Shown here: positions 1-64,000 of the stretch, in pieces
Layout of the letters: every line of letters starts with the position of its first letter
Position numbering within the stretch: position 1 is the first letter of the stretch
Assembly: GCF_000243155.2 (NCBI RefSeq)
Contig: NC_018017.1
Coordinates: forward strand, 2,356,001-2,420,000
From: Desulfitobacterium dehalogenans ATCC 51507
GTDB taxonomy: Bacteria; Bacillota; Desulfitobacteriia; Desulfitobacteriales; Desulfitobacteriaceae
Length of the DNA: 64,000 nt
Direction of reading: 5' to 3'
Notes under the pieces: generated by a model
What the model saw: only the letters and a program-made list of their open reading frames with translations
What the model was told of the DNA's origin: nothing
Databases searched by the model: none
Program-made: the position numbers and the translations under genes

Positions 1-819
1 AATTCTATGCCAATCTTCTTCATCGATCGAGATATTATAAACTTGGGCATTATCCTTGACATGGTTAAGTTGAGAAGCCTTAGGTATGGCAATGACATTC
101 TCCTGCTGTAAAACAAAGTATAGGAGTATTTGTTCAACGGTTATGCCATAGTTTTGAGCAATCTCTTGAACTAATGGGCTTCGGGCTATTTTTTGCCGTG
201 TACTCAGATTATGAGCCATGGGGCAGTAAGCCATCATAGGTACTTGATGAGCTTTGAGCCATGGCTGTAAATCATATTCAGTCCCCCGGGAATTTAAGTG
301 ATAGAGCACCTGATTTGTTGAACAGCTATCTCCTCCGGGTATTTGCCAAAGCTCTTTCATATCTTCCGTATCAAAGTTGGACACGCCCCAATGATTAATC
401 TTTCCCTGAGCTACTAATTCGTTCATGCACTCCACCGTTTCCGCAAGAGGGATATTCCCCCGCCAGTGGAGCAGATACAGATCAAGATAGTCTATGCCAA
501 GACGCCTTAGGGAAGCCTCACAGCTCTTGAAAATATTCTTGCGCCCAGCATGGTGAGGGTAGACTTTCGAGACGATATGAAGGGTTTCCCGAGGATAAGG
601 CTTGATCGCTTCTCCTACTAACTCCTCGGCCGCTCCGTCTCCATACATCTCGGCCGTATCGATCAAGGTCATTCCCCATTCGATTCCCATAGCCAGGGCT
701 TTGACCTCTTGCTGCCATAAGCGGCTTTTCTCCCCCATGTACCAGGTCCCTTGGCCAAGTTTGGGCAGTTTTGTTCCATCGGGCAGTAGGACTTCTTTGG
801 TGATTTTTTTATGGTTCAC
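1..819 (-). CDS. aldo/keto reductase, C-terminus cut by window edge
   Basis: Predicted NAD(P)H-dependent oxidoreductase of the aldo/keto reductase family, reducing carbonyl groups in the cytoplasm. The first 273 residues are in the window and the frame is open to base 1. I chose the GTG at 817-819 because GGGAGG stands 7-8 bases before it. The family tetrad is visible: Asp54 and Tyr59 in DTAEMYG, Lys85 in SKVYPHH and His118 in LLHW. The start lies 14 bases after the stop of the lipoate-ligase gene on the same strand, so the two are probably cotranscribed. The natural substrate cannot be told. Confidence 0.88.
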   Translation of the reverse strand, partial: MNHKKITKEVLLPDGTKLPKLGQGTWYMGEKSRLWQQEVKALAMGIEWGMTLIDTAEMYGDGAAEELVGEAIKPYPRETLHIVSKVYPHHAGRKNIFKSCEASLRRLGIDYLDLYLLHWRGNIPLAETVECMNELVAQGKINHWGVSNFDTEDMKELWQIPGGDSCSTNQVLYHLNSRGTEYDLQPWLKAHQVPMMAYCPMAHNLSTRQKIARSPLVQEIAQNYGITVEQILLYFVLQQENVIAIPKASQLNHVKDNAQVYNISIDEEDWHRI

Positions 820-833
820 TCTCTCTTCCTCCC

Positions 834-1841
834 TTATACGTCTTTTACCTTTTTATCAATCCATTCTTTCATATCTTGAAGAATCATCTGATCTTCTTCC
901 TGAATCTGAAGTGACTCTAAGGCAAGAAGCAATTCAGCACTATTTAGAGTTCGGTTAAGAAATGAAGCACTAATCTCCTGGATGAGGTGAGCATTCATAG
1001 CATCGGAATAGATAGTTGAATCAATAATCTTGCCTTGGCGCAGAGTGAAGCCTAATTCTATCCCGCCCCAAGGAAAACGGGTTTCCAGAACAAGGTCAAA
1101 TTGCGGCGTTTTACCGTACCGCCAATCCCAGGAAGAATATTTTTCATAAAGTCCACTAAGATCATAATCCCCGTCTGTTATATGCATCGGGTCCGAACAC
1201 GCACCGTATAAGCTTTGAAAGCTTTCCATCAAGGTCCCCTTCATCTCCTCAATGGACAAATTTGGTAAACAATTGCGGAGGTTGGTAATCCGGGATTGAA
1301 CCGACTGTACTCCCTTGGCCGCCATTTTTTCCTTGGATACTTGAAGGTACTTCCCTACTTTTTCCCCATCTACATGGACAAGAACTGTACCGTGGTGGTA
1401 AGCCTTATCTTTTTCAAAGTAAAAAGCATTCCCTGAAAACTTTTTCCCATCCACTGTCAGATCATTGCGACCGGTAAATTCTGCTTGAATACCTAAGCTG
1501 TTCACTCCCCCCAAGATGACCTGGAGCTGTCGATGCAAATCATAAAGCTCCCGATCCATAATAAAGGTGAAATTGAGGTTGCCTAAATCATGAAAAACTG
1601 CCCCTCCTCCGGAAAGGCGGCGGGCAAGTTTTCCCCCATCCTGTTCAAGAAGGGTGCAGCGGCATTCTTTCCAGGGATTTTGATTTCTTCCTATGACAAC
1701 AGTATTTTGATTTTGCCAAAGATAAAGGATGATCTGATTTTTCTCCACCTTATGGAAAAGGAATTCTTCCAGGGCCAGATTATACCAAGGGTCAAAGGAA
1801 TCAGAGAACACAATTTTGGTCTTTACGGTTTGACGAGACAT
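834..1841 (-). CDS. lplA: lipoate-protein ligase A
   Basis: Activates lipoate (or octanoate) with ATP and attaches it to the lipoyl domains of 2-oxoacid dehydrogenases or glycine-cleavage H protein. The family signature RRLSGGGAVFHDLGN is near residue 75, followed by the lysine region DLTVDGKKFSGNAF. The C-terminal third looks like the accessory domain of bacterial LplA (FDLVLETRFPWGGIELGFT), so this is a full-length ligase. A longer reading starts at the ATG of 1850, but there GGGAGG touches the start codon. The second ATG (1839-1841) lies 9 bases from that site and is preferred, giving 335 residues. Confidence 0.9.
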   Translation of the reverse strand: MSRQTVKTKIVFSDSFDPWYNLALEEFLFHKVEKNQIILYLWQNQNTVVIGRNQNPWKECRCTLLEQDGGKLARRLSGGGAVFHDLGNLNFTFIMDRELYDLHRQLQVILGGVNSLGIQAEFTGRNDLTVDGKKFSGNAFYFEKDKAYHHGTVLVHVDGEKVGKYLQVSKEKMAAKGVQSVQSRITNLRNCLPNLSIEEMKGTLMESFQSLYGACSDPMHITDGDYDLSGLYEKYSSWDWRYGKTPQFDLVLETRFPWGGIELGFTLRQGKIIDSTIYSDAMNAHLIQEISASFLNRTLNSAELLLALESLQIQEEDQMILQDMKEWIDKKVKDV

Positions 1842-1908
1842 GGGTACCATCCTCCCAAAGAAAATTTAAGAGCAAATTAAAACATATAGCATTACCTGGA
1901 GTTATCTT

Positions 1909-3258
1909 CTATTTTTTCCGAAACAGATAGTTCTTCATCACTTCCTTAGGGACGAGACTGCCACCGGTTGCCCAAACCAGATGGGTTCCTTTCTCCAATG
2001 CGTCTTCAAGCTGGTGGTTCCTAAGGTATTGAAGACCTTCATGGCATCTTAGAAGCCGTGCTGGACCAGCCATTCCTGCCAAGGATGAGGGCTCGCATTG
2101 TATCCCTTGTGTCCGATCGAGAGCCTGAAGCAAGCGGAAAAGTTCTTCATCCTCAATTGTGAAGGCTCCACTCAACAAACCTTCCATGATCTTTCCTACG
2201 AAGCTAGACGCTCTGCCGACTGCCAACCCATCTGCTTCGGTCTTGTTATCCAGTCCAATATCTTGAACGGCAATTCTGTCGTGGAGCCCCGTAGCCAACC
2301 CTAATAACATACAAGGGGAATGAGTTGGCTCAGCAAAGAAACAGTGTACATTATCTTTAAAAACTTGCTTTAGACCAAAGGCTACTCCACCCGGTCCACC
2401 TCCCACCCCGCAGGGCAAATAAACAAAAAGTGGATGATCAGCATCTACCCGCAGGTTCAACTCTAGTAATTGCTCCTTAAGTCTCAGTCCAGCTACAGCA
2501 TAGCCCAAAAATAAATCCCTGGAATTCTCATCGTCAACAAAATGACAGTGGGGATCTCCCTCAGCTTGTCTGCGTCCTTCTTCTACAGCTTTACTATAAT
2601 CAGATGTGTATTCAATTACTTCCACCCCTTTGGAGCGCAAAAGAGCCTTTTTCCACTCTTTTGCATCAGCAGACATATGGACAGTGACTTTAAAGCCCAA
2701 TTGGGCTCCCATCACACCGATGCTTAACCCCAGATTTCCTGTGGATCCCACAGCAATTCTATAGTGAGAGAAAATGTCTCTAAATGAAGAATTTATTAAA
2801 ATGGAATAATCGTCTTCTGTGGTCAATAAGCCCTGACTTATTCCAATTCCTTCAGCATGCTTGAGAACCTCATAGATCCCACCCCGTGCTTTGATGGAAC
2901 CGGAAACAGGCAGATAATTATCGCATTTCAACCAGATCTCTCCAGGTATCTGAACGCCATAATGGGATTCTAAATATCTGTGCATGCTCTCAATGGGGAT
3001 GACAGGTGATTCAATTAGACCTTGAGCCGGCTGTGTCTCCGGAAAGGCTTTAACTATGTAATGAGCAAAACGCCGCAGCCGTTCATCAGCATCGAGGATA
3101 TTGGAGAGATCAATTTCCCGTCGAGGCCCATGGAGTTTTTCAACTGATCTATAGTAAGGATTAATCCAGAAAGTCTCCCGAGCTGCAATCAAATCTTGTA
3201 TAACTGGAATATGGGATATGAACTCAGGGCTTTTAACTGTAATGTCTCGCTTATCCAC
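1909..3258 (-). CDS. dsdA: D-serine dehydratase (D-serine ammonia-lyase)
   Basis: PLP-dependent enzyme converting D-serine to pyruvate and ammonia. The 449-residue length fits DsdA. The PLP lysine is Lys123 in SGSIKARGG, and the phosphate-binding and glycine-rich loops [11 protein letters not shown] and [13 protein letters not shown] follow. The N-terminal cap typical of DsdA ([11 protein letters not shown]) is present. It would give detoxification and use of D-serine as a carbon and nitrogen source. It stands about 60 bases upstream of lplA and may share its transcript. No dsdC- or dsdX-like gene is beside it. Confidence 0.92.
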
Positions 3259-3304
3259 CTAATTCCTCCTTTGTTTTCCTCTATGGCTCATTATATCCTG
3301 CCTT

Positions 3305-3346
3305 TACAAATAAAAACAGACTAGGAGTCCAGACCCTAATCTGTTT
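3305..3346 (-). terminator. Rho-independent terminator after the DUF6544-like gene
   Basis: An imperfect hairpin with arms AAACAGA (3314-3320) and TCTGTTT (3340-3346), plus inner TAGG/CCTA pairing. On the minus strand it is followed by a T-rich run (TTTTTATTTG). It lies about 30 bases after the stop at 3378 and before dsdA. Confidence 0.7.
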
Positions 3347-3377
3347 AACCTTCAATATTTCCCTGCATCCAGCATTC

Positions 3378-4238
3378 TTATAGCTCATATCGAAAAGGCT
3401 TGTTGTGCTCCAGTTCCTTGACTTTAAAATGATACCAGTGGAAATCACCCGTATCCAGTTTCCAGATGATATCCCCTTGGGAAGGAACATTAATTCCATT
3501 CAGTTCTTGATACTCTTGAATGACACAAGCCCATGTCTCCAGACGGTATTCTCCATCAAATTCTCCGTAGCGTTCGGCTTCGAAGCTGAGCACTTCACCT
3601 TGCTCATTAAAGGTGAAGACTCCTGAAGCGGTTACACCTTCATAACTCATGGTTGCTTCAGCTGATGTATCATTTATTTCTTGCCAATGAATATAATCAT
3701 TTAATGCCGCTGAGGGAGACCACATCATTTCAGCAAGATAGCGTAAGAGAGCCCCCTGATCCATTTCCTTTCCTTGACCATTGGCCAGAGTGACCATGGA
3801 CAGTACTTTAATCAGCATATGACCATGTCCATCAATATACTTATCTCGGCCTGATATATGTAATAAAGGTGCCATTTGAATATCAGCATACCATATAAAC
3901 CCAGGTTCGGCCATGCGAAAATACTGTTCGACCTGACCCTTCATCCAAGACTGATCTGCCTTTAATCTTAAGTTTATATCCTGTTTTGTCCTCGTGGCTA
4001 TCATCCGCTCTTTCCCCACAACTTGAGAGTGCAGAAGCCATTTTTGGACAGAAGGGGGAAGTTCTTCGAGATCTGAAAGTTGAACGATTCCTTGAGCACC
4101 TTCTATTCCTTTATAAAATTGCGTAACTTCTTTAGCAACCATTTGGCTAAATCGAATTTTAGCAATTGCAGTTACAGCGGCACAGACTATGAAAACAATA
4201 AGAATTATAGCGAGAATAACAAGAAGAATTTTCCCCAC
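3378..4238 (-). CDS. DUF6544-like membrane-anchored protein
   Basis: A 286-residue protein of unknown function. Residues 3-25 are a single strongly hydrophobic segment; the rest is soluble and probably outside the membrane. The sequence PPSVQKWLLHSQVVG near residue 60, followed by a QSWMKGQVEQYF block, resembles what I remember of the DUF6544 (DUF6920) family; this is recall, not a search. The start is GTG with AAGGGGG upstream. It is separated from rsgA by a perfect 14-bp palindrome (4302-4331) and has its own terminator. Confidence 0.75.
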   Translation of the reverse strand: MGKILLVILAIILIVFIVCAAVTAIAKIRFSQMVAKEVTQFYKGIEGAQGIVQLSDLEELPPSVQKWLLHSQVVGKERMIATRTKQDINLRLKADQSWMKGQVEQYFRMAEPGFIWYADIQMAPLLHISGRDKYIDGHGHMLIKVLSMVTLANGQGKEMDQGALLRYLAEMMWSPSAALNDYIHWQEINDTSAEATMSYEGVTASGVFTFNEQGEVLSFEAERYGEFDGEYRLETWACVIQEYQELNGINVPSQGDIIWKLDTGDFHWYHFKVKELEHNKPFRYEL

Positions 4239-4301
4239 TGGAAATCCCCCTTAATCATTTATATCACTTAGAGCTCAAGTTGTACTGTTCACATGAATAG
4301 G

Positions 4302-4331
4302 TATGGAAATGGTCAAATGACCATTTCCATA
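4302..4331. repeat. perfect 14-bp palindrome between rsgA and the DUF6544-like gene
   Basis: Arms TATGGAAATGGTCA (4302-4315) and TGACCATTTCCATA (4318-4331) are exactly complementary around two bases (AA). On the minus strand no T-run follows, so it is not a clear terminator for rsgA. On the plus strand TTTTT follows after 5 bases. Its centre carries ATGGTCA/TGACCAT, also found in the operator at 8658-8678. It may be a protein-binding site for the DUF6544-like gene or an RNA stem. Confidence 0.75.
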
Positions 4332-4378
4332 AAGCCTTTTTATAAATTTTTATTGAACAATTTAATTGAAGCTGGACT

Positions 4379-5476
4379 CTAGCGTTTAGTCTGATAGTGC
4401 TCTTTGAGCTGCTGATTGATTTTTTTCCACTTCTTCTTTTCTTCAAGCTGTTCATGAAGATTCGTCTTGCGGGAAATATATCGGGATTCCCGTTGCAGCT
4501 TTTTAAAGCTTTCATAACGTTCTTCGCTGATAATTCCTTTAGTGATAGCCTTTTGCACTGCGCAGCCGGGCTCTCTTTCATGCTGACAATCGGAGAAACG
4601 GCAGTTCCTGGCATAGGCTGTGATATCTTCAAAGGCTTCATTTAAGCCCTCTCCGCTACCAATAAGTTGAATCTCCCGCATACCCGGAGTATCAATCAAA
4701 ACCCCTCCCTGAGGTAGAAGAAAAAGCTCTCGAGCAGTTGTGGTGTGGCGGCCCCGACTATCCTTATCTCGGACTTCATAGGTAAGCTGAATAGTTTGAC
4801 CTAAGAGATAGTTGACTAAAGTAGACTTCCCTACTCCTGATGATCCCAACAGCGCGATGGTTTGCCCCTGCCGAATAGAGGCCGTTACGGCACTGATCCC
4901 ATCTCCTGTGGCACAGCTTATGGGCAGGATATCCACACCGGGAGCGGCATTTTGAACTTGTCCGATTTTCTCTTGAACATCATCACAAAGATCTGTCTTA
5001 CTCAAAACGATGACAGGATTTGCCCCGCTCTCCCAAGCAAGGGTAAGGTAACGCTCGATTCTTCGCACATTAAAATCAAGATTCAGAGCATTGACGAGAA
5101 ACACTGTGTCAATGTTTGTGGCAACAATCTGCTCCTCCGAGGTTTTTCCGGCGACTTTGCGTGAAAACTTGCTTTTTCTGGGCAATATGCTCTGAATGAC
5201 GGCATCCTGATCTTCATGATCTATCATGCTCTCCGCCCTATACTCCAGAACGACCCAATCTCCTACTGCGGGAAAATCGCTGCGTTCTAAAGCTGCATAA
5301 CGCATTTTCCCTGAAATAACGGCCCAAACTTCGCCAAATTCCGTCCATACTTTAAATCGATTGCGATACTCCGCTGATATGCGGCCCGGATAGAAACCAC
5401 GCTCTAAATAGGGGTGAAAACGATTGCTCAAAGCGTCATTCCAACCCAGTTCTTTAAGTTCATATTTGCAATTCAG
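4379..5476 (-). CDS. rsgA: ribosome small-subunit GTPase RsgA, apparent CTG start
   Basis: Circularly permuted GTPase that assists late 30S subunit maturation. Order: N-terminal OB fold, G4-like SKTDLCD, Walker A GSSGVGKST, G3 DTPGMRE, then a C-terminal zinc-binding knuckle with CRFSDCQHEREPGC. The first standard start in frame is a TTG at 5431 with no ribosome-binding site, and it removes the family N-terminus. Upstream the frame stays open through ELKELGWNDAL, which matches the usual RsgA beginning. The only well-placed signal is AAGGAGG, 8 bases before a CTG at 5474-5476. CTG is therefore proposed as the start (365 residues). A promoter, leader ORF and hairpin lie upstream. Confidence 0.88.
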   Translation of the reverse strand: MNCKYELKELGWNDALSNRFHPYLERGFYPGRISAEYRNRFKVWTEFGEVWAVISGKMRYAALERSDFPAVGDWVVLEYRAESMIDHEDQDAVIQSILPRKSKFSRKVAGKTSEEQIVATNIDTVFLVNALNLDFNVRRIERYLTLAWESGANPVIVLSKTDLCDDVQEKIGQVQNAAPGVDILPISCATGDGISAVTASIRQGQTIALLGSSGVGKSTLVNYLLGQTIQLTYEVRDKDSRGRHTTTARELFLLPQGGVLIDTPGMREIQLIGSGEGLNEAFEDITAYARNCRFSDCQHEREPGCAVQKAITKGIISEERYESFKKLQRESRYISRKTNLHEQLEEKKKWKKINQQLKEHYQTKR

Positions 5477-5505
5477 ATGGGAGCCCTCCTTGACTTGTGT
5501 AGTAA

Positions 5506-5562
5506 GTCACGGAAGTCCCGTTTTAGATGAGAGTGTCAACTAAAAATACGGCCTTTCGTGAC
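5506..5562 (-). promoter_or_regulatory. leader hairpin upstream of rsgA
   Basis: A long imperfect inverted repeat. The arm starting GTCACGGAAG (5506-5526) pairs with the arm ending CTTTCGTGAC (5540-5562); GTCACG/CGTGAC and TTTAG/CTAAA are exact ends. It is transcribed as part of the rsgA leader if the promoter at 5647-5674 is used. The right arm lies wholly inside the 25-codon leader ORF, so ribosomes on that ORF would open the stem. No T-run follows, so it is more likely a translational or processing element than a terminator. Confidence 0.5.
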
Positions 5563-5613
5563 GTTGAAAAACTGATTGAACTGTAAAACAATGACCGACT
5601 CTTTATTTACCAT
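5536..5613 (-). CDS. putative 25-residue leader peptide of rsgA
   Basis: ATG at 5611-5613, stop TGA at 5536-5538. GAGGTG stands 7 bases before the ATG. The product begins MVNKESVIVLQF and ends KGRIFS, with no obvious run of one amino acid. It lies between a good promoter and rsgA and overlaps one arm of the leader hairpin. The evidence is the ribosome-binding site and the arrangement only; it could be chance. Confidence 0.35.
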   Translation of the reverse strand: MVNKESVIVLQFNQFFNVTKGRIFS

Positions 5614-5646
5614 AATTCAACACCTCACAATCTTTAAGCTACAATA

Positions 5647-5674
5647 ATTGTACGCTTAATGGGAAATAAATCAA
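5647..5674 (-). promoter_or_regulatory. probable sigma-A promoter for rsgA
   Basis: On the minus strand: -35 TTGATT (5669-5674), 16-base spacer, -10 TACAAT (5647-5652). It stands just downstream of the terminator of the preceding operon and about 30 bases before the leader ORF. Confidence 0.55.
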
Positions 5675-5690
5675 GCTCCTTTGGAGTCTC

Positions 5691-5725
5691 AATGAAAAAT
5701 CGCCTAAGTTTTTACACTCAGGCGA
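5691..5725 (-). terminator. terminator of the floA operon
   Basis: Arms TCGCCT (5700-5705) and AGGCGA (5720-5725) with further inner pairs. Read on the minus strand it is followed by TTTTTCATT. It lies about 50 bases after the stop of the last gene of the DUF1836-nfeD-floA operon. Confidence 0.8.
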
Positions 5726-5772
5726 CTAATCAGTAACCTTTACTATTGTTCAAACCTATGCTTTGCTCCAGA

Positions 5773-6366
5773 TTAACCTCTTCTTTTATCAGAGAATTTG
5801 CTGTAAGCCCGAGGCTTACCCAGCACCTCTGCCCAAATAACTCCTTGTACAAGCGGATTTTCAGACAATGCTGGGAAAGCAGCTCTTTCATGATCTATGG
5901 GCTTAGGAGAAGTGTTCCTCGGTTTACGCTCAGGTTTCCCAAGGGATTCCCTTCTTATTTCTCCTTCTCTTCCAAAAGCCCCTTCGCTGCCCGCGCTCCC
6001 TTCAACACCAACGGTTCCTTCAGTTCCCCAAGACCCTTCCGTAGAGAAGCCCTCAACTCTTTCAGTGCCTTCTCCACGATAGTCCTGAGTGGTACTCGGA
6101 TATCTTTTGACAGTAGATGGACGAGAAGGTTGGCCTACAGGCTCTTCTTTAGGGAACAATTCCCGTTCCAGTTCCTCAAACATCTCTCGCCAACTTGGCC
6201 GGGTAGACTTTGTTTCCTGCCGTGAATAAGGAGTACGGCTGCGTTGTGGTCCCTGAGGTCCAGTATTAGATGGACGTCGGTTTTGTGGTTTTTTCTTATC
6301 CGAACCGAAGATTGTTGCAACTGCATAGATGAAAATTATAATAGGTAACCATGAGAATAAATCCAT
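5773..6366 (-). CDS. membrane-anchored, disordered protein downstream of floA
   Basis: A 197-residue protein without a recognised domain. Residues 4-20 form one membrane segment, followed by a basic stretch (DKKKPQNRR) that suggests the rest is cytoplasmic. Residues 85-150 are low-complexity, with repeated E-G pairs such as EGTVGVEGSAGSEG. The last 40 residues (NPLVQGVIWAEVLGKPRAY) look ordered and may be a docking motif. The gene starts about 15 bases after floA and is followed by the operon terminator, so a role with the FloA/NfeD membrane scaffold is inferred only from position. Confidence 0.75.
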   Translation of the reverse strand: MDLFSWLPIIIFIYAVATIFGSDKKKPQNRRPSNTGPQGPQRSRTPYSRQETKSTRPSWREMFEELERELFPKEEPVGQPSRPSTVKRYPSTTQDYRGEGTERVEGFSTEGSWGTEGTVGVEGSAGSEGAFGREGEIRRESLGKPERKPRNTSPKPIDHERAAFPALSENPLVQGVIWAEVLGKPRAYSKFSDKRRG

Positions 6367-6381
6367 TCCATCTTCACCACC

Positions 6382-7377
6382 CTACTTTTTCGGGTTGGGG
6401 TCAGTGTTAGGGTTGCTGGAACGAGCAATGTTATCCCGCATACTCGTGTCAGCCATAATATTTTGCATATTGTAATAATCCATAACTCCCAGTTTTCCTT
6501 CTTTTAATGCTCCTGCTAAAGCTCTGGGCACTTCAGATTCGGCCTCAACAACTTTTGCACGCATTTCTTGAACATAGGCAATCATTTCCTGCTCTTTGGC
6601 TACCGCCATAGCTCTACGCTCCTCAGCTTTAGCTTGGGCAATGCGCTTATCTGCCTCCGCTTGGTCTGTTTGCAGTTGAGCACCGATATTCTTACCCACA
6701 TCCACATCGGCAATATCGATGGAGAGAATCTCAAAGGCCGTTCCTGAATCTAAGCCTTTGGCCAAAACCGTACGAGATACCATGTCTGGGTTTTCCAAAA
6801 CTTGCTCATGAGACTGAGATGAACCGATACTGGTGACAATTCCCTCTCCGACACGGGCGATAATGGTTTCCTCTCCTGCTCCACCGACGAGACGATCGAT
6901 ATTGGCACGAACGGTTACCCGGGCTTTGACACGAAGCTCGATTCCATTCTTAGCCACAGCAGAGACAATAGGCGTTTCAATGACTTTAGGGTTAACGGAC
7001 ATTTGAACTGCTTCTAATACATCACGGCCTGCCAGGTCGATAGCGGCAGCTCTTTCAAATTGGAGAGGAATAGCTGCACGTTCCGCTGCAATCAGAGCAT
7101 TGATGACTTTATCCACATTACCGCCGGCCAGATAATGGGCTTCCAACTGAGCGGTGGTCACATGTAATCCGGCTTTATGGGCCTTAATTAAGGGATTGAC
7201 GATCCGAGAAGGAGTAACACGTCTTAATCGCATTCCGATTAAAGTAAAGATCCCTACATTAACACCTGCGGCCAAAGCTGAAATCCAAAGGCCTACGGGA
7301 ATAAAGGTAAATACGATACTGATAAGAATAAAAGCTAACGCTAAAAGAATGATTGGCACTAAACTTCCAATGGTCAT
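6382..7377 (-). CDS. floA: flotillin-like protein FloA
   Basis: Membrane scaffold of the SPFH family that forms foci and organises functional membrane microdomains. An N-terminal hydrophobic hairpin (about residues 5-45, with [16 protein letters not shown]) is followed by the SPFH core and an Ala/Glu/Arg-rich coiled coil (about 230-290, e.g. [17 protein letters not shown]). A longer frame begins with GTG at 7401, but that GTG is part of the GGAGGTG ribosome-binding site. Starting at the ATG of 7375-7377 gives 331 residues, the length I recall for Bacillus FloA. A GCCC-TTTT-GGGC hairpin lies between the site and this ATG. nfeD is directly upstream, as in many Firmicutes. Confidence 0.9.
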
Positions 7378-7420
7378 ATCATTCGCCCAAAAGGGCTTCA
7401 CCTCCGATTTTTATAGTCTA

Positions 7421-7897
7421 CTAAGAAATTTTCCGGACGATAACCCGTGTCCCTTCCACTGCAATAACTTTTACTTTACTGTGAATTTCGACGAAACCTC
7501 CTTCTGTAACAACATCCAATCTTTTGCCATTAAAGTCTGCTGTTCCAGCTGGACGCAAGGGACTGAGTGCCACGCCCTCATAACCCACATAGCTCTCCAG
7601 ATCCGGAGTAGGAGCGACATAGCCCTCATTATTGGATTGTTTGGCATTTAATGAAAATCGCTTCCAAAACCGCCGCGTGCGGGGAAATCGAAAGCTTAAA
7701 GCGATAAGAATTCCCAGGACAAGCAGAAAACTGCAGACATAAGCCACCCCATGTAAAGCAGATTCTGCCGTCAGGAAAATTCCTGTCGATAAAAGAACCA
7801 GCCCCGCTATCCCTAAGATTCCACCAGGAATAAAAATCTCCAAAAACAAGAAACATAAACCCAGAATAATTAAAGACACTACCCCGCCAGTCACCAT
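7421..7897 (-). CDS. NfeD family membrane protein (short form)
   Basis: Usual partner of flotillin-like proteins. Three to four membrane helices fill residues 5-80 (with LEIFIPGGILGIAGLVLL). A C-terminal OB-fold of about 60 residues follows (YVGYEGVALSPLRPAGTADFNG ... VEGTRVIVRKIS, split here for brevity). The N-terminal ClpP-like protease domain of long NfeD proteins is absent, so this is the short type. Start ATG with GGAGGG 8 bases upstream. It lies between the DUF1836 gene and floA in one operon. Confidence 0.88.
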   Translation of the reverse strand: MVTGGVVSLIILGLCFLFLEIFIPGGILGIAGLVLLSTGIFLTAESALHGVAYVCSFLLVLGILIALSFRFPRTRRFWKRFSLNAKQSNNEGYVAPTPDLESYVGYEGVALSPLRPAGTADFNGKRLDVVTEGGFVEIHSKVKVIAVEGTRVIVRKIS

Positions 7898-7939
7898 AAG
7901 TTCTTCCCTCCTCTCGATTTTATAATGTATATCATTTTT

Positions 7940-8527
7940 TTATTGGGGCTCTTGTGGAATATTGGTTGGAGAAATATTCTTCAACCATTGTTGAGCTATT
8001 TGCTTATAGAGATTTGCCCTGGCCAAAAGATTTAAAATGACTAGGGTCGCAGCCACTTTATCTTTGTCATCTACGCTAAGATCTTCGCCTGCTAAAATTT
8101 GATTGACTTCCTTGGGCAGTTGTTCAAGAGAAGTAACCCAATCCTTTTGGGAGAGATCAAAGATCTCGCTGTAATACCCGTATAGCTTGGCAGGGTTAAT
8201 TCGGTCATCGGTATTATCAGCAAGGTTGAGGTTAACAAACCCCAATAATTGGGATGCTTCCTCGAGGGATAGGATATTTCTTAGATCGTTGATTAAAAGA
8301 ATGTTGGCAACCTGCTCTCGGGTATATTTCTTCTTATGAGGATTAGGCAGATACTTCCTCTTCACCCAATTCTGTATATGGGTGTTATTAATATCATTCT
8401 GACTGACTCGTTGAGCTACTTCCACCACCTGTGAAAGCATCATAGAATCCAGTTCCAGATAAGGTAATGCTTTCTTCTTCGGTTCAAAGTGGTTTGCTAT
8501 TTCAATGATATCCTTCAGATAATTCAT
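7940..8527 (-). CDS. DUF1836 protein, probable regulator of the floA operon
   Basis: A 195-residue protein matching the DUF1836 pattern. The first half looks like a MerR-type winged helix: IQNWVKRKYLPNPHKKKYTREQVANILLINDLR, here residues about 65-98 (read as two pieces, IQNWVKRKYLP and KKYTREQVANILL). The rest is helical. It has AGGAGGTGA before its ATG and is the first gene behind a perfect-consensus promoter with a palindrome in the spacer. Autoregulation through that palindrome is an attractive inference. No experimentally known function is claimed. Confidence 0.75.
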   Translation of the reverse strand: MNYLKDIIEIANHFEPKKKALPYLELDSMMLSQVVEVAQRVSQNDINNTHIQNWVKRKYLPNPHKKKYTREQVANILLINDLRNILSLEEASQLLGFVNLNLADNTDDRINPAKLYGYYSEIFDLSQKDWVTSLEQLPKEVNQILAGEDLSVDDKDKVAATLVILNLLARANLYKQIAQQWLKNISPTNIPQEPQ

Positions 8528-8654
8528 AAATTGGTCACCTCCTTTTCTATCCTTCTCCCATATACCGCGACACTTATCTTAAAGCAGATTACAAACGTCT
8601 TCATTAACTTATTTCATCATCTTTCTTAGCTCGTTATGTAATCTATTTAACTAT

Positions 8655-8683
8655 ATTATATGGTCACCATGACCATATGTCAA
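8655..8683 (-). promoter_or_regulatory. perfect sigma-A promoter with embedded 9-bp palindrome
   Basis: Minus strand: -35 TTGACA (8678-8683), 17-base spacer, -10 TATAAT (8655-8660), both exact consensus. The spacer is filled by a palindrome with arms ATATGGTCA (8658-8666) and TGACCATAT (8670-8678) around CCA, overlapping the -10 by three bases and the -35 by one. A bound protein would block polymerase, so this looks like a strong, tightly repressed promoter for the DUF1836-nfeD-floA operon. The leader is about 120 bases. Confidence 0.85.
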
Positions 8684-8759
8684 TAGTGTTTTAACTCTTT
8701 CAGTAAATAAATTTCCTCATCTTCACTGGCTATGAGTTTTTTCCATAAGGAGGATATGC

Positions 8760-8765
8760 TATAAT
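8760..8765 (+). promoter_or_regulatory. possible -10 box for the M29 aminopeptidase gene
   Basis: TATAAT on the plus strand, about 52 bases before the start codon. The bases 17 upstream are a T-run (TTTTTT), a poor -35, so the assignment rests on the -10 alone. Confidence 0.35.
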
Positions 8766-8816
8766 CTTTCACTAGAGGTAATTTATTCCCACGAGATTGG
8801 AAAGGAGCTAACCTGC

Positions 8817-10046
8817 ATGAATAAGCAATTTCTCGATAAATACGCACGCCTTGTCATTAAAGCCGGCATCAATCTCCAACCTAAGCAAATTCTGGTAATT
8901 AAGTCCCCTATTGAATGTGCAGAATTCACCCGCAAAATTTCTGAGATCGCTTATCAGGAAGGTGCGAAGGATGTGGTTATTTTTTGGGGAGATGAGATCT
9001 CTTCTAAAACTCGCTATCTCCATGGGCCGGATGAAATTTTTGATGAATTCCCCGAATGGCAGAAAACCTTCTTCGTCGATTATGCCCGGCAAGGAGCAGC
9101 TTTCTTAAGTATCGCGGCATCCGATCCGGAGCTTATGAAAGAGGTTGATCCCGAACGTATGGTAAGAGCTCAAAGGGCCCAATCTATTGCTTTAAAAGAA
9201 CACCGGGAGCGCCTTATGAGCAATCAAAACGCTTGGTGTGTGGTTTCCGTGCCAACCCTGGCCTGGGCCCAAAAAGTCTTCCCCGATGCCAGCCCGGAAG
9301 GTGCCGTGGAAAAGCTTTGGGATGCTATCTTCACATCCGTTCGAGCGGATCAAAACGACCCTGTCAAAGCCTGGGATGAGCACAAAGCAAACCTTAAGCA
9401 CAGCATGGATTTTATGAATACTCATCGTTTCCGCACCCTGCATTTCAAAAATTCTCTGGGTACGGATTTGTGGATTGAGCTCCCGGAAGACCATCTCTGG
9501 CTTGCCGGAGCAGAGCATACAGCGGAAGGCCTTGAGTTTATTGCCAACATGCCTACGGAGGAAGTCTTTACCCTTCCCAAAAAGACCGGGGTCAATGGCA
9601 AGGTCGTCAGCTCTATGCCCCTCAATCATAACGGCAACCTCATCAAGAATTTTACCTTGACCTTTAAAGATGGTCGTGTCATTGATTACAGTGCTGAAGA
9701 AGGATTAGAAAACTTAAAAGGCCTCATCACCACGGATGAGGGGTCTCATTATCTTGGTGAAGTTGCTCTGGTTCCTTACAACTCCCCTATTTCCAATTCC
9801 AAGATCCTCTTCTATAATACCCTATTTGATGAAAATGCCGCTTGCCACTTAGCCCTGGGCAAAGCTTATGCAGTCACTCTGAAAAACGGAGATAAGTTAA
9901 GCGAAAAAGAATTAGAGGAAGCCGGGGTCAATGATTCCTTGCTTCATGAAGATTTTATGATCGGTACAGCTGATCTGAACATCACAGGAATTACTGCAGA
10001 GGGTAAAGAAATTCCCATCTTTATTCAAGGGAACTTTGCCTTCTAG
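8817..10046 (+). CDS. M29 family metallo-aminopeptidase
   Basis: A 409-residue cytoplasmic aminopeptidase of the AmpS/AmpT/PepS family that removes N-terminal residues from peptides with two metal ions. Typical family blocks are visible: an N-terminal AGINLQPKQILVIKSP, then NMPTEEVFTLPKKTGVNG, DEGSHYLGEVALVPYNSPI and LGKAYAV near residue 345. The C-terminal HEDFMIGTADLNITG is also characteristic. Start ATG with AAAGGAG 9 bases upstream. It is transcribed away from the floA operon and followed 71 bases later by cvfB. Confidence 0.92.
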   Translation: MNKQFLDKYARLVIKAGINLQPKQILVIKSPIECAEFTRKISEIAYQEGAKDVVIFWGDEISSKTRYLHGPDEIFDEFPEWQKTFFVDYARQGAAFLSIAASDPELMKEVDPERMVRAQRAQSIALKEHRERLMSNQNAWCVVSVPTLAWAQKVFPDASPEGAVEKLWDAIFTSVRADQNDPVKAWDEHKANLKHSMDFMNTHRFRTLHFKNSLGTDLWIELPEDHLWLAGAEHTAEGLEFIANMPTEEVFTLPKKTGVNGKVVSSMPLNHNGNLIKNFTLTFKDGRVIDYSAEEGLENLKGLITTDEGSHYLGEVALVPYNSPISNSKILFYNTLFDENAACHLALGKAYAVTLKNGDKLSEKELEEAGVNDSLLHEDFMIGTADLNITGITAEGKEIPIFIQGNFAF

Positions 10047-10117
10047 TCCGTAGATTATATCCTCAAAGAATAACATTGACTCATTTCATTATTAGAACGT
10101 ATTAGGGAGGGCTTCCA

Positions 10118-10954
10118 ATTATCCAGGTCGGTAAAATCAACCAACTCGAAGTTGCTAATCTCACTTCTTTTGGGGTCTATCTCAATGCAGGGACGGGTAA
10201 CCGTAAAGATAATGTTCTTCTGCCGGGAAATGAATGCCCTGACGACATAAAAGAAGGGGATAACCTAGAGGTATTCATTTACCACGATTCAGAAGGCCGT
10301 TTAATCGCCACTCGTAAAAAGCCCTTAGCACAAGTAGGAGAGCTTGCCTATCTTAAAGTTACAGCAAAGACAAAAATTGGCGCTTTTATGGACTTTGGCT
10401 TAGAACGTGGTCTCTTTCTCCCCTTCCGAGAGCAAAAACACCTCATAGAAGTGGACAAAAGTTATCTTGTGTATCTTTATCTCGACAAAAGCGGGCGCTT
10501 ATCTTCCACAACGGATATCACTGACTTTCTCAGCTCCGCTTCTCCTTATCAAAAAAATGACTCCATCACAGGAACAGTCTACCAAATCCATCCCGAAATT
10601 GGCGTCTTTGTAGCTGTTGATAATAAATATCTGGGCCTGATTCCCCGTACAGAGAATTATTCAGAGCTCAAATGGGGAGATCGGGTTCAGGCTCGAGTGA
10701 TTCGAGTCCGGGATGATGGAAAGCTGGACCTTTCTCCTCGCAATCTCTCTCACCAACAGATGAACGTGGATGCTGAGCTTCTCATCAACGCCATGAATGC
10801 CCATGGAGGAGTACTCCCTCTCAATGAAAAATCCAGTCCCGAGGAGATCGAAAAGGTTTTTCACATGAGTAAAGCCGCCTTTAAACGAGCAGTGGGGGCT
10901 TTGCTTAAGAGCGGACGCATAAAAAAGACCGGTGACGAACTCCGATTCCCCTGA
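10118..10954 (+). CDS. cvfB: CvfB-type S1 RNA-binding protein, apparent ATT start
   Basis: RNA-binding protein with several S1/OB modules and a C-terminal winged helix (residues about 215-278, EEIEKVFHMSKAAFKRAVG), the layout of CvfB. The first ATG in frame (10388) would delete 90 residues including the first S1 domain. Upstream the frame encodes IQVGKINQLEVANLTSFGVY, which is the family N-terminus. It is closed by TAG at 10103 and contains no ATG, GTG or TTG. AGGGAGG stands 7 bases before ATT at 10118-10120, so ATT is proposed as start (278 residues). A terminator follows the gene. Confidence 0.87.
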   Translation: MIQVGKINQLEVANLTSFGVYLNAGTGNRKDNVLLPGNECPDDIKEGDNLEVFIYHDSEGRLIATRKKPLAQVGELAYLKVTAKTKIGAFMDFGLERGLFLPFREQKHLIEVDKSYLVYLYLDKSGRLSSTTDITDFLSSASPYQKNDSITGTVYQIHPEIGVFVAVDNKYLGLIPRTENYSELKWGDRVQARVIRVRDDGKLDLSPRNLSHQQMNVDAELLINAMNAHGGVLPLNEKSSPEEIEKVFHMSKAAFKRAVGALLKSGRIKKTGDELRFP

Positions 10955-10971
10955 CAGTTAGCTCAACAAAC

Positions 10972-11018
10972 AACGGCAGATGCCTATCCTTTAGAGGTCG
11001 GCACCTGCCGTTTTCGTT
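10972..11018 (+). terminator. terminator of cvfB
   Basis: Hairpin AACGGCAG-A-TGCC / GGCA-C-CTGCCGTT (10972-10984 with 11000-11012), followed by TTTTCGTTT on the plus strand, 17 bases after the stop. Confidence 0.85.
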
Positions 11019-11097
11019 TATAATGATGCCAGCTGTAGATGAAAGGCTATTCTCTAGGATTATATTTTCCACGTTCACTCATCAGGTATTACCCTAG

Positions 11098-11211
11098 GGT
11101 TTGGCGTCGAAAGTGTCCGGTGGACAGTTTCGCTCAAGGCGGCAAGCTATAAAGCATACTTATCCGCCGCAGATGCTATTAAGAAAGCGAGTTCATCAGC
11201 CCTGGAGCTAT
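11098..11211 (+). repeat. dispersed structured repeat, copy A
   Basis: A 114-base stretch that matches the reverse complement of 60588-60701 without gaps, with 11 mismatches by eye (about 90% identity). Two stems are kept: CGAAA-G-TGTCC / GGACA-G-TTTCG, and GGCGG / CCGCC. Seven of the mismatches fall in the loop between GGCGG and CCGCC and one in the first stem's loop. It sits between the 3' ends of cvfB and the DUF401 gene. Bases 11212-11285 share shorter pieces with copy B, such as GTAAAGCTAC and CTTTTCATC. No coding sequence is apparent here. Confidence 0.85.
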
Positions 11212-11285
11212 TGAGGGAGCGTTGTGCGTAAAGCTACACGACGCGAGCCGTCTTTTCATCTCCCGCCGTTACCCGCTGCTGCCGC

Positions 11286-12530
11286 TTAAATCAGATGAAC
11301 AGCAGCCATTAAAGACAATATGATAATTTCTAAGAGAAGGACCGGCTTCAGAATCTTAAAAAGATCTGCTTTGAAATATTCTGCCGTGACAATAAGGCAA
11401 AGATGAGCTGGGGATAACATGGCTCCAGCAATGGCCATGATATAAGCGACTGTGGCCGTCTCTAGATTTCCCGGGTAAAATGCCGAGAGGATAGGGAAAA
11501 TAACCGCAACTGCTCCCTGGGGAGAGCCGGTAAGCAAGGCTACGATCAAAGATCCGATCCCCAGCATAATAGCAACGGGAATATTGATCCCCTGAAAAAA
11601 GACCATGAGCTCCTGAACAATTCCAGATGCAGTTAAGACATGTTGGAAAAATAAAATGCTTAAAACGCCCCAGAGAATCTTCTTTTCGAAGGCCTCTTGG
11701 AGCATCGTGATAAGCTGCCCCTTGGTAAATCGCAGGTGAATCGCCATACCCAATACGACGATTCCCATCGAAAGGGCTGCGCTCAGGCCAAAGGCAACAA
11801 CCAGGATAATATTCACTAAAATGGGGCCTACCCCGAGAAAAAAATAACGAAGAGAACCCTTCGATTCTATAGAGTCGGCAGAAGCTCCATTTGAATCCAC
11901 ATTATTATCTAATAGATTTGGGGCATCAGACACACTCTGAAATCCTTTACCTGTTAGAATCACCCCCACCCCAAGAAGTAAAGCAATTAAGGTATAAACT
12001 ATCATATTAGCCACAAAAGTCCCTAAAGGTATAGCTGTGATTTGACTTGCCAGGAGAACCCCCGGAATAATCGGGTTTCCATACTCCCAAACATGACGAA
12101 ACCAATAGTTGATTGTGGCTTTTTTCTCAGGAGATAAGGAATACTTCTTACTTGCTTGTTCTACCATGGGGGCTGAGAAGATGGCTCCCCCTAAAGAAGG
12201 AAGCAAGCCCAGGAAGGCGGGCATAAAGGCCAGCAAGACACGTTCACTGCGAAGCAAAGGTTTCATGGAAGTCATGAAACCTTTGATAATCCCAGTGGTC
12301 CGTAAAAGGTGTTCTAAGCACATAACAAAATACATAGCTAAAACGACTTCCCATGTGCCAATCTCCTGAAGGGTTGTCTGGATAGCAGTGCCCGCTTTCT
12401 CTAAAGTTGGAGATGATATAAGGAATAGGAGAACAGAGCCGGCCAGCATAGCATGGCCAATTTGAATTTTTTTGCGCAGGAACCAAACGACAATAGTCAA
12501 AGTAGCACTAATTTTTGCTATAACAAACAC
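11286..12530 (-). CDS. DUF401 family multi-spanning permease
   Basis: A 414-residue membrane protein with about ten hydrophobic segments, matching the DUF401 family (ArsB/NhaD-type ion transporter superfamily). Recognisable blocks are MPAFLGLLPSLGGAIFSAP near residue 103 and FRHVWEYGNPIIPGVLLAS near 145, plus GSPQGAVAVIFPIL and AMLSPAHLCLI in the C-terminal half. The repeated halves suggest an inverted-repeat transporter. The substrate is unknown; an organic anion is a guess from the superfamily. The start is GTG with a weak GAAGGGA upstream. Confidence 0.82.
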   Translation of the reverse strand: MFVIAKISATLTIVVWFLRKKIQIGHAMLAGSVLLFLISSPTLEKAGTAIQTTLQEIGTWEVVLAMYFVMCLEHLLRTTGIIKGFMTSMKPLLRSERVLLAFMPAFLGLLPSLGGAIFSAPMVEQASKKYSLSPEKKATINYWFRHVWEYGNPIIPGVLLASQITAIPLGTFVANMIVYTLIALLLGVGVILTGKGFQSVSDAPNLLDNNVDSNGASADSIESKGSLRYFFLGVGPILVNIILVVAFGLSAALSMGIVVLGMAIHLRFTKGQLITMLQEAFEKKILWGVLSILFFQHVLTASGIVQELMVFFQGINIPVAIMLGIGSLIVALLTGSPQGAVAVIFPILSAFYPGNLETATVAYIMAIAGAMLSPAHLCLIVTAEYFKADLFKILKPVLLLEIIILSLMAAVHLI

Positions 12531-12573
12531 AAACTTCAGCGTCCCTTCTCAGTTTCACATCATTGTTCTAAGT

Positions 12574-14031
12574 TTACCAGCCACCTTTTGTTCTCCAAAA
12601 CTCAGGACGCAATAATATAAGCAGAGTAAAGAGCTCCAAGCGACCAAGCAGCATGCAAAGTACCAATATAGATTTACCGAAGAGTGTGATACTTGCATAA
12701 GTCGCCGTTGGACCAACCAGCCCAAAACCGGGCCCCACATTACCCAAAGAGGCTGCCACCGCACTCATGGCGTCAAAAGGCTCAAGGCCTGTTCCCGCTA
12801 TCATAATGCTGGCTAAGGCGAAAATCCCCACATACAGAAAGAAAAATATATTGACCATATTTATAGCGACAGCATCGATAGGTCTCCCATCCAATTTGAT
12901 GCTGGATACCGCATTGGGATGCAATCCCCGAGTTAACACGGCCCAAACATGTTTCGTAAGCAACATAATTCGGGATACCTTCATCCCTCCTGTAGTGGAA
13001 CCTGCACACCCGCCAATGAACATGAGGACTAGTAGAACAAGTTTAGTGATAGCCGGCCACTGATCATAATCAGTAGAAGCAAAGCCTGTCCCTGTAACCA
13101 GTGAGACCACTTGAAATAAAGCATGTCTTAAGGCATAACCCGGCGGCTTATCATGAGTTAGCCACAGCCCTCCTACAATCAGCAAAGTACTGATCATGAC
13201 AATAAGAAGATAGGTAATAAACTCTGCATTTTTAAAAGGTTTGACACTCTTCTTCGTCCAAACCTCAAGATAAATGCGGAAATTCCCCCCAGCAATGATA
13301 ATAAATAATATAACGACAAGTTCAATCCCAAGACTATTATAGTACATCATACTCGTATTTTTAGTGGAAAACCCTCCGGCAGATATGGTCGAGAAACCAT
13401 GATTGACGGCATCAAAGGGGCTCATTCCCATCAGCATAAGTAAGGCAATGAGTATGATGGTAAAAAACGTGTAGATTTGCCAAATTCTAATTGCCGTATC
13501 GCGAATTCGGGGCATAGTACGTTTGCCTAAAGGACCTGGTACTTCCGCATTAAATAAATGCACCGCACCGAAGCCGGTACTGGGCAATAAAATTATGAAG
13601 AGGACAATAATCCCTATTCCACCAAGCCAGTGCGAAATACTTCGCCAAAGGAGGATTGATAAGGGCAATGCTTCAACGTCATTAATAACACTGGAACCCG
13701 TTGTTGTTAATCCGGAGACGGATTCGAATAGAGCATCGATATAAGTTGGAACACAGTCAGATATCCAAAAGGGCAAAGCACCGAGCAAGGAAGTCAGAAT
13801 CCAAGCCCCACCGACAATGACAAAGCTTTCGCGAATACTCATTTTTTCTTGGGAAGGTTTCCGAAAATAAAACATTGCAGCACCAAGACAAGCAGTGATA
13901 AACAAGGTCAGTAAAAAAGCCCACTTGCTGTTTTCATTCTTAAAAACCGCTAGGCCCAAGGGAATGAACATGGTCAAGGCATATCCCATGAGAAGTCTAC
14001 CAACTATCCCTTGCACAAGCGAATAATTCAT
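12574..14031 (-). CDS. trkH: TrkH-type potassium channel subunit, second copy
   Basis: Membrane subunit of the Trk/Ktr K+ uptake system. The four selectivity-filter glycine regions are intact: TTTGSSV, SAGGFST, VTGTGFAST and GNVGPGFG. The start at 14029-14031 (MNYSLVQG) has GGGAG about 10 bases upstream; a TTG further up adds 10 residues without a better site. It is clearly homologous to the neighbouring trkH, sharing for example VSGLTTTG, INDVE, WLGG and FNAEVPGP. It lies 39 bases after it, so it probably arose by tandem duplication. The same trkA likely serves both. Confidence 0.9.
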   Translation of the reverse strand: MNYSLVQGIVGRLLMGYALTMFIPLGLAVFKNENSKWAFLLTLFITACLGAAMFYFRKPSQEKMSIRESFVIVGGAWILTSLLGALPFWISDCVPTYIDALFESVSGLTTTGSSVINDVEALPLSILLWRSISHWLGGIGIIVLFIILLPSTGFGAVHLFNAEVPGPLGKRTMPRIRDTAIRIWQIYTFFTIILIALLMLMGMSPFDAVNHGFSTISAGGFSTKNTSMMYYNSLGIELVVILFIIIAGGNFRIYLEVWTKKSVKPFKNAEFITYLLIVMISTLLIVGGLWLTHDKPPGYALRHALFQVVSLVTGTGFASTDYDQWPAITKLVLLVLMFIGGCAGSTTGGMKVSRIMLLTKHVWAVLTRGLHPNAVSSIKLDGRPIDAVAINMVNIFFFLYVGIFALASIMIAGTGLEPFDAMSAVAASLGNVGPGFGLVGPTATYASITLFGKSILVLCMLLGRLELFTLLILLRPEFWRTKGGW

Positions 14032-14070
14032 TTCTGTTCTGCTCCCTCGATTAAAATTCAAAAAGTTATT

Positions 14071-15525
14071 TTACCAAACCCTTCGCCTTCTCCAGAATTC
14101 CGGACGAAAGATAATTAGCAAAGTAAAAAACTCCAAGCGCCCCAACAGCATACAAATAGTAAGTACTGTCTTTCCCAATAGGCTAACCCCGGCAAAAGTC
14201 GTGGTCGGTCCAACAACTCCAAACCCCGGGCCAATGTTGCCTAAAGTAGCAGCCACCGCACTCATGGCATCAAAGGGTTCTAATCCCGTACTTGCAATAA
14301 TGATGCTTGCCCCGGTAAACGTCACGATATAGAGAAAGAAAAAAATCCCCACTTTATTTAGATTTTCCGCATCAATGACTTTATTATCAAGTTTTATACT
14401 GGAGACAACCCGGGGATGAATTCCCCTCTTCAGCTCTGCCCATGTGGCTTTAACCAGAAGTATAATACGAGAAACCTTCATCCCCCCTGAGGTAGAGCCC
14501 GCACTTCCACCAATGAACATAAGAAGTAGTAGGATGATTTTAGTCATAGATGGCCACTGATCGAAATCCGCAGAAGCATAACCTGTGGTTGTAATAATGG
14601 TAGCTACTTGAAATAAGGCATGGCGAAAAGAATAGCCCGGCGAATTGCCGGCATTAAACCATAGGCTCCCGGCAATCGCTAAGGTGGCAGTTGTAATAAT
14701 CAACAGATAAACAATCAATTCTGTATTACGAAAGGCCTTCATGGTTTTCTTACGCCAAACGGTCAAATAAATTACGAAATTAGCACCCGAAAGAATCATG
14801 AAAAACGTAAGAATCATTTCTATAGTCAAACTATCATAATACATAATGCTGGTATTTTTAGTGGAAAAACCACCCGTGGCTATGGTTGCGAAGGCGTAAT
14901 TTATAGCATCCAGGAAAGTCATTCCGGCCATCCAGAGCAGCAATGCACAGATCGCTGTAAAAATTAAATAGATCTTCCATAAAGAAGTTGCTGTATCACG
15001 AATCCGCGGCATAACTCGGTCATTCATAGGACCAGGAACTTCGGCATTGAAAAGCAGAACCGATCCCATTCCGGTCTTCGGGAGCAATACGATAAAAAGA
15101 ACGATGATTCCCATTCCACCGAGCCAATGGGTTAAGCTCCGCCATAAAAGGATGGATTGGGGCAATACCTCTACATCATTAATGACACTGGCACCGGTTG
15201 TTGTAAGCCCTGATACGGTCTCAAACACGGCGTCAATGTACGTGGGGACCACATTAGCAAACCAGTAAGGCAAGGCTCCCGTAAGGGAGGCGAGAATCCA
15301 AGCCCCGGCTACGGCTACAAAGGCTTCACGAACACCAATTTTTATGTCGGCTTTAGCATGACGTATAAGAACAAGCCCTGGAATTCCAGTTATAATTACA
15401 GCCAGCAAGAAGGAGTATATGCTCCATTCACCTAAAAATACTGCCAAAATCAAGGGGATACACATGGCACCCGCATATACAATCAGAAGCCTGCCAAGTA
15501 AACCTAGAATTACCGGAACGTTCAT
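14071..15525 (-). CDS. trkH: TrkH-type potassium channel subunit, first copy
   Basis: Membrane-embedded K+ translocation subunit. The filter loops TTTGASV, ATGGFST, ITTTGYAS and GNIGPGFG keep all four glycines. A longer frame begins at 15591, but the ATG at 15523-15525 (MNVPVILG) follows the trkA stop by a single base. It has GGAG from the trkA end as its ribosome-binding site, which points to translational coupling. 484 residues. Followed on the same strand by a second trkH. Confidence 0.92.
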   Translation of the reverse strand: MNVPVILGLLGRLLIVYAGAMCIPLILAVFLGEWSIYSFLLAVIITGIPGLVLIRHAKADIKIGVREAFVAVAGAWILASLTGALPYWFANVVPTYIDAVFETVSGLTTTGASVINDVEVLPQSILLWRSLTHWLGGMGIIVLFIVLLPKTGMGSVLLFNAEVPGPMNDRVMPRIRDTATSLWKIYLIFTAICALLLWMAGMTFLDAINYAFATIATGGFSTKNTSIMYYDSLTIEMILTFFMILSGANFVIYLTVWRKKTMKAFRNTELIVYLLIITTATLAIAGSLWFNAGNSPGYSFRHALFQVATIITTTGYASADFDQWPSMTKIILLLLMFIGGSAGSTSGGMKVSRIILLVKATWAELKRGIHPRVVSSIKLDNKVIDAENLNKVGIFFFLYIVTFTGASIIIASTGLEPFDAMSAVAATLGNIGPGFGVVGPTTTFAGVSLLGKTVLTICMLLGRLEFFTLLIIFRPEFWRRRRVW

Positions 15526-15526
15526 T

Positions 15527-16879
15527 TTATTTACTCTCCACTTTATTTTCAAATAATCGAACGACGGTAGGAACCGTATCGGCCAATGCAAAGATAACCA
15601 CTCTATCTCCGGGCTTCAACATAGTATCTCCATTAGGGATGATTATTTCTTCATTGCGAACGATACTACCGATTAATGAATTTACTGGGAGTTTTGCATC
15701 TTTAAGTTTTTTGTTAGTCACTGGGCTTGAGGGCGGGATTATAATTTCCATAGCTTCCGCTTTAGCGCCCTCGAGAAGAGTGACAGAGACCACATCCGAG
15801 CGGCGAACATGGCGAATGATAACTCCGGCAGTGAGAATACGGGGTGAAAGGACAACATCGACCCCTACTTTTTCCATGAGGGAAATATAATCCGGACGGC
15901 CGACTCGGACAAACGTCCTCGGGGCACCCAAATGTTTAGCCAGTAAAGCAATCAGCAGATTGAGCTTATCATCATCTGTCAGACACATTACTGCGTCCGC
16001 TTCTCCCACTCCTTCTTCAGTTAATAGGTCAATATCTGTTCCTTCTCCACATAAAACCAATCCTTCATCCAGAGACTCCGCCAGTTCCTGACAACGCTCC
16101 ATATCCTTATCTATGACCTTAACGGATATGTCGGCTTTCTCCAGTATCATAGCTAAATGCCGACCGATTCTACCTGCTCCGATAATCAAGACTCGTTCAA
16201 CTTTAGATTTTCTGACAGTAAAGTGATCTTCAATCTTCTTAATTGAAGATAATTCCCCTAAAAAGAAGGCACAATCATTGGGTAAAAGCATATCTGAACC
16301 ATGAGGTATAAGCATACGGTCATTTCTTAAAATACCCGCTACCAAGGTATTGGAGGGTAAAGTTAAATCATTTAACGTCGTGTTGATCAACCTCGAGTCA
16401 GAGGGGATTTTCACTTCAATCATCCTTACCCTATCCCCTGCAAAATCTTCTACATCTAAGGCTGAAGGGGTTAGAAGAATGCGTTTAATTTCAAGGGCAG
16501 TGACCATCTCGGGATTGATGGTTACGTCAATCCCTAAAGATTCATTGAACCGGATTTTATCCCTTTCAGCATATTCCTGATTTCTGACTCTGGCGATAGT
16601 TCGTTTAATCCCCACTCGCTTGGCCGCCATACAGGCAATCATATTAACCTCATCCATATCGGTTACAGCAATCATAAGATCAGCTTTGCGGACTTCAGGA
16701 TCCAATAGCAATCTCGGGCTGGCACCGTTTCCGGAAATTGTCATCACATCTAAAGTATTTTGAACAATGGCTCTTCGTTCTTCATTCTCTTCAATGACAA
16801 TAACCTCATGATCCTCTTGGGTTAAATACTGAGCCAAGCTGTAGCCAACTTTGCCGGCTCCGACGATTACCACACGCAC
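15527..16879 (-). CDS. trkA: TrkA potassium-uptake regulatory subunit
   Basis: Cytoplasmic gating subunit that binds nucleotides and controls TrkH channels. Two complete RCK units are present: Rossmann folds starting MRVVIVGAGKVG (residue 1) and RVLIIGAGRIG (about 227), each followed by a TrkA-C domain. The start is GTG at 16877-16879, with GGAGG 8 bases upstream; an ATG 6 codons earlier would sit on that site. 450 residues. It leads a trkA-trkH-trkH operon behind the promoter at 16934-16962. Confidence 0.93.
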   Translation of the reverse strand: MRVVIVGAGKVGYSLAQYLTQEDHEVIVIEENEERRAIVQNTLDVMTISGNGASPRLLLDPEVRKADLMIAVTDMDEVNMIACMAAKRVGIKRTIARVRNQEYAERDKIRFNESLGIDVTINPEMVTALEIKRILLTPSALDVEDFAGDRVRMIEVKIPSDSRLINTTLNDLTLPSNTLVAGILRNDRMLIPHGSDMLLPNDCAFFLGELSSIKKIEDHFTVRKSKVERVLIIGAGRIGRHLAMILEKADISVKVIDKDMERCQELAESLDEGLVLCGEGTDIDLLTEEGVGEADAVMCLTDDDKLNLLIALLAKHLGAPRTFVRVGRPDYISLMEKVGVDVVLSPRILTAGVIIRHVRRSDVVSVTLLEGAKAEAMEIIIPPSSPVTNKKLKDAKLPVNSLIGSIVRNEEIIIPNGDTMLKPGDRVVIFALADTVPTVVRLFENKVESK

Positions 16880-16933
16880 TGATAATACCTCCATCACAAA
16901 CCATATCTATTTCTTAGATTTTCTCTTCATATC

Positions 16934-16962
16934 ATCATAGTACAAGGCTAAACTTCTATCAA
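16934..16962 (-). promoter_or_regulatory. promoter of the trkA-trkH-trkH operon
   Basis: Minus strand: -35 TTGATA (16957-16962), 17-base spacer, -10 TATGAT (16934-16939), about 50 bases upstream of the trkA GTG. Confidence 0.65.
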
Positions 16963-17060
16963 GTTAAACCTCAAGTTAATTAGGAAAATTACCAAGGAGT
17001 GAATGTTTCCTTTCAATAGGTCATAAATATAATTGCAAAAAACTTCATTTTGGGGGAAGT

Positions 17061-17642
17061 ATGCTAAAGAAAATAAAAAAAACTACTTGGTCTACTCTTC
17101 TGGTTTCCGGATCTACTGCAATTTTCGCTATCATATCCTTGATTAGCGTTTTTATCACTATCAATACATGGCAGACCCAAAGAGAATCAGCCCGACCTTA
17201 CTTTGCCTTCAAGGAATCCCCAAGCATTCAACTGACCCACGAAATCAGTTTTGAATTTAAATTTATTAACGTGGGTACCCATCCCGCAACGGAACTTGCC
17301 AGCAAGACCTTGGTTTTTCATGAAAGCTTACAAGAACAGCCGATTTTAATCGACACTTATAGTGTGGTTAATGATATTCCCAGAGATACCGTAACTAGTC
17401 TTCTCTTGCATTTGGATCCTATTCAATTGGACCCTGCTATTCCCGAGCTACCTCCCCATTACATCGTCATTAATTTGGACTATAGTGATCCCATACTTAA
17501 GGAAGTTTATAATCAAATCCTCTTCATTAAATGGCCTGGAGTGAACCACGGACGTGTCCAGCCCCTGATTCATATGGAAGCAAGTGAAAAAATGAGAGTT
17601 ATTCAATACATTCAGAATAGGGATCTTCTTTCTCTTCATTAG
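17061..17642 (+). CDS. single-pass membrane protein of unknown function
   Basis: A 193-residue protein I do not recognise. Residues 11-35 form a membrane segment after a basic start (MLKKIKKTTW). The rest looks beta-rich and soluble, with NVGTHPATELASKTLVFHE near residue 75. The positive-inside rule would put the large part outside the cell. Start ATG with GGGGGAAGT upstream. It is divergent from trkA and lies 111 bases before the MATE gene. Confidence 0.7.
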   Translation: MLKKIKKTTWSTLLVSGSTAIFAIISLISVFITINTWQTQRESARPYFAFKESPSIQLTHEISFEFKFINVGTHPATELASKTLVFHESLQEQPILIDTYSVVNDIPRDTVTSLLLHLDPIQLDPAIPELPPHYIVINLDYSDPILKEVYNQILFIKWPGVNHGRVQPLIHMEASEKMRVIQYIQNRDLLSLH

Positions 17643-17753
17643 CCAAAAGACTGATATTTAATCCAGGATCCTTTAATGCTTGATTTTTACCCCGCATTTG
17701 GATTAAGATGTTCATCATGCAGGTATAATTCTTGTGAAGGGATCCTATTTTTT

Positions 17754-19103
17754 ATGGAGCAAATCACTACAATAAAATTAAAAATTCACCAATTCATTTA
17801 TATTCTTCTTCCTATTCTGATTTCACAGGTCGCTCTGTTCTCCATGTCTTTTTTTGACACGGTGATGTCGGGACAAGCCAGCTCCGTCGATCTTGCGGGG
17901 GTTGCCATCGGTGCCAGTCTATGGGCACCCGTCAGCACCGGATTGGGTGGGATATTAATTGCTATAACGCCCATCGTCGGACATTTATTAGGAGCCAAGA
18001 GAAAGAACGATGTTCCTTTCAATGTCCTACAAGGAATCTATCTTGCACTGGCCATCGCTTTTCTCGTAATTCTTGCGGGAAGCATGAGTTTGGAAGGGCT
18101 GCTCTCTCTCATGAACCTGGAGCCCCAAGTGCGTTCTATAGCACGCGGGTTTCTTACGGCCATAGCTTTTGGCGTTCCTCCTTATTTTGTGTACCAAGTG
18201 TTGAGGGGCTTTATTGATGCGTTGGGATATACACGAATTACCATGCTGATTACTCTCCTTTCCCTGCCCGTTAATATCTGCCTCAACTATGTCCTTATCT
18301 TTGGCAAATTTGGTTTTCCAGCCTTTGGTGGTATAGGAGCCGGCATCGCTACTTCTATAGCTTATTATTGCTTGATGCTCATTGCCCTACTCATTATTCA
18401 CCGTCATCCCTATTTTAAAGAATTTGCGATCTTCAAGCGCCTCCATCCACTCTCCTGGAAAACCTGGCTAAACCAATTGAAAATCGGAATACCCATTGGT
18501 TTTTCTATTTTCTTCGAGACCGGCATGTTTTGTGCAGTAACTTTGCTCATGAGCCGATTTAATACCATAACCATAGCCGCCCATCAAGGTGCCATGAATT
18601 TTGCCTCCATGATCTACATGATTCCTTTAAGCTTCTCTATGGCTTTAACGATTCTTGTCGGATTTGAAGTAGGCGCTCGCCGCTATCATGATGCCAAACA
18701 GTATTCCTTAATCGGGTTAGGTTTTTCCTTCTCCATAGCTCTTCTAACGGCTCTCCTTCTTTTTCTGTTCAAAGAGCAAGTGGCCGGACTCTATTCCAAG
18801 GAATGGGATGTGATCCTCCTTGCTAAACAGTTTCTCATTTACGCCATCTTCTTTCAGTTTTCCGATGCACTGGCAACACCCATTCAGGGGATTCTACGCG
18901 GTTATAAGGATGTCAACCTTCCTTTTATCACATCACTCATCTCCTATTGGTTCATTGCTCTGCCTATTGGTTACTTTTTGGCCGCCTACACCAGTTTCGG
19001 GGCTTTTGGTTTCTGGATTGGCCTAATTATTGGCATTACGACAAACGCTTGCTGCCTGCTACTTAGGTTAAGGTATATTTTGCGTCGACAACTTGCTGTT
19101 TAA
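17754..19103 (+). CDS. MATE family multidrug/sodium antiporter
   Basis: Twelve-helix efflux protein of the NorM/DinF superfamily exporting cationic drugs or metabolites with Na+ or H+. The family blocks LPILISQVALFSMSFFDTVM (first helix) and GFSIFFETGMFCAVTLLMS are present. A longer frame opens at 17676, but the ATG at 17754 (MEQITTIKL) is preferred. GAAGGGA precedes it, and a TATAAT at 17723-17728 lies inside the longer reading. 450 residues. A hairpin terminator follows. Confidence 0.88.
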   Translation: MEQITTIKLKIHQFIYILLPILISQVALFSMSFFDTVMSGQASSVDLAGVAIGASLWAPVSTGLGGILIAITPIVGHLLGAKRKNDVPFNVLQGIYLALAIAFLVILAGSMSLEGLLSLMNLEPQVRSIARGFLTAIAFGVPPYFVYQVLRGFIDALGYTRITMLITLLSLPVNICLNYVLIFGKFGFPAFGGIGAGIATSIAYYCLMLIALLIIHRHPYFKEFAIFKRLHPLSWKTWLNQLKIGIPIGFSIFFETGMFCAVTLLMSRFNTITIAAHQGAMNFASMIYMIPLSFSMALTILVGFEVGARRYHDAKQYSLIGLGFSFSIALLTALLLFLFKEQVAGLYSKEWDVILLAKQFLIYAIFFQFSDALATPIQGILRGYKDVNLPFITSLISYWFIALPIGYFLAAYTSFGAFGFWIGLIIGITTNACCLLLRLRYILRRQLAV

Positions 19104-19125
19104 TCCAAATCACTTTCACACGAAA

Positions 19126-19165
19126 AATCCCCTTGAATCATGGCACTCCATAATCCAAGGGGATT
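19126..19165. terminator. bidirectional terminator between MATE and lutB-like genes
   Basis: Perfect 10-bp arms AATCCCCTTG (19126-19135) and CAAGGGGATT (19156-19165). CATTTTG follows on the plus strand and TTTTTCG on the minus strand, serving both convergent genes. Confidence 0.8.
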
Positions 19166-19212
19166 CATTTTGCTATCAGATTTCCCGGTCGCGCGGCGAA
19201 GCTTTGACCGAT

Positions 19213-20415
19213 TTAATCAATCACTTCTCCGCTTGATAGGCGTTTTCTTAATTCTCCTACCATATTGGGCACATCAATTTGCATTGGGCAACGCTCTACA
19301 CAGCGTCCGCAGCGCAGACAGGTGTGGATTTGGGGTGCAGTAGCCTCTAAGCCTCCTGAAGTAAAGACATTCCAGATGGTGCCGATACCGCCAAGATAGG
19401 TTTCTCCAAAGGTTCCTGCAGTGATTTGGAATACGGGACATTCATACATACACCCCCCGCAGCGCAGACAATGGGATGCTTGCTTAAAGTCATCATCCTC
19501 AGCCATCTTTTCCCGGCCGTTATCAACGAAGATGACATAAAATTTTTTGGGACCGTGGGCACCGTAAGTGGTGACTTTTTCAATATCCCCCGTTTTACTT
19601 GGCCCAGTGACAATATTAACATAGGATGGGACACCATATTGTGCATACCGCCAGGTCACTTCAGCTACTTTCATCGCTTCCTGGAAAGTTGGAACTAATT
19701 TTTCAGTTCCTACAATCATAAGGTGGACCGGAGGAGCCGCTGTCGACAAGCGAACATTGCCTTCATTTTCAATGATAACAAATGCCCCGGTGTCGGCAGC
19801 CACCACATTGGCTGAACTAATGCCCACATCAGCGGTAAAATATTTTTCACGCATAAATTCCCGAACAATGCTCACCTCTTTGGCAATATCGGGCTCCACT
19901 TCTTTACCAAAGAATTGAGTAAAGATTTCAGCAACCTTTTCCCGGGGAACATGAATAGCCGGAGAAAGGATATGCATGGGGCGATCTTTTTTAAGTTGGA
20001 GGATGAATTCTCCAAGATCTGTTTCCCAGACCTCATTGCCTACTTCCTCTAGATACTCCCGAAGGTGGAGCTCTTCTCCTAACATGCTCTTGCCCTTGAC
20101 AACGGTTTTCCCTTGACCAATAATTTCAGCGGCCATAACTAAGGCTTCATGCTTATCCTTGGCATAGAAAGCCTTCCCTTTATTGCGTTCAACCGCCTCC
20201 ATGGCTTGAGCAAGGAGTTCTTTCCTCTGAGCAACAGAACGGCTTTTGATTTCCCGTACTTCTGCAGCAAGATCGGGGGTATGGGGAAAACGTGCCATGG
20301 TGCTATCCGTCGTTTCACGATAGGCTTTTACCGCCCGAGATATGGCTTTGCGAATATTCTCATCATGCTTGGCACGATCTATTTCTTTAGAGTACTCTTT
20401 AAATTCTTTTCTCAT
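19213..20415 (-). CDS. LutB-like iron-sulfur protein with LUD domain
   Basis: Subunit of an L-lactate (or related 2-hydroxy acid) oxidation complex like LutB/LldF/YkgF. A LUD domain spans about residues 60-300. Two [4Fe-4S] ferredoxin motifs follow: CLRCGGCMYECP near 305 and CLRCGRCVERCP near 355. 400 residues, shorter at the C-terminus than LutB proteins I recall. It overlaps the upstream lutA-like gene by four bases (ATGA). No separate lutC is nearby, so the reaction may differ from classical LutABC. Confidence 0.82.
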   Translation of the reverse strand: MRKEFKEYSKEIDRAKHDENIRKAISRAVKAYRETTDSTMARFPHTPDLAAEVREIKSRSVAQRKELLAQAMEAVERNKGKAFYAKDKHEALVMAAEIIGQGKTVVKGKSMLGEELHLREYLEEVGNEVWETDLGEFILQLKKDRPMHILSPAIHVPREKVAEIFTQFFGKEVEPDIAKEVSIVREFMREKYFTADVGISSANVVAADTGAFVIIENEGNVRLSTAAPPVHLMIVGTEKLVPTFQEAMKVAEVTWRYAQYGVPSYVNIVTGPSKTGDIEKVTTYGAHGPKKFYVIFVDNGREKMAEDDDFKQASHCLRCGGCMYECPVFQITAGTFGETYLGGIGTIWNVFTSGGLEATAPQIHTCLRCGRCVERCPMQIDVPNMVGELRKRLSSGEVID

Positions 20416-21425
20416 CCCACTATCCCCTTATATAAGAATTCAATCAAGTCGGCGATTCCTTCTTGGCCCTTTTTATCTATGGCACCTTTCAAGGAAGACA
20501 AGCAATAAGGACAAGAGGTTAGGATGAGGTCTGCACCCGTGTCTTGAAGTTCCACAACCCGTCTTTCCGCTATGGTATGAGAAAGCTCAGGGAACATGAA
20601 TTTATTAGGACCGCCGCAGCAGGTCGTCCATGTACGGTTCCGCATAGGTTCTTTGAACTCAATCCCCATTGCATTTAATATCTCCCGTATCTCTTCAGTA
20701 ACCCCCAGATCACGAGCGAGTCGGCAGGAGTCATGAATCACAACGGATTGATTGGTATCTATTTTTGGTAATTTGTGCCTTTGTTCCCATACCAGTTCAA
20801 CAAAAGTTTTAACTTCGAACTCGTGATGAACCCCAAATTTGGGGTACATTAGTTTGATGACTTCAGCAGCGTGAGGAGAAAGACAAACAATAGTCTTGGC
20901 CTGGGTCCCTTTAAGGACTTTAGTGACCTTTTGGGCATAGGTGGCAAAATCATCCCAATATCCCAATTCATACAGCAAAGCCCCGCTATAGAGTTCGTCT
21001 TCACCTGAATAACATAATTCATAGCCTAAGCTTTGGAGAATCCGTGCGGCTTTTAAGGAGACTTGATTAAACCGTTCTTTGTCCGAGGCCAGTACCGAGG
21101 CATAGATTTTCTCGGGAGCAATACCCGTCTTTTCGACGATGTTCCGTACACCCATCAACATAGAAAAGCTTGCGCTGTTAGGATCCATCACCGTCATGGT
21201 TTTCACCAGTGAGTCAATGAAGGGAAGAAGTTGATACTCACCGCCGGTATAAAAAAGCAGCTCCCCTGTCTTGGGTAAATTAAGTTCCTTTGCCCAGGAA
21301 GAAACTTCGCTTCCCTTAAGGGCTAAAGGATTGCCGTATTTCACAATATTACCGCGAATTAATTCTAATACAGGTGGCATCTTGCGCTCCACCGTTGTTG
21401 GCATATCAATAGGATTGGTTGCCAC
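20412..21425 (-). CDS. LutA/GlpC/HdrD-like CCG-domain protein, N-terminal CCG degenerate
   Basis: Electron-transfer subunit with cysteine-rich (CCG) domains. The second domain is intact: HDSCRLARDLG near 228, TTCCGGPNKFMFPE near 265 and TSCPYC near 315. In the first half the expected cysteine positions are replaced (YTGGEYQ near 60 and YSGEDELYSG near 138), so only one cluster site seems functional. The start is GTG with AAGGCGGTGG upstream. It is translationally coupled to the LutB-like gene, with which it probably forms a complex. Confidence 0.78.
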   Translation of the reverse strand: MATNPIDMPTTVERKMPPVLELIRGNIVKYGNPLALKGSEVSSWAKELNLPKTGELLFYTGGEYQLLPFIDSLVKTMTVMDPNSASFSMLMGVRNIVEKTGIAPEKIYASVLASDKERFNQVSLKAARILQSLGYELCYSGEDELYSGALLYELGYWDDFATYAQKVTKVLKGTQAKTIVCLSPHAAEVIKLMYPKFGVHHEFEVKTFVELVWEQRHKLPKIDTNQSVVIHDSCRLARDLGVTEEIREILNAMGIEFKEPMRNRTWTTCCGGPNKFMFPELSHTIAERRVVELQDTGADLILTSCPYCLSSLKGAIDKKGQEGIADLIEFLYKGIVG

Positions 21426-21570
21426 TATAATCCACCGCCTTCTCGACTGATCGTATAATTATAGATTACTTAAAACAAGATGACCTTGTAAACACAAATT
21501 CTCTATGTATTATGTATTATTGAAAAGCATGAGGCAATATTAGCTACACAATTTCATAGAGAACTGATAC

Positions 21571-21601
21571 AAAGAGAATTATACTATAGCTCATTCTCTT
21601 T
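21571..21601. terminator. hairpin downstream of larB
   Basis: Arms AAAGAGAAT (21571-21579) and ATTCTCTTT (21593-21601). It lies about 40 bases after the larB stop. The T-run is good on the plus strand (TTTTTTC) but short on the minus strand (TTTGTAT), so termination of larB is likely rather than certain. Confidence 0.5.
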
Positions 21602-21641
21602 TTTCAACTAAATAAAGTATAGCTTATTTTTTTAATGTACA

Positions 21642-22403
21642 TCATACTTCGGAAGCAACTATGGCTCTGATAATGGAATTGGCTAAAACTCCGGCTCCAA
21701 AACCATTATCAATGTTTACCACACCTATTCCGGCTGAACAGCTATTCAACATAGCCAGTAAAGCGGCTAACCCTCCAAAACTAGCTCCATAGCCGACACT
21801 GGTAGGGACGGCAATCACTGGTTTATCGGTTAATCCACCCACAACGCTGGCTAATGCCCCTTCCATACCTGCGACGACAATAAGAACCTGTGCGTCATTC
21901 AGTTTATCCTTATTATCTAAAAGTCGATGAATTCCCGCCACACCTACGTCGTACAATCGCTCTACCTGACACCCCATTATTTCTGCCGTGATTGCGGCTT
22001 CCTCCGCTACCGGTAAATCCGCTGTCCCGGCACTTAGGATCAGAACTCTCCCTCTCTTAAGGATCGGTTCTTTAAGAACTGTAATAACACGGGCCAGTTC
22101 GGAATAGGAAGCCTCAGGGATGTGGGCCTGTACTGCTTCATAGACCTCCGGAGTTGCCCGAGTCGCCAAGATATTGTGACCGTGTTTTAAAAGGTTGGTT
22201 AATATTTCAATAATATGTTCTTTCGCTTTCCCCTGACAAAAAACGACTTCGGGAAACCCATTGCGAAGAGCCCGATGATGATCCACTTTGGCAAAACCCA
22301 AATCTTCATAGGGTAGATTTTTAAGCTCTAGGAATGCACTATCACAGGATATCTTACCATCCTTTACTCCCTGGAGTAATGCTCTCAATTGTTCTTCGTT
22401 CAT
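21642..22403 (-). CDS. larB: LarB, pyridinium-3,5-biscarboxylate synthase
   Basis: Carboxylates and hydrolyses nicotinic acid adenine dinucleotide in the synthesis of the nickel-pincer nucleotide cofactor of lactate racemase and related enzymes. The C-terminal half is a PurE-like fold with LSAGTADLPVAEEAAITAE, VVAGMEGALASVVGGL and PTSVGYGASFGGLAALL. The N-terminal helical domain is typical. 253 residues, start with GGAGGTAAGGG. larC, larE and larA are not in the window. The nearby LutAB-like genes make a link to lactate metabolism plausible. Confidence 0.9.
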   Translation of the reverse strand: MNEEQLRALLQGVKDGKISCDSAFLELKNLPYEDLGFAKVDHHRALRNGFPEVVFCQGKAKEHIIEILTNLLKHGHNILATRATPEVYEAVQAHIPEASYSELARVITVLKEPILKRGRVLILSAGTADLPVAEEAAITAEIMGCQVERLYDVGVAGIHRLLDNKDKLNDAQVLIVVAGMEGALASVVGGLTDKPVIAVPTSVGYGASFGGLAALLAMLNSCSAGIGVVNIDNGFGAGVLANSIIRAIVASEV

Positions 22404-22461
22404 CCCTTACCTCCATGACCAATGATGGTAAATTATAGCACATTTAGACGGTGATTAAAAA

Positions 22462-22506
22462 TTAAAAAAATAGAAGAGGCGGCTCATCGTGTGAACCGCC
22501 CCTTCT
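22462..22506 (-). terminator. terminator of the siderophore-uptake operon
   Basis: Stem GAAG-GGCGG-TCA / TGA-CCGCC-CTTC (22473-22505, with three single mismatches). On the minus strand it is followed by CTATTTTTTTAATTTTT. It ends the operon whose last gene stops at 22606. Confidence 0.8.
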
Positions 22507-22524
22507 GACAAGTCCCAGGGAATA

Positions 22525-22599
22525 TTACAAACCCGCTTCCAGTTCTTCAATCATCGTTTTTGTCCCGTTGCCGTTTTTGTATTCTCTCAACAGTTTAAA
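22525..22599 (-). pseudogene. possible 24-codon C-terminal gene relic
   Basis: Between the ABC ATPase stop and the terminator, an open stretch reads FKLLREYKNGNG ... MIEELEAGL followed by TAA. It looks like the helical tail of a normal protein but has no start or ribosome-binding site and is closed upstream by a stop. It may be the remains of a gene displaced when the iron-uptake operon arrived, or chance. Confidence 0.3.
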
Positions 22600-22605
22600 T
22601 TATAA

Positions 22606-23358
22606 CTAATAAATCGCTACTGGCCCATGAGGACCAGCAATAATTTCGATTTTTGTTTCAAAAATATCTGTCAAAACTTCTGGGTCCATCACCTCTTCTA
22701 CTGTTCCAAAAGCGGCAATTCTTCCATCTTTCATAGCACAAATTCGATCAGAATATTTGGCTGCGAAATTTATATCATGGAGAACAGTCAGAATTGTTCT
22801 GCCAAATTCATTAGCAGCATGCCGCAAATGCTCCATCATTTGAACAGAACGAGCAACATCGAGATTGTTCAGCGGCTCATCCAAAAGTACATATTCAGTC
22901 TCTTGGCACAAAACCATTGCTACATAGGCCCTTTGCCTTTGACCACCAGAAAGTTCATCTAAATATCTATTTTCCAGATCAGTCAAACCTAAAAAATCGA
23001 TATATTTAGAAATAATAGCCTCATCTTCTTTAGTTGTTCTTCCCTTTGAATAAGGAAAACGTCCAAATCCAGCTAATTGTCTAACTGTAAGCCTCGTTAC
23101 AAAATGATTTTCTTGTCGCAAAATAGTCAGAATTCTTGCCAAGTCTTTTGATTTAGATTCAGAAACATCCATATTCGCCACCTTAATTTGGCCTTCATCC
23201 ATATTCAAAAGTCTTCCAATCATTAAAAGTGTCGTAGACTTTCCGGCACCATTGGGTCCAATTAAAGAAGTAAGACCAGCTTTTGGTATCTTAATATTCA
23301 AAGGTCCTATTTCCACCTCACCAGTATACACCTTTTTAACATTAGCAATCTCGATCAT
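22606..23358 (-). CDS. siderophore ABC transporter ATP-binding protein
   Basis: ATPase of a FecE/YclP-type iron-siderophore importer. Walker A GPNGAGKST near residue 35, signature LSGGQRQRAYVA near 137 and Walker B VLLDEPLNNLD near 158, with the H-loop histidine in VLHDINFA. 250 residues. Its start overlaps the end of the upstream permease by four bases. Closest in feel to catecholate/petrobactin-type systems (YclP, CeuD, FatE), but the siderophore cannot be stated. Confidence 0.9.
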   Translation of the reverse strand: MIEIANVKKVYTGEVEIGPLNIKIPKAGLTSLIGPNGAGKSTTLLMIGRLLNMDEGQIKVANMDVSESKSKDLARILTILRQENHFVTRLTVRQLAGFGRFPYSKGRTTKEDEAIISKYIDFLGLTDLENRYLDELSGGQRQRAYVAMVLCQETEYVLLDEPLNNLDVARSVQMMEHLRHAANEFGRTILTVLHDINFAAKYSDRICAMKDGRIAAFGTVEEVMDPEVLTDIFETKIEIIAGPHGPVAIY

Positions 23359-24419
23359 AAAGTTCCCTTCCTTAAAATTACAATTAAAAATGTTATTCCG
23401 CCAAACATTTCGATAATAACTGAAACTACACCTTGAGCATTAAATACATGATACATAAAAAAGTAGGCACCTGTTATTATCAAAAATCCTATAGCAAAAG
23501 CCATTGGAAAAATATATCTATGATCATAAGTTGGTGCCGCTTGATAACACAAGGTTGCCACTAAAAATCCATAGAAAGTAAGTGGTCCAACCAAAGCCGT
23601 TGATATTGACATCAAAACAGCAACTAATATAAGAGTATAAATTACGCTAAATTGATGATTAACTCCCAAAGAAGTACAGGCATTCTTGCCAAGCGACACT
23701 ACATTTAAATTCTTAGAATAAGCAAGAAGAAGTAATGCTGCAATGATGACAATGGGAATTGCAACAGGAAAGTATCCGGAATCCGCATTATTTACAGAAC
23801 CAAACAATCTGGCCTGTAAAATATCAAACTCAGACGGCGCAAGAAGTCTTCTCATAAAAGTTGATAAAGACCTCAGCCCAGTTCCAATAATAACCCCAAC
23901 CAAAAGCATAAGTTGTAAATTTCCATACTTTCCGGAAAGCAACCATCCATAAAGTATCAAACACATCAAAACCATAGCAATAACTTGAAATACAAATGAG
24001 CCAACACCATTAAAACCTATAAATATACTAGCACCAAAAAAGAACATGGTACTCGTATGAATTGTTGAGTAAAGTGCTTCAAAACCTAAAAGTGAAGGAG
24101 TTATAATCCTATTATTCGTAATCGATTGGAAAGCAACGGTCGACAAACTCTGACAAATTGCAGGAATAACCATGGCAACAAGAGCTACCATCCTTCTTTT
24201 AACAACTGGGATAAAAGAAGGGGAATCTACTGGAACTGGATTGTTATAAACCAAAAGACCATAGGAAGAAAGAACGCCCAAAGCAATCAATGTTATCAGC
24301 AAAATCCAATAACGTTTTTCTTCTTTCTTAGAACGAAAAGCTCTAGCTGATCTATCTTCATTATGAAGGCTAGAATCGATTACGATATTTTCCTTACTAC
24401 TATATACTAATTGGCTCAT
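23355..24419 (-). CDS. siderophore ABC permease (FecCD family), second
   Basis: Inner-membrane permease of the BtuC/FecCD family, 354 residues, with about nine or ten helices. A longer frame begins at 24572, but the ATG at 24417-24419 (MSQLVYSS) has AGGAGG upstream. It overlaps the previous permease stop as ATGA, so it is preferred. An unusual hydrophilic, charged N-terminal tail of about 45 residues (RSARAFRSKKEEKRYW) precedes the first helix. FecCD blocks such as TALVGPLTFYGFLVATLCYQ are visible. It forms the heteromeric channel with the next upstream gene. Confidence 0.88.
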   Translation of the reverse strand: MSQLVYSSKENIVIDSSLHNEDRSARAFRSKKEEKRYWILLITLIALGVLSSYGLLVYNNPVPVDSPSFIPVVKRRMVALVAMVIPAICQSLSTVAFQSITNNRIITPSLLGFEALYSTIHTSTMFFFGASIFIGFNGVGSFVFQVIAMVLMCLILYGWLLSGKYGNLQLMLLVGVIIGTGLRSLSTFMRRLLAPSEFDILQARLFGSVNNADSGYFPVAIPIVIIAALLLLAYSKNLNVVSLGKNACTSLGVNHQFSVIYTLILVAVLMSISTALVGPLTFYGFLVATLCYQAAPTYDHRYIFPMAFAIGFLIITGAYFFMYHVFNAQGVVSVIIEMFGGITFLIVILRKGTL

Positions 24420-25429
24420 CTTAGCCTCCTTTGTCTCAATAAGATAACAATAAATAGGACTGCCCCCACTGTTCCAAGTATCAAAGAGACAGGTACTTCG
24501 AAAGGCATGATAATTGTTCGAGAAATTATGTCGCAAAGTGTTATAGTACCCATTCCCAACACACATACCCAAGGCAGATTACTCCTGAGATCATCGCCTC
24601 TATACATTGAAACAATATTGGGGACAATTAAACCTAAAAAAGGTAAATTGCCAATAACAGCTGCAACAATTCCAACGGCAAAAGAAATAAGGGCAGTACC
24701 AAGAAGAACTATCTTATTATAATTTAAGCCAAGACTTGTTGTAACATCTTCCCCCAGTCCGGCTAAAGTCAATCGATCAGCATAGATAAAAATAAGAACA
24801 GTAGCTATAACAACCAGCCATAAATATTCATATCTGCCAATTTGAACCGATGCAAAAGAACCTACAAACCAAGTTTCAATATTTTGCGTCATTTGAAAAA
24901 CCAGGCCAATAAAAGTGGAAATTGCCGAAATAACCGCTCCAAGCATCATCCCAATAATCGGGACAATTAAAGACGAACGAAGTTTAACTCTTCTCAAAAA
25001 CAAAAAGAAAATCATAGTTCCTACAAAAGAAAAAATGATGGCACCCGTCATTCTTAGAACTAAAGTTGGTGCAGGAAAAAACAAATAAACAAAAACAAGT
25101 CCCAAACCTGCCCATTCAATAGTTCCTGTTGTGGTGGGTTCCACTAAACGATTCTGCGTAACAAGTTGCATTACGAGTCCTGACATTGACATTGCAGCTC
25201 CAGTAAGCATTAGGGCCGCTGTTCTTGGAACACGAGTTATGAAAAACATGTCCATTCCATCTACTTGTCCTTGTATATCATAAACTCCAGTAAACAGTGA
25301 TAAAATACCTGCAATGACAACAACCAGAATCGCTAATGTAAAAGGTTTTGTCCATATTTTATTGTGATTATAACGCTGGGGCTGAGAATACTCAGCCCCA
25401 GTCATTTTTTGTGTTGCATTTTCCGGCAC
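24416..25429 (-). CDS. siderophore ABC permease (FecCD family), first
   Basis: 337-residue BtuC/FecCD-type permease. After a hydrophilic start the first helix begins near residue 29 (FTLAILVVVIAGILSLFTG), then the family block RVPRTAALMLTGAAMSMSG near 66. FLGLIVPNIVSMYRG near 275 is the conserved coupling region. Start GTG with AAGGAG 8 bases upstream. It lies between the binding protein and the second permease. Confidence 0.9.
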   Translation of the reverse strand: MPENATQKMTGAEYSQPQRYNHNKIWTKPFTLAILVVVIAGILSLFTGVYDIQGQVDGMDMFFITRVPRTAALMLTGAAMSMSGLVMQLVTQNRLVEPTTTGTIEWAGLGLVFVYLFFPAPTLVLRMTGAIIFSFVGTMIFFLFLRRVKLRSSLIVPIIGMMLGAVISAISTFIGLVFQMTQNIETWFVGSFASVQIGRYEYLWLVVIATVLIFIYADRLTLAGLGEDVTTSLGLNYNKIVLLGTALISFAVGIVAAVIGNLPFLGLIVPNIVSMYRGDDLRSNLPWVCVLGMGTITLCDIISRTIIMPFEVPVSLILGTVGAVLFIVILLRQRRLR

Positions 25430-25451
25430 TATGTTCTACTCCTTATACTAA

Positions 25452-26465
25452 CTACTTAGCTAAAGCATTGGCGAGCTTTTCAAATAATTCTAGATAAGTT
25501 TGTATTGATTCATTTGTGTAAGTATCTGCTGGTGCATAAACTATCCGTCCTCCAGAAACAGCAGTTGTGTTTTTAAGAGCAGGTGAATTATCGATAACAT
25601 CCTGAGCCGGAACTGCATCCGTTGTAGAGGATACTGCAGCATCACGATCTAGTACAAAAATCCAATCAGGATTACTTTGGGCAATAGCTTCAACAGAAAT
25701 ATCATCACCTTTGTGATCTGAGGAAGCACCGTCAATTTTTAATGCTGGAATCCATCCAAAAATTTCATACATTGGTCCCCAAACACGTCCGGAATGAGGA
25801 GCTGAAAAACCAATATTTCCACCGGAAACCACAACACTCATAACAGTATCCGTTCCATTATAGGCAGACTTAGCATCTTTGATAGCTTGATTAAAATCAG
25901 CTGCCAATTGTTCAGCCTCTTTATTTTTATCAAAAATTTGTCCCAAAGCGATTGTAGAGTTTTTAAGTCCATTGACTAAGTTTTCTCCAGGTGTATCCGC
26001 TTTCTCAGAAACATCAAAATTAAGATCAATAACAGCTGCATTTGGCACTATCTTTTTTATATCTTCATAAAAGCTAGCAAATCTTTGACCAATAATGACA
26101 AGTTCAGGGTCTACAGCTGCTATAATCTCAAGATTTGGTTCACGATGATTTCCTATGTCTTGAACTGACTCATCCTTTACATAGGGTGAATCCGCAGGCA
26201 TTACAGGCTTTGGAACAGCCGCTAATTCAATTCCCCAATCAGCTAAAGTTTCAAAAGTTCTATTGTCCAAAGCAACTACATTCTTTGGATTTACAGGAAC
26301 AGTAACAGTTCCGTGAACATCAGTGATTTCAACCGTTGAAGCTTCGCTTACTTGATCATTGGTTTGAGGTTTGACAGCTTGATTACTTGAATTTGTGCAG
26401 GCTGTCAGCATCAAAGCAAAAGTTACCATAATAACAGCTGATTTAAAAAATTTAATTTTTCTCAT
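25452..26465 (-). CDS. siderophore-binding lipoprotein (FatB/YclQ-like)
   Basis: Substrate-binding protein that hands ferric siderophore to the ABC importer. A lipoprotein signal peptide ends in the lipobox LTAC, with Cys23 the likely lipidated residue. The periplasmic-binding core follows: EITDVHGTVTVPVNPKNVVA near 50 and LEIIAAVDPELVIIGQR near 110. A 36-residue longer frame (from 26573) lacks a ribosome-binding site; the ATG at 26463-26465 has GGAGAGAG. 337 residues. It is the first gene of the operon, downstream of a Fur box. Confidence 0.9.
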   Translation of the reverse strand: MRKIKFFKSAVIMVTFALMLTACTNSSNQAVKPQTNDQVSEASTVEITDVHGTVTVPVNPKNVVALDNRTFETLADWGIELAAVPKPVMPADSPYVKDESVQDIGNHREPNLEIIAAVDPELVIIGQRFASFYEDIKKIVPNAAVIDLNFDVSEKADTPGENLVNGLKNSTIALGQIFDKNKEAEQLAADFNQAIKDAKSAYNGTDTVMSVVVSGGNIGFSAPHSGRVWGPMYEIFGWIPALKIDGASSDHKGDDISVEAIAQSNPDWIFVLDRDAAVSSTTDAVPAQDVIDNSPALKNTTAVSGGRIVYAPADTYTNESIQTYLELFEKLANALAK

Positions 26466-26642
26466 ACATCTCTCTCCTTTATATACAAACATTATAGACA
26501 AGCAAATTATTGAATTAATGAAATCAATACCTATGTAATACTTTTTGCACTTGCTGAGGCTACACAGTTCCACCTCCCATCTAAGACTTTTTTACCGGCG
26601 TTAATGGCTCAAATTTTTTCTGGCGAATAGCTCACTTTTTTC

Positions 26643-26672
26643 TTGACGTTCGCAATTAGAATTTGGTATATT
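26643..26672 (+). promoter_or_regulatory. promoter of the mini AraC regulator gene
   Basis: Plus strand: -35 TTGACG (26643-26648), 18-base spacer, -10 TATATT (26667-26672). The Fur box begins 12 bases after the -10, around the transcription start. Confidence 0.6.
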
Positions 26673-26684
26673 CAAAGAAATGAG

Positions 26685-26699
26685 TGATAATAATTATCA
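26685..26699. promoter_or_regulatory. Fur box (7-1-7 palindrome)
   Basis: TGATAAT-A-ATTATCA is a perfect 7-1-7 inverted repeat, the classic Fur operator pattern. It sits between the divergent siderophore operon and the AraC-type gene, just downstream of the plus-strand promoter. Iron-dependent repression of one or both transcription units is expected. Confidence 0.85.
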
Positions 26700-26824
26700 T
26701 TGTCATTAACGCTTGATTAAGACTATATCATCCCCCCTCTGCAAAAATCTTAACTAAATTTGTTTTCGGTAGGTGAAGTTATGCACTTACCTAATGGGAA
26801 TTACACTATGTAAAGGAGGCGCCC

Positions 26825-27181
26825 ATGGACAAAAAAAGAACTATAAACTCATCCGTTTATAGTCCTCATGTTAAAAAAGCCATCGATTTTACTTTTCAAT
26901 ACCTCAACGAAGAATTAAGCCTGAAAAGGATCACTGAGTATCTCAATATCAACAAATCCTATTTTTGTAAACTGTTTAAACATCATATGGGTATAACCTA
27001 TACCAAATTCGTCAACGAGCTGCGCATTGAAGAAAGCAAAAAACTGTTGTTGGAAACGGACTTATCTATTCTCGATATCGCCCTTTCTCTGGGATACAAT
27101 AACCCTAATTATTTTATCAAAGCGTTTAAGGAGCAATTAAGAACCACTCCCCTTAAGTATCGCAAAGAAATGGAAGGCTAA
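26825..27181 (+). CDS. stand-alone AraC/XylS DNA-binding domain
   Basis: 118 residues consisting almost only of the two-helix-turn-helix AraC domain. The first HTH is around LKRITEYLNINKSYFCKLF, the second around LDIALSLGYNNPNYFIKAF with the conserved P-L-K-Y-R end. No ligand-binding domain is present, although AAAGGAGG before the ATG makes the start secure. It is divergent from the siderophore operon with a Fur box between, suggesting a Fur-controlled co-activator. It ends four bases inside the convergent response-regulator gene. Confidence 0.88.
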   Translation: MDKKRTINSSVYSPHVKKAIDFTFQYLNEELSLKRITEYLNINKSYFCKLFKHHMGITYTKFVNELRIEESKKLLLETDLSILDIALSLGYNNPNYFIKAFKEQLRTTPLKYRKEMEG

Positions 27182-27876
27182 ACTCGAAAACGATAGCCTG
27201 CTCCCCATACGGTTTCAATATATTGTGGCTTGGAGGGATCTATCTCTGTCTTCTCTCGAATCCGAGCAATATGCACAGTAACGGTTGCGGAATCCCCTAG
27301 AGATTCCAATCCCCAGATCCGTTCAAAGAGCTCTTCTCTGCCAAAAACTCGGTTTGGGTTTTGAGCTAAATACAGCAATAAATCAAATTCTTTCTGAGCC
27401 AGGTTAACTTCTTGATTATTAACAAAGACTCTTCGCGAGTCTTTTTCAATTTTTAGTCCTCGAATCGTGATGGACTGACGCTTTTTCATACCTGCATTAA
27501 AGCGCTGTTTAAGACGCTCATAGTTTTCAATATGGGCTTTTACCCGAGCGACCAACTCCCCGGGGCTAAAGGGCTTAGTAATATAATCGTCGGCCCCCAA
27601 ACTCAAGCCCTTAATCTTATCGATCTCCTCCTTCTTGGCTGAGACCAGGAGAACAGGGATATCCTTATCCTCTTTCATACTCTTGAGGATTTCCAATCCA
27701 TCTAAGCCGGGCAGCATGATATCGAGAATGATTAAGTCGAATTCACTGTTCTGTATCGCTCTCAACCCCTCCACTCCGTCTGTGGAGAGAGTGACATCAA
27801 AACCCGCTACCTCCAGATAATCTCTTTCGAGCTCAGCAATACTGGAGTCATCCTCGACAATTAAAATGTGTTTCAT
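27178..27876 (-). CDS. OmpR-family response regulator
   Basis: Receiver domain with phosphorylated Asp52 (LDIMLPG), acidic pocket near residue 9 and conserved Lys in VSAKKEE. A winged-helix Trans_Reg_C domain fills the last 95 residues (ADDYITKPFSPGELVAR linker, then RVFGREELFERIWG). The ATG at 27874-27876 (MKHILIVED) with AGGAGGG upstream is used; a frame 16 codons longer lacks support. 232 residues. Last gene of the operon secreted protein-ABC-permease-kinase-regulator. Confidence 0.92.
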   Translation of the reverse strand: MKHILIVEDDSSIAELERDYLEVAGFDVTLSTDGVEGLRAIQNSEFDLIILDIMLPGLDGLEILKSMKEDKDIPVLLVSAKKEEIDKIKGLSLGADDYITKPFSPGELVARVKAHIENYERLKQRFNAGMKKRQSITIRGLKIEKDSRRVFVNNQEVNLAQKEFDLLLYLAQNPNRVFGREELFERIWGLESLGDSATVTVHIARIREKTEIDPSKPQYIETVWGAGYRFRV

Positions 27877-27923
27877 AGTTTGCCCTCCTTTTGGGAATTT
27901 TTGATGATGCCAATAGCAGCTCA

Positions 27924-29366
27924 CTACTGACCCCGGGGAAGTGAGATAAGAACACTGGTCCCTTTACTCTCCCGGCTTACAGCCCATATCCTGCCTTCAT
28001 GTCCTTCCACAATCTGTTTGGCTATGGCTAGACCTAAGCCGCTGCCTTTAATTTCACTCCGGGCAGTATCCGATCGATAAAATCGCTCGAAGATCTGAGT
28101 TACATCCTTTTCCGGTATGCCGCTGCCATTATCCTTAATCTCAATGATGATACTGGAATAGGTTTCGCGTAAGGATAGTGTTATGATCCCCTCTGTTTTA
28201 TCCATATACTTGCGAGAATTATCGATAATATTCATAATGACTCGCATCATTCGTTCACGATCCAAAGGAATTTCCTGAACAGTGTTAAGCTCACTTTCAA
28301 AGAGAACTTTAATCCCGTTTCTTTCCATTTCCGGTTCTATTTCCTGGATTCCGTCATATAAGAATTCTTTGATGTTGGTTTTTTCAAAACTAAAGGGTAT
28401 TTGGTTAAGATCTAATTTAGCATAGAGGAGCAAATCGTCGATCATGGTATCCACTTGCTCTGCTTTACGGTATATTGTTTTTAAATATTTTTCTTTCTTC
28501 TCAGGCGAATTGGCGATACCGTCCAATAACCCTTCCACATATCCTTTGATGGAAGTCACTGGGGTCTTTAGATCATGTGAAATGCTGGATATAAGCATCT
28601 TGCGATTATCCTCATACCTGAGCTGGGTATGCACAGAATCCTTTAACTGAATACGCATTCGCTCAAGGTCACGGCAGAGTTCACGAACCTCTTGGTCTCC
28701 TTCTTCCACGATTTCAGAGTCAAGATTGCCTAATGTAATTTCCATGGCTGCCTTCTGGAGATTATGGAGAGGAGAAAGAATTCTTAAAGAAAAATAGTAG
28801 GAGGAAATAGCATTAGCCCCGATAAAGGACAATAAGAACACTAGTCCACTAAAGAATAAAAAATTCGTTGTATTAAATGAGGCTGGATTTATAGGCACAA
28901 GCAAATAGAGGGTCGTTTTGTTCCCTTCCCCTGTCTCTCCACGAGATACATCAAACATCTGAACAGTGTAAGATTGGTTGCCAAAGTCCACCTGGGCACC
29001 ACGGAATTGCACCGTTGCTTTTTTCAGCTTGACCACATCAATAGCCGTTAAGTTGCGAGAGGAAAAAAGAACATTTTCTCCTTGAAGTACCACTACTTCA
29101 CCATTTAGGATCTCCATCCGTGCTTGGAGTTCCTTTTGGAAGGAAATATCTTCAATTTTCTCAGGATATTGGCGAAGAACACTATTTTCACTGCCAACTA
29201 ATTCCATGGTCAACCGGGCAACTTCTTGAGTATTGCGAAACACTTGCTCTGTATCCGATAGTTTACCGGCAACAAAAATATAAGCCATAGCAGTAATAAC
29301 CGTAATCACCACCGGGAGGATTACGGTTAAAGCATTGGCTGAAATGAGTCGTCCTTTCAGATTCAT
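27924..29366 (-). CDS. sensor histidine kinase
   Basis: 480-residue membrane kinase. First membrane helix about 10-33, an extracytoplasmic sensor of about 140 residues, second helix about 172-192, then a HAMP region. The HisKA site is SSISHDLKTPVTS. The ATPase lid includes NIIDNSRKY, DNGSGIPEKD, FERFYR and GSGLGLAIAKQIV. It pairs with the response regulator 47 bases downstream and probably senses a stress handled by the ABC exporter of the same operon. Confidence 0.92.
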   Translation of the reverse strand: MNLKGRLISANALTVILPVVITVITAMAYIFVAGKLSDTEQVFRNTQEVARLTMELVGSENSVLRQYPEKIEDISFQKELQARMEILNGEVVVLQGENVLFSSRNLTAIDVVKLKKATVQFRGAQVDFGNQSYTVQMFDVSRGETGEGNKTTLYLLVPINPASFNTTNFLFFSGLVFLLSFIGANAISSYYFSLRILSPLHNLQKAAMEITLGNLDSEIVEEGDQEVRELCRDLERMRIQLKDSVHTQLRYEDNRKMLISSISHDLKTPVTSIKGYVEGLLDGIANSPEKKEKYLKTIYRKAEQVDTMIDDLLLYAKLDLNQIPFSFEKTNIKEFLYDGIQEIEPEMERNGIKVLFESELNTVQEIPLDRERMMRVIMNIIDNSRKYMDKTEGIITLSLRETYSSIIIEIKDNGSGIPEKDVTQIFERFYRSDTARSEIKGSGLGLAIAKQIVEGHEGRIWAVSRESKGTSVLISLPRGQ

Positions 29367-29375
29367 TCTGTCACC

Positions 29376-30128
29376 CTAAAATTCCTTTTTATCGAAAAGA
29401 TAATAAGCTCCTGTAAAAAACAGGATGGCATATCCCAACATCAATAAGAATTCCCTCAATATCTTCATAAAGGGAAAAGAATTGGCCAACCAAAGGTTAT
29501 ACCAATCAAAGTAAGATGTAAGGAGAATTCCGGAATATTGAGAAAAAAACATTCCCAGACCTTTAAAAAGAATAAAACATAAAATAGATACAAAGAAAAC
29601 AGAAATACCACTTTTAAGTATATTAGCAAGGAGTATAATTCCCAATGCCATCACAAACAAAGGGATAAAACTCACTGCATAGGAAAGAATGCCTTGAAAT
29701 ATCCCTTTAAGAGTCATAGAGTCGCCATCAAAAACAAGTCCTGCCAATAAGGAAAAGACAAGTAACAGAGCCAGATTGGCTAAAATAAAGATACCGATGG
29801 CTGATACCTTAGCTGAAAACAGCTTAAAACGGCTCACAGGCCTTGTCAAGGTTATGCGCATTGTATTCTGAGCAAATTCCCCCGAGAAGCTGTCGATAGC
29901 CACCAAGGCTGCAAATAGCGGGAGAAGAGTATTAATAGCCACCGACAAGACCAGCATCGAAAAATCAGCACTTCCTGCCCCACGGATACCAAATCCTAAG
30001 CGTACTCCCATGACCAAGAGCTGCCCTACGACAATCACCAACAAAGAAAGAACGACGGCTACGACGACTTTCTTCTTTTTACGTAATTTCTCAAGCTCGT
30101 TGATTAATGCTGCTTGAAACACGACCAT
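29376..30128 (-). CDS. ABC-2 type exporter permease
   Basis: 250 residues with about six membrane helices and the ABC-2 arrangement of antibiotic or lantibiotic immunity exporters (IDSFSGEFAQNTMRITLTRPVSR, a typical loop, near 75; quoted in part as EFAQNTMRITLTRP). Its start lies 38 bases inside the end of the ATPase gene, so the two are coupled and form one exporter. Start ATG with a GAGGTAG site. Confidence 0.87.
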   Translation of the reverse strand: MVVFQAALINELEKLRKKKKVVVAVVLSLLVIVVGQLLVMGVRLGFGIRGAGSADFSMLVLSVAINTLLPLFAALVAIDSFSGEFAQNTMRITLTRPVSRFKLFSAKVSAIGIFILANLALLLVFSLLAGLVFDGDSMTLKGIFQGILSYAVSFIPLFVMALGIILLANILKSGISVFFVSILCFILFKGLGMFFSQYSGILLTSYFDWYNLWLANSFPFMKILREFLLMLGYAILFFTGAYYLFDKKEF

Positions 30129-30840
30129 TGCGTTCTACCTCACTCACAAAGTAATTCTCTAGGGTGGCATAATTCTTCAGAATGTCCTCCGTTGTCTGCA
30201 CATTGAGAAGCATTCCATTATAAATAACGCCAATTTTATTGCATGTTAATTCCACATCGTGAATTAAATGACTGGAGATAAAAAAGGTGGTCTGCTCCTG
30301 CTCGGCCAAATGTAAAATCAGCTTGCGGATATCTATCATTCCCTCTACATCAAGACCGTTCAAGGGTTCATCCAGAATGACCACTTTGGGTCGGGAAAGA
30401 ATAGCCGCCGAGAGACCTAGGCGTTGTTTCATTCCCAGGGAAAACCGCTTAGGCTTCTCATTTTTATAGCGGAGCATTCCGGTTAATTCCAGGACTTCTT
30501 CGATTCTTTTCCCATCCACATCCTGATAAAACCGGGCAAGTTGTCTTAGATTATCATAAGCACTAAGATAGGGATAGGTCTCCGGTATTTCAATGATACA
30601 GCCCACATGAGCCATTGCTTTCTCATACTCTTCCAGTATACTGTGACCAAATATCTTAACATCGCCCCGGTCCGGAGCAATCAATCCTGTCATAATTTTC
30701 ATGGCCGTGGTCTTTCCTGCCCCATTCGGACCGAGAAAGCCGAAAATCTCACCTTGATAGATATCCAGATTTAAATCGTTGATACCACGACCATTCTTAT
30801 AAAGCTTCGTGAGATTATTGATCTCAATGACTTTTTCCAT
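30091..30840 (-). CDS. ABC exporter ATP-binding protein (BcrA-like)
   Basis: 249 residues, with Walker A GPNGAGKTT near 36, Q-loop region, signature SLGMKQRLGLSAAIL near 130 and Walker B VVILDEPLNGLD near 150. It resembles ATPases of bacitracin/lantibiotic resistance exporters (BcrA, NisF class). Start with GGAGGTTATGAC. A strong hairpin separates it from the secreted-protein gene upstream. Confidence 0.9.
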   Translation of the reverse strand: MEKVIEINNLTKLYKNGRGINDLNLDIYQGEIFGFLGPNGAGKTTAMKIMTGLIAPDRGDVKIFGHSILEEYEKAMAHVGCIIEIPETYPYLSAYDNLRQLARFYQDVDGKRIEEVLELTGMLRYKNEKPKRFSLGMKQRLGLSAAILSRPKVVILDEPLNGLDVEGMIDIRKLILHLAEQEQTTFFISSHLIHDVELTCNKIGVIYNGMLLNVQTTEDILKNYATLENYFVSEVERNGRVSSSINQRA

Positions 30841-30870
30841 GTCATAACCTCCAGATGAAGTCCATAAAGG

Positions 30871-30896
30871 AGCTGCCGGAGTTGGCTCCGGCAGCT
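30871..30896 (-). promoter_or_regulatory. 11-bp intercistronic hairpin
   Basis: Perfect arms AGCTGCCGGAG (30871-30881) and CTCCGGCAGCT (30886-30896) with loop TTGG, between the secreted-protein stop and the ABC ATPase start. No T-run follows on the minus strand. It probably stabilises the upstream message or partly terminates it, so that the secreted protein is made in excess over the exporter. Confidence 0.7.
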
Positions 30897-30913
30897 AACC
30901 TATTCTGTTCTAA

Positions 30914-32161
30914 CTATTCTAAGACCGGATTAAAGGTTGAGTCAAACATGAGGTCCATGCCTATATAATCAGAATTGATATAAAAATTCACTTTACCCAT
31001 ATAATCATCAAGATAAATATGCCCTTCTTTATTGCTTCCGTCACCTGCGGCGGTCTCAAAACGTGCATCACGCATATCTTTGCTTAAGAACGTAGCGTTA
31101 AAGCTAAACTCTTCGCTCTTACCGGCCGTGCCGACGTAGTTCGGTTTATACACTTCTTGGTAACGGCCTGTGAGGCCATTTTGATCAATATGGGTTATCT
31201 CCAAGATTCTCTCCCCAGCTTTAACCAGTTGACCATCTTTTTCTGTTACAATGTTGTTCTTAAAAGTACCTACAAACTTCTGAGGATTGTTTACCACATT
31301 GCGATCCTTAACGATTTCTTTAACTACTTCTTTACCGTTAAGATCCGGTTTCGTGACGACAGTAGAATTAATATCTTTAATATTGCCCAAAATTTCAATT
31401 GTCAACTCGTGTACTTGACCATTAGGATCTTTACCCGTTATTGTGGCAAGGGCCAGAATATTCTCTAAAGCACCCTCTTTGTTAACAAAGGCGGAACCCG
31501 TCACTTCTTTCACGGCAATATCTTGAGTAAGGTTGGGCCAGCCAGTCTTAATTCTTGAATCATGGAATTCCTGCTTTAAGACAAAAGAGGATACCGCATT
31601 GATCAAGGTAGGGATTTGCATTTCCGAAAGGGAGCCTGACAGCTCTTTCGACCCATCGGGATTTTCCTTAACAATCACATGGTCTTTCAGACTTCCGACG
31701 ACAGCATCAACGATCCGTTCCACATCTTCAAACTCATCTTCTGCAAAGGGATTATCAAAGACATGAAACTCACGTCCTTCCGGATATTCCCCCACATAGA
31801 TCTTATCACTATCGCTACCTTTACGAATGGTGGTATTGGTGTCATTGTAATAATAATAGGTGGATACCTGTCCTTGGGAGTTTTCAGAGGTATTTGAGGT
31901 TTCCTTAGCCTTCTTTACTCGGTCAAATTTATCCACCGCACTGTTGGATTCCAGGACCTTTCCATTAGCTTTAAGTACTGCTGTCATTTCCATGGTATAA
32001 CTGTCATATTCACTGCTGGCCTTTTCCGCAGTAATTTTAATACCGTCTTTGAGTTGGTCATACCCGCTTTTGCTGACGATATCGGCAAAGGCTGTGGTGG
32101 CAAAGAGCAAAGCACCCACCGTAAAGCCTGCGATAATCGCCGTTTTCTTTTTTAATTTCAA
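30914..32161 (-). CDS. secreted protein of a two-component/ABC operon
   Basis: 415 residues, family not recognised. A Sec signal peptide ends ATTAFA with cleavage expected before Asp27; there is no lipobox. The mature part is hydrophilic, with long beta-like stretches (KASSEYDSYTMEMTAVLKAN near 43, and repeated TGKDPNG/NGKEVV turns). The start is TTG with AAAGGAG 9 bases upstream. As first gene of the operon with an exporter and a kinase pair, it may be a cell-wall sensor or a decoy for an antimicrobial. The layout suggests this; the sequence does not prove it. Confidence 0.8.
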   Translation of the reverse strand: MKLKKKTAIIAGFTVGALLFATTAFADIVSKSGYDQLKDGIKITAEKASSEYDSYTMEMTAVLKANGKVLESNSAVDKFDRVKKAKETSNTSENSQGQVSTYYYYNDTNTTIRKGSDSDKIYVGEYPEGREFHVFDNPFAEDEFEDVERIVDAVVGSLKDHVIVKENPDGSKELSGSLSEMQIPTLINAVSSFVLKQEFHDSRIKTGWPNLTQDIAVKEVTGSAFVNKEGALENILALATITGKDPNGQVHELTIEILGNIKDINSTVVTKPDLNGKEVVKEIVKDRNVVNNPQKFVGTFKNNIVTEKDGQLVKAGERILEITHIDQNGLTGRYQEVYKPNYVGTAGKSEEFSFNATFLSKDMRDARFETAAGDGSNKEGHIYLDDYMGKVNFYINSDYIGMDLMFDSTFNPVLE

Positions 32162-32345
32162 ATCGATTCACTCCTTTTTATATTACGGAAGCTTCCTTTA
32201 GCTTTATTCTAACCTTTGCGTCTTGATTTTTCGTAAACAGATTCTAAATAAAGTATAAACTAAATCTTAGAATTAATAAACTTGCTCAAAAATGGAGTCT
32301 TTTTCACGGTAGGGAGAAGTATCTTAAGTCCAAAGTAATAAAGAA

Positions 32346-32402
32346 AACCCGGCTTCGCCGTGCCTGAGACACATGCTCGCAAATGAGGCGAAGTCGCTGG
32401 TT
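32346..32402. repeat. stem-loop in the 316-base gap before the YtvI-like gene end
   Basis: Outer AACC/GGTT (32346-32349, 32399-32402) and inner CTTCGCC/GGCGAAG (32353-32359, 32387-32393) can pair around a 27-base loop. It is more GC-rich than its surroundings. The rest of the gap 32162-32345 shows only AT-rich sequence that should hold the promoter of the secreted-protein gene, which I could not place. Confidence 0.45.
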
Positions 32403-32414
32403 GCCCTTATGCTT

Positions 32415-32445
32415 AGAAAGTATATAACGCAAGTTTATACTTTCT
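32415..32445. repeat. 10-bp inverted repeat beside the YtvI-like terminator
   Basis: AGAAAGTATA (32415-32424) and TATACTTTCT (32436-32445) are perfect arms with an 11-base loop, directly downstream of the terminator on the minus strand. Confidence 0.55.
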
Positions 32446-32479
32446 GACAGTAAAAAGTAAAGCCGGAAAGAATCCGGCT
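32444..32479 (-). terminator. terminator overlapping the stop codon of the YtvI-like gene
   Basis: Arms AGCCGGA (32461-32467) and TCCGGCT (32473-32479), followed on the minus strand by TTTACTTTTTACTG. The first two bases of the stem, in transcript order, belong to the TAG stop at 32478-32480. Confidence 0.8.
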
Positions 32480-33542
32480 AAATACTAAAGCGATATTGAA
32501 TTACTTTTGCCTTAACTAAAGCTTTATATAGAATTAACACTAGTGGGGCCAAGAAAACACCTAAAACTCCCATCACTTTAAAACCGACCCATATAGAAAT
32601 CAAAGTGGATAAAGGGCCGAGGCCAATTCTTTCTCCAAGTATTTTTGGTTCAATAATCTTACGGAATACTGTGATAATGACAAAGAGAAGAATGAGGCCA
32701 ATGCCACTGAAAATATCTCCCAGTGTAATCAAAACTATTCCCCATGGGACGAGAACGGAGCCTGTGCCGAGAATGGGCAGAATATCAACAATTACGATCA
32801 AAAGGGCTAATACCAATGCATAACGCATGCCTAAAATCAGCAACCCTCCAAGACTAACAAAATAGGTAAGGGTACTTAAAATCACTTGAGCTTTTAAAAA
32901 ACCAATGGTTGCATTGCGTAAATCTGCGAGTACTGCAATGACTTTGGGCTTTGATTCATCTTTAAAATAAGAAAAAAAGCGTTGATTCATCGTCGTGAGA
33001 TTCAAATTAATCATGTAAAGAGCAATAAAAAAGATCAGTAAAGTGATGAAAAAGATAGGAATAGACGCCGTAATGGATATGGTTTGAGCGCCCCAGGTAG
33101 CAAGCAAATTGACAGTGGATAATTCATTGACAAAACTAGTAATCGCCTGATTAATCTGAGAACCCAATTCCGGAGGAAACACTAAAATGATTTCATTGAT
33201 GCGCTGATTAGCATCATTAAACCAAAGTTGGATATTAGGAATATTGCGTTGAATAAACTTAATTAATTCATAGGCCTCGGTAATAATCTTCGTGATTAAA
33301 AAAAAGGAAAGAAGAAGAAATCCTCCCAAAAACATAAAATAGGAAATATTAGCAGCAATAGGCCTGTTAATTCTAGACCATCTCATGAGATATTGATTAA
33401 AGGGCTCCAAGAGCAAGGCGAAAAGCAAAGCAAAGATAAAGGGAGTAAAATATGGCAAGGTATAATAAATCAGAGCAGGTATTAAAACAAAGGCTATTAT
33501 AACAAGAAGCGTTACCGCGACTTTCTTAGCAAACTCTTTCAT
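32478..33542 (-). CDS. AI-2E/YtvI-type membrane permease
   Basis: 354-residue protein of the AI-2E transporter superfamily with seven to eight helices: an N-terminal pair, a central amphipathic region (about 90-140) and a C-terminal block ILGTGSVLVPWGIVLITLGD near 255. Size and pattern fit the sporulation membrane protein YtvI of Firmicutes as well as general AI-2E exporters. A spore role is possible but not shown. It stands alone, divergent from the radical SAM gene. Confidence 0.82.
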   Translation of the reverse strand: MKEFAKKVAVTLLVIIAFVLIPALIYYTLPYFTPFIFALLFALLLEPFNQYLMRWSRINRPIAANISYFMFLGGFLLLSFFLITKIITEAYELIKFIQRNIPNIQLWFNDANQRINEIILVFPPELGSQINQAITSFVNELSTVNLLATWGAQTISITASIPIFFITLLIFFIALYMINLNLTTMNQRFFSYFKDESKPKVIAVLADLRNATIGFLKAQVILSTLTYFVSLGGLLILGMRYALVLALLIVIVDILPILGTGSVLVPWGIVLITLGDIFSGIGLILLFVIITVFRKIIEPKILGERIGLGPLSTLISIWVGFKVMGVLGVFLAPLVLILYKALVKAKVIQYRFSI

Positions 33543-33609
33543 GTAAAGGCACTCTCTCCTATCTGCGAAAAATGTTTTTATTACTCATTTTAGGGTATAT
33601 GCGCTTCTT

Positions 33610-33638
33610 TTGCAATGAAATAACAAGAAGGTTATAAT
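33610..33638 (+). promoter_or_regulatory. promoter of the radical SAM gene
   Basis: Plus strand: -35 TTGCAA (33610-33615), 17-base spacer, -10 TATAAT (33633-33638), 35 bases before the start codon. Confidence 0.7.
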
Positions 33639-33673
33639 AAGTTAACTTAATATTTACGTAAAAGGAGTCATGT

Positions 33674-34996
33674 ATGATCATCGAAACCAACAATCAAAAC
33701 CTTTCTGAAATTAAAAACCCGGAGTTTTATCAGTATGCTCAGATTTATGCCCGAGTCTATAACCATTTTATTGACCAAATCAAGCAAACGGGCATGGCTT
33801 TGGATGAAAATCTCGAGGAAGAGACCATGAAAAAACTGGAAAGACTTAGACAATTACAAGGGACTTTTAGAAATTCTGATAAAAGTATCATCAACACCTG
33901 GATCTCCTCAGCTTGTGAAGCCTGTCAAAAAGGTGTAGGCACAGTGACGATGTATATCTCTCTGATGTGTCACCGAAATTGTTATTTTTGCTTTAATCCA
34001 AATCAAGAGGATTATGAACATTACACTCATAACAAAAGAGACTTAATAAGTGAACTCTCTCAGCTTATAAAGCAAGGTCCTAAACTAACCCATCTTGCTT
34101 TAACAGGAGGAGAACCCTTGCTGCATAAAAAAGAAATGCTGGATTTCTTCCGTTTAGCCAAAGAAAAGTCCCCCAAAACTCATACCCGTCTCTATACTTC
34201 CGGAGATTTTCTCGACCGGGAAATTCTCCAAGACCTCAAAGAAGCTGGTCTCCATGAAATTCGCTTTAGCATTAAAATGGAAGATCCTCAACACATTAAA
34301 AAGGAAGTCTATGAGAGAATTGCCTTGAGCAAGGAATACATACCCGATGTCATGGTAGAAATGCCTGTTTTGCCTGGAAGTCTTGCCGAAATGAAAGAAG
34401 TCCTCCTTGAACTCAATCGCATTGGCATCTCCGGAATTAACTTACTGGAGTTTTGCTTTCCTTTTAACAATGCCGGTGAGTTTATAAAGCGGGGCTATAA
34501 AGTAAAAAATCCACCTTTTAAAGTCCTTTATGACTATTGGTATGCCGGTGGACTTCCGATCTCGCGCAGCGAACAGGAATGTCTGGACTTAATAGCCTTT
34601 GCACTGGAGGAAAAGCTGAAGCTTGGCGTTCATTACTGTTCCTTAGAGAATAAACAAACGGGACAAATCTATCAGCAAAATTATGGACAAAAGGTATCCC
34701 CGCTTATGTTCTTTTCCCCAAAGGACTATTTCTTTAAATCGGCAAAAGTCTTTGGCGAGGATATTCATAAAGTTAAAAAAGTATTCAAAAAGAAAAATGT
34801 GACTCACTATCAGGTCAATACAGATTATAATTATCTTGAATTCCATGTCAGCCAGATCAAACTCCTAAAGGATCTTGATATTGAGATTGGCATCTCTTCG
34901 AATGTCATGGAAATACGAGAAGATGGCAAATACCTGCGGGAGTTAAAAATCGACAGGACCTATCCCAAGGAGTTTGACTTAAAAAAGGATATCTAA
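33674..34996 (+). CDS. radical SAM protein of unknown function
   Basis: 440 residues. The [4Fe-4S]/SAM motif is CHRNCYFC near residue 103 (CX3CX2C), followed by the SAM-binding LALTGGEPLLHK near 143 and a beta strand TRLYTSGDF. About 95 residues precede the cluster motif, including CEAC near 80. The C-terminal 130 residues are Lys/Phe-rich (HKVKKVFKKKNVTHYQ) without a known cluster motif. It is a single-gene unit with its own promoter and terminator, so context gives no substrate. Confidence 0.85.
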   Translation: MIIETNNQNLSEIKNPEFYQYAQIYARVYNHFIDQIKQTGMALDENLEEETMKKLERLRQLQGTFRNSDKSIINTWISSACEACQKGVGTVTMYISLMCHRNCYFCFNPNQEDYEHYTHNKRDLISELSQLIKQGPKLTHLALTGGEPLLHKKEMLDFFRLAKEKSPKTHTRLYTSGDFLDREILQDLKEAGLHEIRFSIKMEDPQHIKKEVYERIALSKEYIPDVMVEMPVLPGSLAEMKEVLLELNRIGISGINLLEFCFPFNNAGEFIKRGYKVKNPPFKVLYDYWYAGGLPISRSEQECLDLIAFALEEKLKLGVHYCSLENKQTGQIYQQNYGQKVSPLMFFSPKDYFFKSAKVFGEDIHKVKKVFKKKNVTHYQVNTDYNYLEFHVSQIKLLKDLDIEIGISSNVMEIREDGKYLRELKIDRTYPKEFDLKKDI

Positions 34997-35011
34997 CTCC
35001 TTTTAAAAAGG

Positions 35012-35061
35012 AGCCGTTGCTCGACGAACAATTCTGTTCGTCAAGCAACGGCCCCTTTTGC
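35012..35061. terminator. strong bidirectional terminator
   Basis: Stem GCCGTTGCT-GACGAACA / TGTTCGTC-AGCAACGGC with one internal mismatch, followed by CCCCTTTTGCTTGTTT on the plus strand and a TTTTT run on the minus strand. It separates the radical SAM gene from the convergent DEAD-box gene. Confidence 0.88.
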
Positions 35062-35065
35062 TTGT

Positions 35066-36262
35066 TTATTTGGTTGATAGTTTCCCCCTCTTCCCAGAAC
35101 GGTGTTCTTTCCGTTGATTCTCACCGATTACCTTGCCGAAAGATAATCTCTGCAAAGGTATTGATATCTTTAAGACATTTTCAATTTTATGTAATAAGGG
35201 CAGTTCTCTTTGTGTTACCAGTGATATAGCGATCCCACTTTGCCCAGCTCGTCCAGTTCTCCCCACCCGATGCAGATAAAGTTGGGGATCCTCTGGAATA
35301 TCGAGATTGAAGATATGGGTAATATTCTTAATATCAAGACCTCTGGCTGCCAGATCAGAGGCTACCAGTAAAGGAATCTTTCCCGTGCGGAAATCCTCCA
35401 TAGCTTTGCGACGTCTCTCCTTTTGAGAAGGTCCTGATATAGCTTCAGCATCTAAACCATGATATTTAAGTCTTTCTACTGTTTTCTCTATCTCTTCAGT
35501 TTTATTGACAAAAATTAAAGCCCGTGCTGGTTCCAGATGTCGGACTAATTTACGCAAAAGTTCAAGCTTATCTCGTTGCTCACACATAAAGTGTTGATGA
35601 GTAATTGTCGGCACGACCGCGGCTTTCATGGTAACCCTCTGGACCTCCGGATCTTTAAGAAAGCCCGACGCCCGCTCTATGGTTTCTTGGGATAAAGTAG
35701 CCGAAAACAAAAGAATCTGGCTGTCCTTATAGGTCGTCTTGAGCACGGCCTTAACTGTCTGGATATTCTTCTCATCAAGCAACTGATCTGCTTCATCGAG
35801 TACAATAGTCTTCAGGGACTGGGGGGATATCTTTCTTTTCTGAATAAGCTCTAAGATACGACCGGCAGAGCCAACAATAATATGGGGTTTCTCTTTTAGC
35901 TTTTCAATTTGTCGCGTGATGTTAACATTACCAATAATCGCTGCAGAGGTAATCGTTGCAGCTAAATGCTGAGATAAGCTTTGGATTTGACGATGAACTT
36001 GTAAGGCAAGTTCATGAGTAGGGGTAAGAATTAATGCCTGATTTTCTCTCTTGAGTAGATCGATTTTCTGAAAGATGGGTAGAAGATAGGCTAATGTCTT
36101 CCCAGACCCGGTTTCGGATTGGCCTGCAACATCTCGATTACTTAGGATGAGAGGTATTGTAGCTTTTTGGATCTCTGTAGGCTGTGCTATTCCCTCTTTT
36201 TCAAGAGCTTCCAAAAGCTCTGCGTGGATTCCTAATTGTTTAAAGGAGTGTGATGTTTCCAT
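35066..36262 (-). CDS. DEAD-box ATP-dependent RNA helicase
   Basis: 398 residues from the ATG at 36260-36262 (METSHSFKQLG), chosen for AGAGGA 8 bases upstream. All core motifs are present: Q motif near IAQPTEIQ, motif I SETGSGKT, motif II DEAD, motif III SAT, motif VI HRVGRTGR. The C-terminal tail is short and basic (ENQRKEHRSGKRGKL). It is probably a CshA/DbpA-type remodeller of ribosomal or messenger RNA. Confidence 0.9.
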   Translation of the reverse strand: METSHSFKQLGIHAELLEALEKEGIAQPTEIQKATIPLILSNRDVAGQSETGSGKTLAYLLPIFQKIDLLKRENQALILTPTHELALQVHRQIQSLSQHLAATITSAAIIGNVNITRQIEKLKEKPHIIVGSAGRILELIQKRKISPQSLKTIVLDEADQLLDEKNIQTVKAVLKTTYKDSQILLFSATLSQETIERASGFLKDPEVQRVTMKAAVVPTITHQHFMCEQRDKLELLRKLVRHLEPARALIFVNKTEEIEKTVERLKYHGLDAEAISGPSQKERRRKAMEDFRTGKIPLLVASDLAARGLDIKNITHIFNLDIPEDPQLYLHRVGRTGRAGQSGIAISLVTQRELPLLHKIENVLKISIPLQRLSFGKVIGENQRKEHRSGKRGKLSTK

Positions 36263-36384
36263 ATGAGTTAATCCTCTTCTTTTATTCATTAACCTGACTT
36301 CGCACTAAACCACTGCCAATGGTGCTAATATGATTCATTATAACCTGTTTTATGTACAAATGGTAATCTGAGTGAGTTTTTCGA

Positions 36385-37578
36385 TCAGGAATCAGACTGC
36401 ATTACTGTTACAGATTGAGGGATTTTAATGCGGCTGGCTGCAATCAGATTGAGTGCGGCAATAAAAGCTCCGGCTATGAACACATATTCATAGCCCCAAG
36501 CCGCCCATAGCAAACCACCTAGCCAGGGGATGAACATGGCAAGTGCATGATCCAATGTAGTCCCCATGGATAGTGATGGAGAAACATCCTCAGGCGCTAC
36601 CGCTATTCGGCGCAAATAGGTTGCTCGAGCCATTGTTGATGCCATAAGCATTTGATCCATTATATAGCAGGCAAAAATAAAGATAATCGCTAGCTCCCCT
36701 CGGCCTATTCCTTCAAAGAACTCTTTTGAAAATGCATAACCGAGACATACAAAGATTAAAATGATAGCTTCCCCTGCTAAAACGAAACGTTCTCCAAGTT
36801 TATCAATTAGGTAGCCTACGAAAGGTTTAAAGAAAATACTGGCTGCAGCAATAATAAAGCCTAGAGTTGCAAAAGTACTAACACCTTGATTAAAGATTTT
36901 AATAAGAACCCAAGGAGCAAAAGTAAGAAAGATTTGCTTCCTTGCCCCATATAAAATGTTTAATACATAAAAGAGGGTGTATTCTTTTTTTAGGATGAGT
37001 TTATACCCCTTAGCCTTCTTAGGTTTATTGGGTACCATCAGAATTAGTAAACATCCAGCCAATAAAAAAGTAATCGCTCCAATAAGAAAGATCATTTGGT
37101 AATTCACTTTAATATTCTTAAAGATCAATGCGAAGGTTAAATTAGCCAGGAGAAATACAAAGGTATTCGCCCCATTGATCTGACCCAGCCTTTTACCCAT
37201 ATTGGCTTGATCCGAAAGGTTCATAGCTATGCTGTTAGAGATTGGCATATAAAGATGCTGACCCATACTAAATATAAGAAGCCAAAGAACCATGCCATTA
37301 AAATCAGCTGCCAAGAATCCCATGCCCATCATGCCAAAGGCCGCTAAGGCGTTAGCGACTACTGCAACTCTCACATCCCCCAGAAAAAGCAAAAGTGTCG
37401 AAACAAAAACTACAGCAAAACCTGGAAATTCCCGAGGAATTTCTAGGATGGTCCTTTCGGAAACAGTTAATCGAAAACTGTCATTTAGGAAATTATTAAA
37501 AAATGAGGTATCTATACTTTGAGTGATTCCCAGCAAAGCACTAGCCAATAGAAACAGTGTAAAGTCTCTCTTCTTCAT
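36385..37578 (-). CDS. MFS transporter
   Basis: 397 residues, twelve predicted helices, beginning MKKRDFTLFLLASALLGITQ. A longer frame from 37686 adds 36 basic residues. The ATG at 37576-37578 has GAGGG 6 bases upstream and starts just before the first helix, so it is preferred. The loop KPFVGYLIDKLGERFVLAGE after about residue 225 is the conserved MFS motif of the second half. The substrate is unknown. The gene stands alone. Confidence 0.82.
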   Translation of the reverse strand: MKKRDFTLFLLASALLGITQSIDTSFFNNFLNDSFRLTVSERTILEIPREFPGFAVVFVSTLLLFLGDVRVAVVANALAAFGMMGMGFLAADFNGMVLWLLIFSMGQHLYMPISNSIAMNLSDQANMGKRLGQINGANTFVFLLANLTFALIFKNIKVNYQMIFLIGAITFLLAGCLLILMVPNKPKKAKGYKLILKKEYTLFYVLNILYGARKQIFLTFAPWVLIKIFNQGVSTFATLGFIIAAASIFFKPFVGYLIDKLGERFVLAGEAIILIFVCLGYAFSKEFFEGIGRGELAIIFIFACYIMDQMLMASTMARATYLRRIAVAPEDVSPSLSMGTTLDHALAMFIPWLGGLLWAAWGYEYVFIAGAFIAALNLIAASRIKIPQSVTVMQSDS

Positions 37579-37808
37579 CCTAATCCCTCTACTGCCCCCT
37601 CCGCCAAACCCTTGGCTCTTGTGTGTAAATCTACGCTTACGGGTCATTTCAATCATTATTTTCCGGGTAAATGTGATCCGCTTCAAAAAGAATATCCTTA
37701 TTATAGATTAAACCAGCCCTTCATTCCAGCAAAAAATATTGACAACATTAAGATATCTCTTTGAACTTTTCCAGGGTAGTGCTAACACAATAGAATCTCA
37801 CTAGACGG

Positions 37809-37854
37809 AAAAAGCGGAGCAGGTCGATCCCATAATCGATTTGCTCCGCTTTTT
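37809..37854. terminator. terminator of recQ
   Basis: Perfect arms AAAAAGCGGAGCA (37809-37821) and TGCTCCGCTTTTT (37842-37854), 14 bases after the recQ stop, able to act in both directions. Confidence 0.88.
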
Positions 37855-37868
37855 ATCTTAGTTCATGG

Positions 37869-40031
37869 TTAAGAGTTAAAATTCTTAGCAATAACGGATT
37901 TTATCGCCATCCAATCCACATCAGCCGGCAAAGCATCTTTAATTGGTCGTAACTTTTCTATTCCTAGTGTCTGAATTACGGTTAATATAAGCTGTTCCTG
38001 ATCATCGGAAATAAAGTCGCTCCAGGAAATTTGGTGCCCTTCCTTAAAAGCCCGAAGAATATGATCCTGAATGGTGATCAGCTTATAATTTCTAAGCCTT
38101 GCAATCTCTTCAAGGGATTTACCTTCTTGATAGAGCATATAAGTCACTAAAAAACTGGGTACTTTGCTCACTTTTTCCTGAGGTTGTTCTAATCTCGCGG
38201 GTTCAAGATGTGATTCAAGAGCCCTCTCTGATTTTGTACTTTGAATCATTTTTGCCTGCTTCTGAAAAAAGTCCTGAACGCCTTGAAGGAAGATATCCCC
38301 ATACTTCTCAAGCTTTCTCTCCCCTACTCCACCAAGACGAAGAAACTCTGTACGGTTTCGAGGGCAAGACTCGGCCATTTCTCTTAAGGTACTATCGGAA
38401 AAAATCATATAAGGAGGTAGGTGTTCATTGGCTGCTACCTCACGTCGCAAACCTCTTAGGTATTCAAATAAGGTGAGACTCTCCTCTTCTTTAACCTTCG
38501 CTTTTCGCAAGACCTTTTGAAACACTTGTTCATTTCCTTTAAGAACCAGCACCGCCTTTCTTCCACATTTAACCACAGGGTACTCACCTGTGGACAGTTG
38601 CAAATAATCTTCGGCGATGAGGTAGTTTATCTGATCTTTAATCTCTTGAATCGTACGCTCACTCATAAGTCCATAGGTGCTCAATTGATTAAGGCGAAGT
38701 TCCATGAGTTTCTTGTTGCCAGACCCTTTGAGAACTTCTGCCACCAGATTGACCCCAAAGCGCTCACGCATGCGCAGGACACAGGAAAGTATCTTCTGGG
38801 TATCTAGTGTAATATCCACAATATCCCTGTCATCTGTGCAATTGCTGCAGTTTCCGCACTCCTCAGGAATATCGGTTTCACCGAAATATTCCAGTATTTC
38901 TTTACGCAAACAACGAGCCGTATGGCAATAATCCGCCATGTCTTGAAGTTTTTTATGCTCATTGACCTTGCGCTCTGGGTTAAAGATGTTATTATCGATC
39001 AAGTACCTCTGCAGAACAACATCTTGAGGCGAAAATAATAAGATACAATTAGCCGGTTCCCCATCTCGCCCTGCTCTTCCCGCTTCCTGATAATAAGCCT
39101 CCATATTTTTAGGCATGTTGTAATGAATGACAAACCGAACATTGGACTTATCGATCCCCATACCAAAGGCATTGGTAGCCACTATAAGAGGCGTTTTATC
39201 AAAAAGAAAAGCTTCTTGTGATTTTTGCCGGTCAAGGTCGCTCATCCCTGCGTGATACTTTCCTACTAAAAACCCTTTGCCTTTTAGATAAGTCTGAAGC
39301 TGATCTACTTCCTTGCGGGTTGCAGCATAAATGATTCCCGATTCATTGCGATGCTGAAGACAGTAGTCGGATATAAAGAACTTTTTGTTTTCCCCTTTTA
39401 GAGTGGAAAACTTTAGATTGGGACGATCAAACCCTGTTATAAAAACTTGAGGATTCTCTAACTTTAGAAGATGAACGATATCTTCTTTTACCTCTTCTGT
39501 AGCCGTAGCGGTAAAGGCCCCTAGGATGGGGCGATGGGGAAGGGATTCGACAAAAGTGCCGATCTTTCTGTAACTGGGACGAAAATCATGTCCCCATTGG
39601 GAGACACAATGGGCTTCATCCACAGCCACAAAAGAGATGCTCAAAGATTCTAACAGACTCAAGAAACTTTCGGCTTCCAGGCGCTCTGGAGCAACATAAA
39701 GTAATTTATATTCCCCTTTGCGGGCTTTGTTAATCCTCTCCCAGGCTTCATTCATGGATAGAGAACTATTAATAAAGGTCGCTGAAACTCCTGCATCATG
39801 AAGAGAATCCACTTGATCCTTCATCAGAGAGATTAAAGGCGAAATAACCAGGGTAACTCCTTCAAAAAGAAGGGCTGGAATTTGGTAGGATAAAGATTTT
39901 CCGGCGCCTGTAGGCATAATAGCAACTGTATCTACAGACTGTAACAAACTATGAATAACCTTGTTTTGACCCTTTCGAAATTGAGAATATCCGAAATATC
40001 GTTTAAGTATGTCAAGTGCCTGATTCATCAT
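37869..40031 (-). CDS. recQ: ATP-dependent DNA helicase RecQ
   Basis: 3'-5' DNA helicase of recombination repair, 720 residues. Walker A MPTGAGKSLSYQ near 40, DEAH motif DEAHCVSQWGHDFR near 138, helicase C-domain with QEAGRAGRDG near 315. Zinc-binding cysteines lie around 372-400 (CHTARC ... CGNCSNC), then winged helix and HRDC (about 520-600). A C-terminal helix-turn-helix extension occupies about 630-720, as in Firmicute RecQ proteins. It starts one base after the corrinoid-protein gene stop, so it seems translated from the same message. Confidence 0.93.
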   Translation of the reverse strand: MMNQALDILKRYFGYSQFRKGQNKVIHSLLQSVDTVAIMPTGAGKSLSYQIPALLFEGVTLVISPLISLMKDQVDSLHDAGVSATFINSSLSMNEAWERINKARKGEYKLLYVAPERLEAESFLSLLESLSISFVAVDEAHCVSQWGHDFRPSYRKIGTFVESLPHRPILGAFTATATEEVKEDIVHLLKLENPQVFITGFDRPNLKFSTLKGENKKFFISDYCLQHRNESGIIYAATRKEVDQLQTYLKGKGFLVGKYHAGMSDLDRQKSQEAFLFDKTPLIVATNAFGMGIDKSNVRFVIHYNMPKNMEAYYQEAGRAGRDGEPANCILLFSPQDVVLQRYLIDNNIFNPERKVNEHKKLQDMADYCHTARCLRKEILEYFGETDIPEECGNCSNCTDDRDIVDITLDTQKILSCVLRMRERFGVNLVAEVLKGSGNKKLMELRLNQLSTYGLMSERTIQEIKDQINYLIAEDYLQLSTGEYPVVKCGRKAVLVLKGNEQVFQKVLRKAKVKEEESLTLFEYLRGLRREVAANEHLPPYMIFSDSTLREMAESCPRNRTEFLRLGGVGERKLEKYGDIFLQGVQDFFQKQAKMIQSTKSERALESHLEPARLEQPQEKVSKVPSFLVTYMLYQEGKSLEEIARLRNYKLITIQDHILRAFKEGHQISWSDFISDDQEQLILTVIQTLGIEKLRPIKDALPADVDWMAIKSVIAKNFNS

Positions 40032-40032
40032 C

Positions 40033-40698
40033 TTAGCACTTCTCCCTTAGTGTTGGCACTTCATCCTTTAGCATCTGACAGATCTCGAAAAGTTTAGTAA
40101 TATCGTTGGTGTAATAATCCACCCCGGTATAATCCTTAACAATTTCGTTAACCGGATATCCTCCCACGATAATCTTTACTTGGTCACGCAAGCCGGATTC
40201 TGTCAATAAATCCACAACCTTTTTTACAGCACTCACGCAAAACGACAATAAAACACTAATCCCCAAGACCGGGGCTTTTGTTTCATTAACAGCTTGAACA
40301 AAAGCCTCTGGAGATACATCCACCCCCAGATCAACTACTTTAAAGCCTGAAGATTTTAACATATAGTGAATAATATTTTTGCCTAGATCGTGGATATCTC
40401 CCTCAATGGTTCCTAATATAATAGTCATACCATTGGAAGGAATATCGGTTGTAATCAGCGGTTCTAGAATCACCATGACTTCTTTTAATATTTCCTCAGA
40501 CATAATGAGATCCGATAAGTAATACTCGCCATTACAATATCGTCTGCCAACAACTTCAACTCCCTTCTGGCATAATTCAACCACTTTTAAGGGAGAGTCC
40601 CCGTCACTGAGATGTTTTTTTACTAAATTTATAGTTTTTTCTTCATCAAGATCAGCAAGGGCATTAACTAATCCATCATCCAAGATTAATCCCTCCAT
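40033..40698 (-). CDS. B12-binding corrinoid protein (MtaC/MtbC type)
   Basis: Carrier of a methyl-corrinoid cofactor for methyltransferases. An N-terminal four-helix cap (about 5-85) precedes the Rossmann B12 domain. The cobalt-ligating signature is GDIHDLGKN near residue 117, followed by GISVLLS and VGGYPVN. 221 residues, full length. The ATG at 40698 has AAGGA upstream, while a TTG five codons later has GGAGGG and is a real alternative. It overlaps the GntR gene by 23 bases and is followed by recQ. Confidence 0.9.
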   Translation of the reverse strand: MEGLILDDGLVNALADLDEEKTINLVKKHLSDGDSPLKVVELCQKGVEVVGRRYCNGEYYLSDLIMSEEILKEVMVILEPLITTDIPSNGMTIILGTIEGDIHDLGKNIIHYMLKSSGFKVVDLGVDVSPEAFVQAVNETKAPVLGISVLLSFCVSAVKKVVDLLTESGLRDQVKIIVGGYPVNEIVKDYTGVDYYTNDITKLFEICQMLKDEVPTLREKC

Positions 40699-41455
40699 GA
40701 TTATCCTTTTTCAGCCATCCATCATAACCCGTCAATTGATAACGATCACCGCGATAGATGGATTTGCTCCATCCTACCGGTTTATTTTCCAGATCATATA
40801 GCGTTTCTTCGATAACAAAGACAGGGGCATGGACCCCAATTCCGAGTATTGCTGCTTCCTCAGCCGTGGTTACAGATACCTGCAATACCTTTTTTGTGCT
40901 CACAGGCAAAACATCATTATTCGCCGTAACAAGTCCTGAAAGTGTCGGGTCCTTGAGATTGGACTCTAAAATCGGTTTGCTTTTCGAATAAATAGTATAC
41001 TTCCTCTCATAGGCGAGACGTTCATTTTCAGCAGAGACTACAGTGCGAAAATACAACAAACGAGTACTGTTGCTGTCCAATTGAAAGATCCTCATTAATC
41101 TCTCATCAGCCCGAACGATCTGAGCGCCTAAGAGTGTGGTACACAGCTTTAAGCCAAAGTCCTTGATTTCCTGATTAAAATTATTGAGCTCAAAAACGAC
41201 ATTGTTCAATTTAGGCGAGGAGACGAAAGTTCCCTTCCCTTGTTGGGGATGAACCATTCCTGCTGAGATAAGCTCCGAAATAGCCCGTCTAACAGTCATC
41301 CGGCTAATTTCGAAGCGATTGGCAATTTCAGTCTCCGTGGGCAGTGCTTCACCCGGTTTCAGTTCTCCGCGCAGGATTTGACCCTCGAGAAGTTTGGCCA
41401 GCTGATAATAGATAGGGATGACTGACTCCTTATCTATGGACTGTTCTTCATTCAT
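40676..41455 (-). CDS. GntR-family regulator with UTRA domain
   Basis: 259 residues: an N-terminal winged helix (10-80, with LPTETEIANRFEISRMTVRR) and a C-terminal UTRA ligand-binding domain (about 95-250, VFVIEETLYDLENKPVGWS). HutC/FarR-type regulators usually repress nearby catabolic genes and respond to a small molecule. Position inside the corrinoid cluster makes it the likely controller of that cluster. Confidence 0.9.
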   Translation of the reverse strand: MNEEQSIDKESVIPIYYQLAKLLEGQILRGELKPGEALPTETEIANRFEISRMTVRRAISELISAGMVHPQQGKGTFVSSPKLNNVVFELNNFNQEIKDFGLKLCTTLLGAQIVRADERLMRIFQLDSNSTRLLYFRTVVSAENERLAYERKYTIYSKSKPILESNLKDPTLSGLVTANNDVLPVSTKKVLQVSVTTAEEAAILGIGVHAPVFVIEETLYDLENKPVGWSKSIYRGDRYQLTGYDGWLKKDNHGGINLG

Positions 41456-41584
41456 ACGAACACCTTACTTTAAATTCAGATAGTTATCTCATTTTACATA
41501 AAGAGTGAATATTTGATTAACATATTCGGGATTAATTTACTTAAACCTTTTTTATCACTTGATTTCCTGTTTAATTTTAAGAAA

Positions 41585-41755
41585 TTATCTTTGAACCCAC
41601 CACCAAAGATATAGATAAGCAAAGGCATCAAGTTGTTCCCACTGATCTTTTATGAGAGATTCATCCCCAGCAGGAGAACCATAATCCTTAATGACCTGCT
41701 CCCAGGGGAGACAAGTGCCCGGTAAAGTATTGGGGACCTTTGCATCTTCTGACAT
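41585..41755 (-). CDS. 56-residue Trp-rich small protein
   Basis: Small protein beginning MSEDAKVPNTLPG and ending LYLWWWVQR. The ATG at 41753-41755 has GGGAGGAGG upstream, a far better site than the frame starting ten codons earlier. No signal or membrane helix; the middle is acidic and the end is strongly aromatic. It follows the UroD-type gene by 33 bases in the same operon, so a small partner or stabilising subunit is possible. Not recognised. Confidence 0.65.
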   Translation of the reverse strand: MSEDAKVPNTLPGTCLPWEQVIKDYGSPAGDESLIKDQWEQLDAFAYLYLWWWVQR

Positions 41756-41788
41756 ATTAAGCCTCCTCCCTTTGGCTAACATCATAAC

Positions 41789-42982
41789 TCATTTGTACAC
41801 TCCGTATTGACGTGTGGTTTCGATTAAAGCCATGACATTTTCCACTTTTACATCCGTCTGCATAATTCCTGCTGTATCCATGATAAAGCCACCATCTGCT
41901 GCATAATCGTGCAAGAGACGTTTTACGTATTCGCTGACCTGTGATCGTGATCCGTAAGCCATTAAAGAATTAGGGACATTTCCACTAATACAGAACTTAT
42001 GACCAAGTGCAGCTTTGGCTTTAGATATATCGGTCTGATCCACATGAAATACAATACTGGCTTCGGGTAGTTCTTCAATTTTTTCCAAATAGGGGGTCCA
42101 ATTCCCTTCGGCATAAAACATGGTCCGCTTTCCTTGAGCCCAAAGGCTCTCGATCACTTTTTTTAGGGAGGGCCAATAAAAGGTATCCCACTCATGGGGG
42201 TTCAAAAAGGGATAACTGCCTCGGTGAAGGGGTAAAAAAGCAGGAAGTATACGATCTCCTTCTGAAGTTGCTAAACCATAATAGATATTATGAGGTACAA
42301 GAACCTCCATAGCGGAAAGAACTTTTTCCGGGCGTCTCCGCAAATCTCTCATAATACCTTTCAGACCCCGTAAGGTATCTCCTAACGTATCAAAGGGTGC
42401 CTTAACCATACCTGAGACCCCGATGGGCATCCCATAATTCTGCGCCCAATGGTCAACCGCCTGTTTATTTCTTTCATTCACCATAACCATCCCCGCCGCC
42501 CCTTTAATCAGAGCAATATTGGCACGGAAGGACCCTGGTTCAGAAAATTCCTTATGGATCCTAGGTAAAAAAGACTCCAAAATCCATTGGGTGGGATTTT
42601 CTATAAAAGCATCATAATCCTCGGGAACCATATATTCTTTTTCTACAAATTGAAACTGTTGGTTAGGAGCAAGCTGATGACCGGCAAATTTTAAGTATTT
42701 GGCACCTACTGCATCATGCAGGGTTCCCCACCATAGACTTGGGCCTCCCATGATCACGTCCACGTCAAAATCTGCAAGGATTTTGTCTGCTGCTTCAATA
42801 TTTTTATCCAAATCATAATAGACTTCTTGGAGGTCTAATCCTGCATATTTCGCCATGAACTCACTCAGCTGCAAGCGAATGGGCACTTTATCGGGTTTTT
42901 TCCCTTCCATTGCTGTCAAATAACGAGCTAATCGTTCTTGATACAAGACTTTGTTGTTTCCAATAGTGGTTGTGATCGCCAT
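41789..42982 (-). CDS. UroD/MtaA-family putative corrinoid methyltransferase
   Basis: 397-residue TIM-barrel protein of the uroporphyrinogen decarboxylase superfamily. In corrinoid systems such members move methyl groups between a substrate or CoM-like acceptor and the corrinoid protein. Recognisable blocks: PDKVPIRLQLSEFMAKYAG near 28, DVDVIMGGPS near 70 and KFCISGNVPNSLMAYGS near 335. The zinc-ligand motif HxC of MtaA reads HVD here, and the later cysteine of GCGI is replaced in MDTAGIM, so a canonical zinc site is doubtful. Start ATG with GAGGAGGG upstream, directly after a terminator-like hairpin. Confidence 0.82.
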   Translation of the reverse strand: MAITTTIGNNKVLYQERLARYLTAMEGKKPDKVPIRLQLSEFMAKYAGLDLQEVYYDLDKNIEAADKILADFDVDVIMGGPSLWWGTLHDAVGAKYLKFAGHQLAPNQQFQFVEKEYMVPEDYDAFIENPTQWILESFLPRIHKEFSEPGSFRANIALIKGAAGMVMVNERNKQAVDHWAQNYGMPIGVSGMVKAPFDTLGDTLRGLKGIMRDLRRRPEKVLSAMEVLVPHNIYYGLATSEGDRILPAFLPLHRGSYPFLNPHEWDTFYWPSLKKVIESLWAQGKRTMFYAEGNWTPYLEKIEELPEASIVFHVDQTDISKAKAALGHKFCISGNVPNSLMAYGSRSQVSEYVKRLLHDYAADGGFIMDTAGIMQTDVKVENVMALIETTRQYGVYK

Positions 42983-42995
42983 AAGACCCTCCTCG

Positions 42996-43039
42996 TAAAA
43001 AAGGCTGTTCCATTATCACGAGAATAAAGAACAGCCTTT
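42996..43039 (-). terminator. terminator/attenuator between activase and UroD-type gene
   Basis: Perfect 11-bp arms AAAGGCTGTTC (43000-43010) and GAACAGCCTTT (43029-43039), followed on the minus strand by TTTTACG. It stands only 14 bases before the UroD-type start codon, leaving room for its ribosome-binding site but not for a promoter. Expression of the downstream genes therefore needs read-through or a promoter within the activase end. Confidence 0.8.
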
Positions 43040-43062
43040 GATTAATAACCCTTTTTCCTTTG

Positions 43063-46000
43063 CTACTTAGCGACTTCTCCTGCCTTCATATGCTCTTTGG
43101 CAACAGATAGCATCAGTTTGATTCGATTCAATTGATTTACTTCACTAGCTCCAGGGTCATAGTCGATTACAGCAATATTGGCTTTAGGGTAAGAGCGGCG
43201 CAGGGAGCGAATCATTCCTTTGCCAATAATATGGTTTGGCAAGCAACCAAAAGGTTGCAAGCAAGCAATATTCATAACACCGCTGTGCAAAAGCTCTACC
43301 ATTTCTCCGGTCAAATACCAGCCTTCACCTGTCTGATTAGCTAAGGATATATGCTCCTCAGCGCTGCGAGCAATTTCTTCGATGGTACCGGGAGGGGTGA
43401 ATCGTCGACTGGCAGCTAAGGCTCTGCGCATATCCTTCCGATAATGCTCCATGAGTTTAACAGTTAACAAGCCATTAAACATTGCTTTAAAACTACCTGA
43501 TAGAACATCAAATTTAACTTTATAGCAATAGGCACAATAAAGAAGGAAACCCATTAAATCCGGTTGAGTTACTTCTGCCCCTTCAGCCTCCAACAATTCC
43601 ACTAGATTATTATTAGCTGTGGGATGATATTTGACGAGAATCTCACCGACGATGCCCACTTTGGGTTTGACCATATCCTCATGGATTTCTAAATTGTCGA
43701 AGTCTTCGACGATCTTATAGATATTGGCTTTAATCTCCTTCTTGTTCCCTCGTCTCAAGGCTTCCTGGCATTTTTCCACCCAATAATCATAGCGAGCATT
43801 GGCGGATCCAGGAACCTTTTCATAGGGACGAACACGATGAAGAACGTTCATAAGCAAATCTCCATAAACAATTCCCCAAAGGAGATCTGGAAGCATCTTC
43901 GCTGTGATCTTAAAGCCGGGGTTGGCTTCCAATCCGGAGGCATTCAAAGAAATAACCGGGACTTGGTCCATACCTGTGTCTTTTAATGCCTTGCGAATAA
44001 AGGCGATATAATTAGTGGCTCGACACCCGCCACCCGTTTGGGAAATAAGGACAGCGGTCCGATTTAAATCATATTTACCTGATTTCAAGGCCTCTAACAA
44101 TTGTCCGACAACGATGATGGTAGGATAACAGGCATCGTTGTGAACATGCTTTAACCCTTCATCAATAGCCCCCCGGTCAACGGAGGGTAAGACCTCAATA
44201 GTGTAGCCCGCCTTTTCAAAGCCTGTTTTTAAGAATTGGAACTGATGGGGAGCCATTTGAGGGGCAATAATAGTGTATTTTTTCTTCATTTCTTCCGTAA
44301 AGACCACTCTGCCTTCTGGATCATGAAGTTTCCTTGGCATGAAATGTCGCTTATCTCTTTCATGAACAGCTGCCAGCAAGGAGCGAATACGGATCCGAGC
44401 AGCTCCCAAATTGGTGATCTCATCTATCTTCAGGATAGTATAAATCTTACCATAACGCTCTAAAATTTCTGCAACCTGATCGATGGTTACCGCATCCAAA
44501 CCGCAACCAAAGGAGTTTAACTGAATCAGTTCCAGGTTAGGTTTATCGGCGACAAATTGAGCTGCAGCATAGAGCCGGGTGTGATACATCCACTGATCCA
44601 CCACTCGCATAGGCCGTTCGGGGTTCGTGATATGACGAATGGCATCTTCGGAAATCACTACTAGACCAAATCCTTGTAATAGTTCAGGGATACCATGGTG
44701 AATCTCGGGATCAATATGATAAGGTCGTCCAGCAAGGACAATTCCCTTTAGTCCATGAGCCTCAATATACCGAAGCGCCTCTTCTCCTTTCTGGCGAACA
44801 TCACTTTTATAGTGCTCTAACTCCGCATAGGCTTTGTCCATGGCCTGAGCGATTTCTCGTGGTGTCAAGCCTTCTGCTTTAGACAATTCCTCGATTAAGC
44901 GTTTTCTCATGTGTTTAGGACTATCAATGGGTAAAAAAGGATGATAAAAAATAATATTTTTTTCTTTCAAGATATCCATATTGGAACGGATCGTTTCCGG
45001 ATAGGAGGTTACAATCGGGCAGTTGAAATGATTGTTGGATTCCAAATCTTCTTTAATATTAAAGGGAATGGAAGGATAAAATATTTTATTAACCCCTTTT
45101 TTCACCAAACTCACAATATGCCCATGGACCAACTTCGCGGGGAAACATTCAGACTCCGAGGGAATAGTATCCATTCCTGATTCATATAGGGTCTTGGTAG
45201 AATGTCCGGAGAGAACCACTCGATAGCCCAATTCTGTAAAGAAAGTGAACCAAAAAGGATAATCCTCATAAATATTCAGAACTCGAGGAATGCCGATTAC
45301 CCCTCGGGGGGCTTCTTCACTGGACAAAGGCTTATAACGAAATACTCTCTTATATTTATAATCATACAAGTTAGGAATATCAGTCTCAGCTTTTTCATGG
45401 CCGGCTCCCCGCTCACAACGGTTTCCGGAAATAAAGATCTCGCCATTGGAAAAATGTTTAACCGTAAGCAAGCAGTTGTTTCCACATAAGCCACAACGTT
45501 TCATGGTCGTTTCCGTAGCGAAGGATTGCAGCTGTTCCGCCGGCAAAAGTTTTGTTTCGTAACCCTTGTCGTAACGCTCTTTAGCAATCAGCGCTGCTCC
45601 AAAAGCTCCCATAATTCCGGCAATATCGGGACGAACCACTTCCCTGCCCAGCAGTTTCTCCAAAGAACGCAGGACAGCCTCGTTGTAAAATGTTCCACCT
45701 TGAACAACGATTTTCTCCCCCAGTTCTTCCGTGTTGCGTAAGCGAATAACCTTAAATAAGGCGTTCTTAATGACGGACATGGATATCCCGGCGGATATAT
45801 CACTGACCGTCGCTCCTTCTTTTTGGGCTTGCTTCACTTTGGAATTCATAAATACAGTACAGCGTGTCCCGAGATCCACCGCATTTTTGGATTCCAGACC
45901 AATTCGAGCAAATTCCTTAACATCCATATTGAGTGAGTTGGCAAAGGTCTCCACGAAAGATCCACACCCGGAAGAGCAGGCTTCATTAAGCATGATGGAA

Positions 46001-47310
46001 TCAATAACCCCATTTTTAATAACTAAGCTCTTCATATCCTGACCGCCGATATCCAGAACAAAATTGACACCGGGCAGGAAAAAGTCAGCTGCTTTGGCAT
46101 GGGCTACGGTCTCGATCTCTCCAATATCCACCTTAAGTGCCGTCTTAATCAGCTGTTCTCCATAACCTGTTACCGTAGAATTGCGTATGGTGATGTCAGG
46201 ATTCAATTTGGAATGCATGACTTTTAGAGCACCTATGGTTGATTCCAGGGGGCTACCCATATTGCTTCCGTAATAGGAGTACAACAATCCCCCCTCTTCA
46301 TCGATTAAAGCAATTTTGGTGGTAGTCGAACCCGCATCTATACCTAGAAAAGCATTGCCAGTATACTGCTGAGGATCTTTTCGGTTTACTTTATAGCGTG
46401 CATGCCTCTCTTTAAATGCCTCATATTCTCCTTCATCCGCGAAGAGAGGCTCTGCAGTGGTTTCTTCATCTTGGATAATGCTATTAATATAAGGAGCGTT
46501 ATCATAGAGAGTCTGAGCGAAAAATGCTTGTTCATCCTGAGATGCTAATGCGGCTCCCATTGCTACAAAGTATTGAGCATCCTCGGGGAAAATAGCATAA
46601 TCTCCTTCCAGTTTCAAAGTCTCCGTAAATCGTTTGCGTAACTCGGATAGGAAAAACAAAGGTCCACCGAGAAAGGCTACTCTGCCACGAATAGGGCGAC
46701 CTTGAGCCAAAGCCGTAATCGTTTGATTAACAACGGCTTGGAGGACCGAAACAGCGATATCTTCCTTTGCAGCTCCTTCGTTCAACAAGGGTTGCACATC
46801 AGTTTTGGCAAAAACGCCACATCGAGATGCAATGGGATAAATAGTCTTATAATCCTTGGCCAGCTCATTTAAGCCTTCTGCATCGACCTGAAGCAAGGAG
46901 GCCATTTGATCAATAAAGGCTCCCGTACCACCTGCACAGGTTCCATTCATTCTTTGTTCAATGGATTCGCCAAAATACGTAATTTTAGCATCCTCGCCCC
47001 CCAGCTCAATAGCAACATCAGTCTGAGGTATCATCTTCTTGACCGCTGCGGACCCCGCAATGACCTCTTGGACAAAAGGAACTCCCAATTTTCGGGCTAG
47101 GTTAAAACCGCCTGAACCGGCAATCATCATCGTAATAAGTTGTCCATTTAAAACGGACTTTGCATCTTCTAGCATCGAAAGAACAGTATCTTTGATATTC
47201 GAAAAGTGCCTCAAATATTGTTTATAGACAATGCCTTGTTCAGGACTGAGAATAATCATTTTAACAGTCGTAGAACCCACATCGAGCCCAACATTGAGCA
47301 CCTTGGTCAT
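43063..47310 (-). CDS. giant 2-hydroxyacyl-CoA dehydratase-type activase fusion
   Basis: 1415 residues. Two BadF/HgdC-type ATPase modules lie in tandem: the first starts [13 protein letters not shown] with cluster cysteines Cys125 (TCAGGTGAF) and Cys164 (SRCGVFA). The second starts [15 protein letters not shown] near 315 with ACSSGCGSF and [10 protein letters not shown] cysteine knuckle (CGLCGNNC ... CERGAG) follows near 605. DUF2229- and HgdB-like modules fill the rest ([16 protein letters not shown] near 700, [31 protein letters not shown]). Such proteins couple ATP hydrolysis to injection of a very low-potential electron into a partner. Start ATG 47308-47310 has AGGAGG; the longer frame is leader. 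Confidence 0.9.
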
Positions 47311-47639
47311 CCAATTTCCTCCTATCAAAATCAATAAAAAATATATATACTTTATATATAATATAACATAATAATCGACAAGAACTAACTTGTCAGAATA
47401 TTTAAACGAACCCAAATTCGATTTTCCGTGGTATAAAATCCCATCTTAGTTAAAGATATCAAGCAGTAGTTCTTGACAGATGGACATATCATACTAGTAA
47501 TATATGTATTTATTCATAATTAGAGACACACTTGAAAAATATATTCTACTGAAATAGATAGTTTCGCATTATATATTCTACAAGAAGTATAAATCTCCTT
47601 TTGATATTATCGGTCGAGAAAAATGCTCCCGAAGGTAAT
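47311..47639. other. AT-rich intergenic region upstream of the activase gene
   Basis: About 330 bases without a convincing ORF. It includes a run of TATATA sequence next to the activase start and an inverted repeat GACAAG-AACTAA-CTTGTC (47377-47394) that could be an operator. The activase promoter should be here, but no clear -35/-10 pair was found on the minus strand; TTGTCG with a 17-base spacer to TATATA is the best guess. Confidence 0.4.
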
Positions 47640-47677
47640 AAAAAACCAGATAATACAGATTTAACTGTACTATCTGG
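47640..47677 (-). terminator. terminator of the LysM/peptidoglycan-binding gene
   Basis: Arms CCAGATA-A-TACAG and CTGTA-C-TATCTGG (47646-47677 in all) with one mismatch, followed on the minus strand by TTTTTTATT. Confidence 0.85.
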
Positions 47678-47719
47678 CTACTCACTTTTACTAACTATAC
47701 TGCTTACGAGATGGGGACT

Positions 47720-48604
47720 TTAGCGGCAATTTACCCCCAATGCCGTCCAGGTTCGAATCCCTACAATGCCATCTTGTACAAGGCCTCTGCTCTTTTGGAA
47801 GGCAATTACTGCTGCTTGGGTTCTAGAACCGAAAATCCCATCAATCGCTCCAGGCCTAAAGCCTTGTGCTATCAATAGGGATTGCAGTTCTTTAACAGCC
47901 GCCCCCCGAGATCCCATCCGCAAAGTCGGACAAGCGTGTGGGTGCGGGTGCGGGGATGGTGTCATGCAATTAACCCCCAGCGCCGTCCAGGTCCGGACGC
48001 CCACTATACCGTCTTGCACTAATCCCTTACTTCTTTGGAAAGCAACGACTGCTGCTTCCGTTCTCGGTCCAAAGATCCCATCAATGGCCCCCGGACTGAA
48101 GCCATGGGATGTAAGAAGCTGCTGCAGATGAACCACAGATGGCCCCGTCGAACCTTGACGCAAAGTGGGACAAGAGTGCGGGTGCGGGGATGGTGTCATG
48201 CAATTAACCCCCAGCGCCGTCCAAGTCTTAACCCCAACGATTCCATCCTGTACCAAACCCCGACTGCCCTGGAAAGCGATAACAGCTGCTTCTGTTCTCG
48301 GTCCGAAGATTCCATCGATAGCTCCTGGACTAAAGCCGTGAGATGTAAGAAGTTGCTGTAAATGTACGACTGAGGGGCCTTGAGAACCCTGTCTGAGAAC
48401 GGGGCAAGCTTCGCCTTGACCAGGCATTTGTGGATGCATTGGATGCGTTGGGCATGGTTGTGCTGGAACACAAATAACTTGACCTGGGAAAAGACACATA
48501 GGATCAGCAATTTGCGGATTTAACATGAGAAGCTCTTCTACTGTAGTATTAAACATACAGGCAATGTCGAAAAGAGTTTCCCCAGGTTTTACCACATAAT
48601 TCAT
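47720..48604 (-). CDS. LysM protein with three peptidoglycan-binding repeats
   Basis: 294 residues. LysM domain 2-46 (MNYVVKPGETLFDIACMFNT), a Pro/His linker, then three PG_binding_1 domains at about 67-135, 145-213 and 225-293, each ending WTALGVNC. No signal peptide is visible, as in many spore-coat or cortex LysM proteins of Firmicutes. The ATG at 48602-48604 has AAAGGGG; an upstream frame adds 14 residues without support. No catalytic domain is present, so it probably anchors or docks to cell wall. Confidence 0.85.
   Translation of the reverse strand: MNYVVKPGETLFDIACMFNTTVEELLMLNPQIADPMCLFPGQVICVPAQPCPTHPMHPQMPGQGEACPVLRQGSQGPSVVHLQQLLTSHGFSPGAIDGIFGPRTEAAVIAFQGSRGLVQDGIVGVKTWTALGVNCMTPSPHPHSCPTLRQGSTGPSVVHLQQLLTSHGFSPGAIDGIFGPRTEAAVVAFQRSKGLVQDGIVGVRTWTALGVNCMTPSPHPHPHACPTLRMGSRGAAVKELQSLLIAQGFRPGAIDGIFGSRTQAAVIAFQKSRGLVQDGIVGIRTWTALGVNCR
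47723..48406 (-). repeat. three tandem coding repeats of 234-240 bases
   Basis: The DNA of the three peptidoglycan-binding domains is a direct repeat; for example CCCCCA followed by GCCGTCCA recurs at about 47734, 47974 and 48208. Repeats 1 and 2 of the protein are almost identical (QGSxGPSVVHLQQLLTSHGF in both), which points to a recent duplication. Repeat 3 is more diverged. Confidence 0.8.
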
Positions 48605-48689
48605 AAATACACCCCTTTCCATAGATTTTCCGTATATCCTATGCAAAAGGTACGGGAATGCTATTGGAAATGGGCAAAAGGATAGAAAA

Positions 48690-49148
48690 TTACTCGCGTT
48701 CCTTTAGGTACAAAGAATCCAGATGGCGATGCAAACGCTTCAACACCCTTTGAAATTGAAAGGAATGTAGAGTGGAAATATTAATGATATTCGCTACTAG
48801 ACTCATTACTCTTCCATGAGGTTCTAAAGCAATGGAATAGCTAACCTTCGTTCCGCCATTTTCCAGTTCCTCAAGGTCCCACCAGCTCTCGCCAACGACG
48901 ACACCCTGATAATAACGAATATCTATGCGACTTGGAAAGGTTAAGGATATTGTCTCGCAACGGAACCATCCCCCTGAAGCCCATACTTCAATCTTAGCAT
49001 GGAGATTATCACTGGGCTTTTCCAAGATTCGCACTCGAAATTCTCCTGGCCACCACTTTTTATATCCCGGAATGTCCGCAAGCAAGGGATAGATCATTTG
49101 TGGTGAATAGGGATATTCATAGGAATCCTTAGCTTGAATTTTGCTCAT
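48690..49148 (-). CDS. SRPBCC/START-like lipid-binding protein
   Basis: 152 residues with the helix-grip pattern of the polyketide-cyclase/Coq10 family: SYEYPYSPQMIYPLLADIPG at the start, YKKWWPG, a central beta meander (YYQGVVVGESWWDLEEL) and a long C-terminal helix. It probably binds a hydrophobic ligand. AGGAGGG lies 13 bases before the ATG. No partner is obvious in its neighbourhood. Confidence 0.75.
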   Translation of the reverse strand: MSKIQAKDSYEYPYSPQMIYPLLADIPGYKKWWPGEFRVRILEKPSDNLHAKIEVWASGGWFRCETISLTFPSRIDIRYYQGVVVGESWWDLEELENGGTKVSYSIALEPHGRVMSLVANIINISTLHSFQFQRVLKRLHRHLDSLYLKERE

Positions 49149-49199
49149 CTTTTAGTCGTTCCCTCCTGCATACTATCTTCTCCGCGTGGACTTAAAAGC

Positions 49200-49562
49200 T
49201 CATTTTTTCGTTTTTCTGCTTAATAAAAAGATAGTAACTCCTGAGCCAATCCCGACGAGAAGGACCCGCACCCAAAATATTTCGATAAAAAACACCATAG
49301 AAATTGCTAAAGAAAGCCATAAGCATGAGATAGATACAGCTTTAGCACGCAAAGTAATTCCTTTATCTTCGTAATAATCCTTAAGATAAGGTCCAAGCCA
49401 TTTACTTTCCAACAGTCTCTTATGAAGATTTGGGGAACTTCTCATATAGCATGCCCCTGCCAATAATAGGAAAGGAGTCGTGGGGACTACAGGTAAGAAC
49501 ACACCGATAACGCCAAAAATTACACATAGTGTTCCAATCCCAATCAAAATCATTTTCATCAT
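49200..49562 (-). CDS. YbaN family (DUF454) membrane protein
   Basis: 120 residues, three to four membrane helices. The family signature VIGVFLPVVPTTPFLLLA is near residue 17 and the ACYMRSSPNLHKRLL block follows, which is diagnostic for YbaN/DUF454. Function unknown; some relatives sit beside haem or iron genes, but here it lies between SRPBCC and ArsC-like genes. Confidence 0.88.
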   Translation of the reverse strand: MMKMILIGIGTLCVIFGVIGVFLPVVPTTPFLLLAGACYMRSSPNLHKRLLESKWLGPYLKDYYEDKGITLRAKAVSISCLWLSLAISMVFFIEIFWVRVLLVGIGSGVTIFLLSRKTKK

Positions 49563-49603
49563 TTACTTTTCTTCTCTTCCTTCCCATGACTTATTATTGA
49601 AAA

Positions 49604-49942
49604 TCATTCCCACTCTTTCCATACTTCCGGTTGATAACCTACTGTTGCTTTCCTGCCATTTCGGACAATAGGGGTTTTATAGAGTTTAGGATGAGTTAAA
49701 AGAAGTTCTTCACGAATCTCCACGCCCCTAATTTGATCAAGTTTTAGAGTTTTATATTCTTTCGCATCTTTATTTATAAGTTCATTTAAAGAGATAGTGG
49801 ATTTAACACTCTGCAGTTCACCTTTACTTAAAGCTTTTTCATTGAGATCGATAAATTGAAACTTAATATTTCGTTCTTTAAAATATCGTTCCGCCTTTTT
49901 GGTATCAAAACATTTTTTAGTTCCAAAAATCTGTATATTCAA
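49604..49942 (-). CDS. ArsC/Spx-like thioredoxin-fold protein
   Basis: 112 residues of the ArsC family. The active cysteine is in GTKKCFDTKKAERYF near residue 11, a single Cys without the CXXC of Spx. The end (KLYKTPIVRNGRKATVGYQ) matches the conserved P-x-V-x-x-G region. Start TTG with AAGGAGG upstream. It may be a glutaredoxin-like reductase rather than a true arsenate reductase; no ars genes are near. Confidence 0.82.
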   Translation of the reverse strand: MNIQIFGTKKCFDTKKAERYFKERNIKFQFIDLNEKALSKGELQSVKSTISLNELINKDAKEYKTLKLDQIRGVEIREELLLTHPKLYKTPIVRNGRKATVGYQPEVWKEWE

Positions 49943-50080
49943 AAGTTCTGCCTCCTTAATAAGGAAATCCTTTAATTATAATTTTGCAAGTATTGGGTAC
50001 TCCTTTAAAATAGCATAAACTATTAGATTTCGTCCATCTATTGCAATTTTTAATCTTACCCTATACATTCTGATTAATGC

Positions 50081-50124
50081 AAAAAAGGCTTTTCCAGACA
50101 ATGTTTTCATTATCGGAAAAGCCT
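50081..50124 (-). terminator. terminator of the 313-residue hypothetical gene
   Basis: Perfect arms AGGCTTTTCC (50086-50095) and GGAAAAGCCT (50115-50124), followed on the minus strand by TTTTTTGC. Confidence 0.85.
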
Positions 50125-50134
50125 ATCAGGGTGT

Positions 50135-51076
50135 CTATGCTCTTCTTAGTTCATCCCATTGATGGATGACTCTCAGCATATTATCTTGAATACTTGAGGC
50201 ATAGATTGTCTCCAGCCAAGTAAAGTAATTTTTAATTATGATCTGATCCTCATGACAAAGTTCCATATATGCAACTAAAGGCATGTATTCAGTGTCATAA
50301 AGCAAGGAGGCGACAAAGAGCTCTGCGAAGAATTCTCCCCCATCTTCAGGGTTCATCTGGTAATCATCAAAAATTTGCTTGACCATATTCATAAAGCCCG
50401 GAGGCATCACCTTTGTATCTTCTGTTATCGAATAATGCAGAATGTGAACCAATGCATGGAGAATAGGAAGTAATAACTCCCTTTCCATATTCGGTTGAAA
50501 AACCCCCAGGCAATGAAGGCGCGGAATGGTCATTAGGGAACCTTCTCTTAATTTTAATCTGAAACTTAATACAGGGACTAAGAGGGGGTTCTTCGTCAAG
50601 CTATTAAAAAACACAGGATAGTCTTCTTTGAGAAAGGATAAGGCACAATCCATCTCTTTACATAAAGCATCTTTTTTGCCCCAAGTGTCCTGCTTCCAAG
50701 TCGTAGGGCTCTGCTCCGCTAAGGATAATATTTTGAGAAGTTCCAGCACTTCACCTTCAAAGCTTGAAAAACGGATAGTTTCGGGAAGTCTGCCCAAGGT
50801 ATAACACAGCCAGAAAGCTAAGGAATCTTCAGGAGGAATCGTCATATACAAGCATCGAGCTTTATAATATTTAAACTGGATATCATCAGCCCATTGACGC
50901 AGATACAAAATAAAAGCTTCCAAGGCATGCCTATCCGCATTGGCTAATCCCTCAGTTACCTCCTGAAGAAATTCTATTGCCTCTGCAGGACTCCTCATGG
51001 TTTTAATTTTCTTTTGATAAGCCAGGTATTGCTCAGGTTGCGTTCCACGATTCGGAACCTTGCTTTTCCGAAACAT
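50135..51076 (-). CDS. hypothetical soluble protein, 313 residues
   Basis: Not recognised. Helical throughout, with no signal peptide or membrane helix. Blocks such as LHALVHILHYSITEDTKVMP near 215 and MNPEDGGEFFAELFVASLLY near 245 look conserved-type but recall no family. The start chosen is ATG 51074-51076 with GAGGGG upstream; a GTG three codons earlier overlaps that site. Single-gene unit with its own terminator, downstream of a sensor kinase. Confidence 0.65.
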   Translation of the reverse strand: MFRKSKVPNRGTQPEQYLAYQKKIKTMRSPAEAIEFLQEVTEGLANADRHALEAFILYLRQWADDIQFKYYKARCLYMTIPPEDSLAFWLCYTLGRLPETIRFSSFEGEVLELLKILSLAEQSPTTWKQDTWGKKDALCKEMDCALSFLKEDYPVFFNSLTKNPLLVPVLSFRLKLREGSLMTIPRLHCLGVFQPNMERELLLPILHALVHILHYSITEDTKVMPPGFMNMVKQIFDDYQMNPEDGGEFFAELFVASLLYDTEYMPLVAYMELCHEDQIIIKNYFTWLETIYASSIQDNMLRVIHQWDELRRA

Positions 51077-51162
51077 CTCAATCACCCCTCATTTAGGTTT
51101 CATGATAGAGTGTTCGAGATGACAAGGAAATTTCCCTTGGTAAATTTTGTCTATTATTTAAG

Positions 51163-53340
51163 CTATTCGGAATATAATGGGGTTTCTTTACTATCGTCTT
51201 TATACAAAAAAATAATCACTTTAAAGAGATCCCCATCCACTTCAATTGTAAAGCTCCCTTTTTGAATTTCAATCAGACTCGTGACGATGGACAAACCAAG
51301 ACCGCTTCCTTGACTGCTTCTCGATTCATCCCCACGCTTAAAGCGTTCCATCAGCTCAGAAGAGGATATATTCAGTTCATAGGCCGAGATATTCTTGATG
51401 GTTAACCTTACTCCAGGACCCATGTCCTCCAGATCAATATATACTCTTGAACCTTCCAGAGCATATTTAAAAATATTGGACAAGAGGTTTTCTATGGATC
51501 GCCAAAGGAGCCTCCCATCAGCCTTGACCCAAATTCTTTCCCGGGGATAATTGAATTTAAAATCCAACTTACGTTCTTGGATTTTCTCATCCACTTCTCC
51601 TAAACCTTGAGTCAGCAAGGATACAATATCAATTCTCTCAAAGGTCACGGGAATATCCCCGCTGGAGGCTTTTGCAGCTTCAAAGAGGTCATCGGTCAAC
51701 ACCTTAAGGCGCTGTGATTTTTGGTCGAGAACCTCTACATATTCTTTTATCTTCTCCGGGTCTTCTTCCGTTTTTAATAAATCAACATAGGTTATGATGG
51801 AAGTTAATGGAGTTCGGATATCATGGGAAACATTAGTGATTAATTCAGTTTTTAAGCGTTCGCTTTTAATCTCATTCTCCACGGCCTTGTTTAAGCCATC
51901 AGTTATACTGTTGATATCTCCAGCCAGTTGAGCAAACTCTCCCCTTCCCTTGATATTAATTGTCGTGGCAAGGTCCCCTTCCTTAACCTGTCTAACCCCC
52001 TCTTTAATGGCCTTGAATTCTTTGACTTTCTTAAAGGACAACCATACAGCCAGACCGATGGTAATAGGAAACATGAAAAAGGTTAAGGCAACGCATAAAG
52101 GGTAACCGATGGCGAGGATGGCCACCTTCATTCCCAGACTGCCGCTGTCATAAATGGCTTTGATACCGGAAAAGAACTTATGAAAAATCGTATAAACCAA
52201 AGTGTGTTTGAAGAGGGTTCTATTCTTAATATGCTTAACCAGGGATAGGACAAAGATCAACCCTAAAGTTGCTATGACCAGAGTAGTGGGATAGATAAGG
52301 ACGGCATTTTGACTTCGATACAGCTCTTCACAGGATGCAAACCATGAAATAATCAAGGCTAAACAAATCGCTACATTAAAATCATTATAGAGGCGATCGA
52401 GTGTATTGAGATGGATTTCTTGATCATCCTTTGAATTTCTTCCCCAGACGGCCAAGAGATAGATAAAGGAAGCTATGAGTCCTGCAAGATAAGCTACTAT
52501 CCGATAAAGAGCATAATTAGCGACTTCTTTGTCTTCCTGCCATTCAGCAATCCGAGGATTTAAAAACTCATCCTCAAAACCGATATACAAAACATCCGGA
52601 TTGTCTTGTGAATAAACGTCAGGAGTAATCCAATGAAAACGCGGATTCTCTTTAATCTCCTGGGGATAGACATTCTGGATAAATCCTTCAAATAGCATAT
52701 AGGCGGGATAAGAAGTATACCCTTCTTTCGACAACTCTGCATGATTGGTCAGCTCCAACTCCCCGGATTTTAGGAAATAATTCAACCCCTTATAGCTTGC
52801 TAACCGCTGTAAAGTCGTTTGGTAATAATAAAGATCTTCTTGAATCAGACGTTCTTTTTCTTTTTCTATCTCTTCTTTATAAGCTTCCAGGAAAATTTGA
52901 TAATTTTCCCTGTCGGATAGATTTGGATTATAAATCCCCGACTGTACCGAACTGGTAGTGCTGGAAGCAGACCGTTGGAAAACGCCCTCTTCTACATGCT
53001 CCTCGATTACTGCTGAGCTTCTGTCGCTGTTTACCTGAAACTCCCAATAGAGGCTGTCAATTCTATTTCTAAGTCTATCCTCTGAAATAGTTCCTCCAGC
53101 TAAAATATTTTCCTCACTCTTATATCTGCTGAGTGACCTTAGGTCGCTGATAATAGTGTTACTTTCATCAATGAAGCCTTCTCCTAGATAATAGCTTTTT
53201 TCCAAGGCTACCCCAAAGTGGCTGCGATTAATGACATTGAGCACTAAAGTAATGACTTGAGTAAAACAAAAGATCACCAGCACAAAAGCCAGAGCTTTGG
53301 CAATCAGTGAATGGCTAAAGCTTCTCGATTTTATATCCAA
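51163..53340 (-). CDS. large multi-spanning sensor histidine kinase
   Basis: 725 residues. First helix 13-33, an extracytoplasmic sensor of about 250 residues (35-283), then about five helices between 285 and 435, HAMP-like region to about 485. HisKA box ELITNVSHDIRTPLTS near 505. The ATPase domain has ENLLSNIFKYA and GSGLGLSIVTSLIE. The start is TTG, 26 bases inside the regulator gene, indicating coupling. The topology resembles VncS/VanS-like kinases with an extra membrane bundle; the signal is unknown. Confidence 0.88.
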   Translation of the reverse strand: MDIKSRSFSHSLIAKALAFVLVIFCFTQVITLVLNVINRSHFGVALEKSYYLGEGFIDESNTIISDLRSLSRYKSEENILAGGTISEDRLRNRIDSLYWEFQVNSDRSSAVIEEHVEEGVFQRSASSTTSSVQSGIYNPNLSDRENYQIFLEAYKEEIEKEKERLIQEDLYYYQTTLQRLASYKGLNYFLKSGELELTNHAELSKEGYTSYPAYMLFEGFIQNVYPQEIKENPRFHWITPDVYSQDNPDVLYIGFEDEFLNPRIAEWQEDKEVANYALYRIVAYLAGLIASFIYLLAVWGRNSKDDQEIHLNTLDRLYNDFNVAICLALIISWFASCEELYRSQNAVLIYPTTLVIATLGLIFVLSLVKHIKNRTLFKHTLVYTIFHKFFSGIKAIYDSGSLGMKVAILAIGYPLCVALTFFMFPITIGLAVWLSFKKVKEFKAIKEGVRQVKEGDLATTINIKGRGEFAQLAGDINSITDGLNKAVENEIKSERLKTELITNVSHDIRTPLTSIITYVDLLKTEEDPEKIKEYVEVLDQKSQRLKVLTDDLFEAAKASSGDIPVTFERIDIVSLLTQGLGEVDEKIQERKLDFKFNYPRERIWVKADGRLLWRSIENLLSNIFKYALEGSRVYIDLEDMGPGVRLTIKNISAYELNISSSELMERFKRGDESRSSQGSGLGLSIVTSLIEIQKGSFTIEVDGDLFKVIIFLYKDDSKETPLYSE

Positions 53341-54001
53341 TTCCCCACACCACCTTCAAATATTTGGGCTCCTTCGGATTGATTTCTATTTTTTCACGGA
53401 TTTTTCGAATATGAACGGCTACTGTATTCTCCGCACTGAAGGCTGCCTCATTCCAAACGTTTTCGTAAATCTGATCAATGGAAAAGACCCTGCCTGCATT
53501 GGCTGTCAGCAGTTTTAAAATTTTATACTGGACCGGTGTCAGCTTGACTTCCTCTCCGTCCACAGCGACACATTTGCTTTCGTCATCGATCATCAGACCA
53601 CCGGATTGATAGACATTCGTCTTTGTTTCCAAGCTTCCTAAGGTTACATACCTTCTCAGCTGAGATTTGACCCGGGCGATTAACTCCAACGGATTAAAAG
53701 GCTTCGTAATATAATCATCCGCACCCATATTTAAGCCCATGATTTTGTCCGTGTCTTCAGATTTAGCCGAAAGCATGATGACCGGGATATTCCGTTCTTC
53801 CCGAATTTTCATCGTGGCTCTGATCCCATCCATTTGGGGCATCATAATATCCATGATTACCAGGTGGATAGCCTGTTCTTCGATAATCTCAAGCGCCTGG
53901 AGTCCGTTGAAGGCTTTATAGATCGTATAGCCTTCATTGGTTAAGTAGATTTTGATTGCTTCTACGATTTCCTTATCATCATCGCATACCAAAATATTCA
54001 T
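53315..54001 (-). CDS. OmpR-family response regulator
   Basis: 228 residues from the ATG at 53999-54001 (MNILVCDDDK), with GAGGAG 7 bases upstream. Receiver with Asp51 (VIMDIMMPQMDG), Lys in MLSAKSED, then a winged-helix domain with VFSIDQIYENVWNEAAFS. Paired with the overlapping kinase downstream. An extended -10 promoter and an upstream inverted repeat suggest autoregulation. Confidence 0.92.
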   Translation of the reverse strand: MNILVCDDDKEIVEAIKIYLTNEGYTIYKAFNGLQALEIIEEQAIHLVIMDIMMPQMDGIRATMKIREERNIPVIMLSAKSEDTDKIMGLNMGADDYITKPFNPLELIARVKSQLRRYVTLGSLETKTNVYQSGGLMIDDESKCVAVDGEEVKLTPVQYKILKLLTANAGRVFSIDQIYENVWNEAAFSAENTVAVHIRKIREKIEINPKEPKYLKVVWGIGYKIEKL

Positions 54002-54033
54002 GTGTGGGGCTCCTCTCACCAATCAATTCGTAC

Positions 54034-54126
54034 AAATTATACCACGTCCTTTCTTATTCTTTAGGACTATGGTAACCATTAATTCTTATCATTCTTCCGA
54101 TATAAATCTTAATAACTTCTTAAGAT
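54034..54126 (-). promoter_or_regulatory. extended -10 promoter and upstream inverted repeat of the regulator gene
   Basis: Minus strand: TG-N-TATAAT with -10 at 54034-54039, about 33 bases before the start codon; no good -35. Inverted repeat ATCTTAA (54106-54112) / TTAAGAT (54120-54126) lies about 70-90 bases upstream of the -10, a position suitable for an activator such as the regulator itself. Nothing else was seen in the 54127-54227 gap. Confidence 0.45.
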
Positions 54127-54227
54127 TCCATTCCTGATGTATCAAGTCCTCGATCCTATTCGCATCTTGCGTAATCAACTGATAAATTATCCCTGGTCAA
54201 ATAGATTATTGATTGCCCTTAATAAAC

Positions 54228-54266
54228 AAGATGACCCGGGAGGTGCTCCCGGGTTCATCTTTTTAT
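54228..54266. terminator. terminator downstream of the FMN reductase gene
   Basis: Stem AAGATGA-CCCGGGAG / CTCCCGGG-TCATCTT with one mismatch (54228-54262), followed by TTTT on the plus strand and CTTGTTTATT on the minus strand. Confidence 0.82.
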
Positions 54267-54348
54267 TCTAGATCCATAAACCTATATTGATTTACAAATT
54301 TCTCGATAAGCATAAAAAATTCATTTCCCTTACAACTTTCAAAGCAGG

Positions 54349-54957
54349 TCAGCTCTTTCGTATAGACTGGGTGGCATCACACACCTGGACCAATCGTTTA
54401 CCGAGAAGCTGTAACCGTTCCAAAGCAAATTCATCTTGGTCTGCAGGACGATGTGCCGCAACTCCATGATGCCCTGCATCTTTTTCCCCAAACCCATCCC
54501 CCACAATCACCATTCCTTGCACCAGCATAATGTCATGGAGTGCTTTTATAGTCGCTTCCTGTCCACCATATTTTGAGCCTCCGACGGTTACCCCGGCACC
54601 CACTGTATTATAGAGCCAGAATTCCCTCCTTAGCTTTCTCGTTTTATCAAAAAATGCTTTCAATTGAGCTGTCACTGTACCAAAATAAGTAGGGCTGCCT
54701 ATGATCACGCCGTCTGCTTTTCGCAAAAGTTCATACCCTTCCTCAAGCGGTGTTCCCTTGTAGCATGCCCCGGTACAAGGGTTACTACAAACCACACAAA
54801 AGGGCTGTTTTACAGAATTGACTAATTCAGCAACTTGAATCAATTGCGTATGGGCACCAAGGGTGCTCGCCTGCTCCAGTATTTTATCAACTAAAAATGC
54901 TGTATTACCCTTGGCATTCGGGCTACCGTTGATCCCGATGATTAACAAATGACCCAC
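54349..54957 (-). CDS. NADPH-dependent FMN reductase / flavodoxin-fold protein
   Basis: 202 residues. The FMN phosphate loop is GSPNAKGNTAFLV near residue 11. Four cysteines follow in CVVCSNPCTGAC near 54-65, as in iron-sulfur flavoproteins, although spacing alone does not prove a cluster. GSPTYFGTVTAQLKAFFD near 92 is the conserved flavin-binding segment. It probably reduces quinones, metals or nitro compounds with NAD(P)H. Confidence 0.85.
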   Translation of the reverse strand: MGHLLIIGINGSPNAKGNTAFLVDKILEQASTLGAHTQLIQVAELVNSVKQPFCVVCSNPCTGACYKGTPLEEGYELLRKADGVIIGSPTYFGTVTAQLKAFFDKTRKLRREFWLYNTVGAGVTVGGSKYGGQEATIKALHDIMLVQGMVIVGDGFGEKDAGHHGVAAHRPADQDEFALERLQLLGKRLVQVCDATQSIRKS

Positions 54958-55040
54958 CTCATCTTATAAGCATTTCATACAGTCTATACCAAATCAACTT
55001 AAAAGTGATTATATAATGTGAAATGTTCTACATTAATTCC

Positions 55041-56213
55041 TTATAAATCTCTTAACTGAAGATGGTTTAAAGGGATACCAACTTCCAGTTTTCCATACTC
55101 AGGCAATCCACAGATTCGTGCATTTTCTTGAGTAGCAAGGCGATAGACTTCTTCTTCAGGGATTCCAGCTTCCCCCATCCAAATTATTTCATCTAGAAAT
55201 GAGTCACCATGAGGTACTGTATAAGCTCCCGCATCGGTACCAATCCCCAAGCGCACACCAGAATTATAGGCCTCCTTAATCCGAGCAAGGTGACCTTTTA
55301 ATATTTTAGATAAGGTATCCATTTCATGGGCGGAGTATCTGTCTGAAGGGTATTTTAAGAGATTACCTATAGGGGCAACCGTAGGGATCCAGGCGATACC
55401 TCGGGCTTTCATCTGCATTAAGTGCTCAGAAGTCATATAATATCCATGCTCTATGGAATCCACTCCTGCTTCAATCGCTCTGAAGATTCCCTCTTCCCCA
55501 CTGGCGTGGACCATCACCAAGATTCCTCTTGCATGAGCGGAGGTGGTTAATTCCCTCAATTCCTCCACACTCCATTGGACTGGTCCAACCTGTTCATACT
55601 GATTAAAGGATATAATTCCAGTGCCGATTACTTTGAGTTGGTCTGCACCTTGCTGGAAAAACTCTTCTTTAGCCCGGTGCCAGTCCTGTATGCTTTGGAA
55701 ACCTCGTCCAAGAAAGCGTCCATACATGCCAAGCCGAGCTACAGCTTCCCGCACTGAAACCACCCTGGGGCCTTGCCACTCTCCATTTTCAATTCGCTTT
55801 TTGGCGCACCAGGCGAAACCCGGTAAATCACCACCATCCCGGATAGCAACAACACCTGACCCTAAATAATGGAGAAGAGTATCCTGAATCCCCTTCTCCA
55901 TCAGAGAAGGGTTATGCCAGTTTTCGAGACATTGGTAAAAATCAATGCTATCCAAAGCTAAATGCACATGACTATCAATAAAGCCTGGCATGAGAAGATA
56001 GGGTTGCCAGGCAAAATATTCTTCTGAATAAGCCTTTGGGCACTCCGTGTCTGAGGAACATGGACAAAGAGAGCTCACTCTCCCCTTTTCCCATTTTAAA
56101 TGAATGGGCCCTTTAACTTTGCCTGATTCAGGGGTCCAATACCCACCAATTACCGCTGAACCCTGTTCCGGTACTTCCACGATCGTTTTCTCTCCGCTGC
56201 AGGAAATAAACAT
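55041..56213 (-). CDS. amidohydrolase-family metal-dependent hydrolase
   Basis: 390 residues with the amidohydrolase metal-binding set: DSHVHLA near 88, carboxylated-lysine candidate in DQLKVIGTG near 195, VMVHASGEEG near 235, SIEHGYY near 258 and GIGTDAGAY near 328. It resembles imidazolonepropionase/prolidase-like members acting on cyclic amides or peptides. The N-terminal 70 residues form the small beta domain (ECPKAYSEEYFAWQPYLLMPG). Start ATG with AAGGAG. It follows the thioesterase gene closely in an operon. Confidence 0.88.
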   Translation of the reverse strand: MFISCSGEKTIVEVPEQGSAVIGGYWTPESGKVKGPIHLKWEKGRVSSLCPCSSDTECPKAYSEEYFAWQPYLLMPGFIDSHVHLALDSIDFYQCLENWHNPSLMEKGIQDTLLHYLGSGVVAIRDGGDLPGFAWCAKKRIENGEWQGPRVVSVREAVARLGMYGRFLGRGFQSIQDWHRAKEEFFQQGADQLKVIGTGIISFNQYEQVGPVQWSVEELRELTTSAHARGILVMVHASGEEGIFRAIEAGVDSIEHGYYMTSEHLMQMKARGIAWIPTVAPIGNLLKYPSDRYSAHEMDTLSKILKGHLARIKEAYNSGVRLGIGTDAGAYTVPHGDSFLDEIIWMGEAGIPEEEVYRLATQENARICGLPEYGKLEVGIPLNHLQLRDL

Positions 56214-56231
56214 ATCTGCTCCTTCTTAAAG

Positions 56232-56633
56232 TCAGTTCTCACGCCGAGTAATGAGTGTAAAGGTCGAAGAACCGATAGCCACCAGATTATCGTCTTCGTC
56301 GTAGACATCAACTGTCCCCATAAAAAGCCGTTTGCCTTCTTTGACAAGGTTGGCATAAGCATAAATATCTGAATCCGCAACGGGTAGAAGATAGTTTACC
56401 TTCAACTCAACTGTCACCGCATAGTGATCCGGACCTATCACTTCATTGACAGCCACACCCATAGCAGCATCGACCGCTGTGGCGATGATGCCTCCATGTA
56501 CATTGCCATGAACTTGTTTTAGCACATCCGTATTGGTGATCTTAACACCTTTTTTCCCTTGATCATTGGTAACGATGGAAATACCAAGGTGTCTCCATAT
56601 ATTACTTGTTCCTAAAGCTTCTAAACTTGCCAT
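56232..56633 (-). CDS. PaaI/hotdog-fold thioesterase
   Basis: 133 residues from ATG 56631-56633 (MASLEALG), with GGGGGG 5 bases upstream; the longer frame would overlap pepF. Hotdog signature HGNVHGGIIATAVDAAMG near residue 43, then VELKVNYLLPV. It hydrolyses acyl-CoA thioesters. It lies between the M3 peptidase and the amidohydrolase, all on one strand with short gaps. Confidence 0.88.
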   Translation of the reverse strand: MASLEALGTSNIWRHLGISIVTNDQGKKGVKITNTDVLKQVHGNVHGGIIATAVDAAMGVAVNEVIGPDHYAVTVELKVNYLLPVADSDIYAYANLVKEGKRLFMGTVDVYDEDDNLVAIGSSTFTLITRREN

Positions 56634-56646
56634 GCTTTCCCCCCCA

Positions 56647-58341
56647 CTAAAACTTCCTGTCATCCACCTGCTCAAGCCATTGATTAATTACTTCGACGAC
56701 AGATTTAATGCATCCTTCTTGGAAGGGAGAAATCAAATGACCCAGATCCACTAGATCCAGGAAGGACATGCTGCCCCCGACTCTGCACAAGCTTAAATAA
56801 TCCTGCCAGGCTTCCTGAGAAGCCATACGGGATTTCTGCCAAAATTGAAACGCGCAAATCTGAGCTAAGGTGTAATCAATATAGTAGAAGGGATTGCCAA
56901 AGATATGCCCCTGCTGATGCCAATACCCTCCACCCTCAAGATATGTGTTGCCTTCATAATTCCGATGGGGAAGATATTTTCTCTCGATTCCACGCCAGGC
57001 TGCTTTTCTCTGTGCAGGAGTGGCATCGGGGTTCTCATAGACAAAATGCTGGAATTCATCCACGCTAACTCCATAAGGTATAAAGAGAAGAGCTTCACTG
57101 AGATGATGAAAACGATATTTATCTGCTTCTTCTTCGAAGAAAAGCTCCATCCAGGGCCAGGCAAAAAACTCCATGCTCATAGAATGGATTTCGCAGGATT
57201 CGTAGGTGGGCCATTGATATTCGGGGAGAGTGTGATGACGACTGGAATAGACTTGAAAGGCATGACCCGCTTCATGAGTCAAGACATCCACATCTCCTGA
57301 AGTTCCGTTAAAATTAGAAAAAATAAAAGGAGCTTGATGCTTGCTGACATAGGTACAATATCCCCCACCAGCCTTCCCTTTTTTGGTGACCAAATCCATA
57401 AGCTCATGGCTCACCATATATTCAAAGAACTCCTCAGTCTCTGTTGATAATTCTTTATACATCCTTCTTCCCTGCTCGATGATCCAATTCGGTTCCCCAT
57501 GAGGCTTGGGATTACCTGAATTAAAGCTTGTTTTTTCATCATAGTAAAACAAGTTCTCCAAGCCTAGGCGCTTCCGTTGACGTTCTCGTAAACGCGAAGC
57601 TATAGGTACGATATCTACTTGAACCTGCTTACGGAAATTAGACACCATTTCCGAATCATAGTCTGAGCGTAGCATCCGTGCATAGCCCAATCCCACATAA
57701 TTGGGGTAGCCCAGCTTCCAAGCAATTCGTGTCCGAACCTTAACGAGCTGATCATAAATAGTGTCCAAAGTTTCTTCATGTTCTTCAAAAAAAGCATATT
57801 TCGCTTCATTGGCTCTTTTCCGAAGGATTGGATCGGTGGATTGTAAAAAGGGTCCTAAACCGGAAAGATTACGCTCTTCCCCTTCAAAGAAAATCTTAGC
57901 CGAGGCAATAAGCTTAGTATATTCAGTGGATAGTTTATTCTCCACTTGTAAATCCTCAATAATTTCAGGTATAAAGGTCTTTAGGGTTAGTTCGGCAATA
58001 CGAAAGAGTTGCTTGCCCCATTTGTGTTCTAATTCCTGGCGAAATGGGGAGTCGATCAACACCTGATAAAACTCAGAGATTAATCCCTGGTAGATAGGCA
58101 AATTCTCATCGAAAAATTCCTGTTCCCGCTCATAGTAGGCATCATTGGTATCAATAGTTTGGCGTATTGAAGCAATTTGGGACATGGAGTCAAACTCTCC
58201 GCGTAAGCGATTGATATCCATGAAGATACGGTCTTGCTCGTGGAAATGTTCTGCTCTCTTAAACTTCTCAAGCCGATCTTTAAATTCTCCTTTGAGTTTT
58301 TCCATATCAGGACGTGAATAGGGAAAATCTTCGAATTTCAT
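56647..58341 (-). CDS. M3 family oligoendopeptidase (PepF-like)
   Basis: 564 residues. Zinc motif HEAGH (in DVLTHEAGHAFQVYS near 355) and the downstream glutamate in CEIHSMSMEFFAW. The start is the ATG at 58339-58341 (MKFEDFPYSRP) with GGGGG 7-8 bases upstream; a frame nine codons longer is unsupported. Cytoplasmic degradation of short peptides. First gene of the pepF-thioesterase-amidohydrolase set. Confidence 0.9.
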   Translation of the reverse strand: MKFEDFPYSRPDMEKLKGEFKDRLEKFKRAEHFHEQDRIFMDINRLRGEFDSMSQIASIRQTIDTNDAYYEREQEFFDENLPIYQGLISEFYQVLIDSPFRQELEHKWGKQLFRIAELTLKTFIPEIIEDLQVENKLSTEYTKLIASAKIFFEGEERNLSGLGPFLQSTDPILRKRANEAKYAFFEEHEETLDTIYDQLVKVRTRIAWKLGYPNYVGLGYARMLRSDYDSEMVSNFRKQVQVDIVPIASRLRERQRKRLGLENLFYYDEKTSFNSGNPKPHGEPNWIIEQGRRMYKELSTETEEFFEYMVSHELMDLVTKKGKAGGGYCTYVSKHQAPFIFSNFNGTSGDVDVLTHEAGHAFQVYSSRHHTLPEYQWPTYESCEIHSMSMEFFAWPWMELFFEEEADKYRFHHLSEALLFIPYGVSVDEFQHFVYENPDATPAQRKAAWRGIERKYLPHRNYEGNTYLEGGGYWHQQGHIFGNPFYYIDYTLAQICAFQFWQKSRMASQEAWQDYLSLCRVGGSMSFLDLVDLGHLISPFQEGCIKSVVEVINQWLEQVDDRKF

Positions 58342-58389
58342 CTTAAAACCCCCAACTAAATAGCCCACCCTATGGTAGGCTTAAATATT

Positions 58390-59001
58390 TTAGTCTGCTA
58401 TACCCAAGACACTCTTGGCCTTTATGTCCACATAGTCATTGAATTCATCCCCGCTATGGGCTTTAACCTTCTCAAAGCTATAGATTCCCCGATACTGATT
58501 CATCATCTTGGCATAGGCTTGGGTAAATTCATTTTTTGCTTTCCATTCTCCTGTAGCCCAAAAAGCGATTCCGGCATAATCATGAAAAATACGAATTTTG
58601 ACCCCAAGCTGAGAGGCTTTTTTTACAGCGTAGAGAGCCGCGGCAATCTCCCCTGCCACATTGCGCATGGTCGCCGCAGCAGAGTTCTTACCCACGTCTG
58701 CATCTTCATAATGAACTTTGCCGTTTTTAACAAAAGCATAAGCCCAGGCATATTGACCATTAACATAGCTTCCGTCGGTATATACATCATATTCAGCTAT
58801 AAAGGAGTGATCCTCTGTGTTTAGCGGGTCACTGAATGTTTCCCCGTTGAACCATGCCTGGGCCTCATCTAATGTGGTAAAGGATCGGTAGACCGCTCCA
58901 GAAAAGCCATGGATGGCCTTCTTGCACTCTTCCCAGGAAGAAAATACTCCCTTATCCCGACCGGCACGGACAGCGTAAAATTTAGGTTTTTGGGTCCCCA
59001 T
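58390..59001 (-). CDS. RNase HI with N-terminal viroplasmin (RNA:DNA hybrid-binding) domain
   Basis: 203 residues. An N-terminal module KFYAVRAGRDKGVFSSWEEC (7-26) to about 50 is the caulimovirus viroplasmin domain that grips RNA/DNA hybrids. The RNase H fold follows with catalytic residues in YTDGSY (near 72), NVAGEIAAAL (near 115), FHDYAGI (near 138) and the final aspartate of HSGDEFND (near 187). It removes RNA primers or R-loops. Confidence 0.9.
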   Translation of the reverse strand: MGTQKPKFYAVRAGRDKGVFSSWEECKKAIHGFSGAVYRSFTTLDEAQAWFNGETFSDPLNTEDHSFIAEYDVYTDGSYVNGQYAWAYAFVKNGKVHYEDADVGKNSAAATMRNVAGEIAAALYAVKKASQLGVKIRIFHDYAGIAFWATGEWKAKNEFTQAYAKMMNQYRGIYSFEKVKAHSGDEFNDYVDIKAKSVLGIAD

Positions 59002-59070
59002 AAAAAATATTCCTCACCTGTTATTTTTTCTTCAATGTTACCATAGGGATGACTTGAGAGGCAATAGGCC

Positions 59071-59424
59071 TTAATGAGCGGCCTGCTCAAGATCCGAGGC
59101 GATTTTCTCCAGGAGTCTGTTCATTTCCTGCTCCACACTCAAGGCTTCCGTATCACACCATTCGCCCCAAAAACCTTTACGATCTGTGAAAATCCTATAT
59201 ATAGGTATGCCCTCTTCAGCCATAATTTCTTTGGCTTCTTCAGGTAGGCTATCGCTAATCTTTGTAGCTAAATCCATAGCAAGACAAAGGGTATCCTCCC
59301 GTTGAGATAATAGTTCGATCGTTTCAAATCCTACACCAGAGGGTGACTCTTGATCATAAAAGAAGCTCATAATGACGCTTTCTTGATTCTCCAGGCTTTC
59401 ATGTCTTTCTTGGTTTTTCTCCAT
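59071..59424 (-). CDS. hypothetical acidic protein, 117 residues
   Basis: Not recognised. Soluble, acidic and mostly helical (LCLAMDLATKISDSLPEEAK near 46), with one aromatic patch DRKGFWGEWCD near 82. GGGAGGG 7 bases before the ATG makes it a convincing gene. It lies between the M50 protease and RNase HI genes on the same strand. Confidence 0.6.
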   Translation of the reverse strand: MEKNQERHESLENQESVIMSFFYDQESPSGVGFETIELLSQREDTLCLAMDLATKISDSLPEEAKEIMAEEGIPIYRIFTDRKGFWGEWCDTEALSVEQEMNRLLEKIASDLEQAAH

Positions 59425-59495
59425 AGAAAATCCCTCCCAATCCCAGGTTCTATTTAGTTTATCCCTCCGGATCCGTTTTCACTCAGTCATTTAAC

Positions 59496-60461
59496 CTAAG
59501 CCAGAAGTTCCAAGGTGTAGGTTAGCCCCATGGCAAGGGAACCTACCAATCCAAAATAAAGAATGGCAAACTGTACTCTTTCCTTTAATGGCACCTGATA
59601 ATAGGCTGATAGATCATGTCGCTTTTTCCATAGATTGTAGACTTGAACTAATCCCAAGAACACGATAATCAAAAGGATAGGGTTAAAGGACTTAATCAAG
59701 AGATAGATCAAGACAGGGATTCCCACGAGCCATAGATAGGGGGAGACTGCAGAAACAATTCGCCCTCCATCCAAAGGATGAACAGGAAGAAGATTAAAAA
59801 TATTAAGGAAGAACCCGACATAAGCGAGAACCAGAGCCAGTTCATACCCTGTAAACCAGTAGAGCATCAAGCACAGCACAGCAGCCAGACTCCCAAAAAG
59901 GGGACCGCCATAACCAACTTGAGCTTCAGTCACCGCATCTTTTGGGTTTTCCTTCATACCGATTAATGCACCCACGAAAGGAATAAACACAGGGCCTGAT
60001 ACGGCTAAGCCAACCCGCTTCGCTGTGAAGTAATGACCCATTTCATGAATGAAGAGTAACGCTACAAATCCCAAGGCAAATTTAGCGCCATAAAATACGG
60101 CATAGATCCAGATCGTAGCCACCATGGACACCGCAGTGGTGGCAAACTTACTAAGCTTAAGAAAGACGAAGAGAAACTTGAATTTAGACAATAGGAAAAT
60201 GATAATAAATTTCCCCTTCGTCAACAAAGGAATGGCGAAGGCTGCTGCAGCCCATAAACCCTTTTTGTTCCCTGTCTTGGATGTTTTGTTTTGTTCGTCA
60301 AGATACTGTTCATCAGAATATTCATCCTGATAAACAATATCTTGATCCGCCCCATCGTATTCCGAGGAAGAGGAAAAGTCCTCTTCTCTTCCCTTCTCCT
60401 GATCCAGCTTATCGATAATCCATCCCTCCTTAGCATTTACTTTTGCAGGGTAACCGGCCAT
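59496..60461 (-). CDS. M50 site-2 protease-like membrane metalloprotease
   Basis: Intramembrane zinc protease. HEMGH in FIHEMGHYFTAKR near 139 and the second-half motif NLLPVHPLDGGR near 225; six or seven helices. The first 70 residues are acidic and soluble (SSSSEYDGADQDIVYQDEY). The start is uncertain: ATG at 60461 gives 321 residues, but a near-perfect AAGGAGG lies 12 codons inside and is followed 5 and 8 bases later only by ATT and ATC. ATT at 60417-60419 may be the true start, as proposed for cvfB. The gene begins beside repeat copy B. Confidence 0.85.
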   Translation of the reverse strand: MAGYPAKVNAKEGWIIDKLDQEKGREEDFSSSSEYDGADQDIVYQDEYSDEQYLDEQNKTSKTGNKKGLWAAAAFAIPLLTKGKFIIIFLLSKFKFLFVFLKLSKFATTAVSMVATIWIYAVFYGAKFALGFVALLFIHEMGHYFTAKRVGLAVSGPVFIPFVGALIGMKENPKDAVTEAQVGYGGPLFGSLAAVLCLMLYWFTGYELALVLAYVGFFLNIFNLLPVHPLDGGRIVSAVSPYLWLVGIPVLIYLLIKSFNPILLIIVFLGLVQVYNLWKKRHDLSAYYQVPLKERVQFAILYFGLVGSLAMGLTYTLELLA

Positions 60462-60531
60462 GCCACTGCACCTGCAATGGATGAAAAGCGTCGTCCGGAT
60501 CGAGTAGCTTTACTCACAATGAACCTTCGGG

Positions 60532-60581
60532 CGTGAGCTCCTGAAACCCTCCACTGGAGGCTTTCTTCATCGGAGCTCACG
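60532..60581. repeat. nested hairpin at the end of repeat copy B
   Basis: Outer perfect arms CGTGAGCTCC (60532-60541) and GGAGCTCACG (60572-60581). An inner stem CCTCC/GGAGG (60548-60552, 60556-60560) sits in the loop. It is absent from copy A, where the flanking sequence continues directly to GTGCGTAAAGCTAC, so it looks like an optional module. Confidence 0.75.
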
Positions 60582-60587
60582 TACTCT

Positions 60588-60701
60588 ATAGCTCCAGAGC
60601 TGATCAACTCGCTTTCTTAACAGCATCTGCGGCGGATAAGCGTTCTTTGGAGAATGCCGCCTTGAGCGAAACTGTCCACTGGACACTTTCGACGCCAAAC
60701 C
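60588..60701 (-). repeat. dispersed structured repeat, copy B
   Basis: Inverted second copy of the 114-base element at 11098-11211, about 90% identical by eye, no gaps. The CGAAA-TGTCC and GGCGG/CCGCC stems are identical in both copies while the loops differ. On the minus strand it stands upstream of the M50 protease gene. Shared pieces continue beyond the core (GTAAAGCTAC at about 60507, CTTTTCATC at 60480-60488). Confidence 0.85.
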
Positions 60702-61008
60702 CCGCTGCTTTCTGCATGTGGCCGCTCCTGCACGTCCATGTGCCCGCGGCATCAGGACCTCCATGTCCAAGCAACCAGTGGCTACGCTACGTTAAGAAAG
60801 CCTCGTTGACCCGGTCGCTCCTCCGCTTAAAGAAAGGTGAGTGAAGCGAAGCAGAAGCCTTAGCAGCCTTATACACAGTGAAGGCCGTTCCCTTTTGTGC
60901 GCAAAGCTACGTTCATAGGTCTATTCAGCTCCCATTTTGGGCTTTTTAAGGACTTTCTTGGAATCCGCTTGCAACTCCTTTACGGAGCAGTGACACCCGC
61001 TCCCCTTT
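60702..61008. other. GC-rich noncoding block with degenerate repeat modules
   Basis: No ORF with a credible start was found. Short motifs of the dispersed element recur: GTTAAGAAAGC at about 60791 in the opposite orientation to the core, and GTGCGCAAAGCTAC at about 60897. Several small stems can form, for example CCCA/TGGG followed by TTTTT near 60932-60948. It may be a structured RNA or a decayed repeat array. Confidence 0.45.
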
Positions 61009-63333
61009 TCATGATGATCCCCAAAAGGCTTTCAATAGCGAAGAAATCCGGCTATTGTCCTGTAGCGTGTATATAGTATTCCACTCCTTAGGAAAAAGCC
61101 GCTTGTAGGATAAGCGGGTAAACCTTTCATCTATTAAGAGTATTGCTCCCCGATCCTGTTCTGTTCGTATGACTCTCCCACAGGCTTGGAGTACTTTACT
61201 CATCCCAGGATACATATAGGCAAATTCAAACCCTTGGCCATAGCGTTCTTGAAAATAAGCACGAATAATGTCCCGTTCCGCTCCTATCTGAGGTAGTCCC
61301 ACCCCGACGATAACAGCTCCGGACAAGCGATCTCCAGTAAGATCGATTCCTTCTCCAAAGATTCCCCCAAGCAGGGCCAATCCCACCAGACTCTCTTGAG
61401 GGTCCTCCTGAAAAGCTTGCAGGAACTCCTCCTTATCTTCTTCGGTCATCCCTGTAGTTTGAGGCAAAACCTTAAATTCGGGATGGACCTGGAGAAGCCT
61501 TTCCTGAACCCGCTCAAGATACTCATAAGAGGGAAAGTAGACCAAATAATTTCCTGTTTTACCCTCAACAAATTGAGTTATAGCATCGACGATTGAATCC
61601 AAAGATAGGGAACGATGAGTGTATTTGGTGGATATTTGCTTCTGAAGCATAAGGCAAAGATTTTCGGGAGGAAAAGGAGAAGGTAATTGCAGCTTATAAG
61701 ACTTTTTCTCTCCCCCCAAAATCTGAATAAAATATTCCAGAGGACTTAAGGTGGCTGAGAAGAAAATGGCTGCTCTCCCTTTGTTTAAGACCTGAGCCAG
61801 TTGTTTGGAGGGATCAACACAAAAGAGTTTAACACGAACATCCTGCTCCGGACATTGATAATACGTAACGTAATGCTCATCATAGCTTTCAGCGGTTCGC
61901 AGAAAGGCTTGAATATTAAAGTACAGTTCCGTTAGTTTCTCTTTCCAAGGTGGATTTTCCTCTTTCTTAAAAAACTTCTCCGCTTCGTTCACCACCCTCT
62001 CCAAGGAAGAGTAAAGGGATGTGGGGGCGTCTTTTTCCACCTCAAGACCTTGTTTTTTAAATTTTAAAAAATTCTTGTTGACCGTTTGGAGCCTCTTCCC
62101 AAGAACCGGTTCCTCATCCTCTACAAGATTCTTCAGATGGAGGAATTCCTCCTTGTTTAATTCAGCGGAAAACATTTCCCGTGCCCGCTCCACCAAATTA
62201 TGAGCTTCATCAATTAGAAAGGTATAGTCTCCGCCTTCAAGGAAAAAGCGCTTGAGAAACACTCTTGGATCAAAAACATAATTATAATCACAGATAACTA
62301 AATCAGCCCAATTAGTGAGTTCAAGGGAAAATTCAAAGGGACAGATGGAATAGCTTTTGGCATAGTTCTCAATCTGCTCCCGATTCCAAATATCGCTCTG
62401 AAAAATATCCTCCAGGGCTGGCCCTAAGCGATCATAATATCCTTTGGCATAGCTGCAATTTTCCGGTGTACATTCCCTCTCGGGACAAAAGCATACCTTA
62501 TCTTTAGCCGTAAGAGTGACCCTCTTAAGAGAGAGCCCTTGTTGCTGGAGCATAAGGAGAGAGCGCTCAGCTACGGTGCGGGTGATGGTTTTAGCCGTTA
62601 AATAAAAAATGGGGGGCTCTTGCCCTACTAGGAGAGCTTTTAAAGCCGGAAAAATCGTCCCTAAAGTCTTGCCAATACCGGTAGGGGCTTGAGCATAAAG
62701 CTTATTCCCTTCTCTAATCGTCTTATATACTGCCACAACCAGCTCTCTTTGGCCTTTACGATAGGTAGGATAGGGAAATTCAAGCCGGGAGATGCTCTTA
62801 TTGCGTTGCTCGGTCCAAGATAAAAGTCGATTAGCCCAGGCACAATACCGATCCACAAGATCCCTAAAGAAGAACTCCAGTTCTTCTCTGCAAAAGGACT
62901 TCCTGAATTCTTTAAGTTCATGGGTCTCCAACTGTATATAGGTTAGCTGAACCTGCACCTGAGCCAATTCTTCTTGCTTTGCCACTATATAAGCATAGCA
63001 CTGAGCTTGCGCCCAGTGCAAATGATTATAGGATTCGTCAATCAGATCCAAGTCCAGGGATGTGGATTTAATCTCTTCGATGACAATTCCCGATTCATTT
63101 CTAAACATCCCGTCTGCTCGCCCATGGATTTCTAAGCTAAAACCATCCTGATGCACCATTGTCCGTAGAGTCACTTCAGGCTGATAGTCTGTTCCCCGCT
63201 CCTTTTGTAGGTACTGATGGGCATAGATTCCTTCCACCATCCTGGATCCACTCATGAAACCCATCTGTAAATCACCCTGTCGTAAGACGAATTCAACCAG
63301 GGTCCGAACAGAAACACGTAGTTTTTTGTCCAA
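61009..63333 (-). CDS. XPD/DinG-type helicase with N-terminal nuclease-like domain
   Basis: 774 residues. The N-terminal 170 residues carry a PD-(D/E)XK pattern: His39, Asp74 in GRADGMF, Glu87 and Lys89 in VIEEIKS. The helicase follows, with Walker A PTGIGKT near 215, a four-cysteine Fe-S motif (CFCPERECTPENC, near 280), DEAH box IDEAHNLVE near 362, and C-terminal motifs GEGIDLTGDRLSG and CGRVIRT. Start TTG with AGGAG 9 bases upstream. 5'-3' DNA helicase activity is expected; a nuclease role is inferred from motif only. The aminotransferase gene lies 16 bases upstream. Confidence 0.88.
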   Translation of the reverse strand: MDKKLRVSVRTLVEFVLRQGDLQMGFMSGSRMVEGIYAHQYLQKERGTDYQPEVTLRTMVHQDGFSLEIHGRADGMFRNESGIVIEEIKSTSLDLDLIDESYNHLHWAQAQCYAYIVAKQEELAQVQVQLTYIQLETHELKEFRKSFCREELEFFFRDLVDRYCAWANRLLSWTEQRNKSISRLEFPYPTYRKGQRELVVAVYKTIREGNKLYAQAPTGIGKTLGTIFPALKALLVGQEPPIFYLTAKTITRTVAERSLLMLQQQGLSLKRVTLTAKDKVCFCPERECTPENCSYAKGYYDRLGPALEDIFQSDIWNREQIENYAKSYSICPFEFSLELTNWADLVICDYNYVFDPRVFLKRFFLEGGDYTFLIDEAHNLVERAREMFSAELNKEEFLHLKNLVEDEEPVLGKRLQTVNKNFLKFKKQGLEVEKDAPTSLYSSLERVVNEAEKFFKKEENPPWKEKLTELYFNIQAFLRTAESYDEHYVTYYQCPEQDVRVKLFCVDPSKQLAQVLNKGRAAIFFSATLSPLEYFIQILGGEKKSYKLQLPSPFPPENLCLMLQKQISTKYTHRSLSLDSIVDAITQFVEGKTGNYLVYFPSYEYLERVQERLLQVHPEFKVLPQTTGMTEEDKEEFLQAFQEDPQESLVGLALLGGIFGEGIDLTGDRLSGAVIVGVGLPQIGAERDIIRAYFQERYGQGFEFAYMYPGMSKVLQACGRVIRTEQDRGAILLIDERFTRLSYKRLFPKEWNTIYTLQDNSRISSLLKAFWGSS

Positions 63334-63349
63334 GACTTAATACTCCTGA

Positions 63350-64000
63350 CTATGCTAAATCTTTCGTTCCTTGATAAATCAATGTAAACAATTCTTCCAA
63401 ATCTTCTTCTTCCACACAAGAAAAGGCCACTCGAATATCTGATTCACCTAAAGCGATTACGCCCACTCCATAATTGTGGAGTAAATGCAGACGCAATTCT
63501 TCAGCCTTTACTCCTTTAAGCTTTAAGCACATAAAATAGCCGGAATTAAAAGGATAATAGTCCCAAAGATCTTGATAGTCACCGCGATTTAATAGCTCTT
63601 TGACCTTTAAAGCCCGGCCCTCCATAATCTTATACTTCTCTTGCTTTTGCTTTATAAAATCAGGGGATTCCAAAGCGTGAAGGACAAACGTTTGTGCCGG
63701 GTGGGAGGCATTAGAGATCGTCCCACGTATTATAGCCTTAGTCTTATTCTCCAGTGCATTGCAAACCACCGAGCTTGAATCCGCAAAAGTGATGAAACCA
63801 ACCCGAAATCCCCATACATACTCTTCCTTTGTCGGGCCATCCACCTTAACTGCTAAGATACGTGGATGGATATTGGCAAGTCTTCCAAAAAGGGATTCTT
63901 TAATAGAGTCCTCATAGAAAAGTCCAAAATATGCATCATCGCTTAAAACCACCAGATTAATTCCCTGCTCCGCTACTTCCAGTAAAGCCTCCACAATGGC
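63350..64000 (-). CDS. class I/II PLP aminotransferase, N-terminus beyond window
   Basis: The last 216 residues of a fold-type I aminotransferase; the frame is open to base 64000. VVLSDDAYFGLFYED is the conserved Asp/Tyr pair contacting PLP, and the PLP lysine is probably in VDGPTKEEYVWGFRVGF with the usual arginine-containing segment. The C-terminal domain ends with GESDIRVAFSCVEEED. The amino acid handled cannot be told. It lies upstream of the helicase gene on the same strand. Confidence 0.85.
   Translation of the reverse strand, partial: AIVEALLEVAEQGINLVVLSDDAYFGLFYEDSIKESLFGRLANIHPRILAVKVDGPTKEEYVWGFRVGFITFADSSSVVCNALENKTKAIIRGTISNASHPAQTFVLHALESPDFIKQKQEKYKIMEGRALKVKELLNRGDYQDLWDYYPFNSGYFMCLKLKGVKAEELRLHLLHNYGVGVIALGESDIRVAFSCVEEEDLEELFTLIYQGTKDLA

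Follow-up and report, generated by a model that had tools for sequence, protein, structure and literature searches.

A predicted DUF1836 autorepressor and its putative operator in the promoter of a flotillin operon of Desulfitobacterium dehalogenans

Introduction

Autorepressors of the MerR superfamily, such as GlnR and HspR, are encoded within the operon that they repress or as its first gene, and bind an operator that overlaps their own promoter and whose half-sites are separated by a gap of 7. In Bacillus subtilis, YkrK is described as the repressor of HtpX (PMC11790237, in excerpt); two papers published in the Journal of Bacteriology in 2012 deal with YkrK and htpX, one of them cited in that excerpt and the other in an excerpt of PMC11841835. 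The sigma-W operons of the same species include yqeZ-yqfA(floA)-yqfB, yuaF-yuaG(floT), and pspA-ydjGHI (PMC3498285, in excerpt). As for the domain of unknown function DUF1836, an excerpt of PMC3146951 states that Pfam places it in the HTH clan and links it to hemolysin III genes; no paper bringing DUF1836 and flotillin together was found in the literature searched.

The locus considered here belongs to a 64-kb stretch of DNA from Desulfitobacterium dehalogenans, which is referred to as the window. Four genes lie on the minus strand, the first of which (7940..8527) encodes a 195-aa DUF1836 protein with the helix THIQNWVKR, predicted to be a MerR-like HTH autorepressor on account of its Pfam family, a MerR profile comparison, and the match between helix and dyad set out below; its PF08876 match (E 9e-22) reaches 77.6 bits against a curated cut-off of 27, and an NCBIfam search with the protein gave only matches far below cut-off. 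It is followed by genes for a 158-aa NfeD-like membrane protein (7421..7897; PF01957, PF24961), the 339-aa flotillin-like protein FloA (6382..7401; PF12127, E 1.6e-166; NF010186), and a 197-aa product (5773..6366) that matches no Pfam family and is conserved after floA. The DUF1836 gene thus opens the floA operon, as an earlier note on this DNA had proposed.

Elsewhere in the window, on the plus strand, an S1-domain gene (CvfB-like, by eye; 10118-10954) has no ATG, GTG, or TTG near its expected start, where ATT (10118) ATC CAG GTC GGT comes after a GGGAGGG site; its relative at locus L140 likewise has no usual start there. ATT, which is the start codon of infC, may be the start codon of this gene at 10118.

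Comparison with YkrK, GlnR/HspR, and Sigma-W Control

YkrK can be approached through locus L189, where a DUF1836 gene lies between RsgI_M and Peptidase_M48 (HtpX-kind) genes, the position of ykrK in B. subtilis, and where a perfect dyad, TAAGTTCA-TT-TGAACTTA, is present; the B. subtilis control genome likewise contains PF08876. Given the RsgI-DUF1836-HtpX arrangement and the perfect dyad of L189, YkrK almost certainly belongs to DUF1836. The earlier note had held that a repressor role was not established for DUF1836; this view calls for correction, as the DUF1836 gene beside htpX occupies the position of the repressor YkrK. Both YkrK and the window protein are local repressors, predicted in the latter case, beside a membrane quality-control gene, and they have in common the helix QNW[VI]KR and the TGANC half-site, the YkrK side being read at L189 and not in B. 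subtilis. Held against the YkrK type, the window gene adjoins a membrane quality-control target, is the first gene in 23/23 loci, and presents the helix QNW[VI][KR]R with TGANC half-sites. The two systems differ in that YkrK is encoded divergently from htpX, its half-sites are separated by a gap of 2, and its target is a protease, whereas the window DUF1836 gene is the first of its operon, with a gap of 3 and a flotillin as target.

Like GlnR and HspR, the window protein is encoded in its putative target operon, as the first gene, with a putative operator lying over its own promoter, and a profile comparison suggests a MerR-like helix register; by contrast, the gap is 3 rather than 7, and the protein matches DUF1836 in Pfam and no MerR model. 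The floA, floT, and pspA operons under sigma-W in B. subtilis are of the same kinds as the putative targets of DUF1836, but at the window locus a predicted dedicated repressor is joined to a housekeeping consensus promoter where B. subtilis uses an ECF sigma factor promoter. Within the literature searched, this kind of regulator appears to be already known, while its flotillin member and the operator appear to be new.

A Consensus Promoter Overlapped by a Perfect Dyad

The promoter of the operon (8683-8655, minus strand) consists of the −35 hexamer TTGACA (8678..8683) and the −10 hexamer TATAAT (8655..8660) separated by a 17-nt spacer, with 127 nt between the −10 and the DUF1836 gene. It obtains a sigma-70-type consensus score of 12/12, in agreement with the exact consensus announced earlier; the rarity then claimed for it needs a refinement, since TTGACA-17-TATAAT in its exact form, although rare, occurs 20 times in the 4.32-Mb genome (the reversed pattern has no match). 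A perfect 9-3-9 dyad, ATATGGTCA-CCA-TGACCATAT, the putative operator, matches exactly at 8658..8678. The palindrome had been placed in the spacer; the dyad is exact, yet not wholly inside, as its 21 bp extend over one base of the −35 (the last) and three of the −10 (the first), and promoter sequence thus makes up part of its outer pairs. Its core (8662-8674) has the form GNTCA-N3-TGANC that is conserved and symmetric in the family; the window carries a perfectly symmetric G/C variant, GGTCA-N3-TGACC, of the family consensus GATCA-N3-TGATC. The exact dyad occurs once in the genome, the next best site having 2 mismatches; there are five weaker dyads with 2-3 mismatches, and of three of these, one lies inside a gene (L003) and one between genes (L002), while the start of a GroEL-like gene contains the third (L004, by eye).

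The contribution of promoter sequence to the outer part of the dyad, together with the 20 exact consensus promoters in the genome, might suggest a strong promoter bearing an accidental palindrome. However, chance would give only 0.02 matches to the dyad in the 64-kb window even when 3 mismatches are tolerated, and the core sits in the spacer, where the promoter imposes little constraint, yet it is conserved and symmetric, the dyad recurring in relatives; coincidence is accordingly given almost no credence.

Another of the exact consensus promoters of the same genome (L206, 131825-131853), which precedes a greA-like gene (by eye), has TGAACATATAAT at its end, as some floA promoters do, but is without the left half-site.

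Conservation of the Site in Orthologous Operons

A search for the DUF1836 protein covered 45 family genomes, with Desulfosporosinus among the named relatives, and yielded 29 full orthologous loci (L005-L033). TT[GT]ACA-17-TATAAT with the dyad in its spacer is found in 28 of the 29, the spacer being exactly 17 in 28/28. In the exception, L012 (G024; −112 to −84 relative to the match to DUF1836), the dyad, TGATCATAATGATC, does not lie in the spacer: it closely precedes the −35 of a TTTACA-17-TATAAT promoter. A lack of the palindrome near homologues had been named beforehand as grounds for refutation; instead, all but one of the orthologous operons keep it in this promoter. The position weight matrix (PWM) was built without this exception and without L001 and L034-L039 (duplicates, fragment, or distant), and alignment A2 without L027, whose stretch holds a stop. 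At L034 (G007), the floA-type DUF1836 gene is a fragment with an internal stop, and FloA was not found in G007.

The core columns of the dyad hold a mean information of 1.42 bits, compared with 0.19 in the 80 nt upstream and 0.35 in the 31 nt downstream. Its six symmetric pairs are complementary in 135/168 cases, a count reached by none of 20000 column permutations (maximum 121). The dyad is nonetheless imperfect in many relatives: strict GNTCA-N3-TGANC is present in 16/31 floA-type loci, and in 29/31 when one mismatch is allowed. With no more than 3 mismatches allowed, a 26-letter pattern, TTGACATATGATCA-N3-TGATCATATAAT, has 20 matches, one in each of 20 genomes out of the 45 and all directly upstream of the DUF1836 gene of this operon (control pattern: 0); the remaining orthologous loci are more than 3 letters away from it. 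The dyad alone, with at most one mismatch, yields 14 distinct sites in the 45 genomes (control: 4), 7 of them at the DUF1836-NfeD-FloA operon, including all 3 exact ones, and 7 elsewhere; a small regulon beyond the floA operon may exist.

The order DUF1836-NfeD-FloA is kept in 23/23 loci (some genomes counted twice), 22 of which also have a match to the fourth gene, while the upstream neighbour varies; since the operon stays the same while the genes upstream of it change, the site travels with the operon. A role of the site in controlling the divergent M29 peptidase gene is ruled out, as this gene lies upstream in only 3/23 loci.

The 28 promoters also share a conserved R-T-Y-A at positions 32-35 after the start of the −35, about 4-7 nt past the −10, which is possibly a start-site element or a third half-site.

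floA Loci without a DUF1836 Gene

A full FloA is encoded in all 29 family genomes with the DUF1836 orthologue; in the 16 family genomes without it, FloA is found in three (G006, G042, G044), a fragment in two, and none in eleven. A PWM scan of 20 floA loci lacking an adjacent DUF1836 gene found the promoter-dyad site in none of them: the best score is 12.5, whereas the 28 sites from which the matrix was built score 30.5-46.3. Three loci from a second family of the order, not included in the matrix, score 30.1, 29.2, and 22.9; they keep the right half-site, and their left half-site is degenerate. The autorepressor proposed earlier for the flotillin operon gains from this distribution, the dyad being present with the DUF1836 gene and absent without it. 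A dyad alone does not name its protein, and it could be the operator of another, unlinked regulator, with DUF1836 as a mere member of the operon. This is improbable: the site follows the DUF1836 gene (28/29) and not floA (absent in 20/20), further targets would be expected of such a regulator yet the full pattern occurs once per genome, and other DUF1836 genes with a QNW helix, described below, carry the same half-site beside other genes.

The score of 12.5 belongs to G006 (L140), where nfeD-floA-orf4 is kept and a DUF1836 gene was not found. Immediately ahead of nfeD, some 600 nt upstream of floA, there is a TTTACA-17-TATGAT promoter that has no dyad; we infer from the sequence that it would be a decayed relic and that the DUF1836 gene was naturally lost. 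A weak promoter devoid of the dyad is what would be expected if the dyad had served the lost protein and if a consensus promoter left unrepressed were too strong.

Classical MerR activators bind an operator between the −35 and −10 of promoters with spacers of 19-20 bp. The position of the predicted operator and the MerR-like helix register that profile comparison suggests for DUF1836 would suit such an activator, remodelling the promoter spacer. However, the spacer measures 17 in 28/28 sites and not 19-20 bp, and with near-consensus hexamers this leaves nothing for a MerR-type activator to correct; moreover, the locus devoid of DUF1836 has a weaker promoter, not a better one. Activation is on these grounds very improbable, even more so than an unlinked regulator.

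Helix and Dyad Classes of Other DUF1836 Genes

Beyond the floA operon, DUF1836 genes have as neighbours PspA/IM30 (L165-L169, L185, L188, L192; accompanied at some loci by NfeD-like and SPFH genes), an NfeD1b protease (L194), HlyIII (L170-L174, L195, L200, L202, L204), DegV (L175, L176, L198), an HtpX-type M48 protease (L184, L189, L190), or a CNNM protein (L186, L187), as labelled by Pfam on one example of each kind and by eye for the rest; no such membrane neighbour is seen at, e.g., L160-L164, L182, L196, L197, and L203. Forty other DUF1836 loci divide into two helix classes, [IVM]QNW (10) and [IVM]NNY (29); L182 has neither and stands outside every class count. All floA-linked DUF1836 proteins are QNW.

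In the 450 nt upstream, strict GNTCA-N2/3-TGANC-like dyads are present in 7/10 QNW and 1/29 NNY genes, and strict TAGT-N7-ACTA-like dyads in 0/10 QNW and 18/29 NNY genes, the reversed-sequence controls for these four counts being 2, 0, 1, and 3. With one mismatch allowed, the GNTCA dyad is found in 9/10 QNW versus 6/29 NNY genes (Fisher p 2e-4) and the TAGT dyad in 1/10 versus 22/29 (Fisher p 4e-4), both p values being uncorrected for relatedness and the looser TAGT pattern having high reversed controls (11/29). In these 39 loci, helix class thus predicts dyad class, and this match provides the strongest case for a direct reading of the dyad by DUF1836. Of L160-L164, a second DUF1836 group with a helix of the QNW class and without an evident membrane neighbour, 4/5 have a GTCA-N2-TGA(A)C dyad just past the promoter.

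The spacing of the half-sites is less uniform. The gap is 3 in 29/31 floA operons (other gaps: 2-11) and 2 in 9/10 other QNW genes, including those linked to htpX and CNNM; for NNY genes, a gap of 7 gives 13 strict matches in 29 versus 0-1. That the same helix goes with a gap of 3 at floA and of 2 at htpX/CNNM would be odd for a rigid dimer, and counts against the autorepressor reading.

Fold of DUF1836

In a profile-profile comparison (hhalign) with a set of 10 MerR domains from the same genome, the DUF1836 profile aligns over 56 columns with a probability of 72-82% and a score of 33.4, compared with a score of at most 14.6 and a probability of at most 0.62% in 60 column shuffles; in this alignment, QNW/NNY falls on the TLRYY-bearing helix of MerR. 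A MerR profile from 2 usable sequences had given no signal, and the 10-sequence profile was used instead. No MerR Pfam model matches the DUF1836 protein, which hits only PF08876 at E up to 0.001; a PDB profile search returned no HTH protein, its matches being non-HTH and at chance level, and AlphaFold2, given the window protein and three relatives, produced a poor model (pLDDT 43.9). The MerR-like HTH of the earlier note has the support of the comparison of profiles, but neither of the PDB sequence search nor of a usable structure model.

Proposed Mechanism

Taken with the distribution of the site and the pairing of helix and dyad classes, the sequence makes it very probable that the DUF1836 protein is a local autorepressor of DUF1836-NfeD-FloA, which would bind the spacer dyad and block RNA polymerase. 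The site, the operon, their conservation, the lack of the site where the gene is lacking, and the match of helix and dyad are observed; binding itself, repression rather than activation, the dimer, and the signal are what we infer. The protein, probably as a dimer, would bind GNTCA-N3-TGANC across the spacer of its own housekeeping promoter and exclude RNA polymerase, placing a very strong promoter under negative autoregulation; a strong promoter coupled to a self-limiting repressor would hold DUF1836-NfeD-FloA low until a signal releases it. This signal is most likely a change in membrane state, as suggested by the membrane-gene neighbours of DUF1836.

Significance for DUF1836 and Flotillin Control

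The flotillin target, the match of helix and operator, and the recurrent neighbours PspA, NfeD, HtpX, HlyIII, and DegV point to DUF1836 as a family of membrane-homeostasis repressors. A broader proposition is tentative, and we would doubt it somewhat more readily than accept it: DUF1836 may constitute a general membrane-state repressor family of the Bacillota, many members of which would control an adjacent membrane module (FloA/NfeD, PspA/NfeD/SPFH, HtpX, HlyIII, DegV, or CNNM) and take the place of sigma-W, with a two-class helix/operator code and with membrane or lipid sensing through their C-terminal part or the controlled product.

In the literature searched, the control of flotillin levels outside the sigma-W bacilli is not described via DUF1836; a named candidate regulator, an exact putative operator, and an apparent natural loss mutant would make flotillin induction approachable by reporter. 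For a domain of unknown function, the pairing of two helix classes with two dyad classes, both of which adjoin the same kind of membrane-maintenance genes, suggests a likely function.

Follow-up and report, generated by a model that had tools for sequence, protein, structure and literature searches.

E1, a modular structured repeat family of Desulfitobacterium dehalogenans whose fold may matter during spread

What kind of sequence gives rise to two inverted copies within one 64,000-nucleotide stretch of the Desulfitobacterium dehalogenans chromosome (the window), and what might its fold be for? A repeat search of the 64 kb paired positions 11097-11215 with 60584-60702 in inverted orientation (119 nt without gaps, 90% complementary), and the window holds no other inverted pair longer than 30 nt; the corresponding genome match has an E value of 2.6e-40, far above chance expectation. 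The original prediction had described a gapless match of about 90% between copy A (11098-11211) and the inverted copy B (60588-60701), which was borne out, with 11 differences over the 114 bases, 7 of the 11 inside the loop between GGCGGC and CCGCC, and none in the TGTCC/GGACA and GGCGG/CCGCC stems. It had also expected many copies from the presence of two in 64 kb, and searching the host genome (G000, a single contig of 4,321,753 bases, 4.32 Mb) yielded at least 67 copies of an element that we call E1. The 114-base repeat did not stand as the element itself, however. Twelve genome matches span the whole 114 bases and dozens span the 3' part only, and the 114-base span lacks natural boundaries because the unit is larger and modular; they consist instead of an optional 67-base module, M3, with flanks inside E1. 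The two stems are parts of M3, which is common to copies A and B and is contained in 12 of the 67 E1 copies.

E1 is a structured repeat family, probably folding as RNA, that appears to be previously uncatalogued. Its copies, collected from the matches and then oriented, are intergenic and 200-430 bases long. A plain E1 has three parts: an outer stem, which is a perfect 18-bp inverted repeat (arms GCGTAGCTTTACGCACAA and the complementary sequence); a core stem formed by GGTCAACGAGGCTTTCTTAAC and GTTAAGAAAGCGAGTTGACC; and an apical core that hardly varies (GGTTCACATCAGGTATTACCC-n-GAGGTTT). Sequence conservation reaches background about 50 bases 5' and about 25 bases 3' of the outer stem. No description of E1 was found in the literature searched, the coverage of which was limited and incomplete. 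Rfam 15 gave no gathering-threshold match in the window, and a relaxed search of loci L007, L010, and L013 returned chance-level matches only. The window also carries a solo fragment of the E1 5' end at 37596-37648 on the minus strand (83% over 54 bases), at a locus without the remainder of the element. A different repeat in the window, three tandem units of about 233 nt with 65-78% likeness, occupies 47702-48408 and probably encodes repeated protein domains.

Locus A lies on the plus strand downstream of a gene at 10388-10954, the intrinsic-terminator-like hairpin of which (10972-11019) is also found in a close relative (G002), and element A begins right after it. Copy A is chimeric, as its left end derives from a second repeat, E2: a remnant of the E2 left end (11050-11080, within an E2 match at 11041-11080) is fused to E1, and the E1 5' arm is missing. 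The apical core ATCAGGTATTACCCTAGGGTTTGGC (11081-11105) is followed by M3 (11108-11174), which comprises two hairpins, namely CGAAAGTGTCC-GGT-GGACAGTTTCG and then a GGCGG...CCGCC hairpin with a variable loop. Next come the 3' arms of the core stem (GCTATTAAGAAAGCGAGTTCATCAGCCCTGGAGC, 11175-11208) and of the outer stem (TTGTGCGTAAAGCTAC, with a GACGCGAGC tail, 11222-11248).

Locus B lies on the minus strand. Its E1 copy has an outer stem with a 5' arm (GAACGTAGCTTTGCGCACAAAAGGGAACGG, 60885-60914) and a 3' arm (60502-60519), between which are located, in 5' to 3' order, a partial module M1 (60836-60880), the core stem 5' arm (60780-60811), a module M2 inside the apical core (60721-60772), the GCAG-type apical core itself (CACATGCAGAAAGCAGCGGGGTTTGGC, 60694-60720), the second copy of M3 (60625-60691), the core stem 3' arm (60602-60624), and a module M4 with a CTCACGCCCGAAGG hairpin (60517-60583).

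These optional hairpin modules, M1 to M5, are inserted at fixed points of E1. None of the four scored modules (M1, M3, M4, and M5) is present in 38 E1 copies, and the remaining copies bear M1, M3, and M4, with M5 nested within M4. In a comparison of module stems that left out the L139 row, M5 and a module of E2 share the two-hairpin plan of M3, and their stems differ by compensatory changes (GGCGG/CCGCC, AGCGG/CCGCT, and GCCGC/GCGGC), in agreement with the selection on a fold that the original prediction had proposed for the GGCGG/CCGCC stem. M2 was detected in only one of the 67 host copies (copy B), and occupies the identical insertion point in two other genera (G009 and Desulfosporosinus lacus). 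It forms two hairpins, and all six loops from the three genera fit CANGGANG; these loops lie at 60721-60772 (minus strand) in the window, on the minus strand of L140 near 1455, and in L147 near 5942. The CANGGANG pattern resembles the consensus of CsrA sites.

E2 has at least 49 matches in the host genome and is found upstream of 54 of the 67 E1 copies, never at the other side and in a single arrangement, with E1 facing away. Comparison of the copies suggests that E2 and E1 have opposite sense strands, because orientation-neutral shared changes (14:0 cells) point this way and the M5-like module is carried in the same sense; one count from the forward fold points to the other strand. About 39 places in the host genome (L246-L275) carry a hairpin linker, CTTTTCATCCTCTGCTGGTGCCGC..GCGGCATGGCCGGCTACTCTGAAAAAG, which often adjoins E1 and E2.

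The fold of E1 itself covaries strongly. When 29 sequences from the host genome and other genera were aligned, two-sided changes were observed in 21 of 21 E1 pairs, and 92.5% of the alignment cells pair compared to at most 44% after sliding by 1-3 columns; all shuffle and slide controls fell far below the observed pairing. The core GGTTCACATCAGGTAYTACC..GAGGTTT hardly changes from genus to genus, whereas the stems are wholly different and yet still pair. The 114 bases are not unusually stable when folded as single sequences (z of -0.1 to -1.7), and the support for the fold, as judged from the aligned sequences, is comparative and not based on free energy. Neither of the outcomes that the original prediction had named as contrary to it, few further copies or stems without compensatory change, arose. 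When 299 genomes sampled across the phylum were searched with a model of the core, seven contained it. Four of these belong to the host's family (the host among them), a fifth to a different family of the same order, and a sixth (G128) to a different family of the same class; the seventh, a weak match (E of 8.6e-4), comes from a further family outside the class. BLAST searches with E1 gave matches in 15 of the 41 near relatives (the host genome counted), among them additional members of its genus, and an exact-core scan of named genomes gave a single match, Desulfosporosinus lacus.

Presence and absence at orthologous sites support the proposal that this noncoding element is mobile. The flanks of both loci are collinear in G002, where 15 and 18 bp replace the 264 bp of locus A (11015-11278) and the approximately 576 bp of locus B (60431-61006). 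Among 28 further E1 loci, 26 were located in G002, and at least 12 of them have no element there (3-107 bp compared to 248-914, or flanks that slightly overlap), while the others are occupied in both genomes; counting A and B, at least 14 loci have an empty or near-empty orthologous site. At L021, G002 carries a short E2 in place of E1. The outgroup G003 also lacks E1 at locus B, and B is thus probably a gain by parsimony. At the locus orthologous to A, G003 (L136, about 2000-2300) contains AAAGACCCATTAGGGTAGCTTCTCACACACTAGTGAATGATTTT, which resembles the E1 5' end without the rest, and because of this apparent remnant a loss in G002 is possible at A. Direct repeats of 6-7 bp flank the insertions at L027 and L011 and are missing at L023 and L010, and thus no target-site duplication of constant length was found at these four loci, where short duplications could be blurred given relatives that are about 79-92% identical. 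E1 therefore matches a MITE in its terminal inverted repeats, copy number, and filled and empty sites, as the description "REP/MITE-like or RNA" had implied, but not in target duplication; membership in REP/RAYT was not supported, as the REP transposase Y1 (PF01797) has no match in the element-bearing genomes G003, G009, and G128.

If the elements move, the question is when their fold matters. In 64 copies, with the structure taken from other genera, variants shared among copies are rarer at paired than at unpaired sites (291/3434 vs. 408/2452, p of 6e-17), whereas private variants are not depleted at paired sites (20/3434 vs. 21/2452, p of 0.27). This contrast is expected if the fold matters during spread and not for each resident copy, and the best reading is that spread, not a function of the individual sites, is what kept the fold. 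Single copies may be under weak selection, since the private variants are few (41).

Which molecule folds is less sharply defined. On the proposed sense strand, G·U cells outnumber A·C cells by 64:5 (35 copies, RNAalifold pairs), 111:13 (64 copies), and 86:13 (structure from other genera), the last comprising 82:9 shared and 4:4 private cells. The strong strand claim drawn from the RNAalifold pairs was tempered, however, because the choice of pairs favors the folded strand. For E1 pairs predicted on both strands, G·U and A·C changes number 13 and 7 events (p of 0.26), and in other genera 9 and 6 (not significant), while the derived orientation-neutral count of shared pair-type events is 9:0 (3:0 in E1 and 6:0 in E2). 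The loops of the proposed sense strands are rich in purines (66% and 71%), and in several copies CA/TG in the core stem is switched to tandem G-A mismatches. A fold acting as RNA of one strand, the plus strand at locus A, is moderately favored by these observations and not proven, because part of the G·U excess stems from picking pairs by one-strand folding.

Taken together, E1 is probably a structure-dependent, modular, non-autonomous mobile repeat whose copies spread among the intergenic regions of chromosomes in the Desulfitobacteriaceae. One strand can fold into a long hairpin made up of the outer stem, core stem, and apical core, with modules at fixed points. This fold, most likely as RNA of the plus strand at locus A, would be required when a copy propagates, and the apical core may serve as the recognition site of a trans-acting machinery, after which single inserted copies would drift nearly neutrally with no required local function. 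A less likely explanation is a palindromic MITE acting at the level of DNA, in which the inverted repeats are needed as terminal repeats or as an extruded hairpin for a transposase, pairing is upheld by selection on DNA or by template-switch repair between the arms, and the RNA fold is a by-product. The perfect outer stem and the insertion polymorphism agree with it, template switching would yield two-sided changes too, and the strand asymmetry is modest in the orientation-neutral counts. On the other hand, G·U exceeds A·C in the same orientation in all sense-fold counts while unpaired columns show no strand bias (no excess of C>T over G>A), and the purine-rich loops, the tandem G-A mismatches, which suit RNA, and the inconstant target duplication also argue against a DNA-level MITE. 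It is unlikely that each copy is instead a regulatory RNA of the host, such as a local attenuator, terminator, mRNA stabilizer, or riboswitch-like element. Strong covariation with a nearly invariant core would fit such a role, copies often lie behind gene ends or terminators, and ERIC and BOX copies can affect neighboring mRNAs (PMC2229807, PMC3049150). However, the co-orientation of E1 with upstream genes that was hinted at by A, B, and a few more loci dissolved into 31 same and 28 opposite orientations, presence differs between close relatives, private changes are no rarer at paired than at unpaired sites, the elements of low-copy genomes neighbor unrelated housekeeping genes, and the Rfam searches gave no match.

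A small RNA made from many copies and acting in trans, such as a protein sponge, with the CsrA-site-like loops of M2 as putative binding sites, appears very improbable; six of six M2 loops in three genera fit the pattern and the invariant core could be a protein site, but M2 was found in a single host copy, and no promoter-like site was found in the one composite examined. There is also a slim chance that E1 is a bacterial counterpart of SINEs, its folded RNA serving as a template in trans for a resident reverse transcriptase or another RNA-handling system, in which case selection on pairing would act only while a copy propagates. Mobilization in trans by a reverse transcriptase is possible, although RVT_1 did not discriminate, being found in 17 of 17 genomes whether or not the element was detected. 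The single RVT_1 of G000 (1357424) is separated by about 20 kb from the closest E1 listed, and with a reverse transcriptase neither restricted to bearing genomes nor adjacent to E1, the element does not resemble a group II intron or another unit mobilized in this way. For the preferred structure-dependent mobile repeat, no linked transposase or other mobilizer was found, nor was a partner gene beside the elements of low-copy relatives. Searches of plasmid, phage, and viral contigs gave no E1 match, the host-genome matches included no long E1 or E2 interrupted by a gene, and there was no sign of lagging-strand targeting (about 35 co-directional vs. 31, counted by eye with the origin assumed at position 1).

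By behavior, E1 appears closest to the BOX, bcr, and ERIC/NEMIS repeats (PMC3049150, PMC3446304, PMC2229807). BOX elements of Streptococcus pneumoniae are intergenic, high-copy, non-coding sequences of 67-637 bp in which boxB modules are present or absent, and have a strong predicted RNA fold with an optional module that folds independently (PMC3049150). E1 is likewise intergenic and high in copy number, and its optional modules are self-folding (presence table of M1, M3, M4, and M5; hairpins of M2 and M3), a likeness by description with no sequence relation known; however, BOX makes target duplications, whereas E1 carries modules at several fixed points, which may nest, and has a core that is maintained between genera and even outside the order. 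The bcr1-bcr3 repeats of the Bacillus cereus group are, like E1, MITE-like and intergenic, and are often transcribed in UTRs or operons, and conserved secondary structures are described for the related bcr10 and bcr18 (PMC3446304). Whereas bcr1 is said to be confined to the B. cereus group (PMC3446304), the E1 core was also detected elsewhere in the order and in the class (G128), with one weak match in a more distant family of the phylum, and E1 is usually accompanied by E2 in a fixed arrangement. ERIC/RU-1 and Correia/NEMIS are small mobile sequences of <200 bp with base-paired transcripts, and NEMIS exists with or without a 50-bp internal piece (PMC2229807) comparable to the E1 modules, but E1 is longer, at 200-430 bp, can hold as many as four modules, and showed no target duplication of constant length. 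REP/RAYT palindromes are also multi-copy and intergenic, E1 being much larger. Transposase-driven movement of such repeats was hypothesized in a 2007 review, with experimental support absent (PMC2229807), and if the fold of E1 acts as RNA, the mobility mechanism of such repeats would need rethinking. The contrast between shared and private variants makes testable the old question of whether repeat folds benefit the host locally, copy by copy, or the element while it spreads, and the swappable hairpin modules make E1 a good test case for the dependence of small selfish elements on an RNA fold. To the bacterial interspersed structured repeats, E1 adds a large modular member with a core kept across genera and stems replaced compensatorily.
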